From Natrinema gari JCM 14663 (lineage in GTDB: Archaea; Halobacteriota; Halobacteria; Halobacteriales; Natrialbaceae), in contig NZ_AOIJ01000061.1 of the NCBI RefSeq assembly GCF_000337175.1, positions 1 through 64,000 of the forward strand: 64,000 nt of DNA, in the 5' to 3' direction. A program made the position numbers and the translations under genes. Position 1 is the first letter of the stretch. Each line of letters opens with the position of its first letter. Below are positions 1-64,000 of the stretch, piece by piece. The notes under the pieces are model-generated. The model was not told the origin of the DNA. It saw only the letters and a list, made by a program, of their open reading frames with translations, and searched no databases.

Positions 1-299
1 GCAGCCGACCCGAAACTTCCGATCGCGTCGTTGATCGCGGTCGCGTGCGCTTCGACCGTCAGCGAGTTCATGTCGGTCCCCGGATCATCGATCCGGACGG
101 GCGTGATCTCGGCGACGCCGATCGCGATGCGATCGTCGGCCCGTAGCGTCGCGGCCAGTTCCTCGCGCCGGTCGGGCGTGAGCCGTTTCGAGTCCCTGAT
201 CCCGTCGGGAAGGGCGACCGGGTCCTCGAGATGGACGGCCGCGGCGAACATCGATCCCAGGGCCGGGCCTTTTCCCGCTTCGTCGACGCCGAAGGGCAT
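1..299 (-). CDS. rnhB: Ribonuclease HII, N-terminal part (runs off the window)
   Basis: Reading the minus strand from an ATG at 299 gives about 99 residues that start with MPFGVDEAGKGPALGSM. The DEAGKGP segment is the RNase HII motif holding the first acidic catalytic residues, and RDSKRLTP follows as expected. RNase HII cuts the RNA strand of RNA-DNA hybrids and removes single ribonucleotides from DNA, using two metal ions. The gene continues beyond the left edge, so the C-terminal half with the remaining catalytic acids is not visible. It is transcribed in the same direction as pus10, which lies upstream of it. The start is secure because the motif sits at residue 6, as in archaeal homologues. 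Confidence 0.9.
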   Translation of the reverse strand, partial: MPFGVDEAGKGPALGSMFAAAVHLEDPVALPDGIRDSKRLTPDRREELAATLRADDRIAIGVAEITPVRIDDPGTDMNSLTVEAHATAINDAIGSFGSA

Positions 300-396
300 A
301 CCCGTCCGCTCGAAGGGCGAAGGCAAAACGGTTGTGACTCGGCCGAGTAGCCGATCGCAGAGCTAGCGGCCGCGTGGCCGCTCGTCTCGTCGCCGA

Positions 397-537
397 CTAA
401 CCGCAGTCGGCGACGATCGCTTCGATGTCCTCCCAGTCGAACGCCGAGACCGAGCGATCGGCGTGAACCGCGAAGAACGCGGTCTCGGAGAACGGGCCGA
501 ACTCCCGCTGGGTGAGCCAGACGCCGTCCGCCCCTCG
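397..537 (-). pseudogene. Coding-like remnant in frame after the pus10 stop codon
   Basis: Directly after the TGA that ends pus10, the same reading frame continues for 46 codons to a TAG. The translation looks like a real haloarchaeal protein C-terminus: it contains GVWLTQREFGPFSETAFF and ends SAFDWEDIEAIVADCG, with the usual GC-rich third codon positions. No ATG, GTG or TTG occurs in frame after the TGA, so it cannot be an ordinary independent gene as it stands. It may be the tail of a small protein whose start was lost, or it may mark a sequence error. I do not recognise the family. Stop-codon readthrough is possible but has no other support. Confidence 0.35.
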
Positions 538-1887
538 TCAGCGTTCGCTCGGCTCGTCTCTGAAGTACTCCTCGTGCTCGAACGGCTCGTCCTCGCCTTC
601 GACGCCGGTCACGTCCAGCGCCGTCACCTCGGCGTCGGTCTCGAGCAGGCCCGCCAGACTCGGCTCCGTCCGTCCGTTGTCGCTGCTGATGAGTTCTTTC
701 ACGTAGAGGCCGCCCTCGCCGTGGAGCCGTACTTCGGCCTCGGTCGGCGACCGCAGGTCGCCGTCGATCCCGTAGACAGTCCGTTCCCGGGTGAGTCCCG
801 CCCGCCGGTGGTCGACCCGCTCGGGGGTATACTGGTCGACGGTCGTCCCCTCGAGTTCGGCGAGCGCGGTCTCGAAGGCATCCTCATCGACCGGCTCGGC
901 GAACTCCACGTCGGCCCGGTAGTGTTTGCTCGCGTCGTGTTCCTTGACGCGCTCGACCATCTCGTAGGTCGCCAGCCGGAGCCCCTCGACCTCGACCGCA
1001 CCCTCGGCGGCCTCGTTGATCTCCGCCTCGAGCGCCTCGGGGTCGGGATCGCGAAACCGGGGGCGTTTCACTTCGAGGACGAACGGCCGGCCTCCCTCGA
1101 GCATGCGGGCGTCGACGTCCTCCCGGCCCGCGCCGTGGAACGTGCCCTCGTCGCCGTTCATGGCGTCGACGACGTACGGGCGGACGACCTGTTCGACGCT
1201 GGTCTCGTACATGTACCCCGAGCCGCCGCAGTAGTCACAGGGCTCTTCGCCGTCGTCGCTAAGTTGGCTCCCGCTGCCGCCACACTCCCGGCAGGGCCAC
1301 TCGGTTTGGGGGATGTCCCGCTCGAGTTTGCGGTAGCGGCCGTAGACGAACGCGGGGTTGATCTGGACGTCGACCGCGTGACCCGTGACGGAGTCCGACT
1401 CGAGGGCCTCGAGCGGGTCGAACCCCGCGAGATCGATGACGGCGAGGACGTCGGGCCGGTCGAAGTCGACCTCGGTCTCGGTCGTCGCGCCGACGCGCCG
1501 GCCGACTTCGCGGTTCAGTTCGCGTTTCATCGACTCGCCGACATCGGGCTCGAGGCCGGCGTCCTCCCGAAGCAGGCGTTCGTTCTCCTCGACCAGCGGC
1601 GGGACGCGGGTGCCGACCTGGTAGGTGGCGAACGCGGTCCCCTCGAGTGCGTCGACGATCGTCTCGGCAACGGCATCGAACGTGCCGCAGTACCCCTCAC
1701 AGACCCAGCAGTCCGCGGGGTCGGTGGACTCGAAGTCATCGTCGTCGGCGAGTGCGACCGTCGTCCGTAGCGCCCGGCCGCGCTCGGCGTTGGTCAGCCC
1801 GAAACTCCGCTCGGCGAAGGGCCGCCCCAGACAGGAGTCACAGACGGCTCCGGTCGCCAGCAACTCGCGGGCGTCTTCCGTGATCAT
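538..1887 (-). CDS. pus10: tRNA pseudouridine(54/55) synthase Pus10
   Basis: This 449-residue protein isomerises uridines 54 and 55 in the T-loop of archaeal tRNA. An N-terminal zinc-binding region has cysteine pairs at about residues 16-19 (CDSC) and 60-67 (CWVCEGYC), followed by the THUMP-like part. A second cysteine cluster with a CxxCGGSG pattern lies near residues 199-224. The catalytic motif GAGREDVDARML is at about 252-263, with its conserved aspartate, and LEVKRPRFRD follows. Length and order match archaeal Pus10. The start is the ATG at 1887. The trmY gene, whose enzyme methylates the pseudouridine made at position 54, lies about 3.6 kb away on the other strand. Confidence 0.95.
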   Translation of the reverse strand: MITEDARELLATGAVCDSCLGRPFAERSFGLTNAERGRALRTTVALADDDDFESTDPADCWVCEGYCGTFDAVAETIVDALEGTAFATYQVGTRVPPLVEENERLLREDAGLEPDVGESMKRELNREVGRRVGATTETEVDFDRPDVLAVIDLAGFDPLEALESDSVTGHAVDVQINPAFVYGRYRKLERDIPQTEWPCRECGGSGSQLSDDGEEPCDYCGGSGYMYETSVEQVVRPYVVDAMNGDEGTFHGAGREDVDARMLEGGRPFVLEVKRPRFRDPDPEALEAEINEAAEGAVEVEGLRLATYEMVERVKEHDASKHYRADVEFAEPVDEDAFETALAELEGTTVDQYTPERVDHRRAGLTRERTVYGIDGDLRSPTEAEVRLHGEGGLYVKELISSDNGRTEPSLAGLLETDAEVTALDVTGVEGEDEPFEHEEYFRDEPSER

Positions 1888-2033
1888 GTCTCGAGCATCG
1901 GGGGGCCGCGGGTAACACGTTTTCCCTTCACCGGGAGCACGAGGGATCGCCGCGTTGGCTGCGATTCACCGCCCGCGTGAACGCGCCGGCCGTGAGTCCG
2001 GACGTTCAAATGGATCGGCTCCTATCTCCCCTC

Positions 2034-3149
2034 ATGCAGGATTTCCGACTGGATCGGCGCTCCTTTCTCGCCGCCGCGAGCGCCGGACTCGCCGGTGTTG
2101 CGGCCGGTTGTGCCGAACCACAGGCCGACAGCTCGATCGAAGGGGACTCCTCGTACGATCCCAACCACGACAATCTCGCGACTGGCTCGGCGTTCACCGA
2201 ACTCTACAACGCCATCATCGAATCGGTCACGCAGGTCCGTGTCTTCGGGATCGAGGACCCCGACACCGGTGTTGAGGGGCGCGGGCAGGGCTCGGGCTTC
2301 CTCTACGACGAGACCCACGTCGTCACCAACGACCACGTCATCGGCAACGGCGACGCGGCCGACATCCAGTACATCAACGGCGACTGGGCCGGTACCAGAC
2401 TCGTCGGCCGCGACTACCACAGCGATCTGGCCGTCCTCGAAGTCGATCACGTTCCAAGCGGCGTGCCGCCGCTGTCCCTGAGCGAGCACCGCCCCGTCGT
2501 CGGCCAACAGGTCGCTGCGGTCGGCAACCCCTACGGGCTCGAGGGATCGATGTCCGCGGGGATCGTCAGCGGCGTCGACCGGAGACTTGACATCCCACAG
2601 CGACAGTTCTCCTTCTCGAACGTCATCCAGACCGACGCCGCAGTCAATCCCGGCAACAGCGGCGGGCCGCTCGTCGATCTCGAGGGGGAAGTTATCGGCG
2701 TGATTAACGCCGGCGGCGGCGACAATCTCGGCTTCGCCGTCTCGGCACGGCTCGCGGAGCGCGTCGTCCCCGCGCTCATCGAGTCCGGGTCGTACGACCA
2801 TTCGTATCTGGGGACCCGACTCAGGTCCGTCGATCGACTCGTCGCCGAGGCGAACGACCTCCCCGAGGCGACTGGCGTTCTCGTTACCGCCATCGTCGAC
2901 GGCTCGGCCGCCGCGGGCGTCCTCGAGCCGTCACGGCGGGCCATCGAGCGACGCGGCGAATCGATCCCCGTCGGCGGCGATGTCATTCTGGCGATGGACG
3001 GCGAACCGATCCCCGACCGTCATGCGCTTTCGACGCACCTCGCACTCGAGACCAGTCCCGGCGACACGCTCTCGGTTCGGCTTCGGCGGGACGACGAGAC
3101 GATCACCCGTACCCTCACGCTCGGCGCTCGGCCGTCGGTCTCGCGGTAG
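2034..3149 (+). CDS. HtrA/DegP-type serine protease, Tat lipoprotein with PDZ domain
   Basis: A secreted trypsin-like protease of the HtrA family, 371 residues from the ATG at 2034. The N-terminus has a twin-arginine signal (LDRRSFLAAAS) and a lipobox ending in GC, so it should be exported folded and anchored to the membrane by lipid. The catalytic triad is visible: His101 in VTNDHVIG, Asp131 in HSDLAVLEV and Ser209 in NPGNSGGPL. About residues 265-371 form a PDZ domain that would bind substrate tails. Upstream in-frame starts (GTG 1977, ATG 2010) are possible, but an AT-rich TATA-like stretch at about 2006-2012 sits near -25 of the ATG at 2034, and the shorter signal peptide looks normal. 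Likely role: quality control of proteins outside the membrane. Confidence 0.9.
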   Translation: MQDFRLDRRSFLAAASAGLAGVAAGCAEPQADSSIEGDSSYDPNHDNLATGSAFTELYNAIIESVTQVRVFGIEDPDTGVEGRGQGSGFLYDETHVVTNDHVIGNGDAADIQYINGDWAGTRLVGRDYHSDLAVLEVDHVPSGVPPLSLSEHRPVVGQQVAAVGNPYGLEGSMSAGIVSGVDRRLDIPQRQFSFSNVIQTDAAVNPGNSGGPLVDLEGEVIGVINAGGGDNLGFAVSARLAERVVPALIESGSYDHSYLGTRLRSVDRLVAEANDLPEATGVLVTAIVDGSAAAGVLEPSRRAIERRGESIPVGGDVILAMDGEPIPDRHALSTHLALETSPGDTLSVRLRRDDETITRTLTLGARPSVSR

Positions 3150-3441
3150 CGGGCAGGCGACTTTCGGACGGCGCTCGGGCCGGATGCAATCGTTCGAAAC
3201 ATGTCGTTACGTCGTCCGGGAGCCCGTGGTCCGTCGTCTGTACGCCGTTGCGCACCCCGAGTCGGTCCGTAGCGAACGCGTACACGTCAGCACCGGTCGA
3301 ATTCTTCTCCGAGCGATCGAACCGGTTGAGTCGAATCGGTCTCGACCGCTCCCGTCCGAATTCGCGCCGTTAACATCTTGATAACAATAGTAGTGGCTCC
3401 GGTAGCACTCGTCGGCGCGAGTATCCGTCGCCAGAGACACC

Positions 3442-3633
3442 ATGACCGATGCCGACTGCCACACGCCAGACGGTGAGGAACCGACTGTCGAGTTCGATCA
3501 CGTCATCGTCGAGAACGACGACGCCCCCGACGAGTGTGCACTCTTTCCGCATGCGGCCAGCGAGGACGAACTGACGACCGCCTGGATCGCGGCGTACGAC
3601 GACTCGTTCGTCGCCCTCGAGTCGATGCGGTAG
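3442..3633 (+). CDS. DUF7511 domain small protein
   Basis: A 63-residue acidic protein of a haloarchaeal family of unknown function. The central pattern VIVENDDAPDECALFP followed by EDELTTAWIAAYDD and a C-terminal FVALESMR is characteristic of the DUF7511 family as I remember it. There are no membrane segments or signal peptide. It is followed 7 bases later by a small membrane protein gene in the same direction, so the two are probably cotranscribed. A second, related protein is encoded at 13325-13552. Confidence 0.8.
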   Translation: MTDADCHTPDGEEPTVEFDHVIVENDDAPDECALFPHAASEDELTTAWIAAYDDSFVALESMR

Positions 3634-3640
3634 GCGGACG

Positions 3641-3829
3641 ATGCACCTGAGCCGTCCCGTTACGGCTGCCGCCTTCTGGCTCGGTACCCTCCTGCCCGTC
3701 GTCTATCCTCCCGTCATCGTCGCCGGGATCGACTCGCTGAGCCGCCTCTCCCTGTTCGTCGGTCTCGTATCGATCCACGCGCTCGCCCTCGTCGTCGGCC
3801 ACGACTATTCGGGATCGCGATCCCGGTAA
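3641..3829 (+). CDS. Small membrane protein, two helices
   Basis: A 62-residue protein with two hydrophobic stretches, at about residues 7-29 (AAAFWLGTLLPVVYPPVIVAG) and 33-53 (SRLSLFVGLVSIHALALVV), and a short arginine-rich tail. It begins just after the DUF7511 gene and is probably in the same transcript. I recognise no family. Codon use is like that of neighbouring genes, which supports it being real. A role in the membrane can be inferred only from its hydrophobicity. Confidence 0.55.
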   Translation: MHLSRPVTAAAFWLGTLLPVVYPPVIVAGIDSLSRLSLFVGLVSIHALALVVGHDYSGSRSR

Positions 3830-3961
3830 CTCCGGGCGCGTCTCCCTCTCTTTTCGACCTGTCGAACGCCGAGACCACTCGAGTCGGCAGTCCGTCCCGA
3901 TTCGGGACGGGTCACTGCTGCGTAACAAAGGGCTAAATAGTGTGTTATGGTACCACTACAC

Positions 3962-4120
3962 ATGAAAACGCGGTGCCCACTCTGCCACCGAACGGTTCCC
4001 GGCGACACACAGCACTGGTGTCGCTGCGGCAAAGCAATGGATCCACGGTGTTACGACGCACACCGTGACTGGTGTGCGGTCCATGGCGACGATCGCTGGA
4101 TCGGCGCGCTCGAGCGGTAG
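3962..4120 (+). CDS. Zinc-finger microprotein (52 residues)
   Basis: An ATG at 3962 opens a 52-residue frame starting MKTRCPLCHRTVPGD, with CRC, one further Cys, and CAVHG later. The cysteine and histidine spacing suggests one or two zinc sites, as in the CPxCG-type microproteins common in haloarchaea. An AT-rich TATA-like element (CTAAATAGTG, about 3933-3942) lies roughly 25 bases upstream, fitting a leaderless or short-leader transcript. The protein is isolated on the plus strand, facing another zinc-finger gene on the minus strand at 4193-4378. Function unknown; such proteins are often regulators or adaptors. Confidence 0.65.
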   Translation: MKTRCPLCHRTVPGDTQHWCRCGKAMDPRCYDAHRDWCAVHGDDRWIGALER

Positions 4121-4192
4121 CGGCGGTTCAGTCCCGACGAATGGCGGGAGCCGGACGACGGGCTCCGCCGTCGGCCGACTGACCGCGGGACC

Positions 4193-4378
4193 TCAGTCGA
4201 GCGAAGCCGACCAGACCTGTACCCGCGGCGTTCCGCAGCTATCACAGACGATCGCCCTGTTGTCCTTGTACCGGCCCCGCTCGAGTTCGCCGTCCGAACA
4301 GTGGTGACAGGCTCGTCCCTCGAGGAGCGCGAGCAACTGCTGACGGCCGCCGGCGTCCGCGGACTCGGAGTTCGCCAT
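4193..4378 (-). CDS. HVO_A0556-family zinc-finger protein
   Basis: A 61-residue protein with two knuckles, CHHC in LLEGRACHHCSDGELE and CDSC in RAIVCDSCGTPRVQVW. This matches the layout I remember for the HVO_A0556 family of small haloarchaeal zinc-finger proteins. I prefer the ATG at 4378 (MANSESADAGG). A GTG at 4393 would add MCEHC, which contains an extra CxxC but is not typical of the family. No partner gene is obvious. DNA binding has been suggested for such proteins but is not shown by this sequence. Confidence 0.75.
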   Translation of the reverse strand: MANSESADAGGRQQLLALLEGRACHHCSDGELERGRYKDNRAIVCDSCGTPRVQVWSASLD

Positions 4379-4472
4379 ACAGTGCTCACACACCGGATCG
4401 CGGGGAAACGGTTGGCCATGCCTATGCAGCGTCGCGAGACGGGACGAGTCGAAGCGCCTATGCCGATCACCG

Positions 4473-5039
4473 ATGTACGACCGCGGGATGTGGCCCTGGG
4501 GACACCTCGCCGTTGCCTACCTGTTGTACACCGTCGGTAGCCACCGTCGATTCGGGCGGCCGCCACGTGCCGTCCCGGCGATCGCGCTCGCCATCGGCTC
4601 ACAGACGCCGGACCTGATCGACAAACCGCTCGCGTGGAACTTCGGCATCTTGCCCGGCGGCCGGACCCTCGCACACTCGCTGTTCGTCGCCGCCCTCCTC
4701 GTCCCGGCCGTCCTCCTCGTCACGGATCGACTCGAGGGCCGCGCGGTCGGCATTGCCTTCCTTGTCGGCTACTGCTCGCACCTCCTGGCGGACGTTCCGC
4801 CGGCGGTCCTTTCGGGGGAGTTCGCCCACGCCGCCTATCTCCTGTGGCCGGTCCTCGAACAGCCCCCCGAAGTGCCGGTCGCCGGCATCCTCGACGCCAT
4901 CCTCCACTACTACGCGCTGGGGCCCTACGAATGGGTCCAGTTCGGTCTCTTCGCCGTCGCCGTCCTCGTCTGGTATCGCGACGGCCTGCCCGGCCTCAGA
5001 CTGCTCGACGGGCGACCCGGGCGACGATCGAGCGCGTAA
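4473..5039 (+). CDS. YdjM/DUF457-type membrane-bound metal-dependent hydrolase
   Basis: A 188-residue polytopic protein with about four hydrophobic segments. Conserved polar spots are typical of the family: an N-terminal WPWGHLAVAYLL with His, SQTPDLIDKPLAW with Asp residues, RTLAHSLFVAALL with His, and CSHLLADVPP with His and Asp. These residues are thought to bind a metal at the membrane face. The family is described as inner-membrane putative hydrolases, but no substrate is known in archaea. An alternative start five codons later (ATG at 4488, MWPWGH) is equally plausible. The gene stands alone. Confidence 0.8.
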   Translation: MYDRGMWPWGHLAVAYLLYTVGSHRRFGRPPRAVPAIALAIGSQTPDLIDKPLAWNFGILPGGRTLAHSLFVAALLVPAVLLVTDRLEGRAVGIAFLVGYCSHLLADVPPAVLSGEFAHAAYLLWPVLEQPPEVPVAGILDAILHYYALGPYEWVQFGLFAVAVLVWYRDGLPGLRLLDGRPGRRSSA

Positions 5040-5070
5040 TGCTTCTCGTCCCGCCGTCTACCGGCACTGT

Positions 5071-5388
5071 CTACTCGAGCGACCGCTCGAGACCTGGCGC
5101 GCCTCGGTAGACCGAGACGGTCCCCTCGCTCGTGATAACGATCGTATGCTCGTCGATCGCGAACTCGAGAACGATGTCGCGATCGGTCGCCGCGGCGTGT
5201 TCGAACAGGGCGACCATCGCCTCGGGCTCGACCCGGTCGAAGAGCGTCGGCCGATCGTCCATCGACCGGTCGTCGACGGCGGCGATCGCGTCCACCACCG
5301 TCGGAATGATCGCCGCCGGCTCGTCGTATGTCACGCTGACTCGGGGGCCGCCGTCCGCGAGCACCGTCTCGCCGTTCGAGCGGGTCAT
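5071..5388 (-). CDS. HalOD1 output domain protein
   Basis: A 105-residue single-domain protein. The opening strand TVLADGGPRVSVTYDEP, then helix residues IPTVVDAIAAVDD, then LFDRVEPEAMVALFEHA and a closing hairpin IDEHTIVITSEGTVSVYRG, fit the halobacterial output domain 1 family. In larger proteins this domain follows receiver or PAS modules, so a signalling role is inferred. The start is chosen as ATG 5388 because a clear TATA box (ATAATATATATC, about 5418-5430) lies about 35 bases upstream; a TTG at 5412 would sit almost on that box. Confidence 0.8.
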   Translation of the reverse strand: MTRSNGETVLADGGPRVSVTYDEPAAIIPTVVDAIAAVDDRSMDDRPTLFDRVEPEAMVALFEHAAATDRDIVLEFAIDEHTIVITSEGTVSVYRGAPGLERSLE

Positions 5389-5417
5389 AAAATGCAACTT
5401 ATTCTCACTCAAAGATA

Positions 5418-5430
5418 TATATTATCGATG
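5418..5430 (-). promoter_or_regulatory. TATA box of the HalOD1 gene
   Basis: An AT-only run (ATAATATATATC on the minus strand) stands out in GC-rich surroundings about 35 bases before the ATG at 5388. It is placed as an archaeal TATA element and decides the start choice of the HalOD1 gene. Confidence 0.65.
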
Positions 5431-5515
5431 TTTTCACCGATCGAGACGCGGAATCGATCGGGGGCCGCTCGAGGCGAACCGTGGCAGCTATTCCCCCTGT
5501 CGGCCTTGAACCCCT

Positions 5516-6118
5516 ATGCGCCAGTTCGTACTCATTGGTCACGACATCCCCACGGAGCCCGACTTCTCGCTGGACGACCTCGCGGGCGGAGCCGGTCGCC
5601 TCGACGCGCTCTGCCGGTCGATCACCGCCGCGTTCGTCACCTCTCATGGCATCCGCGAAACCGTCCGCGTTCACCTGGTTGCACAGGACGAACTCACCGT
5701 TACTTTCGACGGGAGCGACCTCCGGCGGCTCAACCCCGACGAGCGCAGCACCGCCGCGCTGGTCCGGACGGCCCTCGAGCACCGCGACGAAGCCATCGGC
5801 GCGCTTCCCGCGGAGCCCAGTCCGGGGATCGAGGTCTACCGCCGCGGCTTCGAGGGCACGCTCGAGGAACTCGCCGCCGATGGCCCGGTCGTCCACCTCC
5901 ATGAGGACGGCGAGGCGGTCGTCGACGTCGGCCCGGACGCGCTCGAGGACGGGGTTTTCGTGCTGTCGGATCATCACGACTTTACGGCCGAGGAGGCGGA
6001 CCTGCTCGAGGCCGTCGCCGATCGCCGGCTTCGACTGGGTCCCGAACTCCTGCACGCCGATCAGGCGATCACTGTCGCACACCACTTCCTTGATACGGAC
6101 GGGTACGAGCGGTTTTGA
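5516..6118 (+). CDS. trmY: tRNA (pseudouridine(54)-N1)-methyltransferase TrmY
   Basis: A 200-residue SPOUT-class methyltransferase that uses S-adenosylmethionine to convert pseudouridine 54 of tRNA to N1-methylpseudouridine, the archaeal equivalent of ribothymidine. The start MRQFVLIGHDIPTEPDFSL is typical of TrmY. The C-terminal half holds the trefoil-knot cofactor site (VFVLSDHHDFTAEE and RLRLGPELLHADQAI). Length matches the family. The enzyme needs pseudouridine 54, which Pus10 (538-1887) makes. A tRNA gene lies 103 bases downstream on the same strand. Confidence 0.95.
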   Translation: MRQFVLIGHDIPTEPDFSLDDLAGGAGRLDALCRSITAAFVTSHGIRETVRVHLVAQDELTVTFDGSDLRRLNPDERSTAALVRTALEHRDEAIGALPAEPSPGIEVYRRGFEGTLEELAADGPVVHLHEDGEAVVDVGPDALEDGVFVLSDHHDFTAEEADLLEAVADRRLRLGPELLHADQAITVAHHFLDTDGYERF

Positions 6119-6221
6119 GCTCGATTTCGGTGGAAGACGGCTCGGGGGACCGGAGCCCCGTCGGGCGGTTCGAGGACCGATCCGGAAGCGTTAAACGATC
6201 GGACGCGTACACTTAGAATGC

Positions 6222-6294
6222 GGGCCGGTGGGGTAGCTTGGTATCCTTCGGCCTTCGGGTGGCCGTAACCGCGATTCGAATTCGCGCCGGCCCA
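6222..6294 (+). tRNA. tRNA-Pro (anticodon CGG)
   Basis: The 73-base segment folds as a tRNA. The acceptor stem GGGCCGG pairs with CCGGCCC before discriminator A. The anticodon stem CGGCC/GGCCG encloses the loop TTCGGGT, giving anticodon CGG for proline. The T arm is CGCGA-TTCGAAT-TCGCG. CCA is not encoded, as is usual in haloarchaea, and there is no intron. A short pyrimidine run (CTTTTC) follows immediately and may help termination. Confidence 0.95.
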
Positions 6295-6375
6295 CTTTTC
6301 CCCACGTTCGTTCCTCCAGCCCATGGCTTTCGGCCGGTCGGACCCGCGTTCCCGTGGGCGACGCGAACGAGAACA

Positions 6376-6519
6376 CGTGAGACGAGCGAAACGACTCTTG
6401 CGTGCGTCGAATGCACGCCGATACGCTTTCGCTCCTCCGGTGCAGACGATGTCGAGCGGGATCCGGTCCGACCGTTCAGCCGCGGTCCGTGCGAGTCGTC
6501 CGGCTGTCCGCGATACTGA
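6376..6519 (+). pseudogene. Possible zinc-finger protein remnant after tRNA-Pro
   Basis: In one frame the segment reads RETSETTLACVEC, later SGADDVERDPVRPFSRG, and ends PCESSGCPRY with a stop at 6519. Two Cys pairs at sensible spacing and natural composition suggest the tail of a small zinc-finger protein. The only in-frame start codon lies inside the tRNA gene (TTG at 6238), so an intact gene is unlikely. It may be a truncated remnant, or chance. Nothing else in 6295-6631 looks coding apart from the promoter of the next gene. Confidence 0.25.
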
Positions 6520-6631
6520 TGGTAGGTCCCGCTTGCTGTCGCCGGCAGCACGACGATGACCTATCGAAACCGGCGAATTGTTATTTTAGTGAAAAGACTT
6601 AAATTCCAATTCGTGGGGCGTTGTTGATGCA

Positions 6632-7879
6632 ATGTCGAAAAACGAACCGTGGCGCTCGAGCAGGGACCGACGATCAGTTCTGAAAGGACTCGGTGCGGTC
6701 GGTGCAACTTCGGTAGCGGCAGTCACGCTGTCGGGCACCTCTACGGCGGCGTCGACCCAACGAGGCGAGACCGCAGCGATTCCCGAGTCCCTCGCACGAG
6801 CGGTTGCAAAGGCGAGAGTCGACTACAAGAGCCGACACGAGCACTTCGCGGAGTTCGATCCGAACGGCCTCGCGGACCCGGAACTGTTCTACGCTGCCGT
6901 CGATCGGAACGGAGCACGAGAGTATCTCCCGGCCGCGTGGGTGTTCCCGATCGAGACTGACGGGACGGAGGTCGGCCACATCGCAATTGGCGCGCAACCG
7001 TGGCTTCCGCCGGTGATTCGCTGTGGGACCGGAGTGGCCCCTCAGCATCGCGCGGCCGAGCTGACCATCGCCGGAAATAGTGTCGAGCGCTCGGACGCCG
7101 ACGCGTCCCGATTCGTCTACAAGCACCCGATGCTGTTCGGGCTCGAGCTGCAGTCGGACGGTCACCGTCACCCGGTATTCGTCGATCTGTACAGTGGTGT
7201 CACCACTACTGTCGATGATGTCCCACCCGACGAGCCCTCGAAAATGGAGACATCGCAGGCCGAGGCACAGTGGCAGGGGATTCGACAGTCCAGGACCCGA
7301 AACGAGACGCTCTCGTATAGCGCCTCCTCGAGCGAGAGTATCAGCGGTGTCCCGAACTGGGACGGTGACGTGTGCAGTGCCGGCTGGATCGGGTGCTCGC
7401 CCGCCGCCGGGTCGATGGTCGTCGGGTACCACGAAGACATCACGGGAGTGGATTGCGATCTCATGGATGAGTTGGCCGATGAGATGGGCACGGATGACAA
7501 AGGAAGGACCAAGCCGTGGAACATTCCTGACGGCATCGAGAGCCACGATTCGTCGTACGCTGCACACAACACCTACCACGGACGACGGTCGGAGATCATG
7601 GACGAGATCGACTCGGGGCGGCCGTGTATCGTGAGCTACTGGGGCGATAAAGCGTCGACAGTTTCGGCGGAATCGGGGAACGTCGACTTGCCGGACTGGG
7701 TCCCGGAGCTAGTCGGTCACTCGGAGACCGTTGTCGGGTACGAGCAAGACGACAATTCGTGGTGGGACCCTACCGAGCCGTCGTTGCATGTGACGACACA
7801 CGACACGTACGGTGACGTCAACGAACTCACGTTCACGTCGACTTCGGTGTCGTTTTTCATCACATCGATCGCTCCGTAA
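6632..7879 (+). CDS. Tat-exported C39-like cysteine peptidase family protein
   Basis: A 415-residue exported protein. The twin-arginine signal (RDRRSVLKGLGAVGAT, then a hydrophobic stretch ending STAAS) covers about residues 11-41. A mixed domain of about 200 residues follows. The C-terminal half resembles the Peptidase_C39_2 family (papain-like fold): Cys255 in GCSPAAGSMVVGYH is the likely nucleophile and His363 in GHSETVVGYEQD the likely base. ISGVPNWDGDVCSAGWIGC just before the nucleophile is typical. Substrate unknown; it may cleave peptides outside the cell. An AT-rich promoter (TTATTTTAGTG, about 6580-6590) precedes it. A four-helix membrane protein gene follows in the same direction. 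Confidence 0.75.
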   Translation: MSKNEPWRSSRDRRSVLKGLGAVGATSVAAVTLSGTSTAASTQRGETAAIPESLARAVAKARVDYKSRHEHFAEFDPNGLADPELFYAAVDRNGAREYLPAAWVFPIETDGTEVGHIAIGAQPWLPPVIRCGTGVAPQHRAAELTIAGNSVERSDADASRFVYKHPMLFGLELQSDGHRHPVFVDLYSGVTTTVDDVPPDEPSKMETSQAEAQWQGIRQSRTRNETLSYSASSSESISGVPNWDGDVCSAGWIGCSPAAGSMVVGYHEDITGVDCDLMDELADEMGTDDKGRTKPWNIPDGIESHDSSYAAHNTYHGRRSEIMDEIDSGRPCIVSYWGDKASTVSAESGNVDLPDWVPELVGHSETVVGYEQDDNSWWDPTEPSLHVTTHDTYGDVNELTFTSTSVSFFITSIAP

Positions 7880-7934
7880 CTCCTCGTCCAGCACCCCAAA
7901 AATAAAACCGGCCAATAAACGTAGTACAGCCAAC

Positions 7935-8381
7935 ATGAGTTCGTCACTCGTAACCACCACTACAGTCCGCCGCACGGAAGTAGCGTTGGCAGTGCTCGTA
8001 CTCGGGTCCGCGGTCGTTCTTCTGGTTTTTAACGGCGGCCCAAGCGCTCTCTCCCGGAACGAAACGATACGGGACGCGTTGATCTGGACCCTGTTCTTCC
8101 TCGTTCCACTCGCTCTCGCGGGGACGACGCTGCTGGCGGTCGTGGCCGACACGGTAGGCATCGGCTCCGTGCTAGCCGGCGGAGTCGCAGTCGTGACGCT
8201 CGGTACCGTTGTGTTGGCCGTCTATACACTCCTCGCACCAACCGAAGGCGGGGTCTACTTCGGGCATTTCTTCTCGTACGGCGCGGCCCTGGCGCTCTCC
8301 GTCGTGGTGTTGGTTAGACCCATCATCGACCGACTGTCCGCGAATGTGTGGCTCCGACCGGGGCTGATCGAACTCTCATAG
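7935..8381 (+). CDS. Four-helix membrane protein of unknown function
   Basis: A 148-residue integral membrane protein with hydrophobic segments at about residues 14-34, 48-71, 75-97 and 107-128, and a short polar tail. The ATG at 7935 is preceded by an AT-rich element (AAAATAAAACC, about 7898-7908) suitable as TATA box. It follows the exported C39-like peptidase by 55 bases. A shared role, for example as a membrane partner or immunity-like protein, is only a guess. I do not recognise the family. Confidence 0.65.
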   Translation: MSSSLVTTTTVRRTEVALAVLVLGSAVVLLVFNGGPSALSRNETIRDALIWTLFFLVPLALAGTTLLAVVADTVGIGSVLAGGVAVVTLGTVVLAVYTLLAPTEGGVYFGHFFSYGAALALSVVVLVRPIIDRLSANVWLRPGLIELS

Positions 8382-8536
8382 GCCCGAGATCACGGCCGTT
8401 GCGGACGGTCACCCCCTGCGTCTCTTTCGCATTGGCGTCCGCGGTGCCACCGCTGCGAATCGGTCGACAGCCCGGTCGGTTCTCCCATGGCCCTCGCTGA
8501 GCGATCCGCTCGGCGATCCGATCACACGTCCGGGTC

Positions 8537-8746
8537 CTACTCCGCGTTCGCTCCGGCGGCCTCGCTATCGTCGTCGAAGACCTCGTTCTCCTCGACGACT
8601 CGATACGACGGGTCGTCACACGAACAGGCGTTGTGGGGACTCACCGGTCGCACCGTTCCGTCCTGACACGACCACACGGTAAAGAGTTCGCTGCAGGAGT
8701 CACAGACACCGGCCGCCTTCGTCTTGTCTTCGTCCGATCGTGTCAC
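8537..8746 (-). CDS. Small cysteine-rich (zinc-ribbon-like) protein
   Basis: A 69-residue acidic protein starting at a GTG. It has AAGVCDSCSELFTVWSCQDG in the first half and NACSCDDPSYRVVEENEVFDDD in the second. Two CxxC/CxC pairs could hold one zinc ion. The C-terminus is rich in acidic residues, normal for this proteome. It lies alone between a membrane protein gene and the large lipoprotein gene. Function unknown. Confidence 0.65.
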   Translation of the reverse strand: MTRSDEDKTKAAGVCDSCSELFTVWSCQDGTVRPVSPHNACSCDDPSYRVVEENEVFDDDSEAAGANAE

Positions 8747-8884
8747 GGCGATGGCCCCACTCGCAGTACACTGTCAATGGTTCCCAGTCGGAAAGTCTCT
8801 CGGGTCGGACTGACCGATGGCCGGCCGCTCCTGGGGCGATCCGTTCCCCGTCTCGAGTGTCGCCCGCCCCGAGAGCGACCCGCG

Positions 8885-10999
8885 TCACTGACCGCCGGAG
8901 AGTTTCTCGGCCCGCCGCGCCTGCTCGGTGCGCCGACTGGCCTGCTCGAGTCGCTTCCCCGTCGCGTTCGAGAGCGAGGCCGGAACGTCTGTCCGTGCCT
9001 CGGCGAGTCGCTCCTCCACCCGTTGGAGGCGTTCGAGGACGGTCTCGAGTTGCCGCTCGGTGGCCCCGCGGTCGTTGGCGCGCGCCCGCTCGGCGGCTCG
9101 CCGGGCGGCGTCGACGACGGCCGCGAGGGAGCGCTCGAGTCCGGTGACGGCGTTCGACGAACCGCTGTCCTCGTGTTCCGTCCCGTCATCGCCATCACCA
9201 TCGTCATCGTCGCCGACCGTCGCGATCTCGGCTCTCGTCTCTTCGGCAACTTCGGCGACGAACGCCGCGAGGGACGCTTTGCCGGTCTCCGGGCGCTCGA
9301 TGCGGACCGCCGATTCGGCGTCGGGGTCCGGATTGACCCGATAGGCACCGATTGCGTCGTCCGCGTCCCGTACCTCGGCCGTGTAGGCCCCGCCGCGGTC
9401 GACGTAGACGGCGTCGCGCCCGTCAACTGCCGACTCGTAGAGCCGCCCGGCGAAATCATCCTCGACGGCCACCTGCGAGAGGTCGCTCGTTCCGCGTTCG
9501 TCGCCGACTACTAATTTCGTCGCCCGATCGCGAGCCACCAGCGGAATCTCGCCGTCGACGCCCGCCGTCGTCGGGGCCCCGTCGTCCGAGACGGTGACGC
9601 GCTCGCTGTGTGGTTCCCGTCCCGCACCGTTGACGGTTACCCGGTGGTCGCCCGCGGGGATATCCCGTGCGACGGCGATGCCATCGAACGTCGGGACCGC
9701 TTCGGGTTCGCTCTCAAGCAGGACGACCGCCTCGAGATCGAGCTCGGTCGTGGTCAGCCCCTCGTTCGCCGGCGCGTCGTCGCTCGCGATCACGTCGGTG
9801 ACGCGGCTGATGACGGTATTGACCGGGGCTGCCTCGCCGATCGCGTCGTAGCGCTCGGCCAGCGCCGTTCGGTGGTTCGGGACAGAGATGTCCGCTGCCG
9901 GGTTGTCGTACCGGGGCTGGCTCCACGGGGTCCCCGTCGATGTGAGGTGGCCGGCGACGGCGTCTTCGACCGCTGTCGGGACACGAAACTCGAAACTCAG
10001 TTGCGGGCCGGTGAAGTCCGCGATGTGCTCGAGATCACCACTCGGGACGAGGTCGTACTCGATGTCGGCATCGGCCGCGCCCGTCCGCTCGTGGTGGCGG
10101 AAGACGAGTCCCGTTTCCCGCGACGGGAGGTCCGTCGGCGGCGATGTCACCGCATCGAACGACCGCACTGTCAGTTCCTCGTCGAGCAGCGACTCGCGCG
10201 TGACCGAGGGCAGTCGTTCGTGTTCGTATATCGGCTCGCCCTCGTACTCCGGGACGAGATAGGGGAGCCGCGAGCCCTCGTCGCGGGGTAGACCGTACGC
10301 CAGCGGCACGTCGGCGAGGTCTTCGATGCCCTCGATGGCCGTGTTCGTGATGTCCGCGAGCAGGTCGCCGACGGCGACTCGCTGGAAGCGATCGGCCGCC
10401 TCGTTGACCGAGAGCGCGCTCGAGTGCGAGCCGAGTTCCGAGAGGATGCGCGGGACCATGTCGGGATCCGGGTCCAGGTACTCGTTGTTCGGCACTGTCC
10501 GCGAATGGGAGCTGGCGACGTACAGCTGGGGCTCGTCGGTCTCCGTGTCGACGAAGACGTGCAACACTTCCCAGTCGTGCCAGTGGAAGTTGGTCGTGAA
10601 CTGGTCGAACGCCGAGTAACACCAGAACTGGACGACGGCCAGCGGCGACGACTCGTACTCGACGGCGTGATAGAAGACGGTCGGGTTCGGCGGGCTCCCG
10701 TCGCCGTCGTGTTTGTGGTAGCCGTCGACGGCATCGAATCCGGTGACGACCGTCTCGCCGTCCCGTTCGCTGGTGTACGGCCGTGGATCGGTCGGAAACC
10801 ACGATTCGTGGCTGTCGAAGTACAGCGTCGGTGCGAACCGCGTCGCCAGCGCCCGCGCCGTCTCGTCGTCAACCGGACTCGTTCGGCCGTCGGCTTCCCG
10901 TTCGAACGCCGAACAGCCGGCGAGTGCGGCCCCGCCGGCGCTGGCGAGCGCGCCCAGAATCGTTCGCCGATCGATGTCGCCCCCCGTTTCGTCGGTCAC
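8885..10999 (-). CDS. Large Tat lipoprotein with NPP1/Vps62-like HDWE motif
   Basis: A 704-residue protein with a twin-arginine signal (IDRRTILGALASAGG) and a lipobox at about residue 29 (LAGCS), so it is expected on the outer face of the membrane. Residues about 40-240 contain YFDSHESWFPTDPRPY, FYHAVEYESSPLAVVQFWCY and HWHDWEVLHVFVD, with His141-Asp142-Trp143-Glu144. The HDWE core recalls the metal-binding motif of necrosis-inducing NLP proteins and related Vps62-type domains. The middle holds beta-rich regions. The last 120 residues are helical and charged, possibly coiled coil (RLQRVEERLAEARTD), after a very acidic linker. No function can be assigned. A toxin role should not be assumed from the motif. 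Confidence 0.7.
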   Translation of the reverse strand: MTDETGGDIDRRTILGALASAGGAALAGCSAFEREADGRTSPVDDETARALATRFAPTLYFDSHESWFPTDPRPYTSERDGETVVTGFDAVDGYHKHDGDGSPPNPTVFYHAVEYESSPLAVVQFWCYSAFDQFTTNFHWHDWEVLHVFVDTETDEPQLYVASSHSRTVPNNEYLDPDPDMVPRILSELGSHSSALSVNEAADRFQRVAVGDLLADITNTAIEGIEDLADVPLAYGLPRDEGSRLPYLVPEYEGEPIYEHERLPSVTRESLLDEELTVRSFDAVTSPPTDLPSRETGLVFRHHERTGAADADIEYDLVPSGDLEHIADFTGPQLSFEFRVPTAVEDAVAGHLTSTGTPWSQPRYDNPAADISVPNHRTALAERYDAIGEAAPVNTVISRVTDVIASDDAPANEGLTTTELDLEAVVLLESEPEAVPTFDGIAVARDIPAGDHRVTVNGAGREPHSERVTVSDDGAPTTAGVDGEIPLVARDRATKLVVGDERGTSDLSQVAVEDDFAGRLYESAVDGRDAVYVDRGGAYTAEVRDADDAIGAYRVNPDPDAESAVRIERPETGKASLAAFVAEVAEETRAEIATVGDDDDGDGDDGTEHEDSGSSNAVTGLERSLAAVVDAARRAAERARANDRGATERQLETVLERLQRVEERLAEARTDVPASLSNATGKRLEQASRRTEQARRAEKLSGGQ

Positions 11000-11482
11000 G
11001 CTCCATCACGATCCGTCGCCGAATCGACGCCCGCAACTGCACCTGCCTCTGACATACCATCTCATGAGTCGCTCCGCTCAAGAATTCTTCCGTCCGTCTC
11101 CGAACGAAGCCGTAGACCGGCCCGCTCGAGGGGACACTCGAGCAGCGCTCACTCGTCGGGCGGCATTGCTTCCGCAAACGCCGATTCGGTCCCCGGTTCA
11201 CGTGTCGGGCCGAGAGGCGTCGCTTCCGACGCGCTCGGCGACCGTCACGAGGGTCGGTGTCGTCAGTTTCGGTTCCAGCGTGTGCGCGGGTGTTCCGCCT
11301 GTTTCTCCGAGCGTAACCCGTCGTCCTCATCGTCGATTTCGTATCGCGCATTTTGGTTTATCAATGCGGAACCGATCGATAATGCGATGTCGGGATGATG
11401 ACCCCCGAGCGGATCGGCCGCTCCCGATCGGGGGCGTTCAGGGGTGACCGCTGTCGACTGACACAGACCGACTCGAGACGCG
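11000..11482. other. Gap without a recognisable gene
   Basis: No frame here reads like a protein on either strand. The part next to 10999 should hold the promoter of the lipoprotein gene on the minus strand. An AT-rich spot (TTTTGGTTTATC, about 11352-11363) looks TATA-like, but no gene start follows at the right distance. Confidence 0.5.
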
Positions 11483-11878
11483 TTACAGAACTCGATCCGG
11501 CCGGATTCGCAGAAGCACGCGCTCGGTTTGGATCGTCGGCTGATACTCGTCGACGCCCTGGTAGCGACGGGCGAGTTCGTCGATGTGGTCGCGAGCGCCG
11601 TCGGTGGTGACGGCGTCGACTTCGCCAATCACCGAGAGGAAGCGATAGGGGTCGTCCGGGTCGGTCATACTGACGCCGACGCCGGGGTTGTTCCGGACGT
11701 TACGCTCTTTCTGCCGGCCCCGCTCGGTGTTGATCAACAGTCGGTCGTCGGCCTCGTCGTAGTCGATCCACACCGGCGTGACGTGCGGGAGTCCGTCTGC
11801 CGTCAACGTCGCGACGTGTGCGAACGTCTTCTTCTCGAACAGATCGTGGAAATCGTCGGGTATCGAGGCCATAGCCAT
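11483..11878 (-). CDS. Pyridoxamine 5'-phosphate oxidase family protein (F420/FMN-binding type)
   Basis: A 131-residue split-barrel flavin- or F420-binding protein. DFHDLFEKKTFAHVATL, then GLPHVTPVWIDYDEADDRLLINT and RGRQKERNVRNNPGVGVS, are the family hallmarks; the arginine-rich part contacts the cofactor phosphate. Such proteins often reduce small molecules with F420H2, but the substrate is unknown. The ATG at 11878 (MAMASIPDDF) is chosen because residues upstream of it are low-complexity and unlike the family. A second member lies at 23670-24122. Confidence 0.85.
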   Translation of the reverse strand: MAMASIPDDFHDLFEKKTFAHVATLTADGLPHVTPVWIDYDEADDRLLINTERGRQKERNVRNNPGVGVSMTDPDDPYRFLSVIGEVDAVTTDGARDHIDELARRYQGVDEYQPTIQTERVLLRIRPDRVL

Positions 11879-12051
11879 CGTGTTCCTTTGCCACCCCTGG
11901 CCTTGTGTTTGCTGCCGACACCCACCGACCCTGACCGGTCTCGAGGTCACCGGATCGATCGCCCGCAGACGAGGGTTGGTGCGGCCCGGCCGGCAGCGAC
12001 CACGCAAGTGTCGGCTGACGGCTTATACACCTCGACGCTGACTCCCTGCGT

Positions 12052-12336
12052 ATGACTGATCGTCAGCCGTCGACCCGTCGACGAGTGCTGAAACTAGGCG
12101 CAGCGGCCTCGACCGCGCTCATCGCCGGCTGTGGCGGACCAGGAGACGGCGGAGACGAAAACGAGACGGGGATGAACGAAACCAACGAGACTGGCATGAA
12201 CGAGTCTAACGAGACGGGGATGAACGAAACCAATGAGACCGGAATGAACGAGTCTAACGAGACGGAGATGAACGAGACGAACGAAACCAACGAGACCGGG
12301 ATGAACGAGTTCAACGAAAGCAACGACAGCGAATAG
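12052..12336 (+). CDS. Short lipoprotein with NETGMNE repeats
   Basis: A 94-residue exported protein. RRRVLKLGAAAST followed by a lipobox (LIAGC) marks a lipid-anchored product. The rest is almost entirely an eight-residue repeat of the form NETGMNET or NETGMNES, rich in N-x-T/S sequons that could be N-glycosylated in haloarchaea. There is no globular domain. It may act as a flexible acidic surface coat or spacer. The DNA repeat (24 bases) should make its length vary between strains. Confidence 0.8.
   Translation: MTDRQPSTRRRVLKLGAAASTALIAGCGGPGDGGDENETGMNETNETGMNESNETGMNETNETGMNESNETEMNETNETNETGMNEFNESNDSE
12160..12312 (+). repeat. 24-bp tandem repeat encoding NETGMNE(T/S)
   Basis: Imperfect 24-base units (AACGAGACGGGGATGAACGA plus four bases) repeat in frame about six times inside the lipoprotein gene. 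One unit is interrupted by extra NET codons. The copies differ at silent positions, so the array is not brand new. Confidence 0.8.
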
Positions 12337-12407
12337 CGTCCGCGCTCGAGTTCGGCTCGTCGAGACGGGACGTAACCGTTACCGGTCCTCGCTGCCTTCC
12401 TCGAGTA

Positions 12408-13136
12408 ATGACCGAGGGACTCGAGACGGCTGTCGAGGAGACGGACGCGATCGCCGAACGGCGGGACGAACTGGCGGCCCGCGTTCGGACACACGCCGGC
12501 GAGATCGCGCGGGAACTCGCCGTCTTACAGGGCGGGGACTACGGCCAGGAAACGTTCACCACCGACGCCGGCAGTTGGACGCTCAAGTACGAGGCCGGCG
12601 ACGTCCAGTACCTCCGCTTCGACCCGCAATCCGGCGCGGATATCTACGTCGTCTCGAGCAAACACCCGCCCGAACCCGAGCCCCTCGAGCGGGCGATGGC
12701 CGACTACGGCGCGTTCGTCGAAGCCTACAACGAGTACGTTCGCTCGTTTGACGGCCTACTGACGGATGTCGACGACGAGTTTCCCGCCGTCGAATCGACA
12801 GCGGAGTTGGTGGCCGAACGGGACCGGATCGTCGACCGGGTTCGCGATGTCTGTGACGCGATGGCGAGCCAACTCCACCGGTACGACGGCACGTACGGGA
12901 CCTATGCGACGACGATCTCGGGCACCCGCTGGGAACTGAAGTGGGAGGACGACCGCGCGTCCTATCTGCGGGTCGGCGGCTCCGACGGCGTTTACCTGCT
13001 CTCGCAGTACGGCCCGCCGGCGGCTCCGGAGGTACGCCGACTGGCCGACGACGTTCCCGCCTTCGTCGCCGACTTCAACGATCACGTCACCGCTCTCGAG
13101 GCGGATCTCGAGGGCGTCAGCTTCGCCGACGTCTAA
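12408..13136 (+). CDS. Internally duplicated haloarchaeal protein of unknown function
   Basis: A 242-residue acidic cytoplasmic protein made of two similar halves. The first half has GDYGQETFTTDAGSWTLKYE, then VQYLRFDPQSGADIYVVS, and ends near FVEAYNEYVRSFDGLL. The second has GTYGTYATTISGTRWELKWE, then ASYLRVGGSDGVYLLSQ, and ends near FVADFNDHVTALEADL. Each half therefore has a helix, a four-strand sheet and a closing helix. A long helix precedes each half (DELAARVRTHAGEIAREL and DRIVDRVRDVCDAMASQL). I recognise it as a haloarchaeal conserved hypothetical but cannot name a function. No signal or membrane segment. Confidence 0.75.
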   Translation: MTEGLETAVEETDAIAERRDELAARVRTHAGEIARELAVLQGGDYGQETFTTDAGSWTLKYEAGDVQYLRFDPQSGADIYVVSSKHPPEPEPLERAMADYGAFVEAYNEYVRSFDGLLTDVDDEFPAVESTAELVAERDRIVDRVRDVCDAMASQLHRYDGTYGTYATTISGTRWELKWEDDRASYLRVGGSDGVYLLSQYGPPAAPEVRRLADDVPAFVADFNDHVTALEADLEGVSFADV

Positions 13137-13324
13137 TCGCCACGGCGTGGTGGACTGTCAGAGACGCCTGTGTCGCCATCACTTCGGTCGGCATCGGCCC
13201 CGACGGTCGCGGCCGCGTTTCGCAGGGATACCGAGCGAACCCGAACGCTCTATACCGAAACTAGTAGCCGTTTTGTACCGTCTGGACCTAGTAGACGGTG
13301 GCGACGACGGTCGCCTGGATTATC

Positions 13325-13552
13325 ATGGATGGCCCGACCCACGCCGATGAGGGAACTGCCCACGAGTACGCGGCCGAAACCGACGAAACCGATCCCGCGG
13401 GGCCGATGCTGTTCGACGCGATCGTCGTCCGCTACCAGTCCGGAAACGATCGCTGTACGCTCGTTCCCCGTAACGGCTCCACCGACGAGAAGCTGAACGC
13501 CTGGCTCACTGCGGATCTGGAGACGGTCGTCGATCTCGACGACGCTCGCTGA
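13325..13552 (+). CDS. DUF7511-like small protein
   Basis: A 75-residue protein, from the ATG at 13325. FDAIVVRYQSGNDRCTLVP, then STDEKLNAWLTADLETVVDL, parallels the DUF7511 protein at 3442-3633 (VIVENDDAPDECALFP, then EDELTTAWIAAYDDSFVAL). It is more divergent, lacking the EN-D core. Its function is unknown. It stands alone and is followed by a convergent PadR-type gene. Confidence 0.65.
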   Translation: MDGPTHADEGTAHEYAAETDETDPAGPMLFDAIVVRYQSGNDRCTLVPRNGSTDEKLNAWLTADLETVVDLDDAR

Positions 13553-13631
13553 CGGCGACTGGGTCCGCCGGAGACCCTGACGCGAAGCGATGCGCTTTGC
13601 GGTCTCGCCATCGAAAGAACACGGTCAGGAG

Positions 13632-13907
13632 CTACACGTCGACGTACTGGTCGACCCACTCCTGACGGCGCTGCAACGCGCGTCTGCCTTTCGGCGTCAG
13701 CGCGTAGTAGTTCGTCCGCCGGTCGAGTTCGCCTTTCTCGACGAGATCCGTCTCGACGAGCGTATCGAGGTTCGGATACAGCCGGCCGTGCGTGACCGGC
13801 TGCTCGATGTAGCTATTGATGTCGTCGAGAATCTCCTGCCCCGACGGTCGGTCTTTCCCTGCGATCACGTACAACAAATCACGCTGGAAGCCAGTTAGCT
13901 GGTCCAT
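13632..13907 (-). CDS. PadR-family transcriptional regulator
   Basis: A 91-residue winged-helix DNA-binding protein. TGFQRDLLYVIAGKDRPSG, QEILDDINSYIEQPVTHGRLY and NLDTLVETDLVEKGE form the helix-turn-helix and wing, and DRRTNYYALTPKGRRALQRR is the classic PadR end. Short PadR proteins of this size lack the C-terminal dimer helices of the larger class. The ligand and target are not visible. The upstream region to 14093 may hold its promoter. Confidence 0.9.
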   Translation of the reverse strand: MDQLTGFQRDLLYVIAGKDRPSGQEILDDINSYIEQPVTHGRLYPNLDTLVETDLVEKGELDRRTNYYALTPKGRRALQRRQEWVDQYVDV

Positions 13908-14093
13908 GGATCACCCTCTGAATGACGACGGTCACGGCTCCGTGGCTTTGTTATAGAGCTGGTACGTGGCGCTCGCGAGTCGGAACGCACCGCGTAGGCT
14001 CCCGCTGGGCCCGCGGCTCGAGGGGGGAGTCGCTCCTCTCGAGTCCGCCCGCGTGACGCGGCGTTTTTGACGGGCACCGCCGTACTGGCGGGT

Positions 14094-14657
14094 ATGCCAA
14101 CCGATCCACTCGCCTGGGAGACGCGCGAGCGACGGGTAGCCTACTCCTGTCCGGGGTTCGATGTCGTTAACGAGTCCGTTCGGTATCCCGACGGCTCCGA
14201 CGGCGAGTTCGACTACCTCTCGGAGCCGGCCAGCGTCTGCATCTTGCCGTTTACCCCCGACGGCGATGTCGTCTGCATCGACGAGTGGCGACAGGCCGTC
14301 TCACGGATCAGCCACGGACTCCCCGTCGGCGGCACCGAACCGGATGACGACGATCTCGAGACGGCTGCGCGCCGGGAACTCGCCGAGGAGACCGGCCACG
14401 AGGCCGAGACGCTGGAGCAGCTCGTCACCGTCGAACCGGCCAACGGGATCGCGGACGCCGTCTTGCACGTCTTCGTCGCTCACGGCTGCCGGCCGACCGC
14501 CGAACAGCGACTCGACCACAACGAGAGCATTCGCGTGCGGACGCGGTCGCTCGCCGACCTGACCGATGCGGTGGCCGACGGCGAGATCCGTGACGGGCGG
14601 ACGGTGCTTGCCCTCTCGTACTATCGGCTCTTCGACGACGGAGACGGGTCGGCGTAG
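14094..14657 (+). CDS. NUDIX hydrolase (ADP-ribose pyrophosphatase-like)
   Basis: A 187-residue enzyme that probably hydrolyses nucleoside diphosphates linked to another group, such as ADP-ribose. The Nudix box is read as GTEPDDDDLETAARRELAEE followed by TGHE; the REL-AEE-TG core with its metal-binding glutamates is intact. SVCILPFTPDGDVVCIDEW before the box and VEPANGIADAVLHVFVAHG after it match ADP-ribose pyrophosphatases. I start at ATG 14094 (MPTDPLAWE) because the nine residues before it are unlike the family. Confidence 0.88.
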   Translation: MPTDPLAWETRERRVAYSCPGFDVVNESVRYPDGSDGEFDYLSEPASVCILPFTPDGDVVCIDEWRQAVSRISHGLPVGGTEPDDDDLETAARRELAEETGHEAETLEQLVTVEPANGIADAVLHVFVAHGCRPTAEQRLDHNESIRVRTRSLADLTDAVADGEIRDGRTVLALSYYRLFDDGDGSA

Positions 14658-14720
14658 CGAACGGTGTCCGGCGTTCGATACCGCCGACCGTCACTGGGTC
14701 ACGCGATCGATCCGGTTCGA

Positions 14721-16025
14721 TCAGCCGAGTATGGCTCCGTCGCTTTCGTTGCCCCCATTATCGGTTTCGTTCGTGCTTTCGTTGCCCGTTTCGGTTACCG
14801 ACGCGTTGTCGTCGCCTTGCTGCTCGAGTGCCGCTTGGACGCCCTCGGTTTCACCGACCGAAACCGTACTCACGTTGCTGCTTTCGACCATCATCGAACT
14901 CGCCGAGAGCGACGAAATCGTCTCACCCTCGGTCATCTCGGCGTCGTCGACTGCGGTTTCGGTCGTCTCGTTGTCGGCCGTCTCGTTGGCTATGTCGTCC
15001 GTCTGGGTGCCGTCTTCGGACTCGTTGTCGTCGGTCTGGTTGAATATGCCATCCGTCTGGTTACCGTCTTCGGACTCGTTGTCGTCGGTCTGGTTGAATA
15101 TGCTATCCGTCTGGTTACCGTCTTCGGACTCGTTGTCGTCGGTCTGGTTGAATATGCCGCCCATCTGGTTGCTCGCTTCTGACTCGTTGTCGGCCGTCTC
15201 GTTTGCTTCTTGGGCCGTCTCCCCGTCGTCAACCCGATCGAGCGTGCCGATGGTCATCGATTCGAACGTGATCTCATCGACGTCGAACTCCTCGACGGTC
15301 AGCGACTCGATCATCTCGGTGCTTTCGTTCGTCTCCCCGGTACTTTCGTTCTCGTCGGCGGTGCTTTCGTTCGTCTCGCCGCCGCCATCGCCGTCACCGC
15401 CGAACAGACCGCTGACGAAATCGGAGATGCCCGAGAGGATTCCCCCGTCGCCGTCCTCGACGGTGAGGTCCTCGATCATCAACCGATCGGCGGTCATCGA
15501 CTCGATCGTCATGTTCTGAACCGCCACGGTATCGGCGTCTTCGCTGAGCACCTGTTCGATGCCGTCCGCCGATTCGTTGTCGGTCGCGGCGGCGCTCTCG
15601 TTGTCGCCCTCACTCTCGTTGGCCCCGTCGATGCCACCGTCCGTCTCGAGGTCGGTGATCGAGACGTTCTCGAGCGCGAGCGAATCGAGGGAGACGTTCG
15701 AGATCGTGACGCCGCTGGTCTCGGACTGGTTACCGGCCGCGGACTGGTTGCCCGCCGACTCGTTCAGTTCCTCGAGCTGCTCGCTGTCCTGGATGTCCAG
15801 CTGTTGGACACTGAGCTCCTCGATCGTTGCGTTTTCGACGGTTATGTTTTCGAGTTCGAGCGTGCTGACCTGTACGTTCTCGAGCGTTGCGCTCGTGTCG
15901 CTCATGTCTCCGGCGTCGTTCGCGGCTGTGTCCGTGGTCGCTCCACCGACGAGGGCGGGACCCCCCGAGAGCAGAACCAGCAGCGCGACGAACGCGACGC
16001 CGATGTGTTGCGATCGTGAAACCAT
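14721..16025 (-). CDS. Secreted acidic surface protein with pentapeptide-like and NQTDDNESEDG repeats
   Basis: A 434-residue exported protein with a Sec-type signal peptide (HIGVAFVALLVLLSGGPAL). Two regions alternate. One has short strand-like repeats such as LENVQVSTLELENITVENAT and MTIESMTADRLMIEDLTVED, suggesting a beta-solenoid resembling pentapeptide-type repeats. The other is acidic low-complexity sequence full of NES, NQT and NET sequons. Near the C-terminus, three copies of an 18-residue repeat (NQTDDNESEDG plus QTD-IF) follow each other. No C-terminal membrane anchor is seen. A surface-exposed, glycosylated stalk or coat is the best inference. Confidence 0.75.
   Translation of the reverse strand: MVSRSQHIGVAFVALLVLLSGGPALVGGATTDTAANDAGDMSDTSATLENVQVSTLELENITVENATIEELSVQQLDIQDSEQLEELNESAGNQSAAGNQSETSGVTISNVSLDSLALENVSITDLETDGGIDGANESEGDNESAAATDNESADGIEQVLSEDADTVAVQNMTIESMTADRLMIEDLTVEDGDGGILSGISDFVSGLFGGDGDGGGETNESTADENESTGETNESTEMIESLTVEEFDVDEITFESMTIGTLDRVDDGETAQEANETADNESEASNQMGGIFNQTDDNESEDGNQTDSIFNQTDDNESEDGNQTDGIFNQTDDNESEDGTQTDDIANETADNETTETAVDDAEMTEGETISSLSASSMMVESSNVSTVSVGETEGVQAALEQQGDDNASVTETGNESTNETDNGGNESDGAILG
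15012..15173 (-). repeat. 54-bp tandem repeat, three copies
   Basis: The string GTCTTCGGACTCGTTGTCGT starts at 15012, 15066 and 15120, so the period is exactly 54 bases. The copies are nearly identical. In frame they encode an 18-residue unit within the surface protein. High identity suggests recent amplification and likely length variation between strains. Confidence 0.88.
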
Positions 16026-16413
16026 GCGCGCCGGGGTAGGATCGTCGCGGGGCTAAAACGGGCAGACTGTTACGGCATTACCGACGGGAAAATCGATGTT
16101 TCGGGCACGAGATCGAGCGGGTACGGCCGACCCCGTCGTCCCTCGTTCGATCGCCACGCCCGCCGGGAGTCGAGCGGAACCGACACGCCGGTATCGCGCC
16201 GTCTCCCGTTGCACGGCCGTCCGAGACCGGATCGCACGTCGACCGATTCCACAGCGATCGGTTACCGTCCCCTCCGGATGCAAAGTATCGGTTATCGTGG
16301 TGAAACGGCACCGACTGCTGAGTTGCAGGCCCGTTCGGGCGAGACCGGCGGCTCGTCCTGCCGACCGGGTTCCGGCACGGTCGCTCGAGGCTGTGGCCAA
16401 GCGGACGGGTCCG
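16026..16413. other. Gap without a recognisable gene
   Basis: I find no convincing protein on either strand. The left end should contain the promoter of the surface protein gene (minus strand). Long open frames here are only GC-rich shadows. Confidence 0.45.
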
Positions 16414-16605
16414 TTACCCGAGCCGGAGCTCTCGCGTCTCGACGGCGTTGCAGGTGGGACAGACGAACTGATAGCGGACTCGCCCGCCCGAGGTGGTGAC
16501 ACGCCACCCACCCTCCGTGTCGACGTATCCGCAGGCCGGACAGCGGAGGTCCGACTCGTCGAACTTCTCGCGGAGCCGCTCGAACGGTGACCGATGCACC
16601 GACAT
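16414..16605 (-). CDS. HVO_0649-family zinc-finger protein
   Basis: A 63-residue protein with a zinc ribbon: CPACGYVDTEGGWRVTTSG, then VRYQFVCPTCNAVETRELRL. Two CPxC knuckles on either side of a GGWR hairpin match the HVO_0649 family as I recall it. The N-terminal helix SPFERLREKFDESDL is charged. Its ATG at 16605 is about 27 bases from a TATA box (ACTATATAAC, about 16627-16636). Function unknown, probably regulatory or an adaptor. Confidence 0.8.
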   Translation of the reverse strand: MSVHRSPFERLREKFDESDLRCPACGYVDTEGGWRVTTSGGRVRYQFVCPTCNAVETRELRLG

Positions 16606-16625
16606 ATGTTAGTATACACCACGAC

Positions 16626-16637
16626 ACTATATAACAT
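16626..16637 (-). promoter_or_regulatory. TATA box of the zinc-finger gene
   Basis: An AT-rich element (ACTATATAAC) about 27 bases before the ATG at 16605, in the region shared with the divergent LOV regulator gene. Confidence 0.6.
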
Positions 16638-16709
16638 TGTTCCGCCGGATTCCCGGCTCGACCGTTGACCGATCACAACGGTTCTTAGGCAGCCATCCGT
16701 AGAGGGCAT

Positions 16710-18602
16710 ATGGACGATGTCGACACGGAGCGCGGTCGCCCCGTCGACGACGCCGCAGCGGCGGCCCGCGCCCTCGAGCACGTGGTCGATCCGGTCGTCG
16801 CAGTTACCGAGGGAACGATCACGTACGCGAACGAGGCCGCTCGCGACGCCTTCGAACTCGGCGACGCCGACCGCGAAGCGGCGACCGCGCTCGGGACGCG
16901 CTGGACCCGCCTCGCAACGGCGATCGACGAGACGACCGTCGGTACCGCCCGGCAAGTCGACCTGGCGGACCACCGAGAGCGCGTCCGTATCCACCGCGGG
17001 GCGAGCGGCGCGACGCTGACGTTCGAGCGCGAGGGGACGAGCGCCGACGCCACCGCCGAGAGCGTGGGTAACTCCCGCTCGGGCGCGAGCGATCGACTGG
17101 TGAAAGACCGCGCGCTCGAGGAGGCCCCCGTCGGGATCACCATCTCCGACCCGGACCGCGAGGACAACCCGCTGGTGTACGTCAACGAGGCCTACGAGGA
17201 GATGACCGGCTACGAATTCGACGAAGTCGTCGGCCGGAACTGTCGGTTCCTCCAGGGCGAAGACTCCGACGAGGCAGCGATCGCCGAAATGGCGGCGGCC
17301 ATTGACGAGGATCGGCCCGTCACCGTCGAACTCAAGAACTACCGCAAGGACGGCACCGAGTTCTGGAACGAGGTCACGATCGCTCCCGTTCGGGACGAGG
17401 ACGGCCGCGTGACCAACTACGTCGGCTTCCAGAACGACATCACAGCGCGCAAGGAGGCCGAACTCGCGCTCGAGCGACAGACCGAGGAACTCCAGTACAT
17501 CCTCGATCGCGTCGAGGGGCTCATTCAGGACGTTACCGCCGTCGTCGCGGGCTCGACCGACCGCTCGGAACTCGAGCGCGAGGTCTGTGCGCGGATCGCC
17601 GCGGAGGACGCCTACGACGGGGTCTGGATCGGCGAGCGCAACCCCGCGACCGGGACGATCGACATCCGCTCGAGCGTCGGCGACGGACCCGACGGGGGGA
17701 CCGTTGCAACCGATACCGGCCACCCCGCCGCCGAGGCGCTCGCGACGACCGATCCGGCCGTCGATACCGCCGACGGACTGACGCGCGCCGCGTTTCCGCT
17801 GTCGTACAACGGGATCGAGTACGGCGTGGTGACGATACGGACGGAGCGAGCGATCGACGACCGCGAAACGGTGATCCTCTCCGCGCTCGCCCGCGCGGTC
17901 GCCAGCGGCGTCAACGCCCGCGAGACGAGCCGCATGCTCGCGACCGATGCCGTCGTCGCCGTCGAGCTCGAACTGACCGACCGCACCCTTCCGCCGGTCG
18001 CCCTCTCGGCGGCGGCCGACTGTCGTCTCGAGTACAGCCGGTCGGTTCACCGAACGGACGACGAGACGGCATCGTTGTTTACCGTTACCGGCGCGAGTGC
18101 CGACGAGATCACCGCAGCCGCCGACGAACTGGCCGACGCCGACTGTCGCATCGTCGTCGAGCGCGACGAGGAGTGTCTCGTGGAGGTAACCGGCGGGGAG
18201 GACCTCGTCGGCTGGCTCTCCGAGCGCGGCGTCCGCACGAAGGCCATCGACGCCGAGGCCGGTCGCGCACGCGTCACGCTCGAGATTCCGCGCTCGGCGA
18301 ACGTGCGTTCGGTCGTCGAGGCCGTCGAAGACCGCTACGACGGGACCGATGTCCTCTCGTTCCAGCAGCGCGAGCCCGACAGCGAGACCCGCCAGGAGTT
18401 CGCCGCCCGTCTCGAGGAGGCGCTGACCGATCGTCAGTTCGGCGCGCTACAGCGGGCGTATCTCGGCGGCTACTTCGAGTGGCCGCGGCCGACGACCGGG
18501 GAGGAACTGGCCCAGTCGATGGGCGTCTCCCGACCGACCTTCCACGAACACCTGCGGACGGCCGAGGCGAAACTGTGTCGAGCCTTCTTCGGGGACGCGT
18601 AG
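16710..18602 (+). CDS. PAS/LOV-GAF-HTH_10 regulator (Bat-like)
   Basis: A 630-residue sensor-regulator. A weak N-terminal PAS-like part (about 20-110) is followed by a PAS domain at about 135-250 with a LOV signature: GRNCRFLQGED places a cysteine at residue 178, the position that forms the flavin adduct in blue-light receptors. VTVELKNYRKDGTEFWNEV and NYVGFQNDITARKEAE also fit LOV. A GAF domain (about 285-410) and a bacterio-opsin activator linker follow. The C-terminus is an HTH_10 domain (LTDRQFGALQRAYLGGYFEW, GEELAQSMGVSRPTFHEHLR). It should bind DNA in response to light or redox state. Bat of Halobacterium has the same plan. The target genes are unknown. Confidence 0.9.
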   Translation: MDDVDTERGRPVDDAAAAARALEHVVDPVVAVTEGTITYANEAARDAFELGDADREAATALGTRWTRLATAIDETTVGTARQVDLADHRERVRIHRGASGATLTFEREGTSADATAESVGNSRSGASDRLVKDRALEEAPVGITISDPDREDNPLVYVNEAYEEMTGYEFDEVVGRNCRFLQGEDSDEAAIAEMAAAIDEDRPVTVELKNYRKDGTEFWNEVTIAPVRDEDGRVTNYVGFQNDITARKEAELALERQTEELQYILDRVEGLIQDVTAVVAGSTDRSELEREVCARIAAEDAYDGVWIGERNPATGTIDIRSSVGDGPDGGTVATDTGHPAAEALATTDPAVDTADGLTRAAFPLSYNGIEYGVVTIRTERAIDDRETVILSALARAVASGVNARETSRMLATDAVVAVELELTDRTLPPVALSAAADCRLEYSRSVHRTDDETASLFTVTGASADEITAAADELADADCRIVVERDEECLVEVTGGEDLVGWLSERGVRTKAIDAEAGRARVTLEIPRSANVRSVVEAVEDRYDGTDVLSFQQREPDSETRQEFAARLEEALTDRQFGALQRAYLGGYFEWPRPTTGEELAQSMGVSRPTFHEHLRTAEAKLCRAFFGDA

Positions 18603-18712
18603 TCGCTGTCACAGTGACTGTCACGGCTCGAGACCTGTCCCCGCGCCGTAGCATCGAGACCGCTCGTGGACGGTCGCCGAGGTTTATATGGCTCGTCGTG
18701 GGAAGCGGTGCT

Positions 18713-18898
18713 ATGTTCGCGTTCGCACCTCCGCTGCAGATGGGCGGCGGTGAGTACCTGTACTTGGCGCTCATCTTTTTGCTCCTCGTGATCGTCGCCG
18801 CCGTCGGTGCCCGCGGCGTTGCCGGGATCTCGATGGAGATCGAACGGATCTTCGTGCTGGTCTTTATCATCCTCGCAGTGATCGCGCTGTTGTTGTAA
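18713..18898 (+). CDS. DUF1328-like small membrane protein
   Basis: The ATG at 18713 opens a 61-residue frame. It has a hydrophobic segment at about residues 15-36, a GARGVAGISMEIERI turn, and a second hydrophobic segment to the end. The helix, GxxGVAG turn, helix plan matches the YtjA/DUF1328 family of tiny membrane proteins. A TATA box (GGTTTATATGG, about 18680-18690) lies about 28 bases upstream. The first residues (MFAFAPPLQMGGG) are haloarchaeal in style. Confidence 0.75.
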   Translation: MFAFAPPLQMGGGEYLYLALIFLLLVIVAAVGARGVAGISMEIERIFVLVFIILAVIALLL

Positions 18899-19113
18899 CC
18901 ACCCCGCTCCGAGCGAAATCGGGGTCGGCGGACCGCTCGTTCGACCAGCGGCTGGCTCGTGCGGGCGACCATTGCCGGTTACGGTTCCGCAGTACGTGCC
19001 GGCGCGGCCGACCGTCCGCCTCGAGTCGCTGTCGATCACGTAACCGGTTCCGGTTGCGAACGGCTGAGAACGACTAACACGATGGCGGCCGTATACAAGA
19101 ACGAACGGTTACT

Positions 19114-21039
19114 ATGACAGCACTCGGCGGATTTCAGGACAGGGTCGCCCGCATCGATCTCTCGGACGGGGAGATCGCGTACGAGTCGATCGACGACGAG
19201 GACGCAGCGAAGTATATCGGTGCGCGGGGGCTCGGGGTAAAGTACGTCTTCGACCAGGGACCGGGGGTCGATCCGCTCGGTCCCGACAACCTGTTGGCCT
19301 TTATGAATGGCCCGCTGTCGGGCACGCAGGTGACGATGAGCGGTCGGATCGCCGTCTGCACGAAGTCGCCGCTGACCGGGACCGTCACCGACAGTCACCA
19401 CGGCGGCTGGTCGGGAGCCCGGCTCAAGTGGGCCGGCTTCGACGGACTGTGCTTCGAGGGCGAGGCCGACGACCCGGTCTACGCCTACGTCGAGGACGGG
19501 TCCGTCGAACTCCGGGACGCCTCCCATCTCTGGGGTGCGGGTGTCCACGAGACACGGGACCGACTCGAGGAGGAACTCGAGGGGTCGTACGGCAAGAACC
19601 TCTCGTTGATGGCGATCGGACCCGCCGGCGAGAACGGCGTCAAGTACGCCTGCATCATCAACGAGGACGACCGAGCCTCGGGACGGGGCGGCACCGGCTG
19701 CGTGATGGGGTCGAAGAACCTCAAAGCGGTCGTCATCAAATCGACTACGGAGATGCCCAAGCCGGCCGATCCGGAGACGTTCAAAGAAGGCCACCAGCAG
19801 GCGATGCAGGCCATCCAGGAGTCGGAGGTCACCGCGCCCAACGAGGGCGGCCTCTCGATGTACGGGACGAACGTCTTGATGAACATCGGCGAGGAGATGG
19901 ACGGCCTCCCGACGAAAAACGGTCAGTATACGTCGACCGAAAGCATGCGCGACACGGAGGGCGTCGACATCGACGCCGAACGCGTCTCCGGCGAGAACGT
20001 CCGTGAGAACATCCTCGTCGACGAGCCGACCTGTCACTCCTGTCCGGTCGCCTGCAAGAAGGAAGTCGAGGTGACCGCGATGCACAAAGGCGAGGAGATG
20101 AACGTCCGGACCGAGTCCTACGAGTACGAGTCGGCGTACGCGCTCGGCCCGAACTCCGGCCACACCGACCGCGACAAGATCGCGCTCATGCTCGAGCGCT
20201 GTAACGACATGGGCATCGACACCATCGACGGGGGCAACATGATGGCGATGGCTATGGAAATGACCGACGAGGGCAAACTCGAGGGCGTCGGCGAACTCGA
20301 GTGGGGCGACACCGAGACCATGATCGAGATGATCGAGCGGATCGCCCGCCGCGAGGACGAGTTCGCGGACCTGTTGGCCGAGGGCCCGCGCCGCGTCGCC
20401 GACCGCAAGGACGCCCACGACAACTCGCTGGCAGTCAAGGGTCAGACCATCGCGGCCTACGACCCGCGCTGTATGAAGGGGATGGGCATCGGCTACGCCA
20501 CCTCGAACCGCGGGGCCTGCCACCTGCGCGGGTACACTCCCGCCGCCGAAATCCTCGGGATCCCCGAGAAGGTCGACCCCTACGAGTACGAGGGGAAAGG
20601 CGAGCTCACCGCTCAGTTCCAGGACCTCCACGCCATCAGCGACTCGTTCGACATCTGCAAGTTCAACGCCTTCGCGGAGGGCATCGAGGAGTACGTCCTG
20701 CAGTACAACGGCATGACCGGCCGCGATGTCACCGAGGAGGAACTGCTCGAGGCCGGCGAACGGATCTACAACTTGGAGCGGTACTACAACAACCTCAACG
20801 GCTTCGACGGGAGCGACGACTCGCTGCCAGCGCGCTTCCTCGAGGACGGTATCCGCGGTCAGGGTGCCAGCGAGGGCGAGTACTGCGAACTCGCCGAGAT
20901 GAAAGACGAGTACTACGACCACCGCGGCTGGGTCGACGGCGTCGTCCCTGACGAAAAACTCGACGAACTCGGAATCGAACTCGGGCCGGGGACGGGCGTC
21001 AGCATCGAGGGCGGTGCGGCTGCATCGAGCGACGACTGA
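19114..21039 (+). CDS. aor: Aldehyde:ferredoxin oxidoreductase, tungsten-dependent
   Basis: A 641-residue member of the AOR family, which oxidises aldehydes to acids and reduces ferredoxin, using a tungsto-bispterin cofactor and a 4Fe-4S cluster. The N-terminal cofactor domain shows GARGLGVKYVFDQGPGVDPL and GRGGTGCVMGSKNLKAVVIK. The cluster ligands are Cys307, Cys310 and Cys314 (CHSCPVACKKE) and Cys515 in SFDICKFNAF. The C-terminus is intact and acidic. Haloarchaeal homologues are of similar size. The SAMP3-like ubiquitin-fold protein at 26415-26693 belongs to the MoaD family that helps make such pterin cofactors. Substrate not predictable. Confidence 0.95.
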   Translation: MTALGGFQDRVARIDLSDGEIAYESIDDEDAAKYIGARGLGVKYVFDQGPGVDPLGPDNLLAFMNGPLSGTQVTMSGRIAVCTKSPLTGTVTDSHHGGWSGARLKWAGFDGLCFEGEADDPVYAYVEDGSVELRDASHLWGAGVHETRDRLEEELEGSYGKNLSLMAIGPAGENGVKYACIINEDDRASGRGGTGCVMGSKNLKAVVIKSTTEMPKPADPETFKEGHQQAMQAIQESEVTAPNEGGLSMYGTNVLMNIGEEMDGLPTKNGQYTSTESMRDTEGVDIDAERVSGENVRENILVDEPTCHSCPVACKKEVEVTAMHKGEEMNVRTESYEYESAYALGPNSGHTDRDKIALMLERCNDMGIDTIDGGNMMAMAMEMTDEGKLEGVGELEWGDTETMIEMIERIARREDEFADLLAEGPRRVADRKDAHDNSLAVKGQTIAAYDPRCMKGMGIGYATSNRGACHLRGYTPAAEILGIPEKVDPYEYEGKGELTAQFQDLHAISDSFDICKFNAFAEGIEEYVLQYNGMTGRDVTEEELLEAGERIYNLERYYNNLNGFDGSDDSLPARFLEDGIRGQGASEGEYCELAEMKDEYYDHRGWVDGVVPDEKLDELGIELGPGTGVSIEGGAAASSDD

Positions 21040-21286
21040 CTCGAGTCCGGGACCGTTCGGATTTCGGCGTCCATCTCGGTCTGCGTGTCACGGATGGGTG
21101 ACTGCCGATCACACCACTCGAGACGACCGTCTGGGACGAAACTATCGCTCTCATGTCGACCACCTATCTAATATTGGTTATTTCTACTAGTCATACACGT
21201 TATATCGTATATGCTGGTTAGTGGCCTGATACTTGTTGAATGTAGTGTTCCGGTACATTATTATAATCCGACTCATATCTGCTCGT

Positions 21287-21883
21287 ATGAGCCTACTGAA
21301 AGAATGGAAGGGAGTGAACAGCTACATGATCAAGGACCCGGGAACGTTCTTCTCGGCGTACAACGAAAACCACGGGATCGCCTACCCGATCGCGTTCATG
21401 CTGCTCTCGTATCTCGCCGTCATGCTGCCGATCGGGGTGCTCGCTGCGGTATTGAACATCACGTCACCGACCGATGCGGCGATCGGTCTGGTGCTCTTTC
21501 TCGGAATCGGCGTCGTGTACTGGATACAGGGACTCATCGAAGCGTTGCTCGCCCACGGGTGTGCGTACCTCTTCGGTGCGCGCGGCGTCTCGAAAACGCT
21601 CGAAGCGTACGCGTTCCCGACCGTCGTTCGGTACGGTTTGTGGTGGGTTCCCCTGGTGAACATCGCACTCGGACTGTACGGCCTCTACCTGCAGATCAAA
21701 GCCCTGTCGGCGTTTCACGACATTTCGACCGGAAAAGCTGCGATCGCCGCGCTCTTCCTTCCGGTGCTGTTCATGGTTCTGGTTACCGTCATTATCGCAG
21801 CAGTTATCGCCACATTCGTCCTTGAGTTGGGCTCACAGCCCGGCCCACGGCCGGCTATGTACCTGCTCGGGATCGTCGCGTAG
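21287..21883 (+). CDS. YIP1-family membrane protein
   Basis: A 198-residue integral membrane protein. A short amphipathic start (MSLLKEWKGVNSYMIKDPGTFF) is followed by about five hydrophobic segments (about 34-58, 67-92, 115-135, 150-172 and 180-195). The PGTFFSAY opening and spacing fit YIP1-type proteins, whose role in archaea is unknown. The ATG at 21287 is preceded by a TATA box (ATTATAATCC, about 21258-21268), which rules out the upstream start at 21233. Confidence 0.7.
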   Translation: MSLLKEWKGVNSYMIKDPGTFFSAYNENHGIAYPIAFMLLSYLAVMLPIGVLAAVLNITSPTDAAIGLVLFLGIGVVYWIQGLIEALLAHGCAYLFGARGVSKTLEAYAFPTVVRYGLWWVPLVNIALGLYGLYLQIKALSAFHDISTGKAAIAALFLPVLFMVLVTVIIAAVIATFVLELGSQPGPRPAMYLLGIVA

Positions 21884-22026
21884 GGCCCCGGCTGCCGCTC
21901 GAGCCTCGCCGCGGCTGTTGATGCGGGAACGGTGCTCGAATAGCGTCGAGTAGGCTGTCCGTCTCCCGTCCGCGACGCTCCGAACGGACCAGTGCTGGCG
22001 ACGGGAGTGCACGGCGAGACAGAGAA

Positions 22027-22413
22027 TCAGTCGTCGGCAACGGCGTAGGTCGATCCGATGTCGGCCTCGGCGTCGGGCTTGGTCAGTTCGATTGCGACGC
22101 TGCCGTCGTCGATCGAGACGAGCACGTCGTCGAAACTCTTCGAATACTCGGTCGCGTGCTTGCCGGAGGTGTTGATCCGGACCTGCTCGTCGACCAGGTC
22201 GGCCTCGGTCAGCATCTCGACCTTTCGGTAGGCCGTCGACATCGGAATGTCACACTCCTCGGAAACCTCCGTCGCCGTCAGGGACTCCTCGGTCGTCGCC
22301 TCGAGGATGGCTCGACAGGCGTCGTCGTCAAGTGCGGCGAGGACTGCCTTCGGATCGGTTGATTCGTCGGCTTGCCATCCGTGTTTCCGGGCGTCGGGGT
22401 TCGTAGCGGACAT
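22027..22413 (-). CDS. Winged-helix transcriptional regulator (ArsR-like)
   Basis: A 128-residue regulator. AVLAALDDDACRAILEATTE, then SLTATEVSEECDIPMSTAYR and KVEMLTEADLVDEQVRINT form an ArsR-like winged helix. The C-terminal 45 residues (SKSFDDVLVSIDDGSVAIEL and on) form a small beta domain and end acidic. It is divergent from the HTH_10 regulator gene at 22658. The two share a promoter region with a strong TATA element (CTTTATATAGGG, about 22470-22481). A paired regulatory circuit is plausible. Confidence 0.85.
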   Translation of the reverse strand: MSATNPDARKHGWQADESTDPKAVLAALDDDACRAILEATTEESLTATEVSEECDIPMSTAYRKVEMLTEADLVDEQVRINTSGKHATEYSKSFDDVLVSIDDGSVAIELTKPDAEADIGSTYAVADD

Positions 22414-22657
22414 CTGTTGTATCTTCTAATATCGACCCAGCCCCCTCGTAATGACTCCCAATAAATACAGGGGCCTTTATATAGGGTCACGTATTCCGGA
22501 TCAGTTGACCCTGCGTGTTTTTTCGAGGGACGATCGGACCCGACGGCCGGTCGTGAGATCCGCGGTGTGGCACTCCTCTCGCGTCCCGGCCTCGTGCTCG
22601 ACCCGCTCGCGGTCACGGGCACAGGGTTTAGGGGGCCTGCCTTCCCAGCAGTGAGTA

Positions 22658-23317
22658 ATGGTTTCGGGGATTCGTGCGGAAGTGAAGATCGACGACCCGT
22701 CCGAGTGCGTCGTCGCGCAGGTCTCGGCCGAGACGGACGGTCGGGTCAACTCCGTCTCGCGGAGTATCAACCCGTCCGCGCCCGACCGCATGACCGAGGA
22801 ATTCATGCTCGAGGCCGACAGCTATCCCGACGAGTTCGACGTCGACGCGGCACTGTCACCGATCTTCTCCTACGGCTCGAGTGCGGTCTACCGATACGAG
22901 CGCGACCTCGAGTGCGGTTGCCCCTGCGAGTGTATCGAGGCACACGACTGCCCGGTAGTCGACATCCGCACGCAGGGGGCGGCGCTGTTCCTGACCTTTC
23001 ACGCACCGGACATGCACGCGCTCCAGGCCGTCATCGGCGACCTGCGCGAGCGCTACGCGACCCTCGATGTTCAGCGACTGCTGCAGTCCCAACAGGATCA
23101 CGACGACCGCAACCTCGTCTTCGTCGACCGGAGTACGCTGACCGACCGCCAGACCGAAGTCCTCGAGACGGCCCACCGAATGGGCTACTTCGATCACCCC
23201 AAGCGGGCCAACGCCGGCGAAGTCGCCGACGAACTCGGAATCACCGGGACGACGTTCACTGAACATCTCGCGGCAGCCCAAACGAAACTGCTCGACGCGA
23301 TTCTCGATCACGAGTAG
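22658..23317 (+). CDS. HTH_10 regulator with a cysteine-rich sensor segment
   Basis: A 219-residue Bat-type regulator without PAS or GAF domains. Residues about 1-70 form a beta-rich domain. Between about residues 86 and 99, the ECGCPCECIEAHDCP stretch packs five cysteines and one histidine, suggesting a metal or redox site. VVDIRTQGAALFLTFHAPD follows. The C-terminal HTH_10 is clear: LTDRQTEVLETAHRMGYFDH and GEVADELGITGTTFTEHLAA. The clustered cysteines could sense metal, oxygen or nitrosative stress. It is divergently arranged with the winged-helix regulator at 22027-22413. Confidence 0.85.
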   Translation: MVSGIRAEVKIDDPSECVVAQVSAETDGRVNSVSRSINPSAPDRMTEEFMLEADSYPDEFDVDAALSPIFSYGSSAVYRYERDLECGCPCECIEAHDCPVVDIRTQGAALFLTFHAPDMHALQAVIGDLRERYATLDVQRLLQSQQDHDDRNLVFVDRSTLTDRQTEVLETAHRMGYFDHPKRANAGEVADELGITGTTFTEHLAAAQTKLLDAILDHE

Positions 23318-23472
23318 CGGTGAGTCGCCGAGCCCGGACTCGGGGCGCGATGGCTCGAGACCTATGAACGTAACGGGTCCTATAGGGAACCGGAACCGAA
23401 CCGCAACCCTATATATACTGGACACACAGCTATACGGTAGACAGGCGAAGTTTCACGCGGCTCACCCCTGAC

Positions 23473-23622
23473 ATGAGTAGATACGAGTTCACGTGCCCGG
23501 AGTGCGGGCAGGAAATCGAGGTCAACGAATCGATGCGTGAGGCCACGCTGTCACACGGCTGTCCGGTCTGTGGGGCGTCGGTCACGTCATCGGCGTTCGT
23601 CGCGGAGCAGCAGACGAACTGA
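23473..23622 (+). CDS. Zinc-ribbon microprotein (DUF7560-like)
   Basis: A 49-residue protein starting MSRYEFTCPECGQEIEVNES. A second knuckle, GCPVCGASVTSSAF, completes a zinc ribbon. The FTCPECG-x-I-x-VN-x-x-MRE pattern agrees with the DUF7560 family. It is short and free-standing. Function unknown. Upstream, an AT-rich element (CCTATATATACTGG, about 23409-23422) is a possible promoter, about 57 bases ahead of the start. Confidence 0.75.
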   Translation: MSRYEFTCPECGQEIEVNESMREATLSHGCPVCGASVTSSAFVAEQQTN

Positions 23623-23669
23623 TCTCGTTCCCCTAGCAATCGCTCCCGTTTGCGTCTCGGTCTCCGCGT

Positions 23670-24122
23670 TCACTCCTCGCGGTTGATTTCCGTACGCCGT
23701 CCGTTGAGCGTCGCCGGGGTGAGTCGGTAGAGTTCGATGTCCAGCGCGTCTTTTCCATCGGCCCAGATTTCGAACAGCGGCCGCTTTGCATCACCGTACT
23801 GGGCGATCTCGTCGGGCGTCAACGCCGACGGCTCGATGCTCTGGAGGGAGCCGGTCGCAATGATGCTCCGGTAGGCCGAGTCGGCCTCATCGTACACGAC
23901 GAGTCGCGCTTTGGGTTCGGACTCGAGGAACTGGCGCTTCTCGCTTTCCGGCGTCGATACCATCCGCATGTAGAACGCTCGATCGTCGGCGTCGTAGCCG
24001 TACGAGATCGGAATCGCATAGGGTTCGTCCGTGCGTGCGAGCGACAACACCCCCGTCTCGTGACGACTGAGGAAGTCGTCGATCTCCGCGTCGGTCATCT
24101 CGGTTTCCTGGTCGATAGCCAT
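23670..24122 (-). CDS. Pyridoxamine 5'-phosphate oxidase family protein
   Basis: A 150-residue split-barrel flavin-binding protein. The core MTDAEIDDFLSRHETGVLSL, then EPYAIPISYGYDADDRAFYM, SEKRQFLESEPKARLVVYDE and a GSLQSIEP loop are typical of the haloarchaeal group. The substrate is unknown; such proteins may reduce stress-derived compounds. The start is the ATG at 24122 (MAIDQETEMTD), because a TATA-like element (CTATAAAG, about 24157-24164) lies upstream and the longer reading is not family-like. Confidence 0.85.
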   Translation of the reverse strand: MAIDQETEMTDAEIDDFLSRHETGVLSLARTDEPYAIPISYGYDADDRAFYMRMVSTPESEKRQFLESEPKARLVVYDEADSAYRSIIATGSLQSIEPSALTPDEIAQYGDAKRPLFEIWADGKDALDIELYRLTPATLNGRRTEINREE

Positions 24123-24231
24123 CGTCTGGGTGGTTCCTAAAAGGTGAAACACGATCTTTATAGTTGTCATCGACCGCGAGGACCGCCGTTGCGGTTCCAT
24201 GGCGTCCCGCGTCGGGCCGTCGCCGTTCCGG

Positions 24232-24620
24232 TCACTCGAAGTCGGACCCGTGTCGGTCGCTGCGTGCCTCGCTCCCGCTCGTCCCGATTACGACCGGGTC
24301 CCGGATCTCGAGGGCCGTCTCGAACTCGCTTTCCCGGCCCGTTCGGCGGCCGAGCCGCAGGCACTGCTCTTCGTGTGCGCGACGAATCGCCGACAGCTCG
24401 CGGTCGCTTCCACCGACCGCCGCGCCGATTTCCGTCCAGTGACCGTGGTCGACGAGGAACACGTCCCGGTCGGCGGTCGCGTGGAGGCGTTCGTGCTCCC
24501 GGCGGTACCGGTCGCGTTTCGGCGCGAGCACCGTCTGTGCGCGCTCGAGCAGCTCGGGCAACCGGGTGCCTTCGCGGCCATGAGCACGAGCACCTGCCCC
24601 TCGATCGGCTGGTCCACCAT
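24232..24620 (-). pseudogene. Haloarchaeal hypothetical gene split by a frameshift
   Basis: The ATG at 24620 directly follows the TAG of the upstream gene (TAGATG) and reads MVDQPIEGQVLVLMAAKAPG. After about 20 codons that frame turns to nonsense. The frame one step back carries on with LPELLERAQTVLAPKRDRYR, DVFLVDHGHWTEIGAAVGG and EFETALEIRDPVVIGTS, to a stop at 24232. Together they make one plausible 128-residue protein, missing one base near 24561-24566. Either half alone lacks a start or a sensible end. It could be a true mutation or a sequence error. The family is unknown to me beyond haloarchaea. Confidence 0.7.
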
Positions 24621-24881
24621 CTATCCACCCGCACGCATCGCCTTCTGCGCGAACCGCTCGACGAGTGGCTCGAGGGTATCCTCATCGCCCTCGAAGACGA
24701 TCGTCACCTCGGTCAGCGTCAGCGAGGGGCCGACGGCGACCGACTCGGAGGAAACCGTCGCCGTCCAATCGTCGCCCACGATGGTGTCCTCGGCGATACG
24801 TTCACCGCCCAGATTCGTGAGATAGCGACCGACGAGCCGTTCAGAGATGCCGCGAAAGGAACGCTTGATACGAGCTCCCAT
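24621..24881 (-). CDS. Small haloarchaeal protein ending RFAQKAMRAGG
   Basis: An 86-residue protein from the ATG at 24881 (MGARIKRSFRGISERLVGRY). NLGGERIAEDTIVGDDWTAT, SSESVAVGPSLTLTEVTIVF and EPLVERFAQKAMRAGG follow. The N-terminus is basic and amphipathic, the rest beta-rich. It touches the frameshifted gene downstream (TAG then ATG), indicating an operon. I recall similar haloarchaeal proteins but no function. A longer start at 24956 is unlikely because the added residues resemble no protein. Confidence 0.7.
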   Translation of the reverse strand: MGARIKRSFRGISERLVGRYLTNLGGERIAEDTIVGDDWTATVSSESVAVGPSLTLTEVTIVFEGDEDTLEPLVERFAQKAMRAGG

Positions 24882-24942
24882 ACCAGTCGTTGGGAACCCG
24901 AACGGATAAATTCGCGTTCCTCGGGACCGCCACGCAGTGGCG

Positions 24943-25263
24943 TTACACGATCGCACGGAACAGGACCACGGTCCCGACGCCGCTACACAGCGACAGCAGG
25001 ATGCTCTCAGTCCGCCACATGACCAGCAAGACGACGCCCGCAGCGCCCCACTCCGCCGGGCCGCCGGCCGCCAGCTCCGGCCCGAGAATCGCGATCACGA
25101 TCGCACCCGGCAACACGGACAGTCCCGCCTCGAAACGTTCGCTCACCTCGATTCGGCGCAGGAGCCAGAGCCCGCCGACTTTCGTCACTGCCGTCACGAG
25201 CGCCATCGCGAGGACGACGCCGACGACCAGCGGATCGAGCTCGAGGGCCCGCTCACCCATCAT
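24943..25263 (-). CDS. azlD: AzlD-family branched-chain amino acid transport subunit
   Basis: A 106-residue membrane protein with four hydrophobic segments. VVGVVLAMALVTAVTKVGGL at the start and LPGAIVIAILGPEL in the middle resemble AzlD, the small partner of AzlC. Together they export branched-chain amino acids or analogues in bacteria. Its start overlaps the end of azlC by 11 bases, so they are translated from one transcript. Confidence 0.85.
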   Translation of the reverse strand: MMGERALELDPLVVGVVLAMALVTAVTKVGGLWLLRRIEVSERFEAGLSVLPGAIVIAILGPELAAGGPAEWGAAGVVLLVMWRTESILLSLCSGVGTVVLFRAIV

Positions 25264-26104
25264 GGCGGACCACCTCGACGGCGGCGGCCGCGAAGCCGCC
25301 GAGCAGGATATACCACTGGCCGGGGACCAGTGCTGCGGCGACGACGGCAGTTGCGAGCGCGACCAGCCACGGGACGAGCGTCGACCGCCCTTCCCAGAGT
25401 TCGACGGCGAGCGCGACGAAGACTGCAGCGAGGACGAAGTCGATACCGTAGCTGGCCGGATCGCCGATCGCGCCGCCGGCGGCCGCCCCGATAATCGTCG
25501 ACGTGACCCAGAAGACCCACATCGCGATACCGGTTCCCAGCAGGAACGCGCCTCGGCCGCTGCCGGACTGGAATTCGCGCATCGTCAACGCCCAGTTCTC
25601 GTCGGCCATCACCAGGAGGCTGCCGTAGCTCCGCAATGGCGAGAGGCGGCCGAGCCAGGGGCCCAGCGCCGCGCCCATCAGCGAGTAGCGCAGGTTGATC
25701 GCGAGCGTCGCAACAACGATCGCTGCGACCGGGATCGGATCCGTCCAGAGCTCCACGGCGATGATCTGGGCGGCACCGGCGAGTACCGTGGCGCTCATCA
25801 ACGCCGACTCGGCGACGCTCAGCCCGGCCCGACGAGCGAGCATTCCGAAGGCGATTCCGTATCCGCCGACGCCGAGCGCGATCGGGAGACAGGTCAGAAA
25901 GCCGGCCCGTATCCCCGATCGGTCGAACGTGATCGTCTCGGCCCCGTCGCTCGTCTCGGTCGAGGCCTCGCCGGCCGGCGCGTCGTCCGGATGAGCGGTG
26001 GCTCCGCCGGAGTCGTACTCCGCAGCGTCCCCGTCGGTTCCCGTCACGTTCGTGTCGAGTTGAACGAGGCCTAAAGCGTTCCCGAAATCGCCGCCGAACA
26101 CCAC
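25253..26104 (-). CDS. azlC: AzlC-family branched-chain amino acid exporter
   Basis: A 283-residue polytopic protein. After an acidic, unstructured N-terminus of about 57 residues come the AzlC features: SGIRAGFLTCLPIALGVGGY, AESALMSATVLAGAAQIIAV, and LAINLRYSLMGAALGPWL. MADENWALTMREF is a further hallmark. It forms the large subunit with AzlD. The GTG at 26104 is the only usable start in the region, but the N-terminal extension is longer than in most relatives. Substrate specificity cannot be read from the sequence. Confidence 0.88.
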   Translation of the reverse strand: MVFGGDFGNALGLVQLDTNVTGTDGDAAEYDSGGATAHPDDAPAGEASTETSDGAETITFDRSGIRAGFLTCLPIALGVGGYGIAFGMLARRAGLSVAESALMSATVLAGAAQIIAVELWTDPIPVAAIVVATLAINLRYSLMGAALGPWLGRLSPLRSYGSLLVMADENWALTMREFQSGSGRGAFLLGTGIAMWVFWVTSTIIGAAAGGAIGDPASYGIDFVLAAVFVALAVELWEGRSTLVPWLVALATAVVAAALVPGQWYILLGGFAAAAVEVVRHDG

Positions 26105-26137
26105 AGAGAGCCGACCCCGAGCCCGACCGATCGTCGG

Positions 26138-26347
26138 TCACAGACCGATGTAGAACAGTCCGAGCGCGACGAGTCCTACCGCGATGCCGTACGCCGGCCC
26201 GCTGACGACGGCGGCAGCGACCGCCATCAACCCGAAGACAAGCCCCAAGAACAGACAAAACTGCTGGGTCAGCGTACGGCAGTCGTTGCGCTCGAGGAGC
26301 CATTCGAACCCCAACTCGGCCACCAGTTCGACGACCACATCGAGCAT
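26138..26347 (-). CDS. Small membrane protein
   Basis: A 69-residue protein. A soluble start (MLDVVVELVAELGFEWLLER) leads into two hydrophobic segments (about 29-47 and 50-68). The gene stands about 30 bases upstream of azlC on the same strand and may be its operon leader. No family recognised. Confidence 0.6.
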   Translation of the reverse strand: MLDVVVELVAELGFEWLLERNDCRTLTQQFCLFLGLVFGLMAVAAAVVSGPAYGIAVGLVALGLFYIGL

Positions 26348-26414
26348 ACCTGCGACTCGTCCTGTGCTGCTAAAAATAGCCGGGGTGTAAGCGGCACGAG
26401 CCGCGCCCCCGGCG

Positions 26415-26693
26415 TTACCCGCCGGCGACCGGTGGAAACACCGACACGACGTCGCCCGCTTCGAGCGGCGTGTCGACGCCCGTCATGTGGACCACGTTGC
26501 GACCGTTTTTCAACACGCTCAACTGCGCTCGGATCGCCCCGTCCTCGAGCAACTGTCCCTCGAGGCCGTCGTACTCGTGTTCGAGGGCAGCGAGGACATC
26601 GCCGACGGTCGCGTCGTCGGTGACCGTGCGCGTTCGCTCCTTCTCCCCGACGGCGTCCCGAAACGTCGCGAAGAACCGGAGATCGATTTCCAT
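26415..26693 (-). CDS. SAMP3/MoaD-like ubiquitin-fold protein
   Basis: A 92-residue beta-grasp protein ending in the diglycine FPPVAGG. MEIDLRFFATFRDAVGEKER, DATVGDVLAALEHEYDGL and QLSVLKNGRNVVHMTG resemble Haloferax SAMP3 closely in my memory, and the larger MoaD family. The exposed C-terminal GG would be activated by an E1-like enzyme, either to form isopeptide bonds with target lysines or to carry sulfur for molybdopterin. The AOR upstream in the window needs a pterin cofactor, so both roles are conceivable. Confidence 0.85.
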   Translation of the reverse strand: MEIDLRFFATFRDAVGEKERTRTVTDDATVGDVLAALEHEYDGLEGQLLEDGAIRAQLSVLKNGRNVVHMTGVDTPLEAGDVVSVFPPVAGG

Positions 26694-26856
26694 ACTCGCT
26701 ACTCGTGTCCGGACGACATAACAGTAGTTGAAAGCACGGTGATTCTATTCAGCACTGCACTCCGATAATCAGTCGCTCTCTGAGATGCTCCGATCGCCCC
26801 CGAGAACGAGTCCAGATACTTGTCCAATATCAGAGAGTTCGGTCGAATCCGGTCCG

Positions 26857-27063
26857 TCATCCCGATTTATCTTCACAGACGATTTCGCGCAACTCCTTGA
26901 GAAGCTGCGGGTGGTTTTCCCTCAATATCTCTATATCTGTTTCCATTTCCTCCGTTATTCGTGATCTGATCTCTGAGATAGCCTGATACCGACGGTTACC
27001 TCCATCCTCTTCGGCCAGCAATTCTCGGTCGCGCTCTGTGAGGAGTGCCCGCGTCCGTGCCAT
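26857..27063 (-). CDS. Conserved small protein of haloarchaeal mobile elements
   Basis: A 68-residue helical protein from the ATG at 27063 (MARTRALLTERDRELLAEED). RRYQAISEIRSRITEEMETD and NHPQLLKELREIVCED follow. I recall very similar proteins near haloarchaeal proviruses and integrative elements, where they may regulate. An alternative ATG 24 bases upstream (27087) is possible. It diverges from the other element genes at 27271. The region between holds repeated motifs. Confidence 0.7.
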   Translation of the reverse strand: MARTRALLTERDRELLAEEDGGNRRYQAISEIRSRITEEMETDIEILRENHPQLLKELREIVCEDKSG

Positions 27064-27072
27064 CTTAGTTTG

Positions 27073-27156
27073 CCTATCTGCACACATCTACTTCCAACTA
27101 CCGTTCCATCCGCCTTTGACAATCACCTATGTGCAAACATTCACCCATATGCAAAC
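27073..27156. promoter_or_regulatory. Repeated CCTATSTGCAMAC motif in a divergent promoter region
   Basis: CACCTATGTGCAAAC (27124) and CACCCATATGCAAAC (27142) form a direct repeat with an 18-base period. A third, weaker match (CCTATCTGCACAC) starts at 27073. The cluster lies between divergently read genes of the element and looks like an operator. The binding protein is unknown; the 26857 product is a candidate. Confidence 0.45.
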
Positions 27157-27221
27157 TCTTAATGCAGAAGCACTGCATAGATATATCTGAGAAGCGCGGG
27201 ACACTGGTCAGAAGGTGGCCG

Positions 27222-27241
27222 GGGCGTGTTGGAGCACGCCC
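27222..27241. repeat. Hairpin GGGCGTG-TTGGAG-CACGCCC
   Basis: A perfect 7-bp inverted repeat with a six-base loop, just upstream of the gene starting at 27271. It could act in the transcript leader. Its function is not known. Confidence 0.45.
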
Positions 27242-27270
27242 GACCGTGCTTCGCTGGAGATCACCGAAGC

Positions 27271-27429
27271 ATGTCAATGCAGACATTCGCCGGACTTCAG
27301 GGTTCCGGCACGGCGGTCGAATCGACCGATGAAGACACCTGTGGCGAGTGTGCGAAGTTCGACGACGGCTTCCCGTGTGCCGACTGCTGCATCTCCGGTG
27401 ATGCGGAGTTCTCGGAGGACTACCGATGA
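27271..27429 (+). CDS. Cysteine-rich microprotein of a mobile element
   Basis: A 52-residue acidic protein, MSMQTFAGLQGSGTAVEST first, then CGECAKFDDGFPCADCC and SGDAEFSEDYR. The five cysteines in CxxC...CxxCC spacing suggest a zinc knuckle. It overlaps the next gene by four bases (ATGA at 27426-27429), so the two are translated together. I recall small proteins of this type in haloarchaeal proviruses. Function unknown. Confidence 0.65.
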   Translation: MSMQTFAGLQGSGTAVESTDEDTCGECAKFDDGFPCADCCISGDAEFSEDYR

Positions 27430-28003
27430 CCGTCAAGGGCGTCGATCCCGAGACGGCCGAATCCCTTGCCCGTGACTGGCTCGTGGAAGCGCTCCGACAC
27501 TCCGGCGAGTCCACCCGGAGTGATGTCGCCCAGCTGGCTGAGCACACTGCCGCGATCAAGATCGCGTTGGAGCGCGGCGAGGCTCTCGAGATGAGCGACA
27601 TCGAGCAAGCCCGGTTCTACACAGAGCAGGTCAAAAAGCGGCTTGATGAGGTGACGACACTGTTCGGCTGGAACCCATATGGGATACGGGCGCGAAGTGG
27701 GGCGAACTCACCGAAGAGCAGAAAGCCGAAATCGAGGAGCGCGACCGCAAGCAGTTCGAAGACGACACCGACGGTGACGGGGAAGGGGATGACGAAAACG
27801 TTCTCGGCGCTGACCTCGTGGTCTTGCGTACGAACCTCGAAGAGGGACTCTCGCAGGCCGAACACAAGGGAGCCGACCGCGAGGCCGTCGCGCGGATGCT
27901 CGAACTCTATGCCGAGTATGTCCGCGAGGGCTACACCTGTCCGCCGTCTCGCCGCGGGAACTGGTGGCAGGACGTCCACGACGGAGGTGAGTGCGATGTC
28001 TGA
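27426..28003 (+). pseudogene. Mobile-element gene split by a one-base deletion in a G run
   Basis: The first frame from ATG 27426 reads MTVKGVDPETAESLARDWLV and continues sensibly to FGWNPYG at about 27683. From there the frame is nonsense, while another frame gives DTGAKWGELTEEQKAEIEER, ENVLGADLVVLRTNLEEGL and CPPSRRGNWWQDVHDGGECDV to a stop at 28003. Adding one G to the GGG at about 27681-27683 restores one continuous protein of about 192 residues. The protein is helical and acidic, with no recognisable enzyme motif. The change is either a mutation in a decaying element or a homopolymer sequencing error. Confidence 0.7.
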
Positions 28004-28157
28004 AGGCTTCGAGGTGTCGCTGACGGTCACCGATACCGGCGAGGTCGCGGGCGCAGTCGGCTACGAGGTCGAGCCGACGACCGGGCCGACTCGGTTCAGA
28101 CCGCCGACGCCGTCGGCGACGACGTGTACGAGACGACGTCAACGTCGGTATCGGTGA
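27996..28157 (+). pseudogene. Truncated third gene of the element
   Basis: An ATG at 27996, overlapping the end of the previous gene, opens MSEGFEVSLTVTDTGEVAGA and VGYEVEP. After about 28 codons the frame turns arginine- and threonine-rich, with no protein character, and runs antisense to the gene at 28096-28446. The gene therefore appears cut at about 28080, which would be one edge of the element. Confidence 0.5.
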
Positions 28158-28446
28158 GCGCTGCGTCGATCGCGCTCGCGCCGCTCTCGACCGCGTCGGC
28201 GGCGTCGTCGGCCGCCACGGTTACCGTCACCGAAAACTCGAGTGCGATCGTGTACGGATCGAACGGGCCCGTCGGGTGTTCGTAGACGTCCGTGTCTCCG
28301 ATTTCCCAGTCGGCGATCGCTCCCTCGGCGGCGAGGGTCTCGAACGTGTCCGCGAGCATCGCCGTCGCCTCGTCACTGGCGGTCGTCTCCGAGCCGCCGT
28401 GGAGCGTGACCAGCGTCGTTCCCGTCCGGGACACAGCGAATTCCAT
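28096..28446 (-). CDS. Haloarchaeal conserved hypothetical protein
   Basis: A 116-residue protein of alternating strands and helices. EFAVSRTGTTLVTLHGGSET, LADTFETLAAEGAIADWEIG, YEHPTGPFDPYTIALEFSVT and DDAADAVESGASAIDAALTD suggest a small alpha-beta fold like ACT or ferredoxin-like domains. No catalytic residues are obvious. Gene end and codon use are normal. It lies just outside the element remnant. Function unknown. Confidence 0.65.
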   Translation of the reverse strand: MEFAVSRTGTTLVTLHGGSETTASDEATAMLADTFETLAAEGAIADWEIGDTDVYEHPTGPFDPYTIALEFSVTVTVAADDAADAVESGASAIDAALTDTDVDVVSYTSSPTASAV

Positions 28447-28520
28447 ACCTCCGCTAGTCCGGCACGGTAGTTCAACGCTTGGCTCGCGGACCGCGCGGCC
28501 GGGACGGCGGTCGGGGACGC

Positions 28521-28907
28521 TTACAGGTCCTGCAATCGAATTCCGTCCTCAACCAGCCGCGCGTTCCGCTCCCGGTCGAGGTGCTCGCCCAGGTCGTCGT
28601 GGGCGTGCAGTTGTGCGATCACGTCGGCGTACAGCGTCCGCCACGCGATGGCGTAGATCGGCGACTGTCCCCACGCCCGCAGTTCCGGGACGAACGCGTC
28701 GTAGGTCTCGTACCGCTCCTCGAACCGATCGATCGCCTCGAGCAGTTTCCCGGCGGCCTCGCGTTTGTCATCGGCCTCCTCGAGGATTCGATTGCACTGG
28801 GTCTCCCAGCCCGCGACTGCCTTTTGCATGTCCGCCGCGACGGTCTCGTCGTCGGCCGGCAGTCGGTCGAGTATCGGTTCCGGAACGCCGAGGGAAAGTT
28901 CCTTCAT
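28521..28907 (-). CDS. Haloarchaeal conserved hypothetical, all-helical
   Basis: A 128-residue, mostly helical protein. MKELSLGVPEPILDRLPADD, AADMQKAVAGWETQCNRILE, KREAAGKLLEAIDRFEERYE and AIAWRTLYADVIAQLHAHDD follow. It has no signal peptide, membrane segment or metal motif. Convincing codon use and a clean ATG support the gene. I cannot name a family. Confidence 0.65.
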   Translation of the reverse strand: MKELSLGVPEPILDRLPADDETVAADMQKAVAGWETQCNRILEEADDKREAAGKLLEAIDRFEERYETYDAFVPELRAWGQSPIYAIAWRTLYADVIAQLHAHDDLGEHLDRERNARLVEDGIRLQDL

Positions 28908-29118
28908 ACGCGTCAGTATGGGCTAGTCCGGCAAGAAGCTGGTCCGGATTCGCTCGGGACGCCGGCGAGACACCACTCCGCAGTCGTGTCAGCAACTGGC
29001 TGACTGTCGAGACAGCAGCCCGGCAGCTTCGTGTCCCGCTCGGACCCACGACGGCATGCGGTGGCCCACCCGTGGCGGGGCGGGCGGACGGGATACCCGT
29101 TTCCCGTCGGCGCTCGAG

Positions 29119-29976
29119 TCAGGGCCACGTCGCTAGCATGATCTCGTCGACGAACTCGCCGTCGAGACAGTACTGCCCCTCGTGTTCGCCCTCGCGATCC
29201 CAGCCGTTCTCCTCGAGGAACTCGATCGCCGCCTCGTTGGTCGCGGGGACGTTCTGATAGAGTTTCTGGTAGCCAGCATCCGCGGCCCATTCGAGGCCGT
29301 ACTCGAGCAGTTCGGAGCCGATCCCCTGTCGCCGGACGGCGGGATCGACGCCGACGGTCACCTCCGCGGTGTGGCGAAGCGACGGGTGTTCGGGCGCGTC
29401 GACGTGCAACCACCCGACCACGTCGCCGTCGTCCGAAGTCGCCTTATCGGTCGCCGTCTCGCCCGCTGCCGTCTCCTCGTCTGCCGGCCGCTCCCCGCGG
29501 ACCGCGACGAAGAAAACCCGCGAGCGTTCCTCGTTGGCCCGGACGAGCGCGGACTCGCGCTCGAGTTCCGTCGCGACGTTCTCGGCGACGACATACGTCC
29601 CGTCGTCGGCGACCGTCCGCATCGTCTCGACGACGCCCTCCCGGTCCTCCTCGCGGGCCGGCCGGATGGTGACGACGCCGTCCTCGCAGTCCACGTCGGT
29701 CGTCGTCGCTTCGAGTGCGAGCCGGTATTTCCCGTCGACGTCGGTCAGATAGCCGTCGGCTTCCAGCGCCTCGAGACACGATCGGAGTTCGTCCGGCTCC
29801 GGTGCGATCGTGTCGGTGTAGGTCCCCGACCGGGCGGGCTTCGAGTGTGCGCGGCCGTCGTCGATCTCGATCGAGCGGGCCAGTTCGGCCGGCGTGACGG
29901 CACCGTTACGCTCGACGTACTCGTAGACGCGCCGCTGGATGTCGGTCTCGAACGAGTCCGTCGGATACATGCTCAT
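29119..29976 (-). CDS. GNAT acetyltransferase with N-terminal winged helix
   Basis: A 285-residue two-domain protein. Residues 1-93 form a winged helix (DIQRRVYEYVERNGAVTPAE, then LRSCLEALEADGYLTDVDGK). Residues about 101-285 form a GNAT acetyltransferase: TIRPAREEDREGVVETMRTV begins the fold, and VDPAVRRQGIGSELLEYGLE is the acetyl-CoA pyrophosphate loop (R-x-x-G-x-G). An acidic insert of about 30 residues (about 160-190) sits mid-domain. It probably acetylates a protein or small molecule. Haloarchaea have related Pat2-type proteins. Confidence 0.88.
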   Translation of the reverse strand: MSMYPTDSFETDIQRRVYEYVERNGAVTPAELARSIEIDDGRAHSKPARSGTYTDTIAPEPDELRSCLEALEADGYLTDVDGKYRLALEATTTDVDCEDGVVTIRPAREEDREGVVETMRTVADDGTYVVAENVATELERESALVRANEERSRVFFVAVRGERPADEETAAGETATDKATSDDGDVVGWLHVDAPEHPSLRHTAEVTVGVDPAVRRQGIGSELLEYGLEWAADAGYQKLYQNVPATNEAAIEFLEENGWDREGEHEGQYCLDGEFVDEIMLATWP

Positions 29977-30216
29977 ACGACTTCGCCACCGACTGCCGGT
30001 ATTAGTATGCGACCCGTATCGAGCGCCGCTCGTGGCCCGCCAGATCGAAGCGACCGATTGCTCGCCGCTCTCGAACCGTTTCGAACCGCATTCGTGCCCG
30101 TTGCGCCCGGGTAATCTCCGATCAATTCGGTGTGCATATTCAGTACGCCTCAGGCGGATGGTTGAGACGGTGTACCTACTTGGTCCTCGGCGCTGCTCTA
30201 GAACTTGGAACGGTGC

Positions 30217-30651
30217 TCAATTGCCGTTCTCTCGGTTACTCTCCCAGTCCGATACCCCTCCAGCCCACACAATATACGTGACCAGGTAGAGGAAAGTAGC
30301 TAAAAGACCCCCAGACGCGGCGTCGGCGATTTGTGCATTGGGCACGGCATCAAAACGAGATACAATGCCGACGGTGAGAGCAAACAGAACGATCACGACA
30401 ACCCGACGGAGAATGCCAATGCTTCGAAACCACTGACTAACCCATCTGCCGAGCGACGAGTTGGACCCAGGACCGAGTGCGATAGTGAACACCAGAAAGC
30501 CGCTAACTGCTGCCGGCCACGATATCGTCGCGGGAGATAGTATATCTGGACCGATCTCAACACCAGTCAGGATGCCGATCAGGAGGTCTATCCACGTCGG
30601 CGAGCGATCCGGAAAATACGCTGCCAGTCTCGATTGAACGGTGGAGGACAT
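30217..30651 (-). CDS. Membrane protein of unknown function
   Basis: A 144-residue protein with four hydrophobic segments, at about residues 17-38, 42-62, 83-103 and 107-132. The N-terminus (SSTVQSRLAAYFPDRSPTWI) is soluble and slightly basic; the C-terminus is polar. Base composition is lower in GC than in the core, which fits the island. No family recognised. Confidence 0.6.
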   Translation of the reverse strand: MSSTVQSRLAAYFPDRSPTWIDLLIGILTGVEIGPDILSPATISWPAAVSGFLVFTIALGPGSNSSLGRWVSQWFRSIGILRRVVVIVLFALTVGIVSRFDAVPNAQIADAASGGLLATFLYLVTYIVWAGGVSDWESNRENGN

Positions 30652-30874
30652 CGTTGAATCGTGTCGGTCTGGTTCATGCTCTATACTAATCAGTTAGACG
30701 GATGATCGTCATCAAGGCGGAGAATGCGGATATCGCTGTCCTGCGTGAACCAGAACGAAGCCACCCGCCTCGAGATGACGACGTAGACGAATCGGACCCG
30801 GACAACCAAGCGATCCGCGACAATGCTGAGATTGTGTTCGTTCCCAAATACGCTAAGGCAAGATCACTACGGGC

Positions 30875-31072
30875 TTGTCCCAGCCTGACACGGATATCTT
30901 TCAGGAGCGAAAAATCCTTCGGGAAGATTATCAACCAGAGGAGATTGTCGGTCGCGATGAAGAGCTACAGCAGTATATTTCGGCCTTACAGCCCGTCATC
31001 AAGGGCGGTCAGCCTGCGAATATAGCTCTGTTGAACCCCTCAACTACTGATCGTTTGAGGAGGGCGTGCTGA
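30875..31072 (+). pseudogene. Orc1/Cdc6 replication initiator, N-terminal fragment
   Basis: A TTG at 30875 opens MSQPDTDIFQERKILREDYQ, then PEEIVGRDEELQQYISALQP and GGQPANIALL. This is the standard start of haloarchaeal Orc1/Cdc6, up to the residues just before the Walker A loop. After about codon 53 (about 31033) the homology stops and random sequence leads to a TGA. The ATPase, sensor and winged-helix parts are missing. It is a broken gene and cannot initiate replication. It most likely came from a plasmid or integrated replicon. Confidence 0.85.
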
Positions 31073-31114
31073 ATATAGAAGCTGTATCTAGCAGGCGATG
31101 ACGGTCTATGGCTC

Positions 31115-31318
31115 TTACTCCTGGGCGGGGTCGACGTGGTGGACGGCATCAGGAGAAAGCAGACGACCCGACGGGAGTTCGACCCACCCGCTCATCAATA
31201 ACCGGAGGGCACCGTCGTGGAGAACGACCTCCTGTTGGCGGTCGCCGTAGACGACTGCATCTTGATACTCCCGGACGCACTCCTCAGCAATCTTTCCCCA
31301 CGCTGACTCGGTTGACAT
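31115..31318 (-). CDS. Small conserved accessory-region protein
   Basis: A 67-residue protein from the ATG at 31318 (MSTESAWGKIAEECVREYQD). AVVYGDRQQEVVLHDGALRL and PSGRLLSPDAVHHVDPAQE follow. It resembles haloarchaeal plasmid or island proteins I have seen, without a known role. A TATA-like element (GTTTTATGTG, about 31350-31359) lies about 37 bases before that ATG. The 31345 start would sit too close to it. Confidence 0.65.
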   Translation of the reverse strand: MSTESAWGKIAEECVREYQDAVVYGDRQQEVVLHDGALRLLMSGWVELPSGRLLSPDAVHHVDPAQE

Positions 31319-31527
31319 GACCATACCGGTTTGGTTCGAAGGCAAGTCACATAAAACGAATCAACCAGCCCCGACTCACTCGAGACGTGCCCTATATTCA
31401 GCAAGCTCGGACCCCACCTGTCCGGATTCTGGTAGCAGTCGCGTGCCGAATAGAGAGGATAGATGTAGCATATCGACTTTCTTTTAGGTTCTTTGTGTTG
31501 AATCAACTGTTCAGTAGGTCTACGAAC

Positions 31528-31701
31528 TTATCGAAGACGCCGGATTAGTAGCACAGCCAGTATAGGACTGAGGAATACAATTAAAGTCCCTCCCATAAGA
31601 AACAGTTCCAGAGGGAGAATAAAGCTAAGCAGCAGCACAAGGTTGCTAAGCAAAAGTGCGATGATCAGATTGAGGCGTACGATGACTGATTTATTGTCCA
31701 T
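31528..31701 (-). CDS. Two-helix membrane microprotein
   Basis: An ATG at 31701 opens a 57-residue protein. MDNKSVIVRLNLIIALLLSN leads into a first helix, then LELFLMGGTLIVFLSPILAV a second, ending LLIRRLR. A basic tail after the last helix favours a cytoplasmic C-terminus. It lies alone in AT-rich DNA of the island. No relatives recalled. Confidence 0.55.
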   Translation of the reverse strand: MDNKSVIVRLNLIIALLLSNLVLLLSFILPLELFLMGGTLIVFLSPILAVLLIRRLR

Positions 31702-31796
31702 TATGTGTGTGTTTTAACCATTCTACTATATATCTTGTCTGCTAACTACGTGCCCTGTACTGAGCCTTCTACCCTTCGCCGGGAATCCCACGGCTA

Positions 31797-32391
31797 GATT
31801 GACTTGGGTTTTGTGGAGCGGAGGAAACACCGCAGCTGTTGATGAGCTCAGTACTCAGCTCCATCTTGCTAAGCTATCGCCTTCAAATACTGTAGGGAAT
31901 CTCGATATATTCGGTGTTGAACGGGCTCAATCGACTGTTCATCACTGGGTTCACAAGGCAGATCTCCAGCCCACTTCCTGCCGGAGTCCGGATCACGTTG
32001 CAGTTGACGAGACGGTGATCCGACTCGGCGATGAACAGTACTGGTTGTACGCAGCCGTCGATACAGTGTCTAATGAATTGCCCCATACAAAGCTTGAGCC
32101 GACAAGAAACAAGGCCATCGCTAGTGGTTCTCCACGGAATTACGCGAGAAACACGACGGCGATGATGCGGTGTTTCTCGTCGATGGAGACCAGTCACTGA
32201 ACGATACCTGTCAGCGACATAGCCTCGATTTCAGATACGAACGACATGGAAACCGGAACAGTGTCGAACATATCTCCTATAATGTAGAATATCGAACTAC
32301 ATCTTTCTCAAACTTCTCTATCAATGCTTTCGAAGAAACTTCTAATTAGTTTCTTAGGTCGTTCGCCTTCGCATGGAATCAGCTAATCTGA
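31797..32391 (+). mobile_element. Decayed IS6-family transposase, copy 1
   Basis: The plus strand carries an IS6-family transposase with damage. FGVERAQSTVHHWVHKADLQ and HVAVDETVIRLGDEQYWLYA (first catalytic Asp region) are intact. A frameshift follows near 32130. VDGDQSLNDTCQRHSLDFRY and RHGNRNSVEHISYN then continue in another frame, with an in-frame stop before RSFAFAWNQLI at the end. Terminal inverted repeats were not identified by eye. The copy cannot make an active transposase. Confidence 0.82.
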
Positions 32392-33000
32392 ACACGACTG
32401 CCGAGACGCATCATAAAAATATGAAGAACAAGTTCAAACAGATGAGACGACTCACCCATCATTATTGGTCCGTTTTCACCCTTCAACCTCTGTTGTCGAT
32501 CGCAGCACAGAGAAGAAACTGATAGTCACACGGGAGACATATAGGTATATTCATATCACTGTCCATTAGAGTTACACTGACCGTTTCTGGGGCTGGAAGC
32601 ACTACTGTGAAACTCTTGTGATTAACCTTCTGTGATATTCGAGACGTATAAGTTCCCCCGAGCAAGGACTATTTACAATCATACGACTGTAATTGATCGC
32701 GGATCCTCGATCGGCGTGAGGTCCCGTAGGAGCGGGATAGGCATTATCCGGTTCCGACGGGCCGGCTATTGGCCTGTAGTTCGGCGTCCGAACGGGGAAT
32801 CTCCTGCGGATCGGAAACCGTGATACCAGGTATCATGGCCCTAAATATACGTACGTTTATATGTGAGAGGGTGACGAAGAGTTGCATGTGACTGATCAGA
32901 CAACTGTGCGCAAAAGCCCTTCAAGCGTACCCACCGCGGTGTAACCTCTAATTGGCGACTTCAAATCCGACACGACACGTGTCACTCGGACGTTCGACTC
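32392..33000. other. Gap without a recognisable gene
   Basis: Both strands lack a credible protein. The DNA is AT-richer up to 32690, then GC-rich to 32820. It probably holds decayed sequence and the downstream region of the IS6 copy. Confidence 0.45.
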
Positions 33001-33276
33001 TCACTCGTCCGTGCTTCTCCAGCAGTAGCTTTTCCGTCTGGCGTCTGTCGGGCACTGTTCGGTATCGATGAGTTCAGCTTCCTCGAGGTGCTGTAATGCG
33101 TACCGGACCGTCCGGGGTGGGAGCAGGGTGCACTGGCTGAGACCGTCTATCGTGAGATCGTCCTGCTCTTTGAGCACGTACGCAACCAACTTCGTACTGG
33201 GAGCTTCGTCTCTAAGCGTGGATTCGGTCCTCGTGGAAAAGGGACTCTGGATCGACTGCTTTTGACCTCTAACCAT
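33001..33276 (-). CDS. Winged-helix DNA-binding protein
   Basis: A 91-residue protein. PSTKLVAYVLKEQDDLTIDG, LSQCTLLPPRTVRYALQHLE and EAELIDTEQCPTDARRKSYC form a typical winged helix with recognition helix PRTVRYALQHL. The first 25 residues (GQKQSIQSPFSTRTES) are polar and probably disordered. Such short regulators are common in haloarchaeal genomic islands. It lies next to the catabolic cluster but its target is unknown. Confidence 0.8.
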   Translation of the reverse strand: MVRGQKQSIQSPFSTRTESTLRDEAPSTKLVAYVLKEQDDLTIDGLSQCTLLPPRTVRYALQHLEEAELIDTEQCPTDARRKSYCWRSTDE

Positions 33277-33671
33277 CGTTCATTGGGATGACCAATATAG
33301 TATAAATAATTTTTCCCAGAGGCGATATTCTCATCGGCATCGTCCCACGACGAAGTTCCCGCCTTTGACTGGCAAGTCGCGCTGCCTCGGATCTGCCTCT
33401 TTAGAGCACCAGATTCGTTGTTTCTCTTAGAACCACTCTGAATCCCATCGGGGACACTCATGCTACCATCCTGCACGTATTTCACCCACCTGCATAGATA
33501 CACAATTAAGTAGGGTCGGGAGCCTGCCTCACCTCCTCAAACGTCTTCTTCTAATTACCGAGCAGCGTGTAGAAGCACGTCCAGCTGTGGAGATATAGCA
33601 GGCGCACAAACCACCAGATTCAAAATGTCCAACGACAGGACCTTGGCCACACCACAGCCAGTATCGTACGG

Positions 33672-34643
33672 TCAGATGTCCGGTGGAGTGCCTCCGAACT
33701 GTTCGATGAGTTCGGGGACGACGTCGAAGAGGTCGCCGACAATGCCGTAGTCGGCGATGTCGAAGATCGGTGCATTAGGGTCGGTGTTGATAGCGATGAT
33801 GGTGTCGCTATTTTTCATGCCGGCGACGTGCTGGACGGCACCCGAGATGCCGATCGCGAGGTAGACATCCGGTGCCACCTGCTTACCCGATTGGCCAACC
33901 TGTCGGTTTTCCGGCAACCAGCCGTTGTCAACGACCGGCCGGGAGGAGGATAATATTGCATCGGTAACATCAACCAGCTCCTCGACGAGCTCGAGGTTCT
34001 CCTCCTCCTCGATACCGCGGCCGATGGAGACTAAGAACTCCGCCTCGCTGATGTCGACATCGCCGCCATCGGCCTCCTCGAAGCCCGTTACAGTCGAGCC
34101 AACGGTGTCCTCATCGATATCCGCGTCGAATGTTGAAACCACGGCGTCGCCGTCCCCCTCGGCGGGCGGCCACTCTGCGCCGCGGATGGACACCACGACT
34201 GGTCCATCATCGATCGCAACGGTCGTCTCAACCTTCGATCCGTACATTTCGCGTGTGATTTCGAGCGTGCCGTCCACGTAGCCGAGGTCGACTGCATCAG
34301 AGACGTACGGCCAGTCGACCCGGGAAGCAACGGCGGGCGCGTAATCGAGACCGTTCACGCTGTTTGGCACGACGAGGAAGTCCACCCCCAAGTTTTCGAC
34401 GAGCGAAGTCGCCGCCTGCGCGTACACGTCGTGGTTGAACTCCTCGCCGTAGTCGACAACATGGATCGCGTCGACGCCCTCACGGTTCAGCTTGTCCGCG
34501 AACGCGTCTGTGTCTCCGGAGATGACGGCCGCATGCAGGTCGGTGCCGGCGGCGTCCGCGAGCTCGCGGCCCGCCGTCAGGAGTTCGAACGATACGTCGC
34601 GGAGATCGCCACGCCGGTGGTCGGCGACGACGAAGACTGTCAT
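33672..34643 (-). CDS. etfA: Electron transfer flavoprotein, alpha subunit
   Basis: A 323-residue FAD-binding subunit. The C-terminal domain has SSSRPVVDNGWLPENRQVGQ, SGKQVAPDVYLAIGISGAVQ and TDPNAPIFDIADYGIVGD, the standard ETF-alpha FAD site. With EtfB it takes electrons from flavoprotein dehydrogenases and hands them to a membrane quinone reductase. Its start overlaps the end of etfB by four bases (ATGA), so both are made from one transcript. The likely donor is the DAO-type dehydrogenase at 37106-38260. Confidence 0.95.
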   Translation of the reverse strand: MTVFVVADHRRGDLRDVSFELLTAGRELADAAGTDLHAAVISGDTDAFADKLNREGVDAIHVVDYGEEFNHDVYAQAATSLVENLGVDFLVVPNSVNGLDYAPAVASRVDWPYVSDAVDLGYVDGTLEITREMYGSKVETTVAIDDGPVVVSIRGAEWPPAEGDGDAVVSTFDADIDEDTVGSTVTGFEEADGGDVDISEAEFLVSIGRGIEEEENLELVEELVDVTDAILSSSRPVVDNGWLPENRQVGQSGKQVAPDVYLAIGISGAVQHVAGMKNSDTIIAINTDPNAPIFDIADYGIVGDLFDVVPELIEQFGGTPPDI

Positions 34644-35440
34644 TCCGCCACCACCTCCTTGTCACGGAGGATATCGGCCAGCTGTGCGGCCTGTTTGTCG
34701 GCGTCGCCGTCGAAGTACTCCGCATCGCTTTCGCTCTCGGGTTTGTACATCGCGGTGATGTTGAGGCTGGACTCGGCAACGTCCTCGGTCAGGCCCAGAT
34801 CCCCGATCGTCCATGTACTGATCTCCTTGGACTGTGCTTGTCGGATCCCGCGCAAGCTCGCGTACCGCGGCTCGTTAATCCCTGTCTGGATGGTGAGCAC
34901 CGCCGGGAGGTCAATGTCAGTCAACTCCTCGACGCCGCCCTCCAACTCCCGGCGGACCGATGCGACGCCCTCCTCTAGTACGTTCCCGGTGTCGAGCGCG
35001 TTCACCACTGCCGCCCACTGGAAGCCGACTTCCTCAGCGAGTGCGACCCCGGTTGCGCCGAAGTTGTCGTCGTTAGCCTGTACGCCCGACAGCACGAGGT
35101 CGGGTTCTTCCCGTTCCACGACGGTGCCCAGCAACTGAGCTTTGGTCTCCACGTCGAGCAGTTCGGCGTCCGCAATGGCGTCGTCCCAGATGCGCACCGC
35201 GCGGTCCGCTCCCTTCGCCAGTGCGGCCCGGATCGTCTCCTCGCTGCGTTCTGGACCGATGGTGACCGCGACGACTTCTACGTCGTCGCCGGCCTCGGCC
35301 AACTGAACGGCCTCCTCGACGGCGTAGTTGTCCCATTCGTTGAGGTCGTAGCTGAGGTAGGTATCGTCAATCTCCGTGCCGGCGATCTCGAAGCCGTCCT
35401 GAACGACAGCCACCTCTTTGACTGTGACAAGAACTTTCAT
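34640..35440 (-). CDS. etfB: Electron transfer flavoprotein, beta subunit
   Basis: A 266-residue subunit, from the ATG at 35440 (MKVLVTVKEVAVV). YLSYDLNEWDNYAVEEAVQL, AVTIGPERSEETIRAALAKG and DLVLSGVQANDDNFGATGVA are ETF-beta hallmarks; ILTIQTGINEPRYASLRGI-type sequence (here LTIQTGINEPRYASLRGIRQ) ends the fold. In bacteria the beta subunit carries AMP. The start further upstream (35461) adds only MSWMESQ and is less likely. The divergent aldolase gene starts about 190 bases away. Confidence 0.93.
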   Translation of the reverse strand: MKVLVTVKEVAVVQDGFEIAGTEIDDTYLSYDLNEWDNYAVEEAVQLAEAGDDVEVVAVTIGPERSEETIRAALAKGADRAVRIWDDAIADAELLDVETKAQLLGTVVEREEPDLVLSGVQANDDNFGATGVALAEEVGFQWAAVVNALDTGNVLEEGVASVRRELEGGVEELTDIDLPAVLTIQTGINEPRYASLRGIRQAQSKEISTWTIGDLGLTEDVAESSLNITAMYKPESESDAEYFDGDADKQAAQLADILRDKEVVAE

Positions 35441-35629
35441 TTGTGACTCCATCCAGGACACTGTCGTATAGCAACTTGAATTGTACGGTCGTCACAACTG
35501 GAAGCGCAACCCTGACTGGTGAACGCCCCACTGGAGTTGGGACGAATGAACCTATCATTCACGAATAAAGGTTTGGCAATGGCTACCGAAGTCAAATGAG
35601 TTAAGTTCCTGTTGGACCGGCATAGATAC

Positions 35630-36418
35630 ATGACACTTGGTCTGACCGCACGACTGGAACGCATTTCGACAGACGGAAAGATGGTTAACATCCCGATGGA
35701 TCACGGGATCACGATCGGGGCGACGAACGGCCTCAAGGACATTGAATCGACAATCAACGCGGTGACGCGCGGTGGGGCCGACAGCGTGCTGACACAGAAA
35801 GGTCTCGCCAACCGGGTGCACTCAAACAAGAACGGGAAAGGCTACGTCATCCACCTGAACGCGTCCACGACCATGGGGCCGGACGCAAACGACAAGCGGA
35901 TGACCGGCACAGTACGTGAGGCGATCCGCGCTGGCGCGGACGCGGTCTCAATGCACCTAAACATCGGGAGTAACCACGAGCCTCAGCAACTGGAAGACTT
36001 GGCATCGGTCACGGAAACGGCCCACGAGTACGGGATGCCGGTACTTGCTATGACGTATGCGAGGGGCCCCGACGTTGACGAACGCGATGCTGAGAACTTG
36101 GCACATGCAGTGCGGATCGCTGAGGAAATGGGCGCGGACATCGCGAAGACCGCCTACTCCGGGGATGCAGAGACGTACGAACTTGTCTCCGATGCAGTCG
36201 GCATTCCCGTCATTATGGCTGGCGGCGACCCGCAAACCGACCGACAGATGCTACGGAATGTCCGTGGGGCGATGGACGCGGGCGCGGCGGGCGTTTCCAT
36301 GGGACGGTCGGTGTTCCAGCACGACGATCCGGAGGCGATGGCTCGCGGAGTTTCAACCATCGTTCACGACGACACGACCGTCCCGAACGCGATGGACCTC
36401 GCCGGCTTATCCGAGTAA
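35630..36418 (+). CDS. Class I aldolase (DhnA/Fba, ADH-synthase family)
   Basis: A 262-residue TIM-barrel aldolase from the ATG at 35630 (MTLGLTARLERIS). NIPMDHGITIGATNGLKDIE, KGYVIHLNASTTMGPDANDK and VIMAGGDPQTDRQMLRNVRG are typical; Lys173 in DIAKTAYSG is the likely Schiff-base residue. The family includes archaeal class I fructose-bisphosphate aldolase and 2-amino-3,7-dideoxy-D-threo-hept-6-ulosonate synthase of aromatic biosynthesis. In this catabolic island it may act on another aldol substrate. A TATA-like stretch (GAGTTAAGTTCC, about 35597-35608) supports the start. Confidence 0.88.
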   Translation: MTLGLTARLERISTDGKMVNIPMDHGITIGATNGLKDIESTINAVTRGGADSVLTQKGLANRVHSNKNGKGYVIHLNASTTMGPDANDKRMTGTVREAIRAGADAVSMHLNIGSNHEPQQLEDLASVTETAHEYGMPVLAMTYARGPDVDERDAENLAHAVRIAEEMGADIAKTAYSGDAETYELVSDAVGIPVIMAGGDPQTDRQMLRNVRGAMDAGAAGVSMGRSVFQHDDPEAMARGVSTIVHDDTTVPNAMDLAGLSE

Positions 36419-36562
36419 CGACGGTCGGATCCCGGCGGGTGCTGTTTGACCGATTTCTCTCGAAGCGTACTGCTTGAAACCACGGCGGTCTCACGGACCG
36501 TCGAGCCCAATATCTCGGCAGTCTACAGCGTGAAAGTGGATCGCCGACTCGTTGCCGACGAG

Positions 36563-36907
36563 CTACTCTCTGTCAGTCCAGAAGTCGAAGCTCCGGCCAG
36601 GCGCGAACACGTCAAGTCCAATCGCTAGTTCGTCGCCGGTGTTTTCCACTCGGTGTTCCTCCCAGGATTCGAGCTGTGCGGCGTCATGTTCCATGAGCGT
36701 GACTTCGTCATCCTCCGTATAGATGGTTAACTCGCCTTTGAGCACGATGCAAACCTGTTCGTTCTCGTGGTCGTGCATTGGCGACGAGTGGCCCGGCGGC
36801 TTCTCGAACCACTCGAAGGAAAACCGGTCGCTCTCCGCCAACGATTTGCGCTGCCAGCCCTCCTCAGGTTCGTACGTTTCCGCGTTCTCTATGGTAGTGG
36901 CTTTCAT
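36563..36907 (-). CDS. Cupin domain protein
   Basis: A 114-residue single-domain cupin from the ATG at 36907 (MKATTIENAETYEPEEGW). The first cupin motif is SPMHDHENEQVCIVLKGELT with two His and one Glu as metal ligands. The second is EEHRVENTGDELAIGLDVF with one His. Such small cupins may be isomerases, dioxygenases or ligand sensors. Inside the cluster it could handle a pathway intermediate. An AT-rich promoter sequence lies at about 36935-36952. Confidence 0.85.
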   Translation of the reverse strand: MKATTIENAETYEPEEGWQRKSLAESDRFSFEWFEKPPGHSSPMHDHENEQVCIVLKGELTIYTEDDEVTLMEHDAAQLESWEEHRVENTGDELAIGLDVFAPGRSFDFWTDRE

Positions 36908-37105
36908 CTCCGACAGTAGTAGTGTACCGTACAATAGTTATAATATTTTCGGCACAGTATGTCGTCCCACCACAGGTAACCGATGTCGGACCGGCGGCCG
37001 TCACGAGCAACTGATCTGGGTCGGTGGGCACTGAACGATCGATGGCACACTCACACACGGGAAGATCTAGCAAATATTTTTAATCCTGTAGTTCAGACAT
37101 AGACT

Positions 37106-38260
37106 GTGCAAGTCGTAGTGATTGGTGGCGGCATTATAGGTATTGCATCCGCATACTACCTCCGCCAAAACGGGGCTGAGGTCACGCTTCTCGAGAAAGG
37201 GAATCTCGGTAACGGGAGTACGGACCGCGCCAACGGAGGGATACGTGCGCAGTTCTCCTCACCTGTAAGCGCCAGGCTCTCGATGAAAAGTATGGAGGTC
37301 TGGGAGACGTTTGAGGAGAGGTTCGACACCGACATCGCGTACCGGCGTCCGGGGTATCTGTTCTTGACGCGGGACGAAGACACGGCCGAACGGTTCGAGG
37401 AAAACGTCAGGAAACAGAACGAGGTCGGCGTCGACAGCACGTTGCTTGCTCCGGCGGAAGCGACAGAGCTCTGCCCGGAACTGTATGAAGAGGACTTCGT
37501 TGCAGCTTCGTACTCCCCGTCAGACGGCTTTGCTGACCCGCACCTCGCTCTTCAAGGGTTTTCGATGGCGGCGGACGAGTCGGGAGTCGACATCCGAACG
37601 AAGACCGAGGCGGTAGACATCGTTCGGGACGCACGCGGTCGTGTCACTGCCGTCGAGACCGGTGAGACCACGCTCGATGCGGATTACGTGGTCAATGCCG
37701 CAGGCCCTTGGGCCGCCGAAGTCGCGGAGTTGGCCGGTGTCAACCTCCCAATCTCGCCAAAGCGCCGACAACTGATGGTGGCCGACCCGGACACGGCGGT
37801 CGACGGCTCCGTGCCGTTCACGATCGACCAAGACCGTGGTGTCCATTTCCGTCCAGAGCGAAACGGATCGGTCGTCTGTGGAGGGCACTTCAACGAGGCG
37901 GACCCAGATATGAGTCCGGACGGATTCTCAAAGCAGGTGTCGCTCGACTGGTCCGCACAGGTGATCGAAGAGCTCTCCGACGTCGCGGGGTACTTCGGTC
38001 CAGAAACGGCAGTGAAAGAGGGCTGGGCCGGTCTGTATTCGGTGACCCCTGATCACCATCCGATAATCGAGGAGACGATCCCTGGGTTAGTCGTCGTAGC
38101 TGGGTTCTCTGGACACGGGTTCATGCAATCACCGGCGGCTGGACAGCTTGTCGCCGAGATCATCGTCGATGGGTCCACGTCACTCATCGACATTTCGTCG
38201 CTAACTTCCGACCGGTTCGAGCGGGGAATACGGCTCGAAGAGGGGACAGTTATTGACTGA
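37106..38260 (+). CDS. DAO-family FAD-dependent oxidoreductase
   Basis: A 384-residue flavoprotein starting at a GTG. VVIGGGIIGIASAYYLRQNG is the dinucleotide-binding motif, followed by LLEKGNLGNGSTDRANGGIR. VVNAAGPWAAEVAELAGV and GLYSVTPDHHPIIEE, then VAGFSGHGFMQSPAAGQL, are the other DAO family features. Relatives include sarcosine oxidase beta, glycine/D-amino-acid oxidases and DAO-type proline dehydrogenase. A nearby P5C dehydrogenase-like gene and ETF genes favour an imino- or amino-acid dehydrogenase passing electrons to ETF. A TATA box (ATATTTTTAATCC, about 37073-37085) sits about 27 bases upstream. Confidence 0.88.
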   Translation: MQVVVIGGGIIGIASAYYLRQNGAEVTLLEKGNLGNGSTDRANGGIRAQFSSPVSARLSMKSMEVWETFEERFDTDIAYRRPGYLFLTRDEDTAERFEENVRKQNEVGVDSTLLAPAEATELCPELYEEDFVAASYSPSDGFADPHLALQGFSMAADESGVDIRTKTEAVDIVRDARGRVTAVETGETTLDADYVVNAAGPWAAEVAELAGVNLPISPKRRQLMVADPDTAVDGSVPFTIDQDRGVHFRPERNGSVVCGGHFNEADPDMSPDGFSKQVSLDWSAQVIEELSDVAGYFGPETAVKEGWAGLYSVTPDHHPIIEETIPGLVVVAGFSGHGFMQSPAAGQLVAEIIVDGSTSLIDISSLTSDRFERGIRLEEGTVID

Positions 38261-38560
38261 GACAGCGGTGGCGAACTCTTTTCCCCTGTAGGTCTGTCGA
38301 CGGCCGCATGCTTTGAGACGATCTATGGCCTGTGTTCGCTGCGAGTAGAGGAATCAGTCCGCAATGTCAGGTTTGAACGTTGGTCCAGTGGTGCCTGCAC
38401 ATGCCGACTGGTTGTCGCCCAACGCTTGCGCTGGTCCTCTGATTCCGTGAACGTCGCTCTATTCCTCGCGTCCGTCCGCGGTATCGGATGTACGGGCCGT
38501 AGATGTAACTTGATAAGCTGGTTCGCGTAGGACAAGGTTCGGTCCGCTACCCTTTGCTTT

Positions 38561-38707
38561 TCAGTCCGACCCGTGCTTTGGAACCAATCCACACCTCGGA
38601 CACGTCAAGAACCCCTTCTCCCGGCTAAGTTCCGTCTCACAGTTCGAACAGTTGAATAGCGGTTCCTCGCTGTCAGGGCTGATTGCCCCGAGATGATCTA
38701 ACTCCAT
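38561..38707 (-). CDS. Zinc-ribbon microprotein (48 residues)
   Basis: An ATG at 38707 opens MELDHLGAISPDSEEPLFNC, then SNCETELSREKGFLTCPRCG and a short tail. CSNC and CPRC make a compact zinc ribbon. A TATA box (TTTTTATAAC on the minus strand, about 38732-38741) lies about 29 bases upstream, strong support for a real gene. Its role in the cluster is unknown. Confidence 0.7.
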   Translation of the reverse strand: MELDHLGAISPDSEEPLFNCSNCETELSREKGFLTCPRCGLVPKHGSD

Positions 38708-38916
38708 CGTACACCCAGCAAAAAGCTATCATGTTATAAAAAGATACCGGGGGTACAGGCTGCAGCTCTACCGGATTCCGGGGTGTCGCTACGCGTACGG
38801 CTGTCTGGATGTGTTTGATTCAGCGATCCCGGAGAAGGGGTGCAACAGGGGCCCCATAGCTCGCAGTGTTCAGGCGAATGCTTCGGTTCGAATAGCTCGG
38901 CCCAGGAATCGGGAGT

Positions 38917-40410
38917 TCAATCCTGCATCGTGGCCACCCCTTCGGGCTGTGACGACGGCTGCTCTGACCGCGGCCAGATGAGCGAGACGATGATCGCCGC
39001 AGCGAAGCCGACGGGCGGGGCAACCAGACGGACGGTTACCATGTTCGTCAGCCCGAGCGTGACCCACGTAACCGTCACGATCGGTCCCGCGAGGAACGCG
39101 GCGATGAGTCCGTGCTTGGACAGGTTGTCCCCCCAAAAGAATAGCAGGGTGAACGCGGGGCCGAACGCGGAGAAGAGGCCAGTCGCCGAGTAGCTGACCA
39201 GCGTGTACACCAAGTTCTGTGAGAAGTATGCAATCGCAAGCCCGACCGACCCGACGACGAGCGTCCCGATACGGGAAATTCGGAGCTGGACCTTCTCGCT
39301 GAACTCCTTGCCCTCGTTGAGGACCTTGTTGTAGATGTCGTGAGCCGCCGCTGAGCTTGCAACGACCAGCTGTGAGTCCGCCGTCGACATCATCGCAGCG
39401 AGCGCGCCCGCAAGCAGTATCCCGCTAACCAAGTCGGGGGTATGCTTGGTGACCATGAACGAGAGAACCATCTCCCGGTTACCCTCCAGTGTGCTCGGTG
39501 CGCCGTGAAGAGTCCGCGCCAGAAGACCTAGTAGCACAGCGCCGATGGCGGTAAGGACACCCCATACGGTGGACACAACGATTGCGGTCCGGCGGTCGGA
39601 CTCGCTGCGGACAGCCATCAGTCGCGCGTCGAGGTGGGGATAGCCGCCCAGTGTCGCGAAGAACCAACTGAGATTGGTCCCTACCAGCAGGAGCGCTGCG
39701 GACCCGGTCGCACCACCGAACCACGACGCACGTCCACCGCCGGAAGCTTCTAGAGAGCCCATGATCGAGAGGGAGGGGTCACTCAGAACCTGAACCAGGA
39801 GTATTCCTGGGAGAAAAATGAGGGTGAAAACCATTAGTAAGGCTTGCATCGCGTCAGTCCAGACAACTGCCAAGAAGCCGCCGGCGAACGAATAGAGAAT
39901 GATCAGGATGGCGACGGTCAGCAATCCGATTGTCCTACTGACGCCGAAAACATCCTGGAATATCGTTCCGCCAGCCAGGAACTGCGATCCTACGTATCCC
40001 ATAAAGAACACGAAGGTGACCAAGGCCGGCAGCGCTCTCATGATTAATGAATCTCCCGGGATTTTCTCGGCAAGGAGTCCAACGGGCGTGACCGCACCCG
40101 TTTCCTTTCGTCCTTCCATGAACGGCCGTGAGTACACCACCCACTGGAAAATCGCACCACCAGCTGCGCCGACGATCACCCAAACGGACGACAGTCCAGC
40201 GGCCCAGGCGAGACCCGGTAAGCCCAGCAGGAGCCACCCGGACATGTCAGAGCTCCGTTCCGAAAGGGCAAGCGCCCACCCTGGAAGCTTCTCCCCGCCA
40301 AGGAAGAAGTCGGACTCGTTTTCGACCTGTTTCGATCCCCAATACCCAATACCTGCAACCAGGATCAAGTAGCCGATTAGACCGAGGGCTACACTGTCAA
40401 GGCTTGCCAT
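38917..40410 (-). CDS. Sodium/solute symporter (PutP-like)
   Basis: A 497-residue transporter of the SSS family with about 13 membrane segments. ESDFFLGGEKLPGWALALSE, then RSSDMSGWLLLGLPGLAWA, matches sodium/proline symporters, as does QALLMVFTLIFLPGIL and the MMSTADSQLVVASSAAAHDI segment. It likely imports an amino acid or related compound with sodium. The ATG at 40410 follows a TATA box (TTATAATATT, about 40446-40456) by about 40 bases; the TTG at 40446 would fall within that box. Confidence 0.9.
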   Translation of the reverse strand: MASLDSVALGLIGYLILVAGIGYWGSKQVENESDFFLGGEKLPGWALALSERSSDMSGWLLLGLPGLAWAAGLSSVWVIVGAAGGAIFQWVVYSRPFMEGRKETGAVTPVGLLAEKIPGDSLIMRALPALVTFVFFMGYVGSQFLAGGTIFQDVFGVSRTIGLLTVAILIILYSFAGGFLAVVWTDAMQALLMVFTLIFLPGILLVQVLSDPSLSIMGSLEASGGGRASWFGGATGSAALLLVGTNLSWFFATLGGYPHLDARLMAVRSESDRRTAIVVSTVWGVLTAIGAVLLGLLARTLHGAPSTLEGNREMVLSFMVTKHTPDLVSGILLAGALAAMMSTADSQLVVASSAAAHDIYNKVLNEGKEFSEKVQLRISRIGTLVVGSVGLAIAYFSQNLVYTLVSYSATGLFSAFGPAFTLLFFWGDNLSKHGLIAAFLAGPIVTVTWVTLGLTNMVTVRLVAPPVGFAAAIIVSLIWPRSEQPSSQPEGVATMQD

Positions 40411-40748
40411 GTGTGTTAACCACGTCCACCGATTCTGAGCGGCCAATATTATAATTAACGGTAAATAATGTTCTTTCTTTGTATGTATTTATACATATTG
40501 GCTATCTGAGATATCCATACCACAATTCCAAACAGGCACTCGTGTTTTGTAACCAACACTACTTCAACGTTTGAGCGAACTGGCTGCCTGTCTCTAAAGC
40601 CAGTAGTAACGCATTTCACCACAACGATGAGGCGACCCACTATGGTTCGCACTCTTCCGCGAACTGAGAGCACAGCCGGCCATCGGAGAGATGGACCACA
40701 GGAACCCTTGTGTGGGTCGTTGAATGTGAATATCGGGGACGGAGTCGG

Positions 40749-42332
40749 TTACTCCACGCGAGTCCGGCTCTGTTCGCGCATGAACTGCTGCAGGTACCAG
40801 TACCCGCCGGCGAATTTCCCAGTTGTCCCGGAAAATTTCCAGCCACCGAACGGCTGTGCCTGCACTAAAGCCCCCGTGGTCGCGCTCTGGTTCCGGTTGA
40901 CGTAGCACATTCCGGACTCTATCTCGTCGAACCAGTGGTCGATCTCCGTCTCGTCGGTGGAGAACAGGCCCGCACAGAGACCGTACTCGCTATCATTCGA
41001 CTTTTCGATCCCCTCTTCGAGCCCGGAGACCGGGTGGATCGTCACAAACGGCAGGAAATGCTCCTCGCGGGCGAGTTCGTGCTCATGGGGGATATCAGTG
41101 ACAACAGTCGGCTCCACAAACCGGCCCGCATCGAGATCGCCGTCCGTGACCACGTTCCCTCCGGTGTGAACGGTCCCGTCGTTCCGGGCCTGTTCCGTGA
41201 TCTCCTGATAGTCCTCGAGCGCACCGTCATTGATCAGCGGTGAGACAAACGTGTCGCGATCCGTCGCCGGCCCGATAGTGAGTTCTTCCGCCTCCGTAAC
41301 GAGTTTGTCCGTGAACTCATCGATGACGCTCTCGTAAACATAGACGCGGGAGGTGGCTGAACACTTCTGTCCGCTAAAGGAGAACGCGCCGTTTTTCACA
41401 CCCTCGACTGCTTCGTCGATATCTGCCGTGTCGCTAACGATGACGGGGTTTTTACCGCCGAGTTCGGCGATGACCGGTCCTCGTTTACCGAGCTCCATGA
41501 AGCTCTCCTGAATATGTAGACCGACCCCACGGGAGCCGGTGAACGCGACACCGCTGACATCCTCGTGTTCCACGAGCGGCTGGCCGACATCGCTACCGCC
41601 ACCCATGACGAGGTTCAGGACGCCATCCGGAAGGCCCGCCTCCTCAAGGATGTCCACGTACTTCCGTGCCACCAAGGGCGTGGTACTCGCCGGCTTGGCG
41701 ACGACGGTGTTCCCAGTGATCAGCGCACCGGCACTCATCCCAACGAAAAGCGCCATCGGGAAATTAAAGGGTGAAATGACCGCGAACACTCCATACGGGC
41801 GCAAGAGGTTCGTCGTGTGTTGTCCGGGTGTCGGCTCGCCTGTGTCGAACTCGTACCCGTTCGCTCGTTCGAATTCGCTACTGTAGAAGTCGAGGAAGTC
41901 GATGGCTTCGTCGACATCTGCCATTGCCTCGGTGCGGTTCTTCCCGTTCTCCAGCGAGACGGTCGCCGCGAGTTCGTACTTCCGGTCACGCATGATGTCT
42001 GCGGCGTTCTGGAAGATCTCGACACGCGAATCGACATCGAAGGTCTCCCAGTCTGGAGCAGCCGCCTTCGCTGCACTCACAGCGGCCTCCACTTCCCGCT
42101 CGCTGCCCTCCGCGAACTCTCCGATCTCGAGGTTCTGGTTCCCCGGGCTCGTCACGGTGAAGGTATCACCTGTCTCGACCGCTTCACCATTAATCTGTAG
42201 CGGGTGTGACCCACCTAGGCTCTCCCGGACCGATTTGACGGCCTCCTCGTACGCCTGGTGGAAGGCCTCGACATTGTCTGCTTGTTGCTGTGTGAGGTAC
42301 GTCAGCTCGTTATTAAATTCTCTGGGCTGCAC
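40749..42332 (-). CDS. 1-pyrroline-5-carboxylate dehydrogenase-like aldehyde dehydrogenase
   Basis: A 527-residue ALDH-superfamily enzyme. VISPFNFPMALFVGMSAGAL is the cofactor-binding opening. Glu290 in AELGGKNPVIVS and Cys324 in SGQKCSATSRVYV are the general base and nucleophile, with the usual 34-residue spacing. EEHFLPFVTIHPV and FGGWKFSGTTGKFAGGYWYL are features of P5C dehydrogenases, which oxidise glutamate semialdehyde to glutamate with NAD(P). I choose the GTG at 42332 because a TATA box (TCTATAATACC, about 42354-42364) lies about 28 bases upstream. An ATG at 42401 lies before that box. Confidence 0.88.
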   Translation of the reverse strand: MQPREFNNELTYLTQQQADNVEAFHQAYEEAVKSVRESLGGSHPLQINGEAVETGDTFTVTSPGNQNLEIGEFAEGSEREVEAAVSAAKAAAPDWETFDVDSRVEIFQNAADIMRDRKYELAATVSLENGKNRTEAMADVDEAIDFLDFYSSEFERANGYEFDTGEPTPGQHTTNLLRPYGVFAVISPFNFPMALFVGMSAGALITGNTVVAKPASTTPLVARKYVDILEEAGLPDGVLNLVMGGGSDVGQPLVEHEDVSGVAFTGSRGVGLHIQESFMELGKRGPVIAELGGKNPVIVSDTADIDEAVEGVKNGAFSFSGQKCSATSRVYVYESVIDEFTDKLVTEAEELTIGPATDRDTFVSPLINDGALEDYQEITEQARNDGTVHTGGNVVTDGDLDAGRFVEPTVVTDIPHEHELAREEHFLPFVTIHPVSGLEEGIEKSNDSEYGLCAGLFSTDETEIDHWFDEIESGMCYVNRNQSATTGALVQAQPFGGWKFSGTTGKFAGGYWYLQQFMREQSRTRVE

Positions 42333-42353
42333 GTTATATCGGTGTGTAGGAGG

Positions 42354-42364
42354 GGTATTATAGA
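42354..42364 (-). promoter_or_regulatory. TATA box of the P5C dehydrogenase-like gene
   Basis: TCTATAATACC on the minus strand, centred about 28 bases before the GTG at 42332, indicates a leaderless transcript and decides the start. Confidence 0.6.
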
Positions 42365-42474
42365 TTGGGGTTCCGTAGAATATGTCACTGGGCGTCGGCA
42401 TCCTCGTTTCACCAGCGGATCTGACCTGCACCAGTGACGGGACACTTAACATCCTCCTTTGCAAGCGTAGAAAT

Positions 42475-43401
42475 ATGGACTCGTTCGAGGAAGTCTTCGA
42501 CTGTTCGCGGGCGCTCGTCTTCGGAATCGGTGGTAGCGGCGATGTAGTCGGAACGCTACCGACAGTTCGGTTGCTGGAACAACACGGGATCGAAACGGTC
42601 ATCGGCGGTTTGGCGTGGGAGCGGTCTATCGTCGACCCACAGCCTGGGCCGCGATCGATCGACGAACTCGACGAGGTCGACCGTGTGAGCGAGTCGCTGG
42701 CTCTCGGGTCAGGTGACACACGCACGCATGACGGAATAGCATTCGCGGAGACGGCCGTCGCGTCTTGTCTGGGCTGTGATGTCGCTTTCCTCGACGTGAC
42801 GGACGGCGCGGAGGGGTTCGGTGAAGGCCTGGAGACCGCGTGCGACCGGCTGGACATCGATGTCGTGATCGGCGTTGACTCAGGCGGTGACGTCCTCGCG
42901 TCGGGGTCCGAGCCGGGAATAGTCAGCCCTCTTGCTGACGGGATCTCGCTGGCGGCTCTCGCCCAGCTCTCCTTGCCCACCTGTATTGGAATGTTCGGAT
43001 ATGGGAGCGATGGGGAGCTCACGCTTTCCGAGTTGCACCGGAACGTCGGCTCAGTCGCGGCCGACGGGGGGCTTCTAGGCGCGTGGGGGTTATCACCCAT
43101 GGTGGGCGACGAACTTGAGCGGATCGTCGAGGAGATCCCCACGGATGCGAGCCGCCTCCCACTCCGCGTCAGCCGCGGCGATGTCGGAACGCACTCGATC
43201 CGGGACGGGAAGCGAACTGTCGAACTCACGCCAGCCAGTACGGTGACGTTCTACCTGGAGACCGCCACGGTTGCTAATCACTCAGACATGGCGTCCATCG
43301 TCTCCGGAACCTGCAGTCTCGAGGACGCCGATAGACGCCTCCGTTCGGAGGGGTTCGATACAGAGCTCTCATATGAGCGGTCTCGGGATGACGACGGCTG
43401 A
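42475..43401 (+). CDS. DUF1152 family protein
   Basis: A 308-residue protein, from the ATG at 42475 (MDSFEEVFDCSRALVFGIGG). SGDVVGTLPTVRLLEQHGIE, VIGVDSGGDVLASG and GSDGELTLSELHRNVGSVAA are DUF1152 features. A GIGGSGDVVG nucleotide-type loop and several Asp-Ser-Gly turns suggest a Rossmann-like fold. No reaction is known. It is divergent from the P5C dehydrogenase-like gene and precedes the aminotransferase. A possible TATA (ACACTTAACATCC, about 42440-42452) supports this start over the upstream ATG at 42382. Confidence 0.8.
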   Translation: MDSFEEVFDCSRALVFGIGGSGDVVGTLPTVRLLEQHGIETVIGGLAWERSIVDPQPGPRSIDELDEVDRVSESLALGSGDTRTHDGIAFAETAVASCLGCDVAFLDVTDGAEGFGEGLETACDRLDIDVVIGVDSGGDVLASGSEPGIVSPLADGISLAALAQLSLPTCIGMFGYGSDGELTLSELHRNVGSVAADGGLLGAWGLSPMVGDELERIVEEIPTDASRLPLRVSRGDVGTHSIRDGKRTVELTPASTVTFYLETATVANHSDMASIVSGTCSLEDADRRLRSEGFDTELSYERSRDDDG

Positions 43402-43497
43402 TCCCAAAGTTGCCCGCCGCCGTTCAGCATCGTGCCGCGTGGCCGACTGCACCCTCAAGGGAATTCTTATGAGGATCGAATTAGACATCACTGTCGT

Positions 43498-44658
43498 ATG
43501 CTCGACCAGCTAGGAGCTGACCGAATGGCGAACGTACCGTTCTCAGGCATTAGGGAAATCTTCGAAGAGTGCGACCGCCTCGAGGATCAGGGGACGGATA
43601 TCGTCCACCTCGAGATCGGGCGACCCGACTTCGATACGCCATCCCCGATCAAACAGGGCGCGATCGACGCGTTGGACCGTGGGGACGTCCACTACACCTC
43701 GAACTACGGGATCCAGCCGCTTCGGGAAGAGCTGGCCACGAAGCTCGAGGAGGAAAACGACATTCGATACGATCCGGACGACGAGATCGTGGTCACATGT
43801 GGTGCGACCGAAGCGGTGTTCGTTACCCTGCTGGGGATCGTCGAAGCAGGCGACGAGGTACTCGTTCCGGACCCCAGCTGGACCTATTCCGCCGGAATCC
43901 AGCTGGCCGGTGCCGAACCGGTAACGTATGAACTCGACCCACAAACTGGATTCCAGCCGGATATCGACTCGCTCCGGGAGGCCGTGTCGCCGGAGACGAA
44001 GCTGCTGATCGTGAACAGTCCGAACAACCCAACAGGCGGCGTTCTGGACGAAGCCCACGCGACAGAGATCCGTGACTTCGCTGTCGACAACAACCTCCTC
44101 GTGCTCTCCGACGAGATCTATGAGAAAATTCTCTACGACGACAAAACACATCAGAGCCTCGCCGCGTTGAACGCAATGCGGGACCGAACAGTGACGATAA
44201 ACGGGTTCTCGAAGGCCTACTCGATGACTGGGTGGCGGCTCGGATACCTCGCAGCCCCGGCGGAACTCGTCGATCCGATCATCCGCGCGCGCCAGTACAC
44301 GTCGACATGCGCGTCGTCGATCTCGCAACATGCCGGCGTTCGGGCTGTCGGAAGCGGGCTCCACGAGCCAATGGTCGAGGCGTTTGAGCGCCGGCGGAAC
44401 CGCGTCTCCGAGCGCATCGAACGGATACCCGGGATGACCTGCCCGAACCCGACCGGCGCGTTTTACGCGTTTCCGACGCTCCCGGAGGGGTACACCGACG
44501 ACCGGGAGTTCGTGTTCTCCCTGCTCCGTGAGAGCGGCGTTGCGCTTGTCCCCGGGAGCGTCTTCGGCGACGCCGGCAAGGGCCGCCTGCGGATCGCGTA
44601 CTCGAATTCGGTCGAGCGGATCGACGAAGCGTTCGATCGGCTCGAACACTGGCTGTGA
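43498..44658 (+). CDS. Class I/II pyridoxal-phosphate aminotransferase
   Basis: A 386-residue fold type I aminotransferase. GRPDFDTPSPIKQGAIDALD, then HYTSNYGIQPLREELATK, NSPNNPTGGVLDEA, and NGFSKAYSMTGWRLGYLA with Lys239 as the PLP lysine; RLRIAYSNSVERIDEAFDRL ends it. It belongs to the aspartate/alanine/aromatic group, and the substrate cannot be chosen by eye. An AT-rich promoter (AATTCTTATGAGG, about 43461-43473) sits about 30 bases before the ATG. It may transaminate a keto or amino intermediate of the pathway. Confidence 0.88.
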   Translation: MLDQLGADRMANVPFSGIREIFEECDRLEDQGTDIVHLEIGRPDFDTPSPIKQGAIDALDRGDVHYTSNYGIQPLREELATKLEEENDIRYDPDDEIVVTCGATEAVFVTLLGIVEAGDEVLVPDPSWTYSAGIQLAGAEPVTYELDPQTGFQPDIDSLREAVSPETKLLIVNSPNNPTGGVLDEAHATEIRDFAVDNNLLVLSDEIYEKILYDDKTHQSLAALNAMRDRTVTINGFSKAYSMTGWRLGYLAAPAELVDPIIRARQYTSTCASSISQHAGVRAVGSGLHEPMVEAFERRRNRVSERIERIPGMTCPNPTGAFYAFPTLPEGYTDDREFVFSLLRESGVALVPGSVFGDAGKGRLRIAYSNSVERIDEAFDRLEHWL

Positions 44659-44835
44659 TTCGGACTCCGAGTACCTCGTCCCCACACAGGGGGATGCGGA
44701 GCCCGAACGGGCTGCAATAGCTGCCTCGGCCAATTTCTTCGAAGTGCTGCAGTATCATACTGATCTTTCCGCGTCGCGACTATGCCTATCAATGACGTTA
44801 ATACTATGTGTCTTGCCGACAGTGCTTCAGGTGCA

Positions 44836-45627
44836 ATGGGACTACAGCTAGCGGACAACGTCGCTCTAGTTACGGCTTCAAGTAGCGGGCTCGGCAAGGC
44901 GTCGGCAGAAGTTTTCGCCAAGGAAGACGCGAACGTCGTCATCAACGGACGGGACAGCGCCCGGCTGGAGGATACCGCCGCTGAACTGGACGAGCTCGGC
45001 GACGGGCGGGTCATCGGCGTTCCCGGCGACCTGACCGACCCCGACGACATCGAGACGCTCGTTGACCGGACGATCGAGGAGTTCGGGCAACTGGACCACT
45101 TAGTGACGAACGCCGGCGGCCCTCCGAGTGGTCCGTTTCTCGAAACCTCGGAGGAGGATTGGTACGAGGCGTTTGACCTTCTCGTCATGAGTGTCGTTCG
45201 ACTTGTCAACGAAGCGGTCGAGCCGCTTCGGGAGAGCGACTACGGGACCATCGTCAACATTACCTCCAGGAGTGTGAAGGAGGCCATCGATTCACTCGTA
45301 CTGTCTAACTCCGTTCGAATGGGCGTCATCGGCCTCGAAAAGACTCTGTCCAAGGAACTCGCACCGGACGTACGTGCCAATGCGGTCCTCCCGGCCCCCC
45401 ATGAGACGGCACGCATCCGGAATCTCGTTGAACAGGGCGTCGAACGTGGCGAATACGATTCGGTGGAGTCCGGGCTAGAAGCACGCGGTGCGGACAACCC
45501 GATGGAGCGGATCGGCCAACCGCAGGAGCTCGGAGAGGTCGTGGCTTTCCTCTCTTCACCGCGCTCCAGCTACGTGAACGGGACGTCGATCCCGGTGGAT
45601 GGTGGCGACGGGAGTTCAAACCTCTAA
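44836..45627 (+). CDS. Atypical short-chain dehydrogenase (SDR)
   Basis: A 263-residue Rossmann protein, from the ATG at 44836 (MGLQLADNVALVTASSSGLG). NAGGPPSGPFLETSEEDWYE and the C-terminal SSYVNGTSIPVDGG are SDR hallmarks. However, the usual catalytic YxxxK is replaced by SNSVR in the segment LVLSNSVRMGVIGLEKTL: Tyr becomes Ser and Lys becomes Arg. A known SDR subgroup shares this change and probably does not use the standard mechanism. It follows the aminotransferase gene on the same strand, with its own TATA-like element (TTAATACTATG, about 44799-44809). Confidence 0.85.
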   Translation: MGLQLADNVALVTASSSGLGKASAEVFAKEDANVVINGRDSARLEDTAAELDELGDGRVIGVPGDLTDPDDIETLVDRTIEEFGQLDHLVTNAGGPPSGPFLETSEEDWYEAFDLLVMSVVRLVNEAVEPLRESDYGTIVNITSRSVKEAIDSLVLSNSVRMGVIGLEKTLSKELAPDVRANAVLPAPHETARIRNLVEQGVERGEYDSVESGLEARGADNPMERIGQPQELGEVVAFLSSPRSSYVNGTSIPVDGGDGSSNL

Positions 45628-45748
45628 CTCTGCCGTAATCTCGATCCCGAATCACCGTTTTACTACATCGTCGATTCACTCCTCCGGCGGCACGGCTGTC
45701 AACCGTGTGCCCGCCATCGGTAGCTCGAAGCCATCGCGCTCGATGTAG

Positions 45749-45853
45749 TCATGTCACGGCCGCGAGGAAGTAAAACAAGGCCTTCCCGACTTTGCTGATG
45801 GTCCAGAAGGTCTCCCGACTGACCGTACCCTGTGCTTGGGCTACATCCACCAT
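45749..45853 (-). pseudogene. Remnant of an HdrD-like membrane Fe-S protein start
   Basis: An ATG at 45853 reads MVDVAQAQGTVSRETFWTIS, then KVGKALFYFLAAVT before a TGA at 45749. This resembles the N-terminal membrane anchor of haloarchaeal (Fe-S)-binding proteins of the heterodisulfide-reductase type that are often encoded beside etfAB. The remaining hundreds of residues are missing. It is a 34-residue relic. The assignment rests on memory of the family's start and should be treated with caution. Confidence 0.4.
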
Positions 45854-46446
45854 GCTTGATAATCTTTGAATGCGTTTAGTAAAGCCCTCGTCTTAAAAGG
45901 GAGGGAGGGGTAGGATTAATTGTCCAAGGGTACACCGGCTCCCGAACCCAGAATGATTACTACAGGCATCGGATTCGAAGAAACAATCTTACTGAAGAGT
46001 CTTGTTTTGGAGTGTGTCGGCTGAGTGTAGCTGATGTGTTCAGCTTCTATGCACAGTGTTATTCCCGTATCTAGTATGAGCATCAAGTCTATCTCCGGGA
46101 GGTTAGTATGTGTCGTATATTGCCACCTTTATATGATATGGGTACAGCTACATAGCAGACCACATGGCAGTAGGAATGGAGGATTCGAACGTAATCAACT
46201 GGACTGACGAATCGATCGCTCAAACGGAAGTCTGAACAACACAATACTTTACGCCGATACGATTGTAATATCGATGCTGTATAGATGTATAGAGTGGATT
46301 GCCAAACGCTGGGTGGAGCTACTAAATTACAGTGGTATGTCTGTAATAGATCCCCTCTATTGTAATCCCGTTTCTGCTGGTGCGGTGAGAGTGCTGAAAA
46401 TATTACATTGGTACGGATGTAAGGCAGAAATCAGCAAGGATAGCGT
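45854..46446. other. AT-rich gap without a recognisable gene
   Basis: Between the relic and the IclR gene the sequence is AT-rich, with only very short frames. One of 23 codons starts at about 46164 (MAVGMEDSNVINWTDESIAQ) and could be a tiny relic, but I cannot support it. Confidence 0.4.
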
Positions 46447-47232
46447 CTAGTCCTCACTTGCTAACTCCGATGTGATGTTCGATCGGTTCGCCTCGATCGA
46501 TCTTTCTATTTCATCGATCATGTCTTGGAGAGCGTCGACTAACTCGTTTTTTAGCCGATTTTCAGGGATCCGGTATATCGGCCCGCCAAGCGTGACTGCA
46601 CCCAGAATGGATCCATCAATTCCGTCTACGGTTGCACCGATACCATGGTATCCGTCAAAACACTCGTTATTGTTGTACGCATAACCGCGTTTCGAGATAT
46701 TCTCCAATTCCTCAAACAATTCATCCCTATCCGTAATGGTATTCTCTGTTTGCTGTGGAAGGCCGTGCTCGTCGAGTATTTCGTGTACACGTTCGTCGGG
46801 GAGATCCGCAAGGATAGCTTTCCCTGCTGCTGTGTTATGGGCATGTAGCCGTACGCGATTGTGATTGATGTTTTCGGAATGATAGAGGACATTGATTCTA
46901 CCAGTTTCTTCGACGAGAAACTCCGTCTCGGCCTCAAACTCGTCTTCTAAGTTCTTTATTTCACTCTTTAAAATCTGATAGCTAGGTTTCCGGGTTTCGG
47001 CTGCGACGCTGAACTCCTTGAACCGGATCCCTACCCAGTACCGTCCGTTTTCACGGATGACAAGGCCTGAATCCGCAAGAGTATTTAAATGTGTATATAA
47101 TGTGCTTCTTGAGATATCGAATTCGGAAAGCAAATCGGAGATTGTCGCACCATTTCCTCGTCTGATGGCGTCAAGAATACGGATAGCTTGCTCTGTTGTT
47201 CTATGCACATTCCCTTTGTCGTCTATGCCCAT
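46447..47232 (-). CDS. IclR-family transcriptional regulator
   Basis: A 261-residue regulator from the ATG at 47232 (MGIDDKGNVHRTTEQAIRIL). The N-terminal winged helix is GATISDLLSEFDISRSTLYT and HLNTLADSGLVIRENGRYWV. The C-terminal effector domain holds AHNTAAGKAILADLPDERVH, EELENISKRGYAYNNNECFD and LGAVTLGGPIYRIPENRL. It probably senses a pathway compound and controls the catabolic genes at 33.7-45.6 kb. A TATA-like ACTTTTAAC (about 47258-47266) lies about 30 bases upstream. ATG 47247 is an alternative start. Confidence 0.9.
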   Translation of the reverse strand: MGIDDKGNVHRTTEQAIRILDAIRRGNGATISDLLSEFDISRSTLYTHLNTLADSGLVIRENGRYWVGIRFKEFSVAAETRKPSYQILKSEIKNLEDEFEAETEFLVEETGRINVLYHSENINHNRVRLHAHNTAAGKAILADLPDERVHEILDEHGLPQQTENTITDRDELFEELENISKRGYAYNNNECFDGYHGIGATVDGIDGSILGAVTLGGPIYRIPENRLKNELVDALQDMIDEIERSIEANRSNITSELASED

Positions 47233-47394
47233 GATATCGATTACCATGTTCCTATGTGTTAAAAGTATTTCTATGCCGAACACTATTGATGTAGGGCGGT
47301 CTAAGGGCCGTGTTTAGTTAGCCGTGAAACGGGAGGTATGCTAGATTTGTAGCTGGTTCATTGCGGATATTACACGTTTCAGCGGTAGTACGGA

Positions 47395-47910
47395 TTGGAC
47401 TAATTTGGATTTCGTAGAGCGGGAACGGACACCGCGTCGGCTGATGGTGCTTGGTATTTGACTCAATCTTGTCGGATTATCGCTTTCGAATAACGTTCGG
47501 GGATTCGTGAAGTTCGGTGTCGAGCGATCGCGGAGGGCTGTTTACGATTGAATACAGAAAGCCGATCTACAGCTAGCAACTGACGTAACTCCGAATCATG
47601 TTGCGCTCGACGAAACCGTGATTCGAATCGACGAACAAAATCCACCATATACGACTGCTTCTGACGACTACGGCAGTATTAACTGCCCCTTCTGCAAGAT
47701 CTAACCGAGAAACACGACGTCGAAGACGCTGTGTTTCTCGTTGATGGCACACAACATCTCCAGATGGCACTCCGCCGACATGGCCTCCGATTTCGACATG
47801 AAAAGCAGGGAAATCGGAACGTTATCGAACCCATCTTTTAAGTGATAAAACGACGCACCTTCTCGTTCTCAAACTGTTTCAGTCACGCCAGACCATCGAG
47901 AAGACAGTGT
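47395..47910 (+). mobile_element. Decayed IS6-family transposase, copy 2 (plus strand)
   Basis: LDFVERERTPRRLMVLGI, then FGVERSRRAVYD, a stop, IQKADLQLATDVTPNHVALD and ETVIRIDEQ, are recognisable in shifting frames, followed by pieces similar to the DDE region (AHNISRWHSADMASDFDMKS in a different frame). Stops and frameshifts are scattered through. It faces copy 3, so the two form an inverted pair. Confidence 0.75.
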
Positions 47911-47999
47911 TCCGCTGATCAATTACGACGACGCCACTGATCCACAGTTTCTGCGCCTGCGTTACTGAAGCAGTTCGAGAATGAAGAGGTTCGTCGTTT

Positions 48000-48510
48000 T
48001 ACTTCTCAAAAGATACGTTCAACACTGTTCCGGTTTCCATGGCATTCGTATCTGAAATCGAGACCATGCCGCTGACAGGCGTAGTTCAATGACTTGTCTC
48101 CATCGACGGGAAAACACCGCATCATCGACGTCGTGTTTCTCGCGTAATTCCGTGAAGAACGCACTAGCGATAACCTTTGTTCTGGTCGGTTCAAGCTTTG
48201 TGTGTAGCAGTTCGTTCGATTCTGGATCGACTGCAGCGTACAGCCAATACTATTCATCGTCAAGTCGGATCACCGTTTCGTCGACCGCGACGTAATCCGG
48301 ACTTCGACCAGAATCGGGCTGTAGATCTGCTTTGTGGACCCAGTTGTGCACGGTAGAGCGAGCACGCTCAACACCAAATCTATCGAGAGGTCGAACAGTA
48401 TTCGAGAGCGAAAGACAAGAAAGACGGTGCTGAATACTGAGCTGTATCAACAGTCGCGGTGTTGCTTCTCACTCCACAAAATCCAAGTCAAACTGGCCGA
48501 TACGAGGGAT
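48000..48510 (-). mobile_element. Decayed IS6-family transposase, copy 3 (minus strand)
   Basis: On the minus strand, FGVERARSTVHNWVHKADLQ and YVAVDETVIRLDDE are followed by a TAG (at about 48250) where an intact relative has a Gln codon, then YWLYAAVDPESNELLHTKLE. A frameshift follows before VDGDKSLNYACQRHGLDFRY and RNSVERIF. Closely similar to copy 1. Not functional. Confidence 0.8.
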
Positions 48511-48734
48511 GAGAAGTGCGTTTTCGGGTATGAATTACTTTGAAAACGTGACGCTTCAGTCCTTCAATCTTATCTGAATACCGCCAGCATGTCAGGGCCA
48601 AGTCCCTTTATAAATTGAGCTACCTTATTATTTTAAGCAGTTGTGTATGATTATAATGTATTTATATTACCTATCTGATTAAATGGTTGATGGTATCGTA
48701 TAATTTCTATATATTGGTGGATGGAATACCAGCG

Positions 48735-48988
48735 TTCAGTTCGCAATTCTACCGAACGGCTGGGTCAACTATTTCGGTCCGGATAGGGCGTCTTCCAGAC
48801 GCTGTCGAATCTGAACGTGAACTACCTGATTCCCAAGCGGACGATGCAGACAGAGGCGACCGTCCTCGAACGCATGGAAGCACACGATGAAGATGTAGCG
48901 GTAGAGACTACCTGGGTAGACGTTGAGCATGGGAGACTGTCGATCGTCTCTGACACGCCCTCAATTCACGCCAGTTCTGGGGCTTAGT
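48735..48988 (+). mobile_element. ISH3-like transposase fragment
   Basis: SQFYRTA and, in another frame, LSNLNVNYLIPKRTMQTEAT then VLERMEAHDEDVAVETTWVD and VEHGRLSI resemble the middle of ISH3-type (IS4-group) haloarchaeal transposases. Frame changes and a lack of flanking transposase sequence mark it as a relic. Confidence 0.6.
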
Positions 48989-48989
48989 G

Positions 48990-50040
48990 TACCAACCTCC
49001 GAAGTAGCGAGCTTCCATTCGATGGAGGATCATATCTCACTATATGATTTATTACGGAGTGCGGCGGGAGACGAGGGTCACTCCTATCCCGAACCGGGGT
49101 GGCCTCGGCTATCGGGTCCACGACACGCGGTCAGTCGCCCCGATTCACTGTCCGGCGACAACGCTCGCCCTCGTTCCGTCGCACTCGCCGCCGACCCATC
49201 GGGACCGGACCGAGTCGGACCAGCAACGAATCAAGCCACTGACTCCGAGCGATGCGACCGATCTCGAGGGTCGAATGCTTGGTTCGACTGTGCGCCAGGT
49301 AGAGTCCGCTGCCCGGCGGCTCGCCGGCAGGCGGACTGGGTACACAATGATGCTGTGTTGTCGACGACCTCCCTCGGTTGCTCGTCGTCGACGATCCTTC
49401 CCGCCGTGTACTGAGACGGTCTGCGGTACCGATCTCCCGTGCACCCACAGACGGGTCGTGGGTGCGCCGGCACTGACTGATAGCGGTCCGTCCGATTCAG
49501 TTCCGGGGCCGTGGCGTGGCAGTCATCTTCCTTTTCCGCCACACCCCCCGGAGGAACCGCCCGACTGTAGCCTCAGTTTGGACTCACCGATTGACGGTTC
49601 CGCGGGGCGCGCCGATCACCGGCGGGCCGTGATCTCTTCGCCGCAGAGCGGATCAGGTTCGGGTTCGACTCGACGACGGCGGGTCGGGGTGTCCGACGCC
49701 GGGAGCCGTCTCGCGACACTGGCAGCGACTCGAGTCGAATCGGACGATCCCCAGAACCCGGTCCGGCGTCTCACGGTACGGCCCGCGTGTCGAAGTTCCG
49801 GCTCGGTTTTGATAGCGCTCGGCTGTCGTCCCGCTTCGCTATCCGGCCGAACGGTGACCGCACCGTCGTACCGGGTGAAATGGACCTGTCCGGGGTTGAT
49901 AAATCATATTCCGCGATATCGAATCCGAGGCACCGTTTCGGGGCTATCGGAACCACCCCGGCGTCGTTTAACAGCACTGAGACCGAACCGGTCCGGTGTG
50001 ATCGTCGACGGCCCGTCCTGCGCGCGGACTTCATGCCAAG
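48990..50040. other. GC-rich decayed region without a recognisable gene
   Basis: From about 49000 the base composition returns to core values, yet no frame reads as a convincing protein for about 1 kb. Long open frames are low-complexity and rich in Arg, Ser and Pro, as expected of shadow frames. The region probably represents decayed former genes at the island edge. Confidence 0.45.
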
Positions 50041-50400
50041 CGAGGGGGTCCACCGCCACGACGAGGTGTCGTCGCTCGAGGCCGCGTGAGCGTTCACCGC
50101 GGAGACGCTGGAGTTCGACATCTCGATGGCGTTCGGATCGGGGGCGTGCTTTGTCGCGGCGAGCAGCCCTCACCAGCACGCCGGAGAACACGTGGAATCG
50201 GCGGTCAACGCCGAACAGCGGACTGGGCCTCGAGCGGGTCGAACTCCTCGTGCCGGACGCGGGTGCCGTCGCTACGGTTCGGACGCGGCTGGTCGGCGAC
50301 GGCGTATCGGTCACTGCGGTCGACGACGGTCTCGAGGTCACCGACCCGGAGGGATCGCGATTCGACTGCGGGCGGTTGACTGACCGCTGCGCTTCCGTTC
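50040..50400 (+). pseudogene. VOC-family (glyoxalase/CatE-like) pseudogene
   Basis: Fragments in different frames line up with a VOC metalloprotein: [20 protein letters not shown] and [10 protein letters not shown] in one frame, then [38 protein letters not shown] and [14 protein letters not shown] in the next. HQHAGE matches the HHHxG metal segment of CatE-type proteins. At least one frameshift near 50190 and an upstream stop break the gene. Confidence 0.6.
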
Positions 50401-50494
50401 GACTCGAGCGGGCGTGTATGACGGGTACTGGGTCGATCGACGAGCTGATAGAGCGAGCAATAGGTCGTCGGTCACGACCGTTATCGCGACGTGA

Positions 50495-50980
50495 GTGTTC
50501 GTTTCGATCGCATTCGGCGCTAGGTTTACACCGCCTGATCGCCTTTCGAATCGTACTATGGCCGCCGCCGATCCTTCGTCAGACCGATCGTGCTCTCGGA
50601 GCCGGTGTCAGGAGGCCGTCGACTGCGAGACCGTCCTCGAGTGGCCCCGCAGGCGACGGACACTCACGTCTATTCGTCGTCGCGGAAAACGGTGGGGAGA
50701 CGTGGCTGCGTTCAGTACGCGGTCGAGGGAACGAGCGTGGGCCAGTCGGTCACGATCGCGCCCGCCGGGTGATCGATCGGCCCCACGGCCGCGTGGCGTC
50801 CGCCGGTATCGGAATCGCGCTCCGTCAGACAGCATCGAGCGCTACGACGGCACGAGTTTCTACGACTCCGCTCCCAGCGACGGGGCGACGGTCGCGGTTG
50901 AACCGCCCGCGGTCCCGGAGGCGACGACGCCGTTCGGAGCGACCGTCCCGACCGACGTGGATTACCAGACCCATGAGTGA
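50495..50980 (+). pseudogene. Probable decayed gene upstream of the response regulators
   Basis: The last 48 codons of this frame read [39 protein letters not shown] and [10 protein letters not shown], with strong GC bias at third positions, typical of a real haloarchaeal C-terminus. The first part (from [11 protein letters not shown]) is arginine-rich and unlike a protein. The stop overlaps the next gene's start by eight bases. It is likely a frame-shifted remnant. Family not recognised. Confidence 0.3.
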
Positions 50981-51437
50981 TTCGGACAGCTTTCGGGCAG
51001 AGCCGGCACAAATTCTGCTGGTCGAGGACAACCCCGGCGACGTTCGCCTGACCAAGGAAGCGTTCAAGCAGGGCCGGATCGAGAACGACCTGCACGTCGT
51101 CTCCGACGGGACCGAGGCGTTGGACTTCCTCGGACGACAGGGGCCGTACACCGACGCACCGCGCCCGGATCTCGTCCTCCTGGACCTCAATCTGCCCGGG
51201 AAAGACGGCGCAGAGGTCCTGGAAGAACTCAAGGCGGACCCGGTGCTGCGATCGATTCCGGTAATCGTCTTGACGAGTTCGCGCGCGGAAGAAGACGTCG
51301 TCAAATCCTACGAACTCCACGCGAACGCCTATCTCACGAAGCCCGTCGATCCAGACGAGTTCATCGAGACGGTCCGAGCCTTCGAGAAGTTCTGGTTTTC
51401 GGTCGTTCGGCTTCCGCCGGAGGGTGATTCGGAATGA
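50973..51437 (+). CDS. Single-domain response regulator (CheY-like receiver)
   Basis: A 154-residue receiver protein. [20 protein letters not shown] starts the fold. Asp71 in [14 protein letters not shown] is the phosphorylation site. [20 protein letters not shown] gives the Thr/Ser switch, and [20 protein letters not shown] the Lys. There is no output domain. It overlaps the next gene by four bases (ATGA at 51434-51437), so it forms an operon with the receiver-GAF-HTH_10 regulator. The two may share a kinase. Confidence 0.92.
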
Positions 51438-53125
51438 GCGAGACGAACGCCCGGACCGAGACGGAACGGGACGGGGAGCCCGCCGACACGCTTCGTGTCC
51501 TTCTCATCGAGGACAATCCGGGCGACGCTCGGCTGATCGAGGAGATGCTCCGGGATACCGAAGAACTCGCCCAGCGAGTCAGTCCCATCGAATCGACCGG
51601 GCAGACGCCGGACCTGTCGCGGGAAACGCGTCTCGAGGACGGCCTCGAGATAGTCGACGCCGAGCCGACGGACATCGTGTTGCTCGATCTGAACCTGCCC
51701 GACAGCGAGGGGCTGGCGACCCTCGAACGGGTGCACGAGGAGACGGAGGAGACGCCGATCGTCGTCCTGACGGGCGTCCGCGACCAGCAGGTCGGCGTCG
51801 AGGCGATCCAACGCGGCGCGCAGGACTTCCTCGTCAAAGACGAGGTGACGAGCGAACTGCTGGTGCGGACGATCCACCACGCGATCGAACGCGCCCGTCA
51901 AGAGCGAGAGCGCCGCCAACAGCGCGAACATCTCGAGGCGCTCAACCGGCTCAACCGGATCGGACACGACATCACCCACGCGGTGATCACGACCGAGACG
52001 CGGGCGGAACTCGAACAGGAGGTGTGCGATCGGCTCGCCGAGTCCGACGCCTATCGGTTCGCCTGGATCGGGGGCGTCAATCCCGGGAGCGACCGCGTCG
52101 TCCCGAAGGCGGCGGCCGGCGTCGAGGACGGATACCTCGATGAAATAGATGTCTCCGTCGCCGAGGACGACGAGAGCGGACGCGGGCCGGCCGGAACGGC
52201 CATTCGGACCGAGCGGGTACAGGTTATGAACGACGCCCGGACGGACCCCGAGTTCGGACCGTGGCGAGAGCAGGCGCGTGCCCGTAACTTCCGGTCGGCG
52301 GCGGCGGTCCCGCTCATCCACGAAGACCTCGTCTACGGCGTGTTGAACGTGTACGCGTCGTCACCGCGGGCGTTCGAGGGGCTGGAGACCGGGGTGTTCG
52401 CCCGGATCGGCGACATCATCGCCCACGCGATCACGGCGATCGAACGCAGGGACGCACTGGTCAGCGACGCCGTGGTCGAACTCGAGTTCCGCGTCGAGGC
52501 GATGGCCGAACCGCTGGTCGAACTCTCGGCGACCGAGTCGTGTACGATCACGTTCGAGCAGTTGGTCAGCGGCGACGAGGCGCTGCTGGCCTACGGCTCG
52601 GCACACGGCATCTCCCAGGAGGCGTTCAGCGACGCCATCGACGACACTGACGGGATCGGCGACGTGCGGTTCCTCTCAGTCAGGCGCGACGACCTCGAGT
52701 TCGAACTGGTCGCGCCCGCGGCCGTCTCGCTGTTCGAGACGATCGCGACCCACGGCGGTCGCGTCGCCTCGGCGACGATCGCCGACGGGGAGTTTCGCTT
52801 CGTCGTCGAACTCCCGCGGGGTCGGGACACCCGTCAGATCATCGAACTCATCAGAAACCAGCGCGACGACATCACCTACCTCGCCCAGCGGACCACCGAA
52901 CGCAGCGAGCGCATCGACTCCGGCTCGGCGTCGGTCCTCGAGGAGGAGCTGACCGAGAAACAGCGAGCGGCACTCGAGACGGCCTACTTCGCGGGCTACT
53001 TCGACTGGCCGCGGGGCAGCACCGGTGAGGAGATCGCCGAACGGCTCGGGATCGCGCCGGCGACGTTCAACCAGCACCTCCGGACGGCAGAACGGAAGTT
53101 CTTCAATTCCGTCTTCGGTGAGTAG
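51434..53125 (+). CDS. Receiver-GAF-HTH_10 transcriptional regulator
   Basis: A 563-residue regulator. The receiver domain (about 19-145) has [20 protein letters not shown], Asp85 in [14 protein letters not shown], and [24 protein letters not shown] domain (about 185-335) includes [20 protein letters not shown] and [21 protein letters not shown] bacterio-opsin activator linker follows, then the HTH_10 at the C-terminus ([40 protein letters not shown]). It should bind DNA when phosphorylated or when the GAF ligand binds. It overlaps the CheY-like gene upstream. Confidence 0.92.
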
Positions 53126-53137
53126 CGGGGTCCCGTT

Positions 53138-54157
53138 TCAGAGCCCGACGCCGTCCGCCAGGAGTTCGTGCGAGCGCAACACGTCATCGTGGTCGGCGAT
53201 GATATTCTGTACGATCACGTCCTCGACCCCGACACGGTCGGTCAGTTGCTCGAGCAGATCGGCCACGGTTTCCGGGCTTCCCGAGATCGAACGCGGCCAG
53301 TCGCCGTCGGGAAGCGGGTTCGGCGTCGGCTCCGGGACGCCGCCGAGTTCGTCGATCGCGGCCTCGACTGACGGGGGTGAGCCGACGACGCCGCGTCGCA
53401 GCCGCTTGTACGACGCTTCGGCGGTCGCACGCAGTCTGGCCGCTTCGTCGTCGGTGTCCGCACAGGCGACGTTCATCGCCAGCATCCCCTCGGGTTCGTC
53501 CGGCCCCGCTCCGAGCGGGGAGGGGTCGAACCGATCCCGGTAGGTTTCGAACGCACGTTCGGCGAGGGTCGGCCGGATGAACCCGGCGAAACAGTAGCGG
53601 AGACCGAGCTTCCCGGCGATTTCGGCGCTCGCGGGGCTCGATCCCAGGACCCACGGTTCGGGGACGCTGTCGGCCGAGCGAGGGAGGGTCAAGTCGCCGT
53701 ACGCGTGTTCGTCCGGGAACCCGTCGTGGAGGTGGGTGACGGTCGATTCGATTTTTTCGGCGTGGTCCGCGTCGGGGTCCCCGCTCTGGCGGTCGGTTCC
53801 CAGCGCCCGGTCAGCGGCCGGGATGCCGGTCGCCCGGCCGAGTCCGAGGTCGATGCGGCCCGGAGCCAGCGCATCGAGGGACGCGAACGTTTCGGCCACC
53901 TTGAACGGCTGGTAGTGGTTGAGCAGAACCGTGCCGGAACCGACACGGATCTCGTCGGTTTCGGCTGCGAGACGCGCGATCAGGACTTCCGGGGTCGTAC
54001 TCGCGATCGAGTCAGCCATGCCGTGGTGTTCGGCCATCCAGAACCGCGAGTAGCCGAGGTCCGCGGCCAGTTGCGCGAGTTCGATGGTGTTCTCGTAGGC
54101 ATCAGTCGCGGTCCCATCTTCCGGGACGGGCGCGAGGTCCACGATCGAGAGATCCAT
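53138..54157 (-). CDS. LLM-class flavin-dependent oxidoreductase
   Basis: A 339-residue luciferase-like TIM-barrel protein. MDLSIVDLAPVPEDGTATDA, YSRFWMAEHHGMADSIASTT and GSGTVLLNHYQPFKVAETFA, then LAPGRIDLGLGRATGIPAAD, are standard for the single-subunit bacterial-type LLM group. It uses FMN or F420 and its substrate is unknown. I start at the ATG at 54157; the GTG at 54166 would add three residues. It converges with the HTH_10 regulator gene, only 12 bases apart. Confidence 0.9.
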   Translation of the reverse strand: MDLSIVDLAPVPEDGTATDAYENTIELAQLAADLGYSRFWMAEHHGMADSIASTTPEVLIARLAAETDEIRVGSGTVLLNHYQPFKVAETFASLDALAPGRIDLGLGRATGIPAADRALGTDRQSGDPDADHAEKIESTVTHLHDGFPDEHAYGDLTLPRSADSVPEPWVLGSSPASAEIAGKLGLRYCFAGFIRPTLAERAFETYRDRFDPSPLGAGPDEPEGMLAMNVACADTDDEAARLRATAEASYKRLRRGVVGSPPSVEAAIDELGGVPEPTPNPLPDGDWPRSISGSPETVADLLEQLTDRVGVEDVIVQNIIADHDDVLRSHELLADGVGL

Positions 54158-54302
54158 ACCGATCACTCCGAACCGAACGCCGAATAGCCGTTCGATCTCC
54201 CGCGCGAGGTGGGGTCCGGTGGCGAACCGATTTTAGGTCGCACGAAAAAATATTATTGAATTGAAAAGTTATATGTGTCCGAGACTCCACGGACTAGCTG
54301 TG

Positions 54303-54848
54303 ATGAATACGCAGAAGACCGTCCAACAGGAAGCCGGCACCGTCGAGGAGAACGCGCTTAGACTCGAGCCCGAGAAGGCAGAGCAGATCGTCGAGGCGCT
54401 GAACCGCGACCTCGCGGACGCGTACGTCCTTTACCACCAGCTCCACAAGCACCACTGGAACGTCGAAGGCGCGGAGTTCCTCGACGTTCACGTCTTCCTG
54501 CAGGAGGTCTACGAGGATGTCGAGGTGGCGGCCGACGACCTCGCCGAACGCCTCCAGGCGCTCGGCGGCGTTCCGCACGCGAGCATGACGACCCTGGCGG
54601 AGCACGCCACCGTCGAGCCCGAGGACGAGGACGTTTACGACATCCGGACGTCGCTCGCGAACGACCTCGAGATGATGGGCGATATCATCGAGAGCTACCG
54701 CGAACACATCGAGCTCACGGCGGGACTGGGTGACCACGCCACCGCACAGATGCTCCGCGAGCAACTCGAGACCATCGAGGAACACACCCACCATATCGAG
54801 CACTACCTCGAAGACGATACGCTCGTCCTCGAGTCGGCGACGAACTAA
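54303..54848 (+). CDS. dpsA: DNA-protecting ferritin-like protein DpsA
   Basis: A 181-residue Dps-family protein that stores iron and protects DNA from peroxide. LADAYVLYHQLHKHHWNVEG, then FLDVHVFLQEVYEDVEVAAD, carries the ferroxidase ligands (His, Asp and Glu) at the dimer interface. IRTSLANDLEMMGDIIESYR and LETIEEHTHHIEHYL complete the four-helix bundle. The start is ATG 54303 (MNTQKTVQQEAGTVEENALR), as in Halobacterium DpsA. AT-rich promoter DNA (AAATATTATTG, and AAGTTATATG at about 54267) lies upstream. It neighbours the DtxR-type regulator, which likely controls iron genes. Confidence 0.95.
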   Translation: MNTQKTVQQEAGTVEENALRLEPEKAEQIVEALNRDLADAYVLYHQLHKHHWNVEGAEFLDVHVFLQEVYEDVEVAADDLAERLQALGGVPHASMTTLAEHATVEPEDEDVYDIRTSLANDLEMMGDIIESYREHIELTAGLGDHATAQMLREQLETIEEHTHHIEHYLEDDTLVLESATN

Positions 54849-54887
54849 CGGTCGCGGTCTCTCTACTGCAGTTTTCGACGGCGGTGC

Positions 54888-55265
54888 TCAGACGGAGACG
54901 TCGATGTCGTCGTCCTCGAGCAGCGTTTCGGCGACCCGTTCGGTGACGAGCGAGCTAACGCTTCCCGCGAGTGCCATCGCCTCCCGGTCGGGCTCCGCGA
55001 GGTCGAGCACGTCGCGGAAGAACGCCGAGAGGACGACGTAGGTTTCGTACAAGTCGGCGGCCGTCTCCCGCCCCTGCGCGGTGAGCGTCGCCCCCTCGTA
55101 CGGCTCGTAGGTGAGATACCCCCGCGTCTCGAGTCGCTGGAGCGTTTCCGTCGCGACCGCCGGCGACCGATCGAGTTCGTCCGCGACGTGTCCCGGTGCG
55201 ACCGGTTCCCCACCGTCTCGAGCGGCGAGATAACAGACGAGCAAGTACTGAGACGCGTCCGTCAT
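54888..55265 (-). CDS. DtxR/MntR-family metal-dependent regulator
   Basis: A 125-residue winged-helix regulator. TDASQYLLVCYLAARDGGEP, VAPGHVADELDRSPAVATET and LQRLETRGYLTYEPYEGATL form the DNA-binding domain. LTAQGRETAADLYETYVVLS and FFRDVLDLAEPDREAMALAG form the metal-binding and dimer domain. Haloarchaeal relatives (Idr, SirR, TroR) act as iron or manganese repressors. The ATG at 55265 (MTDASQYL) matches family starts. It lies beside dpsA and behind a palindrome at 55396-55413. The gene may be preceded by a short leader frame. Confidence 0.88.
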   Translation of the reverse strand: MTDASQYLLVCYLAARDGGEPVAPGHVADELDRSPAVATETLQRLETRGYLTYEPYEGATLTAQGRETAADLYETYVVLSAFFRDVLDLAEPDREAMALAGSVSSLVTERVAETLLEDDDIDVSV

Positions 55266-55393
55266 GCGCGCCGAGTGGGGTGATCGCGGCCGGATCGCTG
55301 GCGGTCCTCGTGAGACGCGTCGAGACGGGAGACGAGCGACGAAGCGGTGGGCGACCACGTCGGCCTGGGATCCCCTGGCAGATCGTCGTCCAT
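55262..55393 (-). CDS. Possible leader ORF overlapping the dtxR-type start
   Basis: An ATG at 55393, about 25 bases from a TATA-like element (CTTTATTG, about 55416-55423), opens a 43-residue frame, MDDDLPGDPRPTWSPTASSL first and HPTRRA last. Its TGA overlaps the ATG of the regulator gene (ATGA). The predicted transcript start would place this ORF at its 5' end, leaderless. The peptide is low-complexity. It could couple translation of the regulator or be chance. Confidence 0.4.
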   Translation of the reverse strand: MDDDLPGDPRPTWSPTASSLVSRLDASHEDRQRSGRDHPTRRA

Positions 55394-55395
55394 GG

Positions 55396-55413
55396 TTTTA
55401 GGCTTGCCTAAAA
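55396..55413. promoter_or_regulatory. Palindromic operator TTTTAGGC-TT-GCCTAAAA
   Basis: An 18-base inverted repeat, TTTTAGGCTTGCCTAAAA, lies between the TATA-like element and the start of the dtxR-type transcript. TTAGG/CCTAA half sites are characteristic of DtxR/IdeR-type operators. Its place at the promoter suggests the regulator controls its own gene. Confidence 0.75.
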
Positions 55414-55640
55414 CAATAAAGTAGTTGCGGCTAGTCGGTTCCGCGACGGTCTCACAGCCGTCGGAACCGTTGTCGGTCTGGAGAGGTAACCGTACGCGGG
55501 CTGTCCAATCGGCGTGGCACTCGAAGCAGCCGTTACCGCGGAGTCATGAGTCGGCGGCGAGGCGGCGTCGGCCGACAGTCACACCGAGACAGTCGCCGAC
55601 CGCGCCGCCGGACGGTTCACAATGGCCTTCTTCGGCGGTA

Positions 55641-56600
55641 TTACGAGTCGTCGGCGACCACGCTGCCGATCCCGTCAATCGGCCGGTCCGGCGTGAACTC
55701 GTCGATTTCGTCGGGGAGTCCGAGCTGGTACTGGGTGCCGTTCTCCCGGACCGACGTCCGACCGCGGTGAACCGAGACATCGCCGTTCAGGTGCAGTTGG
55801 ACGGCCTCGAGCAACGCGCTGGCCTCGAGGGGCTGGCCGCGGCGTTTCATCTCCGCGACATCGGCGTCGTCGGGGACGTCGAACGCGCGCTGGGTGATGA
55901 TCGGTCCCTGATCGAGGTCGGTCGTGACGTAGTGGGCCGTGACACCCGCGACTCGAACGCCCTCCTCGACGGCCTGTCGATAGGCCTCCGCACCGGGGAA
56001 CGCCGGGAGCAGGGAGGGATGAACGTTGATGATACGGTCCTCGTAGCGGAAGACGACGTTGGGGCTGAGGATGCGCATGTATCGCGCGAGGACGATCAGA
56101 TCGACGTCGTACTCCCCGAGGAGTTCGAGCAGTTCGTCCTCGTTTTGCTGTCCGCCCTCGTCGCCGATGTCGTGGAAGGGAACGTCGTAGTGTTCGGCCA
56201 GCGGTTGCAGGTCGTCGTGGTTGCCGATGACGACGCCGATGTCCGCGCCGAGTTCGTCGTTGGCCCAGGCCTCGAACAGGGCCTCGAGACAGTGGCTCTC
56301 CTTAGTGACGAGGACGGCGATCTGCTGGGTCTCGCGGTCGGCGGGGAAACGGACCTGGACGTCGAGTCCGAGGTCGTCGCCGAGGTCGCGGAGGTCCTCC
56401 CGAAGCGTGGCCTCGGTACAGACCATTTCGGAGGTGTCGACGGCGAGATACATCCGGAAAACGCCGTCGCGGACCGCCTGATCGAGGTCCTCGATGTTGA
56501 CTCCGCGCTCGAACAGGAGGCTAGTCACGTTCGCGACTAATCCGGTGTCGTCGTCCCCGATGACCGTAATTTCGGTTACGTCGGTCGTCAACGCTGCCAC
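55641..56600 (-). CDS. purU: Formyltetrahydrofolate deformylase PurU
   Basis: A 319-residue enzyme. An N-terminal ACT domain (TEITVIGDDDTGLVANVTSL, LFERGVNIEDLDQAV) precedes the formyl-transferase fold: IAVLVTKESHCLEALFEAWA, then RIINVHPSLLPAFPGAEAY with the Asn and His of the active site, and AHYVTTDLDQGPIITQR with the catalytic Asp. It hydrolyses 10-formyltetrahydrofolate to formate and tetrahydrofolate. The GTG at 56600 is the start. An acidic tail of about 50 residues follows the domain. It is divergent from purS and purQ; the shared context is purine synthesis. Confidence 0.93.
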   Translation of the reverse strand: MAALTTDVTEITVIGDDDTGLVANVTSLLFERGVNIEDLDQAVRDGVFRMYLAVDTSEMVCTEATLREDLRDLGDDLGLDVQVRFPADRETQQIAVLVTKESHCLEALFEAWANDELGADIGVVIGNHDDLQPLAEHYDVPFHDIGDEGGQQNEDELLELLGEYDVDLIVLARYMRILSPNVVFRYEDRIINVHPSLLPAFPGAEAYRQAVEEGVRVAGVTAHYVTTDLDQGPIITQRAFDVPDDADVAEMKRRGQPLEASALLEAVQLHLNGDVSVHRGRTSVRENGTQYQLGLPDEIDEFTPDRPIDGIGSVVADDS

Positions 56601-56895
56601 CTCCGCTCGAGCGAATTGCGATTCATCACGACGGACTGCAGTCTACGGGCGGCTAAAAGTCCTACTTTCCGGAGAGACGCGTGCGAATCCCCCGCATTCG
56701 GTTCGGCCTCCGCCATGGTTGTCGGAGCGGGTATACGTCGGTTGCAATGAAGGTAGTGGTCGGTTCAGGTCGGACGACCGTCCGTTCGGACTGCCCGAGT
56801 CGGACCCGACCGCCGCGTGGCCACCAGTATCCACGAACGTGTATTACGGAGTCAAGGCGAAAGCGTTTTTGAGCACGGTTACGGGGTAACAGGTA

Positions 56896-57147
56896 ATGAC
56901 CGCCTATACCGCGACGGTGACCGTTCGACTCAAACAGGGCGTGCTAGACCCCGAGGCCGAGACCACGAAGCAAGCCCTCGAGCGATTGGGCTTCGAACTC
57001 GAGGGGCTGCGGTCGGCCGACCGCTTCGAGGTCGACCTCGACGCCGACAGTGTGGCCGCTGCGCGCGAGCGCGCCGACGAGATGGCAGAACGGCTGCTGG
57101 CAAATCCGACCATCCACGACTACGATGTGGAGGTCGCCGAACGGTAG
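56896..57147 (+). CDS. purS: Phosphoribosylformylglycinamidine synthase subunit PurS
   Basis: An 83-residue subunit that holds PurL and PurQ together. YTATVTVRLKQGVLDPEAET, TKQALERLGFELEGLRSADR and LDADSVAAARERADEMAERL, then LANPTIHDYDVEV, cover the whole family pattern. The next gene, purQ, begins at the base after the stop, so both are cotranscribed. An A/T-rich element (GCGTTTTTGAG, about 56862-56872) may be its promoter. Confidence 0.95.
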   Translation: MTAYTATVTVRLKQGVLDPEAETTKQALERLGFELEGLRSADRFEVDLDADSVAAARERADEMAERLLANPTIHDYDVEVAER

Positions 57148-57825
57148 ATGACCGTTGCAATCATTCGGTTCGGCGGTTCGAACTGCGATCGCGACGCCGA
57201 GCGCGCGCTGGCACACCTCGAGATCGACGCCGAGATCGTCTGGCACGAGGACGGTCTGCCCGAGGACGTGACCGGCGTCGTCCTCCCCGGCGGCTTCTCC
57301 TACGGGGACTACCTCCGTGCGGGCGCGATGGCGGCCCGCTCGCCGATCATGGCCGAGGTTCGAACGGCTGCGGCCAACGGCGTTCCCGTCCTCGGCGTCT
57401 GTAACGGGGCTCAGGTCGGCTGTGAGTCCGGGCTCACGGAGGGCGCGTTCACGACCAACGAGAGCGCGCGCTTCCAGTGTGAACACGTCTCCCTGCGCGT
57501 CGAGCGCGCGGACACGCCTTGGACCGCCGCCTACGAGGAGGGCGAGGTCATCGAGATTCCGATCGCGCACGGCGAGGGCCGCTACGAGATCGACGACGAC
57601 CGATTGGCCGAACTGGAAGCCGCGGGGCGCATCCTCTTTCGATACTGCGACGAGAACGGCGACTCGACCCCCGAGGCGAACCCGAACGGGTCCAAGCACG
57701 CCGTCGCCGGTATCCTCGGCGACCGCGATTCCGTCGCGGTGTTGATGCCCCACCCCGAGCGCGCGACGCTGCCCGATGTCGGCCCGACCGACGGGCAGGG
57801 CATCCTGCGCGGCCTTGAACAGTAA
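57148..57825 (+). CDS. purQ: Phosphoribosylformylglycinamidine synthase subunit PurQ (glutaminase)
   Basis: A 225-residue class I glutamine amidotransferase. VAIIRFGGSNCDRDAERALA is the start. LPGGFSYGDYLRAGAMAARS forms the oxyanion region. Cys85 in VLGVCNGAQVGCESG is the nucleophile, and VLMPHPERATLPDV near the C-terminus has the catalytic His and Glu. It frees ammonia from glutamine for PurL, which makes formylglycinamidine ribonucleotide in the fourth step of purine synthesis. PurL is not in the window. Confidence 0.96.
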   Translation: MTVAIIRFGGSNCDRDAERALAHLEIDAEIVWHEDGLPEDVTGVVLPGGFSYGDYLRAGAMAARSPIMAEVRTAAANGVPVLGVCNGAQVGCESGLTEGAFTTNESARFQCEHVSLRVERADTPWTAAYEEGEVIEIPIAHGEGRYEIDDDRLAELEAAGRILFRYCDENGDSTPEANPNGSKHAVAGILGDRDSVAVLMPHPERATLPDVGPTDGQGILRGLEQ

Positions 57826-57956
57826 TTCGGTTGCGTCAGGGCTCAGAAACGATTCTTCTCCGAATTCGTGAACGATAACAACGGCGACTCAGTTCGTGAA
57901 CTGAGTGGAACAGTCATATGGGATGGGTTCGTTGAAGCCGATCGGAATACAGGGGA

Positions 57957-60900
57957 ATGGGCACGACAACCGGACCACACACTCGAGTCGTCGTCGTCGG
58001 CGAAGACGCCGCGGACGTGGCACGCGCTCTCGAAGAGCGCGACGTGTCGACCGAGTCGGTTCGGACGGCCGATGCGTGCCTCGAGCGACTCCCGAACGTC
58101 GACGGCGTCGTGATCGCAGCGAGAGCACGGTCGGACGCCGACCTCGTCGATTGCTGTCGGGTGATTCGAGACAGCCGCTCCGCGGTCCCGATCGTCGTCT
58201 TTCCCCACGACGGAAGCGAACGGCTCGCGGGTGCAGTCGTCGCGGCGGGAGCGGACGGCTACGTCCCCCGTTCGCAGGGGGTCGAGACGCTCGTCGATCG
58301 GCTGGACGCGCTCCTCGAGGCATCGACACCCGACGCCCGCTCGACGCCCGCGGACGCCCCGACGATCAACGCGGCATCGGCGGCGGACGCCGACTCGGCC
58401 CGACTCGAGTCGCTCATCGAACAGTCGCCGCTCGCGGTCATTGAGTGGACCCTCGAGTACGAAGTCCGCAACTGGAATCCGGCCGCGGCCGATCTGTTCG
58501 GATACACGGCCGCGGAGGCGATCGGCGAATCCGCTGTCGACCTGATCGTCCCGGACTCCGACCGCGACACCGTCCGAGAGTTGCGAGAGCGGATCGCCGA
58601 CAACGAACCCGATAGCGGGTCGTTCTGCCGGATCGACTCGAACGTCCGCAAGGACGGGACGGCGATCACCTGCGAGTGGTTGAACACGCCGCTGGTCGAC
58701 GACGAGGGAGAGATCGGCAGCGTTCTGTCGTTCGTCCGGGACGTGACCGCCGAGCGCAAGCGCACGAACGCACTCGAGGCACTCCAGGAAACGACCCGAG
58801 AGCTACTGCGGGCCGAGTCGACCGACGAAATCGCCGACATCGTGATGACGGCGGCGGAAGACGTGATCGATCGACCGCTCGGCGCGATCAGGTTCTACGA
58901 CGACGACAGCGAGACCCTCGAACTCGCCGGTGTGACGCCACTACTCGACGCCAACACTGACGAGATCCCGCCGATCGAGCCGGACGGCTCGATCCTCTGG
59001 GACGCCTACACCGACAGCGAACCGACCGTCATCGAGAACGTCTCGACCGACCGGATTCCGTACGAGATCGAGACCGACGTGGGAAACTCGCTTCTCCAGC
59101 CACTCGGCGATCACGGCATGTTGTCGGTCGCGTCGGTTGGGTCGAACGAACTCAGCGATGCCGAGTTCCACCTGATCCACGTTCTCGCGACGACCGCCGA
59201 GGCCGCGCTCGATCGAGCGGCACACGATCGCGAACTCGAGCGGACGAAGACGGTCGTCGAGACGGTCGGGGACTGTGTCTACCAACTCGATCGCGACGGC
59301 CGGTTCGTCGAGGTCAACGACGGGATGAAGGATAGGACCGGATACGACCGAGACGAACTCCTCGGCGAACACGTCTCGCGGATACTCTCCGACGAGAGCG
59401 CCGAACGCGGACGGCGACGCGTCCGGGAACTGACGGCCGACGACGAGCAGCGTACCGCGACGTGTGAAGTCACGCTGACCGGGGCCGACGGCGAACGGAT
59501 TCCCGCCGAAGTCAGTATGGCGCTGTTGCGGTCCGACGGCGATATCGAGGGCACCGTCGGCATCGCCCGCGACATCAGTGATCGCAAGCGAATGGAGCGG
59601 GAACTGGTCGACCGGAAGGCGAAAATCGAGGGCCTCCACACCGTTGCGTCTCGGCTCGAAGACTGTGAGAGCCGGGAAGCGATCTACGACGTGGCCGTCG
59701 AGGCGGCCGAAGATATCCTCGGCTTCGATCGCTGTTTCGTCGACAGGATCTGTGGGGGAGCCATCGTGACGGAAGCCGCGTCCTCCGGTCTCGAGATCGA
59801 TCGCGGGGAGCAACGCCCGTTCGACGAGGGCATCGCCGGACGGACGTATCGGTCGCGACGACCTTCCCGTGTCGACGAGATCGATTCGGACGATGGGATC
59901 ACGTCCCGTATCGACAACTGCCGGTCGGTGCTGAGCGTTTCGATCGGTAATCACGGCGTGTTTCAGGCCGTTTCGTCCGAGCCCGACGCGTTTACCGCGG
60001 CCGACGAGGAACTGACGGAACTGTTGTTATCACACGTCACCGATGCGCTCGACCGGATCGCGTTCGAGGAACGACTGCGGGCCGAACGCGACCGGTTCGC
60101 GGCGTTGTTCGAAAACGTTCCCGACGCCGTCGTCAGCGTCAGCCGACTCGAGGACGGCCCGATCGTCGAGGACGTCAACCCAGCGTTCGAACGAATTTTC
60201 GGCTACGACGAGGCGGACCTCGTCGGAACGGCCCTCGACGAGATCATCGTGCCGCCCGATCGACGGGCCGAATCCGATACCCTCAATCGCCGGGGCAACC
60301 GCGGTGAGATCGGCGAGGCAGAGGTCAAACGCCGAACTGCGGACGGCCTGCGCGATTTCCGACTGCGGGTCGTCCCGATGGAGATGGACGGGTCGTCGGA
60401 TCGCGGCTTCGGGCTCTATACCGATATCACCGCCCAGAAACAGCGACAGAAACGCCTCGAGATACTCAATCGGGTCCTCCGCCATGACCTGCGCAACGGC
60501 ATGAACATCATCAACGGCTGTGCGGAGATGCTCGTGGACGCGGTCGACGACGCCGACAGCGAGTACGTCGAGACCATTCAGAACCGGACGCGGGAACTCA
60601 TCGGACTCGCGGAGAAAACCCGAACCGTCGAACGCGTCCTCGACCGTGAGACGGTCGCGGCCGGCCCCGTCGACCTCACCGAGGCCGTCGAAGGGGCCGT
60701 CGCCCGCCTCGAGAACACCCATCCCGACGTCGAGGTCACCTGCTCGCTGCCGGACGGAGCCTTCGCTCGCGCCGACGAATACCTCCGGACGGCCGTCTTT
60801 CAGGTGCTCGAGAACGCCGTCGAACACAACGACCAAGCGCGGCCGACCGTCGACGTGACGGTGTGTGACCGGCCGGACCAGGAGGAACTAACGTTGTCAG

Positions 60901-61148
60901 TCGCCGACGACGGTCCCGGTATCCCTCCCGAAGAGCGAGAACTACTCGAGGGCGACCGGGAGATCACACAACTCCGCCACGCGAGCGGGCTCGGTCTCTG
61001 GCTCGTCAACTGGGTCGTGACCCAGGCCGGCGGTCAGCTCACGTTCCATGACAACGAACCTCGAGGGACCGTGGTGACGCTTTCGATTCCGCGCGCCGAC
61101 GCGGAGTCGGTCCGGTCGGCGTCGGACGAACCGGCGACCGGCGATTAG
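57957..61148 (+). CDS. Multi-domain PAS/GAF sensor histidine kinase
   Basis: A 1063-residue soluble kinase. The start resembles a degenerate receiver (VVVVGEDAADVARALEERDV) without a clear phosphorylation Asp. PAS domains occur at about 145-260, 425-540 and 705-825; GAF domains at about 275-415 and 550-690. The phosphorylated His843 lies in ILNRVLRHDLRNGMNIINGC, and the ATPase domain follows (QVLENAVEHNDQARPTVDVT, LSVADDGPGIPPEERELLEG). There are no membrane helices. It could sense several cytoplasmic signals, possibly redox or light. The partner regulator is unknown. Confidence 0.92.
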   Translation: MGTTTGPHTRVVVVGEDAADVARALEERDVSTESVRTADACLERLPNVDGVVIAARARSDADLVDCCRVIRDSRSAVPIVVFPHDGSERLAGAVVAAGADGYVPRSQGVETLVDRLDALLEASTPDARSTPADAPTINAASAADADSARLESLIEQSPLAVIEWTLEYEVRNWNPAAADLFGYTAAEAIGESAVDLIVPDSDRDTVRELRERIADNEPDSGSFCRIDSNVRKDGTAITCEWLNTPLVDDEGEIGSVLSFVRDVTAERKRTNALEALQETTRELLRAESTDEIADIVMTAAEDVIDRPLGAIRFYDDDSETLELAGVTPLLDANTDEIPPIEPDGSILWDAYTDSEPTVIENVSTDRIPYEIETDVGNSLLQPLGDHGMLSVASVGSNELSDAEFHLIHVLATTAEAALDRAAHDRELERTKTVVETVGDCVYQLDRDGRFVEVNDGMKDRTGYDRDELLGEHVSRILSDESAERGRRRVRELTADDEQRTATCEVTLTGADGERIPAEVSMALLRSDGDIEGTVGIARDISDRKRMERELVDRKAKIEGLHTVASRLEDCESREAIYDVAVEAAEDILGFDRCFVDRICGGAIVTEAASSGLEIDRGEQRPFDEGIAGRTYRSRRPSRVDEIDSDDGITSRIDNCRSVLSVSIGNHGVFQAVSSEPDAFTAADEELTELLLSHVTDALDRIAFEERLRAERDRFAALFENVPDAVVSVSRLEDGPIVEDVNPAFERIFGYDEADLVGTALDEIIVPPDRRAESDTLNRRGNRGEIGEAEVKRRTADGLRDFRLRVVPMEMDGSSDRGFGLYTDITAQKQRQKRLEILNRVLRHDLRNGMNIINGCAEMLVDAVDDADSEYVETIQNRTRELIGLAEKTRTVERVLDRETVAAGPVDLTEAVEGAVARLENTHPDVEVTCSLPDGAFARADEYLRTAVFQVLENAVEHNDQARPTVDVTVCDRPDQEELTLSVADDGPGIPPEERELLEGDREITQLRHASGLGLWLVNWVVTQAGGQLTFHDNEPRGTVVTLSIPRADAESVRSASDEPATGD

Positions 61149-61181
61149 TCCGTTTTCAGTCTCCCTCTCGAGGAAGACCAG

Positions 61182-61330
61182 CTACCGCCCAAGGGTACGA
61201 GCGCGCACCCAGCGCGGGGTTGCGGGCTCCGGAACGACGACCACCGGGCAGTCGACACGACCGAGACGGTTGGCTCGAGGTCGTTCCAGCACCACGCTAT
61301 CGACGGGCGTACCGTGAGGATCAGCGCCGG
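61182..61330 (-). pseudogene. Possible universal stress protein tail
   Basis: In one minus-strand frame the segment reads LRTGADPHGTPVDSVVLERP, then RANRLGRVDCPVVVVPEPAT and PRWVRARTLGR to a TAG. The DCPVVVVPE stretch recalls the end of UspA domains. Nothing upstream in frame gives the rest of the domain, and there is no start. It could be a relic or coincidence. Confidence 0.25.
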
Positions 61331-61386
61331 TTCGCAGTCCCGTCCGTCGCCTCGATCCCCGCGTGATCGTCGGCGGGGGTACCGGA

Positions 61387-62487
61387 TTACCGGGTCAGCG
61401 GTTGGTTGAAGCTTCGCTCGCGCTCGATGACCGTCTCCCAGGTCAGTTCGCAGTCACAGGAGACCTGCTCGAAGACCGTCGGGTCCTGGCGCAGGTCGAA
61501 GTCCTTGATCGCCTTCTGGACGAGGTCATCACACTCCTGACAGTTGTGCGGACCGCGGTCGGAGCCGTGCCCGACGGGGTCCGAGACGACGATGGCGTCG
61601 GTGTCGGCCGTTTCCGCCAAGACGTGGGCGACTGACCAGAGCCACGGCGGCCGGTAGCCGTCCTCGAAGTAGAGATCGTCGACCATCGTGTACCGCTGGA
61701 CGTTACAGGGGTTCATCGAGACGGTGTGACAGCCCTCGACAGCCGCACAGCGCTCGATCGACGAGATCATGTCGTCGACGGCTTCGGACTCCGTGAGGAA
61801 GGGGGGTTTCAGTAGCAGGTAGGCCTTGATGCCGGCCGCCGTGTCGGTGCCCGCGTCTTCGTCGGCGGCCGCGGCTTCCGCGCAGGCGGCCTCGAAGTCC
61901 GCGAAGTCGAAGTACTTGTTCACGCAGTCGTGGCGCACGCGGTCGGTCGCCGTCTCGAGGCCGATCGCGACGTCGGTGTCGAGTCCGTGCTGGGTGAAGT
62001 CGGCGATCTTCTCGCGGTCGACGAAGTCGGGGAGCGACTCGACGACCATGCGGTCGCGGTCGGCGAAAGTGTCGGCGATCGCTCGGCGACTCTCGGCGCT
62101 GACCTCGCGCTCGTCGAGGAACGATCCGGAGGTGTAGATCTTGATGAGCGCGGCGGGGTCGTCGGCGTTCTCGGCTTCGTGGGCGAGACAGACGTCGATC
62201 TGGTCCATCAAAGCCTCGTGGGAGACGGAGCCGCCGTCGACGCTTTCGGCGACGTAGCCACACATCGTACAGCCGCCGGCGCGGGCCCACCGACAGCCGC
62301 CGGTGTTGAGGATGATCGTCAGACTCGTCTTGACGCCGTCGGGGGTGTTGTCCTCGTCGAGCCAGACGCGGGTCGGCTCGTGGGGATCGTAGCTGGCTTC
62401 CTTGCGGGAGCGGATCTCCCGCATCGCCTGATTGTGGGCGTCCATGCCCTTGCCCTGCTCGTAGACATCGGGCGTGGGTTTACTCAT
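61387..62487 (-). CDS. raSEA: Archaeosine synthase subunit RaSEA (radical SAM)
   Basis: A 366-residue radical SAM protein. GGCRWARAGGCTMCGYVAES binds the 4Fe-4S cluster with a CX7CX2C pattern, as in archaeosine biosynthesis proteins. IKIYTSGSFLDEREVSAESR and DVAIGLETATDRVRHDCVNK, then MNPCNVQRYTMVDDLYFEDG, follow the family. GPHNCQECDDLVQKAIKDFD near the C-terminus holds a further metal-type Cys pair. It works with ArcS to convert the lysine adduct of preQ0 at tRNA G15 into archaeosine. TgtA, the enzyme that puts preQ0 into tRNA, is divergently encoded next to it. Confidence 0.93.
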   Translation of the reverse strand: MSKPTPDVYEQGKGMDAHNQAMREIRSRKEASYDPHEPTRVWLDEDNTPDGVKTSLTIILNTGGCRWARAGGCTMCGYVAESVDGGSVSHEALMDQIDVCLAHEAENADDPAALIKIYTSGSFLDEREVSAESRRAIADTFADRDRMVVESLPDFVDREKIADFTQHGLDTDVAIGLETATDRVRHDCVNKYFDFADFEAACAEAAAADEDAGTDTAAGIKAYLLLKPPFLTESEAVDDMISSIERCAAVEGCHTVSMNPCNVQRYTMVDDLYFEDGYRPPWLWSVAHVLAETADTDAIVVSDPVGHGSDRGPHNCQECDDLVQKAIKDFDLRQDPTVFEQVSCDCELTWETVIERERSFNQPLTR

Positions 62488-62704
62488 TAGGGGACGAAAG
62501 CGGCCCGGAGCGTAAAGCGCCTTCGTCTCCCCCGTGTGGGCGGTTCCGGAACTGCGGCCGCACTGTCACCACGCCGTCTCGAGGGGCTCCGACTCGTCCA
62601 GCGCCGCGACGGGGCGGGCCTCGGATAGAACGAGCGACAGGACATCGGCGACCGGGCGGCCGAAAACCGTCACGACTTACGTCCGACGATCCAACGGAGG
62701 CGCA

Positions 62705-64000
62705 ATGCGCGAGTCTTTCGAAATCCGGGACACCGACGCCGGCGGCCGCATCGGGGAACTCACCGTTCCGCGTGCCGGTACGACCGTCGAAACCCCGGCC
62801 TTGCTACCCGTTATCAATCCGAACCTGGATACGATCAGCCCTCGCCGACTCGCCGACGAGTTCGGCGCGGAAATCCTCATCACGAACTCCTACATCATCC
62901 ACGGCGACGACACGCTCCGCGAACGCGCGCTCGAGGAGGGGCTCCACGACCTGCTCGATTTCCCGGGCGCGATCATGACCGACTCCGGCTCGTTCCAGCT
63001 CTCGGAGTACGGCGAGATCGACGTGACGACGACGGAAATCCTCGCCTTCCAGCGCGAGATCGGCTCCGACATCGCCACGCCCGTCGACATCCCGACCCCG
63101 CCGGACGTCTCCCGCGAGCGCGCGGCGGCGGATCTCGAGACCACACAGGAGCGACTCGAGGTCGCCGAGACCGCCGACACGGGCGAGATGCTCGTCAGCG
63201 CACCCGTGCAGGGATCGACGTACCCGGACCTTCGAGAGCGGGCCGGCCGCCACGCCGACGGCACCGATCTCGATGTCTTCCCGGTCGGCGCGGTCGTCCC
63301 GCTGATGAACGACTACCGGTACGACGATATGGTCGACGTCGTCGCCGCGGCCAAGCGCGGCCTAGGGGCCGACGCACCCGTCCACCTCTTCGGTGCTGGC
63401 CACCCCATGATGTTCGCCCTCGCCGTCGCGATGGGCTGTGATCTGTTCGACTCGGCTGCCTACGCGTTGTACGCCCGCGACGACCGCTACCTCACGGTTC
63501 GGGGCACCCGTGCGCTCGACGACCTCGAGTATCTCCCCTGTTCCTGTGCCGTCTGTACTGCCCACTCGCCGGCCGAACTTCGCGCCCTGCCCGACGCCGA
63601 GCGCGAATCCGAACTGGCCGCCCACAACCTCCACGTCACCTTCGCCGAGATTCGCCGGATTAAACAGGCCATCCGGACGGGCGATCTGCTCGAACTCGTC
63701 GAACAGCGCGCCCGCGCCCACCCGACGATGCTCGACGGCTACCGCACGCTGCTCGATCACGCCGCCCAACTCGAGCGACGCGATCCCGTCTCGAAAGGCT
63801 CGTTCTTCTATACCTCCCACGAGAGCGCTCGTCGCCCCGAAGTCGTCCGACACCATCAGCGCCTCGAGCGGCTGTCCGTCCCGGACACCCTCCTTCTCAC
63901 GGAGGGGAACGCGCCCCGGAGCGACGAGTTCGACGACGCCTGGCGCGTCGAACCGCCGTTCGGTCCCTTCCCGCGTGCGCTGTCGAAGAGCTACCCGCTC
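62705..64000 (+). CDS. tgtA: tRNA-guanine(15) transglycosylase TgtA (runs off the window)
   Basis: At least 432 residues, cut at the right edge. It replaces guanine 15 of tRNA with preQ0, the first step of archaeosine formation. [20 protein letters not shown] starts it; Asp93 in [17 protein letters not shown] is a catalytic Asp. The zinc site is CSCAVC with a later His in [27 protein letters not shown] is also typical. Archaeal TgtA carries C-terminal tRNA-binding domains; only their beginning is visible here. RaSEA is divergent, about 218 bases away. Confidence 0.95.

Follow-up and report, generated by a model that had tools for sequence, protein, structure and literature searches.

A Bat-type HTH_10 regulator with a canonical LOV domain in Natrinema gari, a candidate blue-light regulator of transcription

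Introduction

What is known of light-controlled transcription in archaea comes mostly from bacteriorhodopsin, and the Bat regulator of that system lacks the photoactive cysteine. A gene found in a 64,000-nucleotide stretch of Natrinema gari DNA, analysed here as a whole and referred to as the window, raises the question of whether a Bat-type regulator that has this cysteine in a LOV domain acts as a blue-light switch, and the locus also bears on whether Bat-type regulators need zinc-finger microprotein partners. A survey published in 2014 counted 167 archaeal LOV proteins, described the layout (RR/GAF/PAS)+LOV+nPAS+kGAF+HTH, reported an HTH on 30% of halobacterial LOV proteins and a Halobacterium Bat without the adduct cysteine and, in the passages available, stated that none of the archaeal LOV-HTH proteins had been investigated by then (PMC4844311). 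The Cys-less Bat LOV of Halorubrum (BAT-LOV*, 2015) was later suggested to sense redox state and light in an integrated way (PMC4682037). The LOV domain of ALovD-1 from Lake Diamante binds FMN, forms a 390-nm adduct and cycles at 3 M salt; it too is haloarchaeal, but it comes from a histidine kinase that was not studied as a whole protein (PMC12202551). The literature listings and passages searched yielded no experiments on a Cys-bearing LOV-Bat protein. The class is already known from sequence surveys and hardly tested, and the protein described here, LOV-Bat, is a well-preserved member of it.

Gene and domain organisation

The gene and its main parts are as follows.

16710..18602, + strand: LOV-Bat regulator gene, one open frame with an ATG start, 630 aa
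16794..17030, + strand: N-terminal PAS-like region, residues about 29-107, from the predicted strand/helix order
17097..17447, + strand: LOV domain, residues 130-246, from phmmer matches to YtvA (2mwg/2pr5) and VIA-align Z of 20-22
17442..17552, + strand: long helix from LOV to GAF, residues 245-281, from the AlphaFold2 model and DSSP
17553..17945, + strand: GAF domain, residues 282-412, from GAF_2 matches and a separate model
17946..18404, + strand: BAT domain PF15915, residues 413-565, Pfam 140.5 bits (cut-off 25.8)
18423..18578, + strand: HTH_10 PF04967, predicted DNA-binding domain, residues 572-623, Pfam 69.7 bits (cut-off 23.1)

The open frame lies exactly at the coordinates given in an initial annotation of the window. 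Its closest orthologs, at 97% and 96%, come from Natrinema pallidum and N. altunense, respectively. On the opposite strand, an overlapping 665-aa frame (16053-18050) shows no sign of coding and was taken as a by-product of high G+C.

From N- to C-terminus, the protein consists of a PAS-like region, LOV, a long helix, GAF, BAT and HTH_10. Pfam domains called above cut-off in the full 630-aa protein were PAS (140-246), BAT (413-565) and HTH_10 (572-623), with no Pfam call for the PAS-like N-terminus and no Pfam match to REC; an N-terminal REC is typical of Bat-like proteins and is sometimes diverged or replaced (PMC5847659). The Bat-type features are present, namely GAF before BAT, and BAT followed by HTH_10. 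The GAF domain, also proposed in the initial annotation, went uncalled by Pfam (E ≤ 0.1) when the full protein was searched, and segment 282-412 on its own gave a weak GAF_2 match (18.9 bits, cut-off 28.6). GAF_2 was matched by 46 of 48 homologous segments, and the segment predicted alone (mean pLDDT 92.4) had free methionine sulfoxide reductases and GAF domains as its best structural matches, including DevS GAF-B at TM 0.82, which upholds the assignment. The AlphaFold2 model of the full protein (mean pLDDT 81.3) contains a second long helix between GAF and BAT (residues 384-411); its pTM of 0.52 leaves the mutual placement of the domains unsure, and its fold-match lists were filled by LOV matches, so that fold evidence from the whole model covers the LOV part.

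The layout of the archaeal LOV-HTH class, with PAS, LOV, GAF and HTH in a single chain, is present in LOV-Bat, the first PAS being assigned from predicted secondary structure, and the survey passages on this class point to no difference in layout (PMC4844311). Halobacterium Bat and Halorubrum BAT-LOV* have in common with it the order PAS/LOV-like, GAF, BAT and HTH_10 (PMC4682037, PMC3184054). Compared with Bat as described in these sources, LOV-Bat has the adduct cysteine, has no detected REC and does not lie beside a rhodopsin gene.

The LOV domain

17241..17243, + strand: Cys178 codon, the expected flavin-adduct cysteine

The LOV call was originally built on the motif GRNCRFLQGED, which is present, with its cysteine at residue 178. 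A chance occurrence of the motif was ruled out, as the LOV region and YtvA of Bacillus subtilis align end to end (E 5e-38), and YtvA was the top phmmer match among solved structures, at E 1.3e-37 for the protein and 4.8e-38 for the domain. Residues 133-268 were nearest to the YtvA blue-light photoreceptor family of NCBIfam at 167.8 bits; the cut-off of 250 applies to whole proteins, and a single domain is expected to score lower. The initial annotation had made its reading depend on the flavin-contact residues. All ten LOV-defining residues of YtvA (PMC4682037) are present, as G175, N177, C178, R179, F180, L181, Q182, N210, N220 and Q241, and Ala195 is the sole deviation among the contacts checked. 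The flavin-ring contacts N94, N104 and Q123 of YtvA correspond to N210, N220 and Q241 in the alignment with 2mwg, and they are kept in 54, 54 and 53, respectively, of the 54 rows of a broader alignment, A1. In superpositions, the LOV part of the predicted model reached Z 22.0 with 9vf7_D (138 residues at 1.1 Å) and Z 20.1 with YtvA 2pr5_A. By its residues and its predicted fold the LOV domain is canonical and, with HTH_10 above the Pfam cut-off, the earlier description of a probable LOV sensor fused to HTH_10 is supported.

Cys178 is conserved in 34/34 family orthologs (loci L021-L054 of the genome collection) and in 53 of the 54 rows of A1, the remaining row (L063) having His. Comparisons with four Natrinema orthologs gave dN/dS values of 0-0.18 for LOV and 0-0.036 for HTH; those for GAF (0.30-0.39) and the N-terminal part (0.20-0.35) were higher. 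When the genome was searched with a YtvA profile, LOV-Bat scored 169.9 bits and the runner-up 38.6; no second LOV-grade domain was found there.

The LOV domain of YtvA (2mwg, 2pr5) is about 49% identical to that of LOV-Bat and has the same ten residues. The output domain of YtvA is STAS, as opposed to GAF-BAT-HTH in LOV-Bat, and EL222 has a different type of HTH and neither GAF nor BAT. EL222, named in the archaeal survey (PMC4844311), follows the same one-component logic of LOV plus HTH.

The principal input could be something other than light, given the proposal of a Cys-less Bat LOV as a redox/light sensor (PMC4682037). LOV-Bat could be mainly a redox or oxygen sensor whose flavin is reduced chemically or by photoreduction, with Cys178 only raising its light sensitivity, as proposed for the Cys-less Bat. 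Halobacterial BAT-LOV*, with Pro for Cys, was found to bind flavin and to undergo a shape change upon reduction (PMC4682037), Halobacterium Bat responds to both oxygen and light (PMC3184054), and residue 237 of LOV-Bat is Tyr in place of the usual Phe, a substitution reported for many archaeal LOV domains (PMC12202551). The cysteine kept by all 34 family orthologs would, however, be unneeded for a pure redox role, and we regard this reading as improbable.

The FMN-phosphate site

17292..17294, + strand: Ala195 codon, at the position of the second FMN-phosphate arginine of most LOV domains, from the A1 column and comparison LOV domains

Two arginines are described as contacting the FMN phosphate in all LOV proteins (PMC4335406). 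LOV-Bat has the first (R179), whereas the second, kept in YtvA, is replaced by Ala195; this arginine is usual, yet it lies outside the ten LOV-defining residues (PMC4682037). Position 195 of A1 is Ala in 26, Arg in 27 and Trp in 1 of the 54 rows, the Ala rows belonging to Natrinema and its neighbours, while 37/38 comparison LOV domains, mostly those of histidine kinases, keep the arginine. The Ala state requires at least five changes on the A1 tree, of which well-supported branches force at least two, on a tree that has long branches and was built with that column included. No mention or measurement of this change was found in the literature passages searched.

The substitution may shift cofactor choice or affinity, and FMN is perhaps held only weakly. 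The domain might then use riboflavin or FAD, cycle fast, or be partly apo in the cell, a tentative reading that draws on the contrast between the Ala rows of Natrinema and its neighbours and the arginine of nearly all other LOV domains. It is opposed by the intact state of every other contact residue, by apo W619_1-LOV, which bound FMN, FAD and riboflavin (PMC5314338), and by the same-layout relatives that keep the arginine, from which it follows that the role is probably common to the Ala and Arg forms. Such altered cofactor use is compatible with the blue-light reading preferred below; the cofactor would differ and the role would be the same.

Distribution

A match at E ≤ 1e-130 was found in 93 of 121 family genomes searched. 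With this spread of a canonical LOV on a Bat-type regulator, and with no second LOV-grade domain in the genome of the window, LOV-Bat is a clean gene for the question of blue-light switching. Some match at E ≤ 1e-60 occurred in 117/195 genomes of the order, a count that includes many other Bat-type proteins and was made without regard to the cysteine. Six full-length homologs with 44-46% identity (L134-L139) were found in one other family, all six with the cysteine.

Genomic neighbourhood

16414..16605, − strand: 63-aa CPxCG zinc-finger protein of the HVO_0649 family (110.6 bits, cut-off 70), candidate partner

The divergently read zinc-finger microprotein gene, pointed out in the initial annotation, proved to be a full family match and a conserved neighbour. 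Of the 33 loci that could be tested, 31 have it next to the LOV gene (it is absent at L039 and L049; L054, cut by a contig end, was left out), and by coordinates it is divergently adjacent in all 24 family members with a full ortholog, a partly overlapping genome set. Downstream, the gene for a DUF1328-like small membrane protein (18713-18898, +; sub-threshold at 24.4 bits, cut-off 27) is present in 32/34 loci and an aldehyde ferredoxin oxidoreductase (AOR) family gene (19114-21039, +) in 28/34, whereas the upstream PadR, NUDIX and secreted-protein genes occur only in the 13 Natrinema-like loci. The adjacency of LOV-Bat and the HVO_0649 zinc finger was not mentioned in the literature passages searched; deletion of HVO_0649 is listed with loss of swarming (PMC6562870).

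Zinc finger and LOV gene do not always go together. The zinc-finger, DUF1328-like and AOR genes flank a 46-residue remnant of the LOV gene in one genome (G189) and stand together with no LOV gene between them in another (G140), and none of the six homologs of the other family (L134-L139) has the zinc finger adjacent. This persistence after loss of the LOV gene, together with the missing adjacency, weakens an argument for functional linkage from synteny only. The 46-residue LOV-Bat remnant (L143, about 4239-4376), from a genome of the same genus, has the intact zinc-finger gene on one side and the intact DUF1328-like gene on the other, and it represents gene loss.

A Brb-like small basic gene was sought at 16026-16413 by tblastn; no frame-specific conservation was found, with matches in all six frames in L021 and L022 and one weak match in L025. 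A gene at 14721-16025 (−) encodes a predicted secreted protein of 434 aa with many N-x-S/T sites and contains a 54-bp tandem repeat of 4.4 copies at 14967-15203; its product had no match in Pfam or NCBIfam and, among the fetched loci, was matched only in Natrinema-like ones. A DmsR-type regulator (DmsR_N plus HTH_10; 22658-23317, +) follows the oxidoreductase gene in many relatives.

Possible pairing of Bat-type regulators with zinc fingers

Besides Bat, light induction of bop requires Brb and the small zinc finger Brz; CPxCG genes also occur next to or close to boa2 and boa4, and the brz-brp intergenic region carries an inverted repeat (PMC3184054, PMC2253796). The strand letters (F/R) in the gene names show brz and brp-bat of Halobacterium to be divergent (PMC3184054, PMC2253796), and the zinc-finger/LOV-Bat pair is arranged likewise. 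Another REC-GAF-BAT-HTH protein affects motility and has a CPxCG gene drawn nearby (PMC7824242).

With a looser CPxCG definition, 3 of 10 BAT-domain loci of this genome (L001, L002 and L008) have such a microprotein close by. Between samples of 30 loci each, a CPxCG gene lay within 600 bp of 4 BAT loci and of no histidine-kinase locus (one-sided p 0.056), and within 1.5 kb of 5 and none, respectively (p 0.026); a stricter motif left fewer cases. For a general pairing of Bat-type regulators with zinc fingers, these data are suggestive only. The closest LOV-Bat paralog in the genome (L002) has a PAS without the LOV residues, and a 52-aa CPxCG microprotein gene is read divergently from it (1101-1259, −). 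In other families, a 48-49-aa CPxCG protein is encoded directly downstream of LOV-Bat genes (L140 4606-4752, L141 3102-3248 and L142 4931-5080), that of L140 matching DUF7563.

The bacteriorhodopsin question

The Bat-type layout would suit a dedicated light activator of bacteriorhodopsin, that is, the Bat of N. gari. A rhodopsin with a helix-C motif that we take to be bacteriorhodopsin-like is encoded in the genome. Its rhodopsins lie on other contigs, however, and in counts that include incomplete genomes, 56 of the 93 family genomes that carry the LOV gene had rhodopsin genes, as did 15 of the 28 that lack it (p 0.66); a hand count of the 34 genomes whose best rhodopsin match reached E ≤ 1e-60 gave 29/93 and 5/28, respectively (p 0.23). 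This role was rejected as the main reading since the LOV gene and the rhodopsins are unlinked. As the zinc finger, moreover, persists after LOV loss, a dedicated bacteriorhodopsin role is unlikely, and we would give it very little weight.

Promoter region

16680..16689, + strand: putative TATA-like element GGTTCTTAGG, some 25 bp upstream of the LOV-Bat start codon, from an alignment of upstream regions
16692..16707, + strand: degenerate copy of a dyad whose centre lies 10 bp upstream of the ATG and which is clear only in relatives outside Natrinema

Between the TATA-like element and the start, 24 non-Natrinema relatives carry a dyad of the form CCTAC..GTAGG. Pairing at -10 in these upstream regions averaged 3.46 of 7 positions, compared with 1.84 (sd 0.36) averaged across 94 centres, in a sample from which L036 was dropped (anchor not found), in which L039 was mis-anchored and some rows were near-copies. 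In 14 Natrinema-type rows the pairing peak lay elsewhere, at -24, and Natrinema sequences, that of the window among them, have the dyad in degenerate form. The exact palindrome CCTANNTANNTAGG occurred in 1 of 8 genomes searched, as a single copy at the LOV-Bat start of G100, so that no regulon was found through it in these genomes; its backward controls gave 0-5 occurrences per genome and strand. The palindrome was rarer than its backward control in 7/8 genomes, both being zero in G169. Autoregulation by LOV-Bat is, from the sequence, a fair guess and no more. On the zinc-finger side, a shared operator was considered and rejected: a start region like TATGNTAACAYATG is also present in genomes without a LOV-Bat ortholog, such as L120, and therefore gives no evidence for LOV-Bat binding.

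Proposed mechanism

LOV-Bat is probably a one-component blue-light transcription regulator that works through a Cys178-flavin adduct, linker helices and BAT/HTH_10 output. This is the best explanation of the YtvA match, the ten residues, the cysteine kept in all 34 orthologs at low dN/dS, the LOV superposition, the GAF fold and the BAT and HTH_10 domains, and it agrees with the adduct published for ALovD-1 (PMC12202551) and with light induction through Bat, Brz and Brb (PMC3184054). Flavin held by the LOV domain would absorb blue light and form a covalent adduct with Cys178, and the resulting change at N5/Gln241 would alter the unbroken helix leading into GAF (residues 245-281). The signal would pass onward through helix 384-411 into BAT and HTH_10 and change the binding of DNA at target promoters, perhaps that of LOV-Bat itself among them. 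A second signal may come in through GAF and the PAS-like N-terminus, and the divergent HVO_0649-family zinc finger may co-regulate, as Brz does with Bat. Counting against this explanation are Ala195 in place of the phosphate arginine, through which FMN may be weakly held, the degenerate dyad in the window and the zinc finger that outlasts the LOV gene.

A bolder version, which we consider doubtful, treats the photo-adduct LOV-Bat and its divergent HVO_0649 partner as a separate haloarchaeal light-switch module that would repress or activate its own promoter, loss of the phosphate arginine in several lineages leading to riboflavin or FAD use or to a fast photocycle.

Two further signalling genes lie in the window: a second Bat-type regulator with the order REC-GAF-BAT-HTH_10 (51434-53125, +) and a large histidine kinase containing several PAS and GAF domains (57957-61148, +).
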